A stretch of 20,392 nt of DNA from a virus: positions 1 to 20,392 of IMG/VR virus record IMGVR_UViG_3300020473_000164, one strand, 5' to 3'. Within the stretch, counting starts at the first letter, position 1, and each line of letters opens with the position of its first letter. The notes under the pieces are model-generated. The model was given only the letters and a program-made list of their open reading frames with translations. It ran no database searches and was not told the origin of the DNA. Positions 1 to 20,392 of the stretch are shown piece after piece. Both the position numbers and the translations under genes were made by a program.

Positions 1-759
1 CCATGTGTTCTGACCCGCATATTTGGGATCATTAGCGTCCTTATCTGGATAATCTTCCCAAGTCTTACCTTCATACTCCACAGTTAATGGATTAATATCC
101 TTCCTTTCCGCATATACATGGAAGAAACAATCAATAGGCATACCTCCATGTGCTTGAAGATATATCTTCTCATCATCCCATCTCTTTATAATAATATTCT
201 GATGAGCACCAATGGGTTGAAGTTGTACCGAAATACTATCTAAATGTACCAGATCTTTCCAATAAGCAGGTAGTTCAATCTCTTTTTTATTCCTTACTCT
301 TCCTCTATGATAGACTCCAACCTCTGCACCTTCAATACATGCATGGGCAAGACGATATCCTTCCCGTGATGGATGAGGAATATCAAATTTCTTAGGTAGA
401 CCATCTGCTACGGAATGTCTTGCTTCTAAACGTCCCGTAGAAATACAATCAACAGATCCTGTGACATATAAATCTCCGTCTAAGAAAACCCCACCTTGTA
501 TCCATTGTGCAGTAGGAAGAGATCCTGAAATACCAAGTGATTTTTCTGGCATCTCACAATCAGGGTCATCATTAGTTAGAGATCCAACCATTAAAGTTGC
601 ACCAGCATGATCAAACTCAGAAGGTTCACCAAAAACTACTGGTCCTTCCACATGCATACTGCCACAAATTTCTTGATCACCTTCTTTAATGGCAGGACAG
701 ATAGCCCCGTATCCTCCTCTAATTGATTTACCAAAAACTACTGTGTCTTTTTGATCCAT
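1..759 (-). CDS. Virion structural protein, incomplete at its C-terminus
   Basis: The frame stays open from an ATG at 757-759 to the window edge, giving 253 codons with no stop, so the gene continues beyond base 1. Residues 1-110 are Gly-rich and beta-type (repeated VVFG, GGVFLDGDLYVTG), as in trimeric fibre or tip proteins. Residues 127-230 match a module I recognise from many marine T4-like phage structural proteins: HPSREGYRLAHACIEG, then IELPAYWKDLVHLDSI, then PIGAHQN, then GGMPIDCFFHVYAERKD and VEYEG. Its exact role is not known to me; it often ends fibre-like proteins. The start lies 5 bases after the stop of the upstream beta-helix gene, so the two are co-transcribed. A weak purine run (AATAAGAA) precedes the ATG. 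Probably a late tail or fibre-related structural protein; the family assignment is from memory of conserved motifs. Confidence 0.75.
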   Translation of the reverse strand, partial: MDQKDTVVFGKSIRGGYGAICPAIKEGDQEICGSMHVEGPVVFGEPSEFDHAGATLMVGSLTNDDPDCEMPEKSLGISGSLPTAQWIQGGVFLDGDLYVTGSVDCISTGRLEARHSVADGLPKKFDIPHPSREGYRLAHACIEGAEVGVYHRGRVRNKKEIELPAYWKDLVHLDSISVQLQPIGAHQNIIIKRWDDEKIYLQAHGGMPIDCFFHVYAERKDINPLTVEYEGKTWEDYPDKDANDPKYAGQNTW

Positions 760-764
760 AATTC

Positions 765-1496
765 TTATTGAAGTTGATTAGTACCTGGTACATATTGAGC
801 AGCGGGAGCTCCTCTATCTAGGGATGCTACCGTATCAGCAGAAGCACTTGGAAGATTGTTCTTCGATCTTTCACGTTGACCGCTACCATTCTTAGCAGGT
901 TTTCCTGTTACCGAATCAGTAATAGCATTAAATAAAGCACCATAGACAGACATCACACTGTTGGCTGCCATTTCAAAGTCACCTGCACTAGCAATCTTAG
1001 CATAAGAAGAAGCAGTTACCAAGAATTTTCTTTGTGCATTAATAAGAACATCCTGTCCTGCATTGATTTCTACATTACCTTGAGATCCATTACCAAAAGT
1101 AGACATCTCAATATCATCTGCTTCTAATCTAATCTTACCATTGTGAGCTTTAAGAACAATATTACCATTCCATGCAGTAAGAGTCAAACTATCTATCTTA
1201 TCATTATTCTTCTTCCCACATTCCACCATAAAATTACCTGGACTAGTAGAAACAGTCCATCCTTCTCTTGGTCCATCAATATCTAATGATAATTGATGTT
1301 CTCCATCGGGAGTATGAAGACCAATTCCTTCTGTAACATCTCCTTGCTTATGAATCTTTCCAAAAGCAATATGTCCCTTCGCATTTCCATACTGTTGAGC
1401 AGAAAAATTCTGCTTGGCAGTATCAGTTGGTGGACTAGTAGGAGGATCCTTCCTTAGTCTATCATTCTGCTGAACTATCGGAGTTCCTTTTGTCAT
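765..1496 (-). CDS. Beta-helix structural protein, candidate baseplate spike/needle
   Basis: 243 residues. The N-terminus (1-40) is polar and low-complexity. Residues 41-95 look like a small beta domain (AFGKIHKQGDV, GIGLHTPDGEHQLSLDIDG). Residues 102-185 form a run of short alternating strands with regular Gly/Asn turns (LTLTAWNGNIVLKAHNGKI, then GNVEINAGQDVLINAQRKF). This pattern is typical of the triple-stranded beta-helix of VgrG and gp5-type puncturing devices. The C-terminal tail (200-243) is polar. The start overlaps the stop of the upstream 1372-residue gene by four bases (ATGA), which suggests translational coupling. gp5 in this operon has no beta-helix of its own, so this gene may supply the needle; that is inference. 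It could equally be another baseplate-tip subunit. Confidence 0.65.
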   Translation of the reverse strand: MTKGTPIVQQNDRLRKDPPTSPPTDTAKQNFSAQQYGNAKGHIAFGKIHKQGDVTEGIGLHTPDGEHQLSLDIDGPREGWTVSTSPGNFMVECGKKNNDKIDSLTLTAWNGNIVLKAHNGKIRLEADDIEMSTFGNGSQGNVEINAGQDVLINAQRKFLVTASSYAKIASAGDFEMAANSVMSVYGALFNAITDSVTGKPAKNGSGQRERSKNNLPSASADTVASLDRGAPAAQYVPGTNQLQ

Positions 1497-4400
1497 ACTA
1501 GATTATCGGGAGTACCTGGAATATCCAAACGAGGATCGTCACTACTTATATCAGTACCTTGTCTGAGGATTGCTGATGGAGGTGTAGTGACCATAGCATC
1601 AATACTTTCTTGCATTGTATCATAAATCTGTACTAATTCACCAGGAGTTTCATAATATCCTGCATATCTCACACCATCTTTATAGAAAACAGCCCCAAAA
1701 TATGCACGACCATCATAATATCCTGTTTGTTTTATTCCTACAAGATCAGTCACCTGTATTAATTTATCACGATCCACTACAATAGGATCACGAACAGGTT
1801 CAAATACAGGAACCAAATCAGCATTTATTCCTGTATCAGATATAATTCTGATGTTAGGCCAGCGAGTGAATCCTAATCCTCCATCATCTACACATATTTT
1901 TTCAATAGTACCAAAAGGACCACACTTACATATAGAAAGCTTAGCACCTCCTTCATTAGGTTCCATCACTACTTGATCTACTGCACAATTATAATTAATA
2001 CCTTTATTCTTCACAATTATCTCTTTTAATTTTAATGCAACAGGATATCCTGGACCAGTAGGAGGTTTGTATCCATTTCCTGGATCAACAGGACGTACTG
2101 GATCAACCGTACCTTTTCCTCCTACTGCCTTAGGGCAAGGAGGAGGAATAAGTTTGGCAGAAACCCCAACAGGATTAACCGACCAAGGTTTAAGTATACC
2201 TGTTCCTACTCTTACCTTTCTCGTTATAACAACAGCACCATAAGTTGGATTAGTTCTAAATGTACTTCCCAAAGGAGCTGGAATATTAGTGAGTACCATT
2301 TCTATTGTGTGTCTTCCTGCCGACATCTCAAAATTATAATTTCTTACATTCTGAAATACTTTTGCGAAACCAACTTCCCTTCCATCAATCTTAACAGTTA
2401 AAGTATCATCTGAAAGAAGATTTATAGTATAGGTTCCACTTTCTGGAAAATTAACATTCCTCCACTTTAAATTCCAAGTCTTATCCATAATCTCTACGGG
2501 ATCTGTATGGAAAGGAGTAAAAGTACGTCCTAAATCCGATCCCATATAACTTCCTAAACGAGGACCTTCATAAGTTGATCCATCCTTTACTGTTCCGCCG
2601 ACCAAACTTCCTTTATCACTTACTTTTGGTGGTTTAGTAACTATAAACTTACAAGTTGCTTCATTAGGACCATTTTTAAAATCATAGAATCTTCCATCAC
2701 TAACAGCACACTGAATATCAGTCCAATCTCCATCAGTATGATCTTCCATCTGTAAAACAGATCCTTTTGCTCTTAATCTTACTCCATGTTTTGTTTCTTT
2801 ACTTGTTACCTTTATAGTATAAACTTTATTAATCTCTACTTCTTTTACTAAAGCTTCTTTTAATTGACCTCTTTGACCTAAAAGATTTCCATCTGCATCT
2901 CTAACAGGAGTATATTCCTTAGCAAAATTAATACCTAATTCAGGAATCTCTATTCCATTAGAAAACATAGAACCTGATGTAATCTTAAATCTTACACTCT
3001 TCTTCGCCGCAGGAAGAGGAGTCTCACCTAACCAATCAGCAGTATTAAAAATCTTTTGATCTATTAATTGAGTTTCTTCAAATTTATAATTATGAACCTC
3101 AACCTTTATGGTGGCAGATCCTTCCTTTAAAAAGAATTTACTTTCTGCACCTGATCCCTTAAAATGTCCTCCCTTTTTATTACCTTTACTCAGATCTAAA
3201 ACCATATCTCCATTAATCCAAAACTTGGCTTCATCATCTACGGTTCCCTTCAACTTATAATATCCATCATAAGGAACATCAATAGTCCATTCATTAGTAA
3301 AAATTCCTCCCCCACCTGAGGTATTCCTAGTATCATAAGGAGCCACAGGAGACATGGCATACTTATTTTGAAACTTACCCCATGCCTTAGATACCACAGG
3401 ATGCCACTGTTGTTTGGCAGGAAATCGGGTAGTCCAGAAAGGATTAGGAGGACACGCCCCTGTCTGTACTGGCACAGGTTGTTGAGGAATGGGAGGTGCA
3501 GGTGCTTCAATAGTTAATGCAACCCCCATAGGATTTTCATTCCAAGACTTCTGAACTGTCCTTTCTTTCTCCGAAAATACAGTCTCAATATTAATTGCCA
3601 ATGCCATAGGATTAATACCTTTAATCCCATCAAAACCAAACCTACCCCCCGGAATCTGATCTAAATCCGCCGTAATAGTATGATTTCCTTTCTTTATAGA
3701 ATGAACTTGACGATACTTTCCTGTTCCTACTGTTGTTCCTGGTTTAAATCCTTCCTTACGAATAGAAACTTGATCTCCTATCTTTAAGTTTACATTATCA
3801 TCCACCTCTATTTCAATGACATAATTTCCTGTCACAGGGAAATTAACATTACTCCAAATAATTTGATGAGTTCCTGCATATGGATTGTCATTTAAAGTAA
3901 CCGTAGTATCAAAAGGACAAATACCATACTCGTTTATAAATCCTCCTCGATTATAAACATTAGTTCTCCATAGTTTTCTATTTGCTTTCTCAATATAATC
4001 AACTGTATTAAAAACAGTGGCTACCTCTTGGGTTTCGCTAGATTTTAATCCAGTAATTGCTCCTTTAACTTCTCTTGCATCCTGTAAATTTACTGCACTT
4101 AATGTTCTTAAAGAAGCATTTACATCTGTACCATGTGTATCAAAGAAGTTTATTACTCCATACCTATTCGTCTCTGGCCCATAAGCAGTATTTTTCTTAA
4201 CTAATTTGGATCCCCCATCATTTCCAAACAATTGAATAGGTCCATATCCTTCTTCACTACGCTGAAAGACTCCCTTTGCTGAAACAGAACCCTTCCTCTT
4301 AAAAGTATCACCACTCTTTTCTCTTTCTAAAATAAGATCAGGTCCATCAGTATTAGGAATAATAATCTTGGTGATAGCAGTGCCAGCAGTCCGTGGATTA

Positions 4401-5611
4401 TCATTATATTCCAGTTTAAGAGATACTTCGGTCTCTACATTTCCCCCTACCTTCATAAAATATCCATTACTTTTCTGGATAAAATCTACTCCTGCAACTT
4501 GAATCTCATTTCTTACATCCTGTTGTGGTCCCGTACCTTCTTGCTGAACTTTAAACTTCTCTTTAATAGGAATATTAAACAACTCTAATCTTAACTTCTG
4601 CATTCCCTCCTTCAATACCTTTTTAATGGGGGATGGTCCCGATTTAAAAGAATCTAAATCAGAAACAAATTCATTGTTAATATATAATTTTCCTCTATTG
4701 TCTCTGGTTCCTCTAAACTTATACTCTCCATCAAATGGAACATCTAAATCCCATTCAAAAGTATACCACCTTCCTGCAAAATCAGATCCTTTTACATTCG
4801 ATTTTGGTTTGGGAGAAATTGCATATGAATTTTGAAACTCACCCCATGCGGAATGATCTACTTTATAAAAATTTCTAGTAGTTTTACCATCTCCGGTCAA
4901 CTTCAACGGAGGCTCTTTACGAGTAGTCCACCATGGATTCTGTACTTCCCTTAAAGTTTTAATATAATCTTCAACGGTTTCTTGAAAAGGTGTGGTAGAA
5001 GGATTAACATATCGATTAGGATTCCATGATCCGATATTCTTCCCATCAATACTATATACACTTCCAAATCCTACTTGTTTAGGAGCACAAGTTTCTAAAT
5101 CATAGACCTCAAAATCCTCTTCATCCTCATAAGTTTCAAAAACAGTTGCCGTAGTACCAATTCCTGCGATTACAACAGCACCAGCTGCCCTCCCAGATTC
5201 ATCTTTTACTTCTACAATAGGGGGATATTGATAACCAAATCCCCGATGCACCATATCAATTCCAATAAGACCACCATCTCTACCAATAATAGGATTAGCC
5301 TGAGCACCTATTCCACCACCACCCATAAAGATTACTTTAACAGGAGCATCCTCAGACTTTTTATCCATCTGAATCCCTTTACACTCATCTACTTCTGAGG
5401 TGAGATCATTAGGAGTTAATTTATTAACTTCATTAATGTTTAAATATCTAATTCTTTCTCGTGTTGCAAAGATGAAAGTAGTTCCTGGATTTGCTTTTGC
5501 ATACACATTTGCATCATGAATACCTATACCCGCCACATATCCTCTATCGGTTGACACATAACCGACTTTAATATCACATTTCGTTGGAGGTTGAAACAGA
5601 TTAAATGTCAT
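1493..5611 (-). CDS. Large virion structural protein with duplicated PA14-like modules
   Basis: 1372 residues, the largest gene here. Residues 90-155 hold a Gly-rich GFGYQYPP module. Two PA14/lectin-like modules lie at about 225-346 and 723-841. Both share W-T-T-R, AWG-FQN-YA-SP, a D-VP-DG-Y-K-G-D strand and a K-INN/ING turn. Each is followed by a second beta-sandwich module (585-704 and 1047-1157) with NVNFP--G-Y and a closing NP-GV motif. Residues 1160-1180 form a Pro/Gly linker. Residues 1204-1275 repeat a GG-GF-WP module. The last 80 residues (GAVFYKDGVRYAGYYETPG, then a QESIDA-VTTPPSA stretch and a LDIPGTP ending) form a C-terminal region I recognise from cyanophage structural proteins. 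PA14-type folds often bind carbohydrate, so a surface-contacting baseplate or fibre role is inferred. The start is the first ATG, 11 bases after the previous stop. The reading frame is intact over its whole length. Confidence 0.8.
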   Translation of the reverse strand: MTFNLFQPPTKCDIKVGYVSTDRGYVAGIGIHDANVYAKANPGTTFIFATRERIRYLNINEVNKLTPNDLTSEVDECKGIQMDKKSEDAPVKVIFMGGGGIGAQANPIIGRDGGLIGIDMVHRGFGYQYPPIVEVKDESGRAAGAVVIAGIGTTATVFETYEDEEDFEVYDLETCAPKQVGFGSVYSIDGKNIGSWNPNRYVNPSTTPFQETVEDYIKTLREVQNPWWTTRKEPPLKLTGDGKTTRNFYKVDHSAWGEFQNSYAISPKPKSNVKGSDFAGRWYTFEWDLDVPFDGEYKFRGTRDNRGKLYINNEFVSDLDSFKSGPSPIKKVLKEGMQKLRLELFNIPIKEKFKVQQEGTGPQQDVRNEIQVAGVDFIQKSNGYFMKVGGNVETEVSLKLEYNDNPRTAGTAITKIIIPNTDGPDLILEREKSGDTFKRKGSVSAKGVFQRSEEGYGPIQLFGNDGGSKLVKKNTAYGPETNRYGVINFFDTHGTDVNASLRTLSAVNLQDAREVKGAITGLKSSETQEVATVFNTVDYIEKANRKLWRTNVYNRGGFINEYGICPFDTTVTLNDNPYAGTHQIIWSNVNFPVTGNYVIEIEVDDNVNLKIGDQVSIRKEGFKPGTTVGTGKYRQVHSIKKGNHTITADLDQIPGGRFGFDGIKGINPMALAINIETVFSEKERTVQKSWNENPMGVALTIEAPAPPIPQQPVPVQTGACPPNPFWTTRFPAKQQWHPVVSKAWGKFQNKYAMSPVAPYDTRNTSGGGGIFTNEWTIDVPYDGYYKLKGTVDDEAKFWINGDMVLDLSKGNKKGGHFKGSGAESKFFLKEGSATIKVEVHNYKFEETQLIDQKIFNTADWLGETPLPAAKKSVRFKITSGSMFSNGIEIPELGINFAKEYTPVRDADGNLLGQRGQLKEALVKEVEINKVYTIKVTSKETKHGVRLRAKGSVLQMEDHTDGDWTDIQCAVSDGRFYDFKNGPNEATCKFIVTKPPKVSDKGSLVGGTVKDGSTYEGPRLGSYMGSDLGRTFTPFHTDPVEIMDKTWNLKWRNVNFPESGTYTINLLSDDTLTVKIDGREVGFAKVFQNVRNYNFEMSAGRHTIEMVLTNIPAPLGSTFRTNPTYGAVVITRKVRVGTGILKPWSVNPVGVSAKLIPPPCPKAVGGKGTVDPVRPVDPGNGYKPPTGPGYPVALKLKEIIVKNKGINYNCAVDQVVMEPNEGGAKLSICKCGPFGTIEKICVDDGGLGFTRWPNIRIISDTGINADLVPVFEPVRDPIVVDRDKLIQVTDLVGIKQTGYYDGRAYFGAVFYKDGVRYAGYYETPGELVQIYDTMQESIDAMVTTPPSAILRQGTDISSDDPRLDIPGTPDNLV
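2141..3445 (-). repeat. Internal repeat unit 2: PA14-like plus beta-sandwich modules
   Basis: Residues 723-1157 of the same protein: PFWTTRFPA, AWGKFQNKYAMSP, NEWTIDVPYDGYYKLKG and KFWINGD. Then follow WRNVNFPESGTYTINLLSDD and SVNPVGVSAKLIPPP. Key residues align with unit 1 in the same order. The stretch between the two modules is much less alike. Confidence 0.75.
3500..4939 (-). repeat. Internal repeat unit 1: PA14-like plus beta-sandwich modules
   Basis: Residues 225-704 of the 1372-residue protein. The unit starts with a PA14-like module (WWTTRKEPP, then AWGEFQNSYAISP, FEWDLDVPFDGEYKFRG, then KLYINNEF). It ends with a module carrying WSNVNFPVTGNYVIEIEVDD and NENPMGVALTIEAP. The same order recurs in unit 2 (2141-3445), so a duplication of the pair is likely. 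The repeat is visible at protein level and diverged at DNA level. Confidence 0.75.
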
Positions 5612-5622
5612 AGGTATATTTA

Positions 5623-7836
5623 TTAGTAGATATCAAATGCTTCATCAAGTTCTTCCTGACTTGCATTCTTTGCATCATCCCAATCAGAATCCTGAATAAC
5701 ATCCACCGCATCCTTAACAGGTTGAACAAATGATAATGGATTTTTAATGGGTGGTGTTGGGAATTGTTTAGCAACAGCATCACCGATTGATTTCATGCTT
5801 GGCATCTCACCATCAGGCATGGCACCCGACCCTCTTGCCAGAGTATAGAAATCGGACATAGCAGGAACAGGAGGAAGCTCAAAGGGAAAAACATTCGATG
5901 TTATATTTTTAAAGTTCAATGCGCTAGTTAAACTTCCCCCAATATTTCCTATCTTACTCAACATACTACCCATACTCTGAGGTTTATTTTTCCCTGATTT
6001 GGGAGCTTCCATCTTAACTGGACCAGAATCAGAGACACTAGTAATAGTAAAGGTCGCATCAGGTGCAACACCAGCATAGGTTTCTCTCTCTACCGTAATT
6101 AATTCTCCTACTTGATATCCTTGTCCCGGATTATTCACTACGATACCAGGATTAACTCCTATCATAGAGTCAATACGACCCCGTGGTTTAATAATCTCAA
6201 ACGTACATCCCGATCCACCATTAGAACCCGTAACCGTCAATATATCTCCGGCTATGTAATTCGTCCCACCACTTCCTTCCGTAATAGTAACCTTGGTTCC
6301 TATCCCACCTGAATATGTAATGTTTGCTAAACATCCTGTTCCAGATCCACCCGTGGTACTTTCATTAGTATTGGTACCAGTATTACTAGGAGTTCCACCC
6401 CCAGTATTATATCCTGATCCACCATCAAGTATTTTAATATATAACTCACCTTCTGTTGTACCCGTAGCACCACCCTTACTAACTCTAATATTTACAGTCA
6501 ATCCATTACCTGGTCCAGGAGCAGTAGATGAAACACCAACAGGTCGCACAGTTCCTGATCCAGTCACCCCAATATCATCTCCACTTATATAATAACTACC
6601 ACCCTGTATATTTCCTCCACCTTCTTCATCACTAAATCCAAGAACCTTTCCTTCCCCACTATTATCAAATGCCTTAGGTTGCATTTTCTTATCCATTTCT
6701 TCTAACTCAGATTGCATGTCACCAATAAAAGCATTAACTCCATCGATAATATTACTAGTTGCTTGATCTATTGCTTGCTTATTAGCACCCAGTGCTTGAC
6801 CAATAATATTTTCTGCATAACAAATAGGAACCTTGGGATAAGTTCCCACATCCCCATACTTAACATCCTCACCATCACCCTCAACTAAGGAATCAAATTT
6901 TAGAGTAGTATTTCCACTGCGTTGAGAACCATCTCTTTCAATAGGAAGAGTAGTACCAGTCCTTCCCGATTCCTCTACGGTATATACATTGTTTCTAAAT
7001 CTAACTTTCTCCCCTTTGGTTACAGGCATACTAGGAATCCAATCTTTAATATTCATCAAATTACTCATAGGAGTAATAGGATTAAGTGCTTTCTGTTGTG
7101 CTTGTTGTATCAAAGAATCTACATTAAAAGATTGCTTTAAAATACCACCCAACATTCCCTGCATACCATTGGAAATATCACCAAAAGATTGAAGACTATT
7201 TTGATTCATTAAATTTTTCATGTCAGCAAACATTGCTCGCTTTCCTGCTGGCATAGAAGATATAGCAGCAGATAGTTCTGCATTTACTGTCTTATTAGTA
7301 AACTCCATCATCTTATTCATGATGGTTTTCATATACTTAGAGTTAACAGATGCGGCATCTTCAATTAACTTTTCAATATCCTGTTGTCCTTGTCCCATGG
7401 ATGCCATGTCTGCATAGTTTCCAAAGGATTCCATCACTTTATTAATTTGATTACTCACATTCTCAATAGTTATCTGCATTCCCTTCGTAGCAGAATCAAC
7501 AGGATCTTGTACTTTACTTACAGGAGTCTTTTCTTGATACTTTTCTTCTCTTCTGACATCACCAACACTCACTACATGAATTGCTTCACTTTCAAGTGTA
7601 GCTCCTGGTTGTGCAGGACTCGTAGGCGAATCAGCATCAGCAACCCGATTCCTTAGACCATCAACAACTTTATTCTTTACAAAGCTATTAGCAAACTCTT
7701 CTATCTCACCTGGATTAAATCCATTCGCCAACCACTGACTTTTTAAACTCTCTACATCTCCCAGAGCATTCTGAATGTCTTTTAACTCTCCTGCTGTACG
7801 AGGAAGATTTGTAGGTAATCCAAACTTATCTAACAT
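5623..7836 (-). CDS. Virion structural protein with Gly-rich GGxGY repeats
   Basis: 737 residues. The N-terminal 1-60 region is helical (MLDKFGLPTNLPRTAGELKD). Residues 110-260 are predicted helical and Met/Gln-rich (ENVSNQINKVMESFGNYADM). Residues 272-316 hold a small beta module (VRFRNNVYTVEESGRTGTTLP) seen in many marine phage tail proteins. Residues 338-385 are helical (AENIIGQALGANKQAID). Residues 412-603 hold three Gly-rich modules, each with a GG-GY or GG-NY turn followed by a beta-strand. The C-terminus is Pro-rich and acidic. The gene lies directly downstream of gp5 and has one of the strongest ribosome binding sites in the window (GGGAGGAG). A baseplate or hub-associated role is inferred from this position. 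No catalytic motif is apparent. I recognise it as a cyanophage-type structural protein but cannot assign a T4 counterpart. Confidence 0.75.
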   Translation of the reverse strand: MLDKFGLPTNLPRTAGELKDIQNALGDVESLKSQWLANGFNPGEIEEFANSFVKNKVVDGLRNRVADADSPTSPAQPGATLESEAIHVVSVGDVRREEKYQEKTPVSKVQDPVDSATKGMQITIENVSNQINKVMESFGNYADMASMGQGQQDIEKLIEDAASVNSKYMKTIMNKMMEFTNKTVNAELSAAISSMPAGKRAMFADMKNLMNQNSLQSFGDISNGMQGMLGGILKQSFNVDSLIQQAQQKALNPITPMSNLMNIKDWIPSMPVTKGEKVRFRNNVYTVEESGRTGTTLPIERDGSQRSGNTTLKFDSLVEGDGEDVKYGDVGTYPKVPICYAENIIGQALGANKQAIDQATSNIIDGVNAFIGDMQSELEEMDKKMQPKAFDNSGEGKVLGFSDEEGGGNIQGGSYYISGDDIGVTGSGTVRPVGVSSTAPGPGNGLTVNIRVSKGGATGTTEGELYIKILDGGSGYNTGGGTPSNTGTNTNESTTGGSGTGCLANITYSGGIGTKVTITEGSGGTNYIAGDILTVTGSNGGSGCTFEIIKPRGRIDSMIGVNPGIVVNNPGQGYQVGELITVERETYAGVAPDATFTITSVSDSGPVKMEAPKSGKNKPQSMGSMLSKIGNIGGSLTSALNFKNITSNVFPFELPPVPAMSDFYTLARGSGAMPDGEMPSMKSIGDAVAKQFPTPPIKNPLSFVQPVKDAVDVIQDSDWDDAKNASQEELDEAFDIY
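6028..6603 (-). repeat. Three Gly-rich GGxGY beta modules
   Basis: Residues 412-603 of the 737-residue protein contain three modules of 50-65 residues. Each has a Gly-rich turn followed by Tyr and a short acidic or Gly loop (DGGSGYNTGG, GSGGTNYIAGDILTV, NPGQGYQVGELITV). Related turns occur in the neighbouring 1372-residue protein (HRGFGYQYPP, DGGLGFTRWP). They look like a shared building block. Confidence 0.6.
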
Positions 7837-7840
7837 TATT

Positions 7841-7848
7841 CTCCTCCC
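7841..7848 (-). promoter_or_regulatory. Strong ribosome binding site of the 737-residue structural gene
   Basis: The minus strand reads GGGAGGAG, 4 bases before the ATG of the 5623-7836 gene and just after the gp5 stop. It nearly matches the anti-Shine-Dalgarno complement and fixes the start. Most other genes here have weak sites. Confidence 0.7.
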
Positions 7849-8547
7849 TTAATTGTATTGGTCATCTCTTCTGAGACGAGCAGGAGTTCGACCCACTAAC
7901 TCCTGTAAACCATCCCCAATATAAGTCCTAATGGTTTTGGTTTTTGCTTGTTCTGTCAATGAATTGGTGCCACCACCACCTCCTCCGAGTCCCATCATAC
8001 TCAAAGCCGACTTCTCAATATTTTGTTCCTTAGATCCTGGTTTAGATATTGTCATATCACTATCAGGCACCTTATCTTCTGCTTCTAATTTTGGTTTTTC
8101 TGTTTCGGCATACCCACTTACACCAGAATAAGCAAGTCCACCAGTTAATTCTGTCTTGGTTTGCAGTTTCGTTTGAAGATTATTACCCAACACTCCCATA
8201 ATAACAGGCACTTGTTCTTGTCCACCATCCATAAAAAATCCATAAACCACATTCCCTTGTCGCAGAGCAGGTGTAGCAAAGGCACCTGCTTGTCCACCCC
8301 CACCTGTAATAGGATACATTACCGTAGCCCAAGGAAGTTCTTCGGATTCAATAACCTCCGTTGCTCGATCATGAAGACCCATAATCCTCACCTTATATCG
8401 ATAACCCCACCCAGGAATTGCTTCCCTCTCCTCAAACTTACCTGGATTAATGTTTTCTCTCCATGTAGAATCATCGGCAATCTGTCCCATCCACCAGTTG
8501 AAAGATTGCCCCAGTATACCAGAATTAAATAATGATCCTACTTCCAT
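7849..8547 (-). CDS. gp5: Baseplate central spike/hub gp5, OB-fold form lacking lysozyme domain
   Basis: 232 residues. Residues 15-125 match the N-terminal OB-fold of T4 gp5: NWWMGQIADD, then YRYKVRIMGLHDR, then ELPWATVMYPITGGGGQ, then QGNVVYGFFMDGGQEQVPVIMGVLG. T4 gp5 (about 575 residues) continues with a lysozyme domain and a triple beta-helix. Here the remaining 105 residues are polar, include a six-glycine run (188-193), and end in a basic TPARLRRDDQYN tail. No lysozyme catalytic region is visible. In T4 the OB domain sits on the gp27 hub trimer, and a gp27-like gene lies just upstream here, separated only by the CP12-like gene. The start is 3 bases past the CP12-like stop. The gp5 assignment is firm for the OB domain; peptidoglycan cutting must come from elsewhere, if it occurs at all. 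Confidence 0.85.
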   Translation of the reverse strand: MEVGSLFNSGILGQSFNWWMGQIADDSTWRENINPGKFEEREAIPGWGYRYKVRIMGLHDRATEVIESEELPWATVMYPITGGGGQAGAFATPALRQGNVVYGFFMDGGQEQVPVIMGVLGNNLQTKLQTKTELTGGLAYSGVSGYAETEKPKLEAEDKVPDSDMTISKPGSKEQNIEKSALSMMGLGGGGGGTNSLTEQAKTKTIRTYIGDGLQELVGRTPARLRRDDQYN

Positions 8548-8550
8548 ATC

Positions 8551-8820
8551 TTATTCATCGTATACTCGACACTCCAATGAATCGGGATGGTTGTCACAAT
8601 AAACTTCAAGTTTCTTATCTTGATGTCGCTGATGCCAGTCATTAATCTGTGCATCACTCTTATCAACTTCCTCTTCACTATGAGCATGAAATGCATCATT
8701 GTGCATTTCTAAGTCAGCTTCACTATATTCTAACATACCATGATTGATATGTTCTTTATGATCCTTAGGATCTAGATAGACTTCGTGGTCTAAATCGTGC
8801 TTTGGAATTTCAGTAGTCAT
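8551..8820 (-). CDS. CP12-like small protein (GAPDH/PRK regulator C-terminal motif)
   Basis: 89 residues, very acidic and His-rich, probably helical or disordered over 1-68. The last 20 residues carry the hallmark of the CP12 C-terminal domain: LEVYC, eight residues including a Pro, then CRVYDE. The Cys-x8-Cys pair and the terminal acidic tail are the elements that CP12 uses to bind GAPDH. In cyanobacteria CP12 ties GAPDH and phosphoribulokinase into an inactive complex and so shuts the Calvin cycle. The N-terminal Cys pair and the AWD-VEEL core of full CP12 are not seen, so this resembles the short marine form. CP12 genes are known auxiliary metabolic genes of cyanophages (Thompson and colleagues). 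The gene lies between the gp27-like and gp5 genes, with a late-promoter-like element upstream and an AGGGA ribosome binding site. Function is inferred from the motif. Confidence 0.7.
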   Translation of the reverse strand: MTTEIPKHDLDHEVYLDPKDHKEHINHGMLEYSEADLEMHNDAFHAHSEEEVDKSDAQINDWHQRHQDKKLEVYCDNHPDSLECRVYDE

Positions 8821-8841
8821 AAAATTAGTCCCTTACTTTTG

Positions 8842-8850
8842 TATTTATTA
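8842..8850 (-). promoter_or_regulatory. Candidate late promoter element for CP12-like gene
   Basis: The minus strand reads TAATAAATA, the same variant as before gp26. It lies in the 37-bp gap between the gp27-like stop and the CP12-like start. The expected leader is about 16 bases and contains an AAGGGA ribosome binding site. An overlapping TATAAT could also act as a sigma-70 -10, but no -35 is visible at the right spacing. Confidence 0.5.
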
Positions 8851-8857
8851 TACACCC

Positions 8858-10420
8858 TTACAAGGTCCCTGACCCGCGTGATGTATGGGTTCCTTTTCTA
8901 CCAACAGAATCTCTAATGAGATTCATCTTAGTATAAGTTTCTTTGGGTGAAATATAATGACATATATCAGATATAACATAGACTCCCCCACTTTCTTCAT
9001 TCCAATTCTCTAATTTCTTATCTGCTTCTAACTTAGGAGCATCTATAAACACAGCATCTCCTGCATGTAAAGAGAAATCTCCTGCCACTACAACTGTACT
9101 CACCTGTCCAAACAACTGTTGATATCTCTGAATAGATTGATTAAATATATTTTCCAATTCAAAATTCTCTTCCTTAGATTTATCAATTTGTTGATCGGTT
9201 TTTCCACCAGGTAAAGTTCCCGTGTCTTTTATATTCCAAGTAGTTCGAGTAAAAGATTTATTAAGTTCTTCACTATCAAATTCCTTATTAGATTGCCAGA
9301 AATTTTTTCCTGCCAAAGTTAATTCTTCTTGATTTCCGGGAGCCTCACCAGTCAAACCACTTAAACTTGTATCAGCAGAAAGAATTTCCTCACTATATTC
9401 ACAACTAAAAGGATTAAAAGAGATACAACGAGTAGAATATCCACCCATCATATGCTTACCTTGCACATTAACTGCATTATCTCTACTATATTCCAATGCT
9501 TTAAGATCATATCCCGCAGGAATACTTTTTGTCACTCCATCTAAGGTTTCATTATAGATGATAGATTTTTTCTTTTTCTGTCCCAATAAAGTATCTAAAG
9601 ATTTGAAATGATAACCATCAGAAGTCTCATACAAAAGAAATCCTGCGGTATTTCCCTTTTTATTTTTCTTAGGAGCTGCTTTGGTCCCAAGATTATTCAT
9701 ACACCAAAAAGGTTTCTTATTGTTACCAATAAAATTATAATTCTTTGCGCCCGTCTCCTCAATATCTAATGACTTCGTAGTCTTTAAGTTCTCATTAAGA
9801 ATTTTTTTAATATGTTCAGATATCTTACCCTCATAAACAACCTGTACTCTACTCTGACCCTTCTCATTCATAATAAATTCTTTGGATACTAGATCTAATT
9901 GAGCAGCAGACTTAGTAGTCTCATCATCAAGAGGAGTAACCTTATTAACATACATATCAAGATTTAAAGTCGTCCCTCTGTTATCAGTGAACTCTAAATT
10001 AACTTTCTCTTCTCCTACAATAGGTAATCCATCAATAGCACTCGTCGTATTCTTACAACTCGTCCATTGCTTTTGATTGTTTGCCGAATTTCCTGCATCG
10101 GTATAAGTGAATGTAGATCTTATACAATTAGATAAAAGACTTTCATAATACATCAAACGTATCATACCACCAGTCAGATTAACATTATCCCTATTCTTAT
10201 TAGAAAAAACAGTTACCTCTTTAACATTAGCAGGACCAGCAGGCTTACCAAACTTAGCAAGATTCTCTCTTCTTCGCTTGTTACCAAACCTTCGCGCATT
10301 TTGTCTCTCTTGGGTAGTAGGACCTCCGGGAGCAGGTCTAATAATATTTCCCGCCTCTACATTTTCCCTATTACGTTGACGTTGGGCGGTTCTTTTCTTA
10401 ACAGTAGCATTAGATGGCAT
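8858..10420 (-). CDS. gp27: Baseplate hub subunit, gp27-like
   Basis: 520 residues. Residues 1-65 are strongly basic (KKRTAQRQRNRE, NARRFGNKRRRENLAKFGK) and look disordered. Residues 68-185 resemble the first tube-like domain of gp27-type hub proteins: MIRLMYYESLLSNCIRSTF, then TYTDAG, EKVNLEF, then LDMYVNKV and LDLVSKEFI. Residues 195-290 hold a helical/insert domain with a KPFWCMNNLG segment and GFLLYETSDGYHFKSLDTL, which is characteristic of the family. Residues 430-510 form the second barrel (VSTVVVAGDFSLHAGDAVFID, then GGVYVISDICHYISP). The hub trimer forms the cylinder under the tail tube and carries gp5. T4 gp27 is 391 residues, so this is longer. A strong GGAGGAG site precedes the ATG. 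The family call rests on motif order and position next to gp5; the symbol follows T4. Confidence 0.75.
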   Translation of the reverse strand: MPSNATVKKRTAQRQRNRENVEAGNIIRPAPGGPTTQERQNARRFGNKRRRENLAKFGKPAGPANVKEVTVFSNKNRDNVNLTGGMIRLMYYESLLSNCIRSTFTYTDAGNSANNQKQWTSCKNTTSAIDGLPIVGEEKVNLEFTDNRGTTLNLDMYVNKVTPLDDETTKSAAQLDLVSKEFIMNEKGQSRVQVVYEGKISEHIKKILNENLKTTKSLDIEETGAKNYNFIGNNKKPFWCMNNLGTKAAPKKNKKGNTAGFLLYETSDGYHFKSLDTLLGQKKKKSIIYNETLDGVTKSIPAGYDLKALEYSRDNAVNVQGKHMMGGYSTRCISFNPFSCEYSEEILSADTSLSGLTGEAPGNQEELTLAGKNFWQSNKEFDSEELNKSFTRTTWNIKDTGTLPGGKTDQQIDKSKEENFELENIFNQSIQRYQQLFGQVSTVVVAGDFSLHAGDAVFIDAPKLEADKKLENWNEESGGVYVISDICHYISPKETYTKMNLIRDSVGRKGTHTSRGSGTL

Positions 10421-10427
10421 AGATTAT

Positions 10428-10435
10428 CTCCTCCT
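10428..10435 (-). promoter_or_regulatory. gp27: Strong ribosome binding site of gp27-like gene
   Basis: The minus strand reads AGGAGGAG, 7 bases before the ATG at 10420, in the 23-bp gap after the upstream stop. It supports the basic N-terminal extension as translated. Confidence 0.7.
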
Positions 10436-10443
10436 AGTTCTAT

Positions 10444-12162
10444 TTAAGCCCCTTTATGAAGTATTTCAAAGGCACTACTATCTCCACGCGAAGTATTACC
10501 ACCAGATAATCCCGCTAACAGTTCAGCAGTATCCCCACTCATACCTGATGGAGAAGAAGATTCTTTCTGAGATCCACTATCATTTATTACAATCGTCACA
10601 GGTCCATCTTCCTCATAGGAAGTAGATTTACTGATGGAAGCAGACTTATCATCACCAGTAGGATCAAAATTTAATTTTCTATTAAGATCTTTTTGTCCCG
10701 CCCCTGCTCTTCCTTCCTGTCCATAGATATTTCCCCATCCACCTGTCTCATCACTCACTTTCCCTAAGAAATCAAACGCATTAAAAAGTCTACGAAACTG
10801 TTCTCTAATTCTTCCATCAAACTTTGCCATATTCTTTCTTTGTTTGTCCTTACCTTGTTGATCAAGGAAAGGATAACGCACCAATTCTATCAAATATCTG
10901 ATTGGCGTACCAAGAATGTCGAGCAATCCAAAGAAAGCTCCAAAAACCCTATTAGCAACCTCTCCCAGTTTCCACAGCATCCATGATCCCCACCTTTTTG
11001 GATTCCACCATTTCAATTTCTTATTCTCTTCCGCATTTTTTTCTAAACCTTTATTCCATTGTCTACCTTTTGTAGTGAGCTGTCCCCCGCCTTCTCCAAC
11101 CGCAGTGAACAACCCCATAACCGCTATAACTTTTGCTGCTGCAACAGCAGGAGCAGCAAATGTTCCTATACCAGCAGCGAAGGCTGTAGTCTTTGCTAAT
11201 GCAGCTTTCCCAAATCCCAATACTGCTTTCGCTTTACCCTTACCTAATAATTTAATTAATAATCTCTTGGGAGCACGTCTCAATCCATGTTTAAGAATAT
11301 TCCCTGCTACTCTTCCCTTTCCTCCCATTGAACCATCTCTAAATCCTCTCCAATAAGCAAGACTAGTACTCTTCATCAGTACTGCTGCTGTTGTCAATGC
11401 CGCAATAGCAGCAAGATTTAATACCCACTTTAAAGTACCGCTTAACTTATCAAATATTGCCTGTCCCTTCTTCCCAAATAATTTCCCTACACCCTTTCTT
11501 AATCCTTGGAACATTTTATCACCCCAATGGACCAGCGTTACAAAAGCATTTAAAATTCTGCCACCCCATTTAACTAACCAGTTCATTACATTATTAAGGA
11601 TGGTCACTAAACCTAAGAGTTTAGGAAGCTGATCAAAGAACTTCAGTGCTAGGAAACCCCAGAACATCGTAACAAAAAAATTAATTACTCTGCCAATAAC
11701 ACTCTTCGCCTTCTTAGGTACAAACCTTCCTAAACCCTTTCCTACACTTTTAACTTTCTCAAATTTAGTCTCTTGCTTTTTTCTCCTAGATTGCTTTGCT
11801 ATTCTTCGCTTCTTAGTTGCTCTCATCTTATCTAAGGCAAGAGATCCTTTAAGTAAAGTATCAATATCAACCACACTTTTCTTTATTCTAAATGCAGTTC
11901 CCTCTAAACTTTCACTTTCTCCACCCCCTCCTGCCTTACTAATACTTTGGGAAACATCGGGAGAATCAAAACTAATCCGTGGATTCTGAGTTTTATCTAC
12001 TGTGCTTTCAGATGTTTCCTCTCCCGTTTCTTTCTGCGGTAACTCTTTCTTCTTATCATCTTTTCTTTTAAAAATCTTACGAGCCATCTTCATGCCACCA
12101 CCAGCTTTTTTAGCCGCTCCTCCTAATATTTTTAATCCCCCACCAACAAGTCCTAGTGCCAT
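10444..12162 (-). CDS. Hub/tape-measure-like protein with hydrophobic helices
   Basis: 572 residues. The start is Gly/Lys-rich (MALGLVGGGLKILGGAAKKA) followed by a charged, disordered stretch to about 95. Residues 110-150 are very basic (KKRRIAKQSRRKKQE). Hydrophobic segments lie at about 155-185, 188-212, 245-265 and 325-355 and could span or insert into membrane. The C-terminus is Ser/Gly-rich. The layout (basic region, amphipathic/hydrophobic core, low-complexity tail) is shared with the next upstream gene, so the two may be distant relatives or functional partners. In T4 the gp28 and gp29 genes, the latter the tape measure, lie in this part of the operon after gp27. A gp28/gp29-like role is inferred from synteny only. 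The ATG comes one base after the previous stop (TAAGATG). Confidence 0.6.
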   Translation of the reverse strand: MALGLVGGGLKILGGAAKKAGGGMKMARKIFKRKDDKKKELPQKETGEETSESTVDKTQNPRISFDSPDVSQSISKAGGGGESESLEGTAFRIKKSVVDIDTLLKGSLALDKMRATKKRRIAKQSRRKKQETKFEKVKSVGKGLGRFVPKKAKSVIGRVINFFVTMFWGFLALKFFDQLPKLLGLVTILNNVMNWLVKWGGRILNAFVTLVHWGDKMFQGLRKGVGKLFGKKGQAIFDKLSGTLKWVLNLAAIAALTTAAVLMKSTSLAYWRGFRDGSMGGKGRVAGNILKHGLRRAPKRLLIKLLGKGKAKAVLGFGKAALAKTTAFAAGIGTFAAPAVAAAKVIAVMGLFTAVGEGGGQLTTKGRQWNKGLEKNAEENKKLKWWNPKRWGSWMLWKLGEVANRVFGAFFGLLDILGTPIRYLIELVRYPFLDQQGKDKQRKNMAKFDGRIREQFRRLFNAFDFLGKVSDETGGWGNIYGQEGRAGAGQKDLNRKLNFDPTGDDKSASISKSTSYEEDGPVTIVINDSGSQKESSSPSGMSGDTAELLAGLSGGNTSRGDSSAFEILHKGA

Positions 12163-12163
12163 C

Positions 12164-13804
12164 TTACAATATCATTATCCCCAAGGTTCTAATTTTAGAA
12201 GGATCTCTCATCAATCCTGCTTCAAAAGAAGGAACTGCATTACCTGCTCCTCCACCTAATCCTGCATTACTAGCGGCATTTACTCCCTCATCTTTGGCCG
12301 CGTTATAAGCCATGACTGCATTCTTTGCCTTAGAAACGGGCTTAGATATTCCATCGGCAGATTTTGTTTTCTGATCCTTTGATAACTCTACCTCCTTAAC
12401 TTTCTTATAACCAATTATTCTTCCTCTACTATTGTAAATAGGAACCGCTTTTTCTTTATTTTCTTGTTTCTCTTTCTCTAGGTTCTTATCCATGTTCTCA
12501 CCACTCTTATCACCAACCTTCATGGGTGAACTTCCCTTACCACCCTCATCACTACCCTTCATAGAAGGATTCTCATTCTCTGGAAGAATAGACTTATTAG
12601 GATCCTGACCTAAGATTTCAGTACCATACTGCATTAATTTTTCTTTACTAGACATATTCTGAAACTTCATATATTCATCCATTGGAACTTCTTTTTCATT
12701 AATAAATCCCTTTCCTGTGTTCATATCAAATCTAGCATTAACCTCTCCACCAGTATTATATCTACCTCCCCTTGGTCTATTAGTTCCACCTGCGGCTGCA
12801 TTCATTCCTGCAAGAGTATCTACACCATACTTCTCAACGGCACCTTTAGTCATAACAAACTCACCAGCAGTTAGTTTTGCTGGAACTCTATCTCTTCCCT
12901 CCGGACCTGATACAAAGCCACCTTCATTAAAATCTTTTCCTTTAGTACCGGCTTCTATCGGAAGGTCTTCCTTCTTATTATCACCCTCCTTTCCTTTTCC
13001 ACCCATGACCTTACTCAGAGCAAAGGCTCCACCTGCCAGTGCAGCAGCAGACAGGGCTGCCACTACGGGATTCAGTGCTATAAACTTAGCTAAGGCGGCA
13101 CCTGCTGCTATTAATGAAGGAATGGCTGCGGCGGCTGCACCAACTAACCCAGCTACCAATCCTCCAAATCCTGTACCAAATAATAAAACTGCTGCTACCA
13201 ATGCAGGCCACCAAGTACCAATGAATTTAACAAAGGAACCTATTTTCTTTTGATTATCTTTATTTGCTACCCAATCCAGTAACCCCATCAATATTTTTCC
13301 AAAGAAAATGGTTGTAATAAAACCAAATATCTTCTCCCACAAACTCTTGACAGGTGCAATTACTTTATCCCCTATCTTCTTTAAGCCTTGAAACTTATCC
13401 TTCTCCGCATCCTTTTCTTGTTTTAATCGGTCCTCTTCCTCTTGCTTACGTCGAGCATTCTCTTGTTGATCTTTATCAAAGTCTTCTCTTCCTATTAAAG
13501 TATCTCTAATAGAATCTACCGTAGAAGCAATAGAGTTTAAAATACCTTCAAAGGTAGAACCTCTACCAATTTTTTTATCTACATTCCCTTTTCGTGCTTT
13601 TATAATATTTTTTAAGAGAGTAATCTTCCTCTCATTATTTGAAACTCTGTTCCCAATATTCTCACTAGATTCCTGACTGGTTCCTTTCTTAAAAGCAGCA
13701 CCAGTTATAGTAGACCTCTTAGCACTCATCCCACCACCGATCCTCTCTTTTTGTCCCGATAGGAAAGAAGACTGTGATATTAAGTTCTGTCTACTATTAG
13801 GCAT
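12164..13804 (-). CDS. Tape-measure-like tail protein with hydrophobic core
   Basis: 546 residues. Residues 1-60 are polar, 60-110 amphipathic, and 110-140 form a charged coiled-coil-like stretch (ENARRKQEEEDRLKQEKDAEK). Residues 155-177 and 195-262 are strongly hydrophobic and Ala-rich, typical of tape-measure segments thought to enter the host membrane. Residues 294-340 carry a motif seen in many tape-measure proteins: GGFVSGPEGRDRVPAKLTAG, then EFVMTKGAVEKYG, then TLAGMNAAAGG. The C-terminal 200 residues are Lys/Glu-rich and disordered. The start overlaps the end of gp51 by 8 bases, consistent with coupled translation. It is a better candidate for the gp29-type tape measure than its neighbour, although 546 residues is short for a long tail. 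Confidence in a tail-assembly role is good; the exact T4 equivalence is not settled. Confidence 0.65.
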   Translation of the reverse strand: MPNSRQNLISQSSFLSGQKERIGGGMSAKRSTITGAAFKKGTSQESSENIGNRVSNNERKITLLKNIIKARKGNVDKKIGRGSTFEGILNSIASTVDSIRDTLIGREDFDKDQQENARRKQEEEDRLKQEKDAEKDKFQGLKKIGDKVIAPVKSLWEKIFGFITTIFFGKILMGLLDWVANKDNQKKIGSFVKFIGTWWPALVAAVLLFGTGFGGLVAGLVGAAAAAIPSLIAAGAALAKFIALNPVVAALSAAALAGGAFALSKVMGGKGKEGDNKKEDLPIEAGTKGKDFNEGGFVSGPEGRDRVPAKLTAGEFVMTKGAVEKYGVDTLAGMNAAAGGTNRPRGGRYNTGGEVNARFDMNTGKGFINEKEVPMDEYMKFQNMSSKEKLMQYGTEILGQDPNKSILPENENPSMKGSDEGGKGSSPMKVGDKSGENMDKNLEKEKQENKEKAVPIYNSRGRIIGYKKVKEVELSKDQKTKSADGISKPVSKAKNAVMAYNAAKDEGVNAASNAGLGGGAGNAVPSFEAGLMRDPSKIRTLGIMIL

Positions 13805-13979
13805 TAGCTTTTTGTTGCTTTGCTTTTAGTTCTTCTTCCTCAAGATGTTGTTGAAGAAGACCCACATAGATGTCTCGTTCCCAAGGCATCATATTTTCTA
13901 TCTCTGTTAAGCTATATTTATGGTACTGCATCAACGCAAAATTAAGCTTGAAATAAGAAGCCAAGCTCATATGCACCAT
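13797..13979 (-). CDS. gp51: Baseplate hub assembly protein gp51-like
   Basis: 60 residues. The central stretch QYHKYSLTEIENMMPWERDI, continuing into YVGLLQQHLEEEELK, is what I recognise as the short gp51 protein of cyanophages. The pattern of a bulky Pro-Trp-Glu-Arg followed by an acidic helix also resembles tail assembly chaperones of other phages. gp51 acts in hub assembly in T4 and is not thought to remain in the virion. Its place between gp26 and the tape-measure-like gene agrees with the T4 order 26-51-27. The upstream stop is two bases before the ATG. Three in-frame Met codons (residues 1, 4 and 17) lack a clear ribosome binding site, so the true start is uncertain; Met1 is kept because it is nearest to the upstream stop. 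Confidence 0.65.
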   Translation of the reverse strand: MVHMSLASYFKLNFALMQYHKYSLTEIENMMPWERDIYVGLLQQHLEEEELKAKQQKANA

Positions 13980-13981
13980 GC

Positions 13982-14701
13982 TTACGCGAAAAAAGACGCT
14001 AAACCCTCCAGTAATACATCACTTTTTACTTTTGTCTTGGGATTAGTAACACTAATAGTATGAGATAACTTAGGCATAGTTTCAAAAAATGTTTCAATCT
14101 CTTTAAACTGGGAGGAATTCATCTGCTCTAAAAACTCATTCACTTCCTTCTTAGTACAATCAGCAGTTGCCCATACCTCTTCATCATTATAAATTTTATC
14201 AATACAAGATGCAATCAATGCAAATGATTGATCCATTTGATTGGTTTCTTTAAAATCAAAATTATTCTTAATAAATTCATCCAATGAAGGATACTTCATC
14301 TCCATCATCAAATTATCATCAAGTTTAATTTTATTAGTATGGTCATCACTAAATTGCATTTCGATATCATCTATATTAATACTTACAGGAACCTGAGTCT
14401 TCTCATCATCGGGACATATAATATTAACCTCAATCTCTTCTCCGACAGATTTGCCTCTAATATTAAGAAACAAGTATTCAATATCAAAAGTAGGAAGTGC
14501 TTCTACCTTCACCCCTTTGGATTGAATACACGATTTAAGTACTGCCTTAATAGCATTTGTAATTTGTTTAGTATCTTCACTTTCCAATGCAAGAACTAAA
14601 AGTTTCTCTTCCTTAACTAAAAAAGGTCTGTATTTAATAGTTTCGCCAGTGGAAGGTAACTCCAACTCATATGTTGGCGTGGCAATCTTTGGTAAAGGCA
14701 T
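13982..14701 (-). CDS. gp26: Baseplate hub subunit gp26
   Basis: 239 residues, matching the T4_baseplate family (T4 gp26, 208 residues). The N-terminus is diagnostic: YELELPSTGETIKYRPFLVK, followed by EEKLLVLALESED. The middle part has a CPDD segment (EEIEVNIICPDDEKTQVPVS) and an acidic beta region. The C-terminal third is helical (EVNEFLEQMNSSQFKEIETF) and ends GLASFFA. gp26 helps assemble the central hub and is needed for baseplate formation. The gene follows gp54 after 34 bases. That gap holds a late-promoter-like TAATAAATA and an AGGATATT ribosome binding site, so transcription of the hub operon may start afresh here. Confidence 0.88.
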   Translation of the reverse strand: MPLPKIATPTYELELPSTGETIKYRPFLVKEEKLLVLALESEDTKQITNAIKAVLKSCIQSKGVKVEALPTFDIEYLFLNIRGKSVGEEIEVNIICPDDEKTQVPVSINIDDIEMQFSDDHTNKIKLDDNLMMEMKYPSLDEFIKNNFDFKETNQMDQSFALIASCIDKIYNDEEVWATADCTKKEVNEFLEQMNSSQFKEIETFFETMPKLSHTISVTNPKTKVKSDVLLEGLASFFA

Positions 14702-14729
14702 AATATCCTATAGATTATTTCAGTATGTT

Positions 14730-14738
14730 TATTTATTA
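14730..14738 (-). promoter_or_regulatory. Candidate late promoter element for gp26 operon
   Basis: The minus strand reads TAATAAATA, one mismatch from the T4 late consensus TATAAATA over its last eight bases. The gp54 stop codon lies inside it. A start site about 6 bases downstream leaves a leader of about 22 bases containing an AGGATATT ribosome binding site before gp26. Confidence 0.5.
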
Positions 14739-15491
14739 GAGAAAATTAGATAATGCTCCAACTACATTCCTTGCTCCTCTAGGTAGTGCTGCTCCAACAC
14801 GATCAAGTACAAGTCCAGCAAACCCACCCGTATTCCTATTCGCTTGATCTATTATACCAGATATCTGAGGGATAGAAGGAAAAGATTGTGGCCAATCTAA
14901 ATTAGTAACAACATATCTCATGTAAGTCATAGACACAGTACATTTTAAAAGATCAGAACCATCATATGAAACTGGCATAGAAGTTATTGCCAAAGGAAAA
15001 CTTTTTACAAATTCATATTCTAATGTGCGTCTATAATCTTTTTCAAATTTAATAATTTTTAATCCTGCGGCGGTATAACTATCAGGATATCTCATTCTAT
15101 AAAAATAATTCTCCAATTTTAATTGAGTAGGATTATCTCTAGGAGAAATCTGTCTTCCATTTGATATAAATTCTAACCAGGATTCAAAGAATCTAATGGG
15201 AGTGTAGTCACCAGAATCTACATAAAAAGTAAAATTAGTTTGCTCTTCAAAGACTCTTCTATATGCATGTTTCTCTCTTACTCCTGTAAAATCATTATTA
15301 ACATCATGCGTTATCATTTGAGATCCAGGAAGATCTACCTCCGAACACAGGAGATTTAACTTACCTTGTCTACTAAAACCTAAGTAACTCCTAAGATCAT
15401 CAGGAATTCCAATCTCCACTTCAAAATGAGAAGTTAAAGCAGGAGATAATAAATCGTTTTTAATTTGAGAAACTGTTTTTGGTGTAGGCAT
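14736..15491 (-). CDS. gp54: Baseplate tail-tube initiator gp54
   Basis: 251 residues. The sequence has the tail-tube-like fold pattern of gp54/gp19: TPKTVSQIKNDLLSPALTSH, then NLLCSEVDLPGSQMITHD, then FTGVREKHAYRRVFEEQTN, then FTFYVDSGDYTPIRFFESW, then YRRTLEYEFVKSFPLAITSM, then LLKCTVSMTYMRYVV. gp54 joins the baseplate hub to the first tube ring together with gp48. T4 gp54 is 320 residues, so this is a shorter form. The gene is the first of the minus-strand structural operon and diverges from gp4 across 31 bases. The ATG at 15489-15491 is preceded by an AT-rich stretch with no clear ribosome binding site. A gp19 tube protein is the main alternative, but the length and position favour gp54. 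Confidence 0.75.
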   Translation of the reverse strand: MPTPKTVSQIKNDLLSPALTSHFEVEIGIPDDLRSYLGFSRQGKLNLLCSEVDLPGSQMITHDVNNDFTGVREKHAYRRVFEEQTNFTFYVDSGDYTPIRFFESWLEFISNGRQISPRDNPTQLKLENYFYRMRYPDSYTAAGLKIIKFEKDYRRTLEYEFVKSFPLAITSMPVSYDGSDLLKCTVSMTYMRYVVTNLDWPQSFPSIPQISGIIDQANRNTGGFAGLVLDRVGAALPRGARNVVGALSNFL

Positions 15492-15492
15492 T

Positions 15493-15500
15493 TATAAATA
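15493..15500 (+). promoter_or_regulatory. T4-type late promoter element for gp4
   Basis: The eight bases TATAAATA match the T4 late promoter exactly. They sit on the plus strand in the 31-bp divergent gap. A start site about 6 bases downstream would leave a leader of roughly 15-17 bases before the gp4 ATG at 15523. T4 late promoters need only this element plus the sliding clamp, gp55 and gp33. It would drive gp4-unknown-gp48-gp53. Confidence 0.75.
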
Positions 15501-15522
15501 TTTTATACCTTATATATTATGT

Positions 15523-15963
15523 ATGGCCGAAAGTAAGAAAAGTTTATTTAAACCCACTAAACCTAAGAAATATAAGGGTAATCCAAACAATATTATCTGT
15601 CGTAGTTCTTGGGAAAGAAAGTTCTGTAATTACTGTGACATCAATGAGAGTATCGTAGAGTGGGGAAGTGAAGAGTTCTTTATACCATACCGTGCTCCTG
15701 ATGGGAAGGTTCGTCGTTACTTTCCAGACTTTATTATAAAGGTTAAAGAAAACTCAGGTGATCTTAAAACCTATGTCATTGAAGTTAAACCCAGAAAGCA
15801 AACACGACCACCTAAACCCCGTAAAAAAATAACTCAATCCTATCTCTATGAATGTAAAACATATGCAGTTAATCAAGCAAAGTGGGCAGCGGCATCTGAA
15901 TGGTGTAAAGATCATAGAGTTGAATTCAAAATCATTACTGAAAGAGAACTAGGTATACAATAA
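15523..15963 (+). CDS. gp4: Head completion protein gp4
   Basis: 146 residues, close to T4 gp4 (about 150). The sequence is collinear with T4 gp4: KPKKYKGNPNNIICRSSWER, then YCDINESIVEWGSEEFFIPY, then RRYFPDFIIKVK, then YVIEVKPRKQT, then SYLYECKTYAVNQAKWAAAS and EWCKD. P68-D69 and E87-x-K89 with E31 give a PD-(D/E)xK-like pattern, related to the TnsA-type nuclease fold; any nuclease activity is inferred. gp4 closes the head for tail joining. It begins the plus-strand cluster, with a T4-type late element (TATAAATA) about 22 bases upstream. No clear Shine-Dalgarno is present. The stop overlaps the next ATG by one base. Confidence 0.92.
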   Translation: MAESKKSLFKPTKPKKYKGNPNNIICRSSWERKFCNYCDINESIVEWGSEEFFIPYRAPDGKVRRYFPDFIIKVKENSGDLKTYVIEVKPRKQTRPPKPRKKITQSYLYECKTYAVNQAKWAAASEWCKDHRVEFKIITERELGIQ

Positions 15964-16421
15964 TGCCAAGGAAAACCCTCCAACAAAGAAGAGAAAGAGA
16001 ACTCCAAAGACAGAGAGAACAATCTGAGACCTTTGGGTTTGAAGGAGAACTAAAAAAATCTCCTACTGCACGGGTAGAAGAACTTAAAAGATTAGTTGAA
16101 GAAGCAAATACAACTGATCCAGAAGAAATAATGCTTATCATTATGGAAGTATTCAATCAAACAGTTACTCCCATACCAGATCCAGGAAATTTTTATACCT
16201 TTGTATATAATGCCAAGACTCCTAATGAAACCTATGATCAACATCCCCTGATTGCATGTATGGAATTATTTCCATGGGGATTCAGAGGATTAAACTTTCA
16301 TTGGCAAAAATATAGGAATTATACATGGGATGAACTCGCCGGACAACTATACATAGTAGAGAATCAGGAGTTAGATGAGTTACTCTCACTACAATATGGA
16401 AAGTTCCTCCTAAATAATTAA
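15963..16421 (+). CDS. Conserved phage protein of unknown function
   Basis: 152 residues; I do not recognise a T4 counterpart. The N-terminal 50 residues are highly charged with Arg/Glu/Gln runs (TLQQRRERELQRQREQ), probably a helix that binds a partner or nucleic acid. Residues 74-114 carry a conserved-looking core: PGNFYTFVYNAKTPNETYDQ, then HPLIACMELFPWGFRGLNFH. A similar Y-x-F-x-Y, HPL, G-N-HW pattern occurs in other marine myovirus proteins, to my recollection unnamed. A Trp-rich segment (YRNYTWDELAGQLY) follows. The start overlaps the gp4 stop by one base (TAATG), so the two are translationally coupled. It may be structural or an assembly factor, because it sits between gp4 and gp48. Confidence 0.75.
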   Translation: MPRKTLQQRRERELQRQREQSETFGFEGELKKSPTARVEELKRLVEEANTTDPEEIMLIIMEVFNQTVTPIPDPGNFYTFVYNAKTPNETYDQHPLIACMELFPWGFRGLNFHWQKYRNYTWDELAGQLYIVENQELDELLSLQYGKFLLNN

Positions 16422-16436
16422 ATAAAGAAATTATAA

Positions 16437-17840
16437 ATGACTGCGAACGTCAAAGGTTTCTACGGAGACGACAAACCAGCAAATAGATTTCTCGGTCCGA
16501 AGGGAGAAAAATATTTTACCCTAGTCAATAAAAAGACTGGGGAAGTTGAATTATGGAATGAAGAATTTGGTAAGGATAGAAGAGTAGGAGCCCTAAATGG
16601 TAAGACTAAGAAATGGAACTTTGATGAAACGGCAAGTGGAAAATCCACGACTGCCAGAGATTTTGAAGTAGAATATTTTAGTAAATCAGAAAATACCAAA
16701 GGTGTAATTAACCAAGCCCTCACAACAGTAGAGAGAGATCAACAAACGGGTTCTAATTTAGAAGATGGAGAACAAAGATTAGGAAATTCCATACAAGGTG
16801 TTGCAGAATCTGAAAAGAATGCACGAGAATTATTAAATACTAATCAACAATCTAGTAACACAGAAGCGAATAAAGACGCACAAATGCTTTCCACAGGACT
16901 TCAAAGTCTTAAAGATGGGGTAAAAGCAAGTGCTGCTACCAGGCAAAATTTTGGAACAATGGTTTATCCTCTTGCTTTAAGAGATCAACTGCAAGATGTA
17001 ATGAAATTTAGTATGCTTGAATACATGCCCAGAAAATATAAAAATATAACCCAAGATAATATGAGTGGGTTTGAACAAGGAAGAAGAGGCGGAAAAACAC
17101 TAAGTGATAGAAAAATACTTGGATCTGTTACCCTTCCTATTCCAGGAGAAATTAATGATACTAATGTAGTAAGCTGGGGGGAAGATACTCAAAATCCATT
17201 GCAAGCTGCTGTTGCTAACCTTGCACTCGAAGCACTCATCAACAACAAAGTTGACATGACTAACGTGGGAGATGCAATTTCTGCTAATAAAGATAAATTA
17301 AAAGCAGCACTAGGAACTGCTATCGTAGCCAATGCAACAGGAGTCCAGTTTAATGCAATGATAGGAAGACAAGCAGGAGCAATAATGAATCCTAATATGG
17401 AATTATTATTCAAAAGACCTGAATTAAGACCATTTTCTTTTAGTTTTAAACTAAGCCCAAGAAGTAGAAAAGAAGCCCAAAGTGTTATTAAAATTATACG
17501 ATTTTTTAAACAAGGAATGGCTCCTCAAAGAACCGAAGGTAAATTATTCTTAAAAACTCCTAATACATTTAAAATTAACTACCTACATCGAGGTAGAGAT
17601 CATCAATACTTAAATAGATTTAAAGAATGTGCCTTACAAAATCTTACAGTTAATTATACACCTGATGGTAACTATGCAACTTATGAAGATGGTGTAATGA
17701 CACAATATGTTATGACTATGCAATTCAAAGAACTTGAAGCAGTCTTTAATGATGATTATGAATTTAATGATGATCTTTCTGCTAACACTTCTACCGTTCC
17801 CTCAACAGGTGGCGGAGTACCAGCACAAATAGGTTACTAA
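16437..17840 (+). CDS. gp48: Baseplate tail-tube cap gp48
   Basis: 467 residues; T4 gp48 is 364. Residues 1-90 are a polar N-terminal extension and 90-170 are Gln/Asn-rich and helical. Residues 175-330 form a core with TMVYPLALRDQLQDVMKFSM and long Ala-rich helices. Residues 326-435 hold the tube-like domain: FKRPELRPFSFSFKLSPRS, then KEAQSVIKIIRFFKQGMAP, then YLNRFKECALQNLTVNYTPD and MTMQFKELE. gp48 caps the baseplate hub, and the tube grows on it together with gp54. The PELRPFSFSFKLSPR segment is a strong match to gp48. The ATG is preceded by a weak AAAGAAA site. The stop is one base before the gp53 ATG. Confidence 0.88.
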   Translation: MTANVKGFYGDDKPANRFLGPKGEKYFTLVNKKTGEVELWNEEFGKDRRVGALNGKTKKWNFDETASGKSTTARDFEVEYFSKSENTKGVINQALTTVERDQQTGSNLEDGEQRLGNSIQGVAESEKNARELLNTNQQSSNTEANKDAQMLSTGLQSLKDGVKASAATRQNFGTMVYPLALRDQLQDVMKFSMLEYMPRKYKNITQDNMSGFEQGRRGGKTLSDRKILGSVTLPIPGEINDTNVVSWGEDTQNPLQAAVANLALEALINNKVDMTNVGDAISANKDKLKAALGTAIVANATGVQFNAMIGRQAGAIMNPNMELLFKRPELRPFSFSFKLSPRSRKEAQSVIKIIRFFKQGMAPQRTEGKLFLKTPNTFKINYLHRGRDHQYLNRFKECALQNLTVNYTPDGNYATYEDGVMTQYVMTMQFKELEAVFNDDYEFNDDLSANTSTVPSTGGGVPAQIGY

Positions 17841-17841
17841 G

Positions 17842-18513
17842 ATGTCTAATTATTTCAAACAACTTCCCGACTTTGAATATGTTAGCAGACTTCCTGATGC
17901 TAAAATATCAGATTATATTACTGTCAAAAATCTTTTTAAAAGAGGACAACTAGCACCAGATATCTTTCAAAACCTAGCATTCTTCACCAAATATGAAATT
18001 GAAGGAGACGATAGACCAGATAATGTTTCCTCTAAAGTATATGGAGATTCAGAATTAGACTGGGTAGTTCTTCTTTCTAATAATATAATTAACATTCAAA
18101 GCGAATGGCCTCTACCACAAAGAGATTTTGATAGGTATCTTCTCGATAAGTATGGAACCTATGATAAAATTAATGCAACTCACCATTACCAAACCAAAGA
18201 AGTAAAAAATCAAGGAGGAGCAGTGATAGTTCCTGCCGAACTCCAAGTAGAATCGGACTATTCGGTTACTTATTATGATTGGTATCTTCAAAAAGAAATG
18301 ATCAAAACATCTTCAGAAATCGTAGAAGAAGTAACCAACTATGATTATGAAATAAAAATTGAAGATAAAAAAAGAAGTATATTCATCCTTAAAGCAGCTT
18401 ATCTACCAGTAGTCGAAGATGATATGCAAGAAATGATGACATATAAAAAAGGTTCCACCCAATATCTGGATGAAACCCTTCAAGTTGCAGAAAATATTAG
18501 ACTATATCAATAA
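17842..18513 (+). CDS. gp53: Baseplate wedge subunit gp53
   Basis: 223 residues; T4 gp53 is 196. The start is distinctive: YFKQLPDFEYVSRLPDAKIS, then DYITVKNLFKRG. It is followed by FFTKYEIEGDDRPDNVSSKV and YGDSELDWVVLLSNNIINIQ, then the SEWPL motif. These are the N-terminal LysM-like and wedge-binding portions of gp53. The C-terminal half contains KSS-like acidic strands. gp53 joins the six wedges around the hub. The ATG lies one base beyond the gp48 stop (TAAGATG). The stop abuts the gp32 stop on the other strand, so the two transcripts converge without a gap. Confidence 0.88.
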   Translation: MSNYFKQLPDFEYVSRLPDAKISDYITVKNLFKRGQLAPDIFQNLAFFTKYEIEGDDRPDNVSSKVYGDSELDWVVLLSNNIINIQSEWPLPQRDFDRYLLDKYGTYDKINATHHYQTKEVKNQGGAVIVPAELQVESDYSVTYYDWYLQKEMIKTSSEIVEEVTNYDYEIKIEDKKRSIFILKAAYLPVVEDDMQEMMTYKKGSTQYLDETLQVAENIRLYQ

Positions 18514-19413
18514 TTATTCCTCAGCAAGTTTCTGGAAATAACTTAGTGCATCATCCTCATCTGAACTAGCAGATGCTACTGGTGTTGACTTACTTGTTTT
18601 AAAGTCAGGAGTAAATGATCCACGACCTTCACTTTCGTCTTCTAATTCTTCATCGAATACACGACGAGTAGGTTGCTTATGTCCTAAAACATAATCAAGA
18701 CGCTTCTTCAAGTCATCATAAGACTTGAACTGATCCGCAGCAGTTACAGCAGCAAGAGAATACTGCTTCTTCCACAATGCTTCTAATGCATCATCATCTT
18801 CAAGAAGAGGGGAGACTACATCGAACTCTGACTTATCATAGTTCCAGTAACCATCCTTCTTAACAATCTTCAACTTGAAGTTTGCACCTTGCCAGAAATC
18901 AAAAGGATTGATTGGAGTTTCATCCTCGAACTCTGGTTGCATTGCTTCCATAACCTTGTCAAAGATCTTCTTACCGAACTTATAAAGGAATACTCCTCCT
19001 TCATTAGAAGGATTGGCAGGATCCTTTACAACATAGATGTTTGCATAGTAAGAAAGCTTACGCTTCTGCTTACGAACAACATCCTTGTCAGATTCATTAC
19101 CACTGTTCCATAGTTCACGATTGTGTTCTGATACAGGATCTTTACCACCTGTTGTGGTCAAAGAGTTTTCAATATACCAACCACCTGGTCCTTGGAATGC
19201 ATGGGAATACATCTTTGCCCATGGAATCTCTTCGCCTTCTGGTGCTGGTAAGAAACGGATAACAGCATAACCATTACCTGTTTTATCTACTTCGGGTTTC
19301 CAGAGTCTTTCATCTGCTCCACCACTAGTAGTATTCATCTTCTCCACTTCTTTAACTAGTTTTTGAGTCAAAGATCCTAGAGAGGATTGCTTTTTTAAGT
19401 CTTTAAATGACAT
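18514..19413 (-). CDS. gp32: Single-stranded DNA-binding protein gp32
   Basis: 299 residues from MSFKDLKKQ, matching T4 gp32 (301). The ATG at 19411-19413 is preferred because a GAGG site lies at -7. An in-frame ATG 75 bases upstream would overlap the promoter. The core is recognisable: RKLSYYANIYVVKDPANPSN, then EGGVFLYKFGKKIFDKV, then PINPFDFWQGANFKLKI, then GYWNYDKSEF. The N-terminal KKQS-rich segment would mediate cooperative contacts. The C-terminal acidic tail (DEELEDESEG, then SSDEDDALSYFQKL) binds replication partners. There is no cysteine anywhere: T4's CPVC zinc ligands read DPVS at 92-95. gp32 coats single strands during replication, recombination and repair. It carries its own consensus sigma-70 promoter. 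Confidence 0.93.
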   Translation of the reverse strand: MSFKDLKKQSSLGSLTQKLVKEVEKMNTTSGGADERLWKPEVDKTGNGYAVIRFLPAPEGEEIPWAKMYSHAFQGPGGWYIENSLTTTGGKDPVSEHNRELWNSGNESDKDVVRKQKRKLSYYANIYVVKDPANPSNEGGVFLYKFGKKIFDKVMEAMQPEFEDETPINPFDFWQGANFKLKIVKKDGYWNYDKSEFDVVSPLLEDDDALEALWKKQYSLAAVTAADQFKSYDDLKKRLDYVLGHKQPTRRVFDEELEDESEGRGSFTPDFKTSKSTPVASASSDEDDALSYFQKLAEE

Positions 19414-19459
19414 TAGATTACCTCGTATTTGTTGAGATTTGGCTTGTGTGTACCTTTCT

Positions 19460-19488
19460 ATTATAAAAGAATTAGATTCCTTTGTCAA
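19460..19488 (-). promoter_or_regulatory. gp32: Consensus sigma-70 promoter for gp32
   Basis: On the minus strand TTGACA (19483-19488) is followed by a 17-base spacer and TATAAT (19460-19465), the exact bacterial consensus. The start site would fall near 19453, giving a leader of about 40 bases to the gp32 ATG at 19413. The promoter overlaps the DUF1825 3' end. This predicts strong early expression by host RNA polymerase. Confidence 0.85.
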
Positions 19489-19807
19489 TCTGCTGTTTCA
19501 TCATCCCCACTGCCTGACCCATTTGATTAAAAAGGGTATTCATATCAACATTCTCTGGAAGACCAAACATAGATGCAGATTCTGTAATGCGTTTTTTCAT
19601 TTCTTTTGCCTGAGGATCCTCAGATAAACTCAAACGAGTATACATAACCCTTTGTTTATCCAAAAGTTTCTCTAGAATATCAACATGATATTGTTGATCT
19701 TCCTTAGACATGGTTGGGAATTTAAATACATTATTATAAACCTCCTCTTGGAGTTCACTAATTTCCGCCATCTCTGCACGGACTACATCAGATTGAAAAA
19801 AACTCAT
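19472..19807 (-). CDS. DUF1825 family protein, cyanobacterial type
   Basis: 111 residues, largely helical. It begins MSFFQSDVVRAEMAEISELQ and contains MSKEDQQYHVDILEKLLDKQ, then RVMYTRLSLSEDPQAKEMKK, ending in a Met/Gln-rich helix. I recognise this as DUF1825, a family found in cyanobacteria and cyanophages; its molecular role is not known to me. T4 has no obvious counterpart. The gene overlaps the gp59 stop by four bases (ATGA), and its own 3' end carries the gp32 promoter. The position between gp59 and gp32 suggests an early or middle replication-phase protein, possibly modifying host transcription or replication; that is inference. It should not be confused with gp33, which I do not find here. 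Confidence 0.8.
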   Translation of the reverse strand: MSFFQSDVVRAEMAEISELQEEVYNNVFKFPTMSKEDQQYHVDILEKLLDKQRVMYTRLSLSEDPQAKEMKKRITESASMFGLPENVDMNTLFNQMGQAVGMMKQQIDKGI

Positions 19808-20391
19808 AGAACAGTTTCCTTTAGAATCTTTTTATAACGGGGTACATCTATATTTAGGAATGGCATGTACTTTTTAATCTTCCGACTGACGGTTTCCCAT
19901 ACAGGATCATTCAGTCTCTGATCAAAGTCTTTCCTATACTCAAATATTCTATCACATATTACCAACGTTTCAAGTGAGGTTTTCTTCCCCAAATAACTCT
20001 TCAAAATTAAAGGATGTCCATTAGAACAATCAAAGACTTCATCTACTTTATTATTATCAAATAAATTGTTGACTTCCTCCTTAAAAATATAAGAAAGTGA
20101 TTGAGTTTTCTTTTTCCATTCCTGATATCTTCCCTCACCTTCCTTAATCATCTCACCAATCCACATGGTTCCTGGATCAGTGGAGTATATAAAATTAGAT
20201 ACAAAAAAATCTACTATTTCTTTATCATCTTTCTGTCGTGCAAATTTCTCAAACCAGAATCTATCCTTTCTCTTATAGAAAGCTGCATTAGTTGCTCTAG
20301 TCTTACCACGATACTTATGATAATCATAATGATCTTTAGTAAAGTGGTTCTTTAGAGCCAAATAACAACGGTAAGCATCAGCTGGCATCAT
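19804..20391 (-). CDS. gp59: Helicase loader gp59
   Basis: 195 residues in this window, starting at an MM pair at 20386-20391. T4 gp59 is 217 residues. The sequence follows T4 gp59: PADAYRCYLALKNHFTKDHY, then KYRGKTRATNAAFYKRKDRF, then FFVSNFIYS, then WIGEMI, then LVICDRIFEYRKDFDQRLND, ending with FLNIDVPRYKKILKETVL. gp59 loads the gp41 helicase onto gp32-covered forked DNA, which fits the gp32 gene downstream. The start lies at the window edge, so a few more upstream codons cannot be excluded. The stop overlaps the next ATG. Confidence 0.88.
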   Translation of the reverse strand: MMPADAYRCYLALKNHFTKDHYDYHKYRGKTRATNAAFYKRKDRFWFEKFARQKDDKEIVDFFVSNFIYSTDPGTMWIGEMIKEGEGRYQEWKKKTQSLSYIFKEEVNNLFDNNKVDEVFDCSNGHPLILKSYLGKKTSLETLVICDRIFEYRKDFDQRLNDPVWETVSRKIKKYMPFLNIDVPRYKKILKETVL

Positions 20392-20392
20392 T

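Follow-up and report, generated by a model that had tools for sequence, protein, structure and literature searches.

A CP12 of a known phage type beside baseplate hub genes, and the repeated exchange of two CP12 types in the gp27-gp5 slot

Results

The window analyzed here, a stretch of viral DNA of 20,392 nucleotides, carries on its minus strand, at 8551-8820, a gene for an 89-amino-acid product that reads MTTEIPKHDLDHEVYLDPKDHKEHINHGMLEYSEADLEMHNDAFHAHSEEEVDKSDAQINDWHQRHQDKKLEVYCDNHPDSLECRVYDE and lies within a co-directional series of tail and baseplate genes. The neighbors named in the original prediction were both recovered: a gp27-like tail/baseplate hub protein (8858-10420, minus strand; phrog_350, T4-GC15-like), 21% identical to PSSM4_017 of P-SSM4 (E 1e-7), and the N-terminal OB part of the baseplate hub protein gp5 (7849-8547, minus strand; phrog_33098, E 1.8e-70), 31% identical to the gp5 of P-SSM4 (E 4e-14). 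The gp5 gene of the window (5623-8547, minus strand) is split, and its second reading frame (5623-7836, minus strand), which has its own start and a ribosome-binding-like sequence, GGGAGGAG, matches the next part of the same profile (positions 199-443). This split is common to L002, L003, and L004, while several other loci have a single open-reading frame of 600-800 amino acids. A further open-reading frame of 1372 amino acids (1493-5611, minus strand), in which several repeated stretches match PHROGs labeled either 'major head protein' or 'virion structural protein', contains a piece resembling the gp5 C-terminus.

The 89-amino-acid protein matched the Pfam CP12 profile (PF02672) over residues 34-88 with 38 bits (E 2.9e-9), far beyond chance given the curated cut-off of 22.7 bits, and the same profile matched 32 of 32 scanned members of a broad family alignment, so the CP12 homology proposed earlier held in the profile search; NCBIfam yielded no informative match. 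It also matched the phrog_2603 profile (E 1.8e-19), and its closest relative among cultured phages is PSSM2_066 of P-SSM2 (58.8% identity over residues 6-89, E 2e-24), to which it is orthologous by sequence and which is labeled as a member of cluster T4-GC63. The entry 'T4-GC 337 + 63 = CP12 carbon metabolic regulator' is given by Sullivan et al. 2010, who found cp12 in 15 of 16 cyanophages with one gene per phage, and whose P-SSM2 gene measures 267 bp, as does PSSM2_066 (PMC3037559). Judged from its sequence, the window gene is a well-conserved CP12 of an already known phage type in its usual neighborhood, and its family membership is nothing newly recognized, T4-GC63 having been listed as CP12 since 2010.

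The protein contains two cysteines in total, C75 and C84, both in the C-terminal tail LEVYC-x8-CRVYDE (residues 71-89 plus stop; 8551-8610, minus strand). No N-terminal Cys pair is present anywhere in the 89-residue sequence, and the AWD_VEE core was found in none of 74 distinct window-type sequences, as the original prediction had stated for this protein. In contrast, the C-x8-C pair and an acidic, Tyr-containing tail were present in all 74, with no variation in either Cys or in CRVYD[DE]; the conservation on which that prediction depended is therefore seen. The best phmmer matches in the PDB were the CP12 chains 3zdf_C and 6gfo_E (E about 1e-3), the former a CP12 peptide from a GAPDH complex. 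An AlphaFold model had a mean pLDDT of 58, with a C-terminal helix at residues 69-77 and a short N-terminal hairpin, a weak model being expected if the protein is disordered. The lack of an N-terminal Cys pair and of AWD_VEE is a known pattern in cyanobacteria and cyanophages, and the protein falls in the CP12-C type, with the C-terminal pair alone (PMC3906501).

Comparison with known CP12 types places the window protein among several forms sharing this tail. Classical CP12 (Thermosynechococcus and Synechococcus elongatus, plants) has a C-terminal GAPDH-binding peptide like the window tail, but also the N-terminal Cys pair and AWD_VEE core that the window protein lacks and that are needed for the PRK complex. 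The marine cyanobacterial host CP12s compared, which likely belong to the class that Stanley et al. call CP12-C(M), also lack both elements and keep C-x8-C with CRVYDD; they differ in being host-encoded and in an N-terminal half of the form MKxIDEHIxKD...HHPEDxHDP. The host-like phage CP12 (T4-GC337; P-SSM4, P-HM2, and Syn9 gp17; phrog_627) has the C-terminal Cys pair and tail of the window protein, but is 75 amino acids long, has an N-terminal half like marine host CP12, and ends in CLVYDD. Members of T4-GC63 (PSSM2_066, Syn1_235; phrog_2603) share family and tail with the window protein, although the Syn1-type members are without its long N-terminal block. PHROGs 627 and 2603 are both labeled as of unknown function, and their members are these two phage CP12 types. 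An S-CAM1-like CP12 was also seen in the Synechococcus single-cell genome AG-670-F04 (L137:2842-3144), where its neighbors look like host genes (a fasciclin-like protein and a leader-peptide-like reading frame); the T4-GC63 type may have come from a host gene of this kind.

The N-terminal block, HDLDHEVYLDPKDHKEHINHGMLEYSEADLEMHNDAFHAH (residues 8-47; 8680-8799, minus strand), is near-invariant in 75 distinct sequences. Among the types compared, its pattern HDLxHEVYxDPKDxKEHxNHGMxEY occurs in the window-type and P-SSM2-type proteins only and is absent from the host CP12s and from S-CAM1-type phage proteins, so that this conserved, His-rich half looks phage-specific. Full blocks filed under host genomes (L134-L136) do not count as host copies: the three metagenome-assembled genomes are non-cyanobacterial, and the Actinomycetota contig (L134:1659-5702) is a misbinned cyanophage fragment in the order gp27-CP12-gp5. 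The Flavobacteriales (L135) and Gammaproteobacteria (L136) contigs, which encode the window CP12 type, look misbinned too. Likewise, a non-cyanobacterial host, raised by AG-345 single-particle records, was set aside, because psbA and talC, metabolic genes typical of cyanophages, occur in those relatives that lie on longer contigs; the AG-345 plate came from an extracellular sort gate (PMC6122165).

Across the 75 distinct window-type genes, the median synonymous difference was 0.67 at 86% amino acid identity and dN/dS was about 0.065-0.07 for the whole gene and equal in both halves, indicating that, with synonymous sites near saturation, the likeness of these CP12s comes from selection and not from recent transfer. 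The CP12s are 78-91% identical to that of the window and the gp27 and gp5 proteins at those loci mostly 22-55%, the former values being ascertained and the latter not. Purifying selection on the N-terminal half equals that on the tail (pN/pS 0.133 vs 0.121), the half has many invariant His residues, and a predicted short hairpin at residues 14-25 is the most confident region of the low-confidence model. These features would suit an adaptor whose tail holds GAPDH and whose N-terminal half brings in a metal or a further partner, with a function beyond Calvin cycle inhibition. However, S-CAM1-type relatives keep the tail without the block. The predicted His/Asp/Glu-rich composition is there, with 11 of the protein's 89 residues being His, but phage CP12s of the host-like type are rich in His as well, with 9.6 on average, so that His content by itself is nothing special. 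We consider such an adaptor very unlikely, and metal binding by this half is a guess.

The flanks of CP12 loci in an IMG/VR sample (80 best relatives for each of three queries and 37 of a fourth) were searched with iterated gp27 and gp5 profiles. The order gp27-CP12-gp5 was found at 64 of 81 window-type, 43 of 80 P-SSM2-type, and 64 of 80 host-like (T4-GC337) loci and at none of 37 S-CAM1-type loci, fractions that describe the top matches per query, near-copies included, rather than population frequencies. In slot loci the three genes stand close together, separated by a few to some tens of bases. The cultured P-SSM4 and Syn9 hold CP12 in this slot, as do most environmental T4-GC337 copies; cpeT, which in cultured phages often follows cp12 of this type, lies inside it in both, and Syn9 adds a tRNA. 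Since the slot holds cp12 at most sampled loci, its presence in a hub operon is no longer a surprise, and the special location and virion role first raised for the window gene are unsupported, the slot normally being occupied by cp12 in cultured and environmental cyanomyoviruses.

A CP12 fold repurposed as a small virion or hub assembly factor acting with gp27 and gp5 would account for the conserved adjacency to these genes and for a conserved N-terminal block unseen in the host CP12s compared. Proximity to the hub genes is not universal, however: CP12 is found elsewhere at 14 of the 81 window-type loci and at about 30 of the 80 P-SSM2-type loci. The complete P-SSM2 genome is a case of this kind, with the gene amid small hypothetical reading frames and not, as in the window, next to gp5. 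The hub genes are thus not required, host-like CP12 occupies the same slot in other phages, and S-CAM1-type members are never in it; we regard a virion role as highly improbable. Off-slot copies of both types stand amid small open-reading frames and methylases, and the window-type ones, as in P-SSM2, are preceded by a conserved 72-amino-acid gene (L008:1985-2203; phrog_6312, PHROG label unknown function), which precedes PSSM2_066 as well.

The late-promoter-like element predicted upstream of the window gene exists (AATAAATA), with the motif ATAAATA at 8842-8848 (minus strand), 21 nt before the CP12 ATG. The window contains seven sites of the form [AC]TAAATA, four of which stand 10-40 nt before a gene start (P about 1e-6), namely those of the gp4-like, gp48-like, gp26, and CP12 genes; gp26, gp4, and gp48 are late genes in T4. 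Among distinct host-like slot copies, 43 of 49 have the motif upstream, compared to a background of 1.6%, and among window-type copies it precedes 12 of 14 off-slot and 9 of 58 slot copies. The slot cp12 of Syn9 likewise stands behind a CTAAATA. In most of the remaining copies, no more than about 45 nt separate the stop of gp27 from the start of CP12, a distance that suggests read-through transcription into CP12.

These results bear on whether the gene is an ordinary CP12 whose slot is a mere insertion hot spot, with a middle or dual promoter and no regulatory meaning in the hub neighborhood. Such a reading is consistent with the cpeT and tRNA insertions and with the variable cp12 positions reported by Sullivan et al. 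2010, including the hot spot 'near gp5' (PMC3037559). It also fits P-HM2, whose cp12 adjoins talC and is a middle gene (PMC5082946) despite an ATAAATA upstream, indicating that the motif by itself does not set timing. On the other hand, the frequency of the motif before host-like slot copies exceeds background by far, and the sequence immediately before the window CP12 showed no sigma-70-like promoter, leaving the hot spot reading unlikely. For the late synthesis originally proposed, support comes solely from the promoter motif and the position in the operon, and on that footing late expression is plausible.

What is new here is that the occupant of the gp27-gp5 slot has switched between two CP12 types some 4-5 times. 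A gp27 tree of slot loci requires at least four switches between the host-like and T4-GC63 types, all forced by well-supported branches and four still without long branches, and a gp5 tree requires five, three of them forced by well-supported branches, these counts being limited by the use of FastTree and by possible recombination of the flanking genes. Each of 49 other records, including 13 full-length cultured phage genomes, contained exactly one CP12 of either type, and no second CP12 was found in these or in the window record. Repeated switching within the slot, with no record holding both types, suggests that the two do the same job; this argues for functional interchangeability of two divergent CP12 types and against a virion role.

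Discussion

CP12 of cyanophages is thought to switch off host carbon fixation. The window gene encodes a phage CP12 with the C-terminal pair alone, which probably binds the photosynthetic GAPDH of the host and lowers Calvin cycle flux, and which is probably expressed from a late-type promoter and/or by read-through. The C-terminal helix-loop with the C75/C84 pair would most likely bind GAPDH as CP12 does, and the resulting fall in flux would leave ATP and NADPH to phage DNA synthesis. As the protein lacks the AWD_VEE core and a Cys pair at the N-terminus, it would not be expected to form a GAPDH/CP12/PRK complex of the classical kind in the usual way. Transcription would probably start at the late-type promoter just upstream and/or continue through from the baseplate hub genes.

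Further attention should go to the CP12 swap and to the promoter motif of late type. As a tentative suggestion, which we hold to be possible but doubtful, selection in marine cyanomyoviruses may have made the gp27-gp5 slot a site of late expression for inhibitors of the Calvin cycle, where two divergent CP12 lineages, one with a conserved His-rich module unseen in the host CP12s examined, swap repeatedly so that carbon fixation stays off during virion assembly, unlike the middle-phase cp12 of P-HM2. The finding of a non-host-like CP12 in hundreds of environmental contigs, swapping with the host-like type in a fixed slot behind a late-type motif, makes both timing and functional equivalence directly testable, and PHROG families 627 and 2603 can now be assigned to CP12. 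Viruses may have few direct means of halting carbon fixation in the ocean, and phage CP12 is one such candidate.
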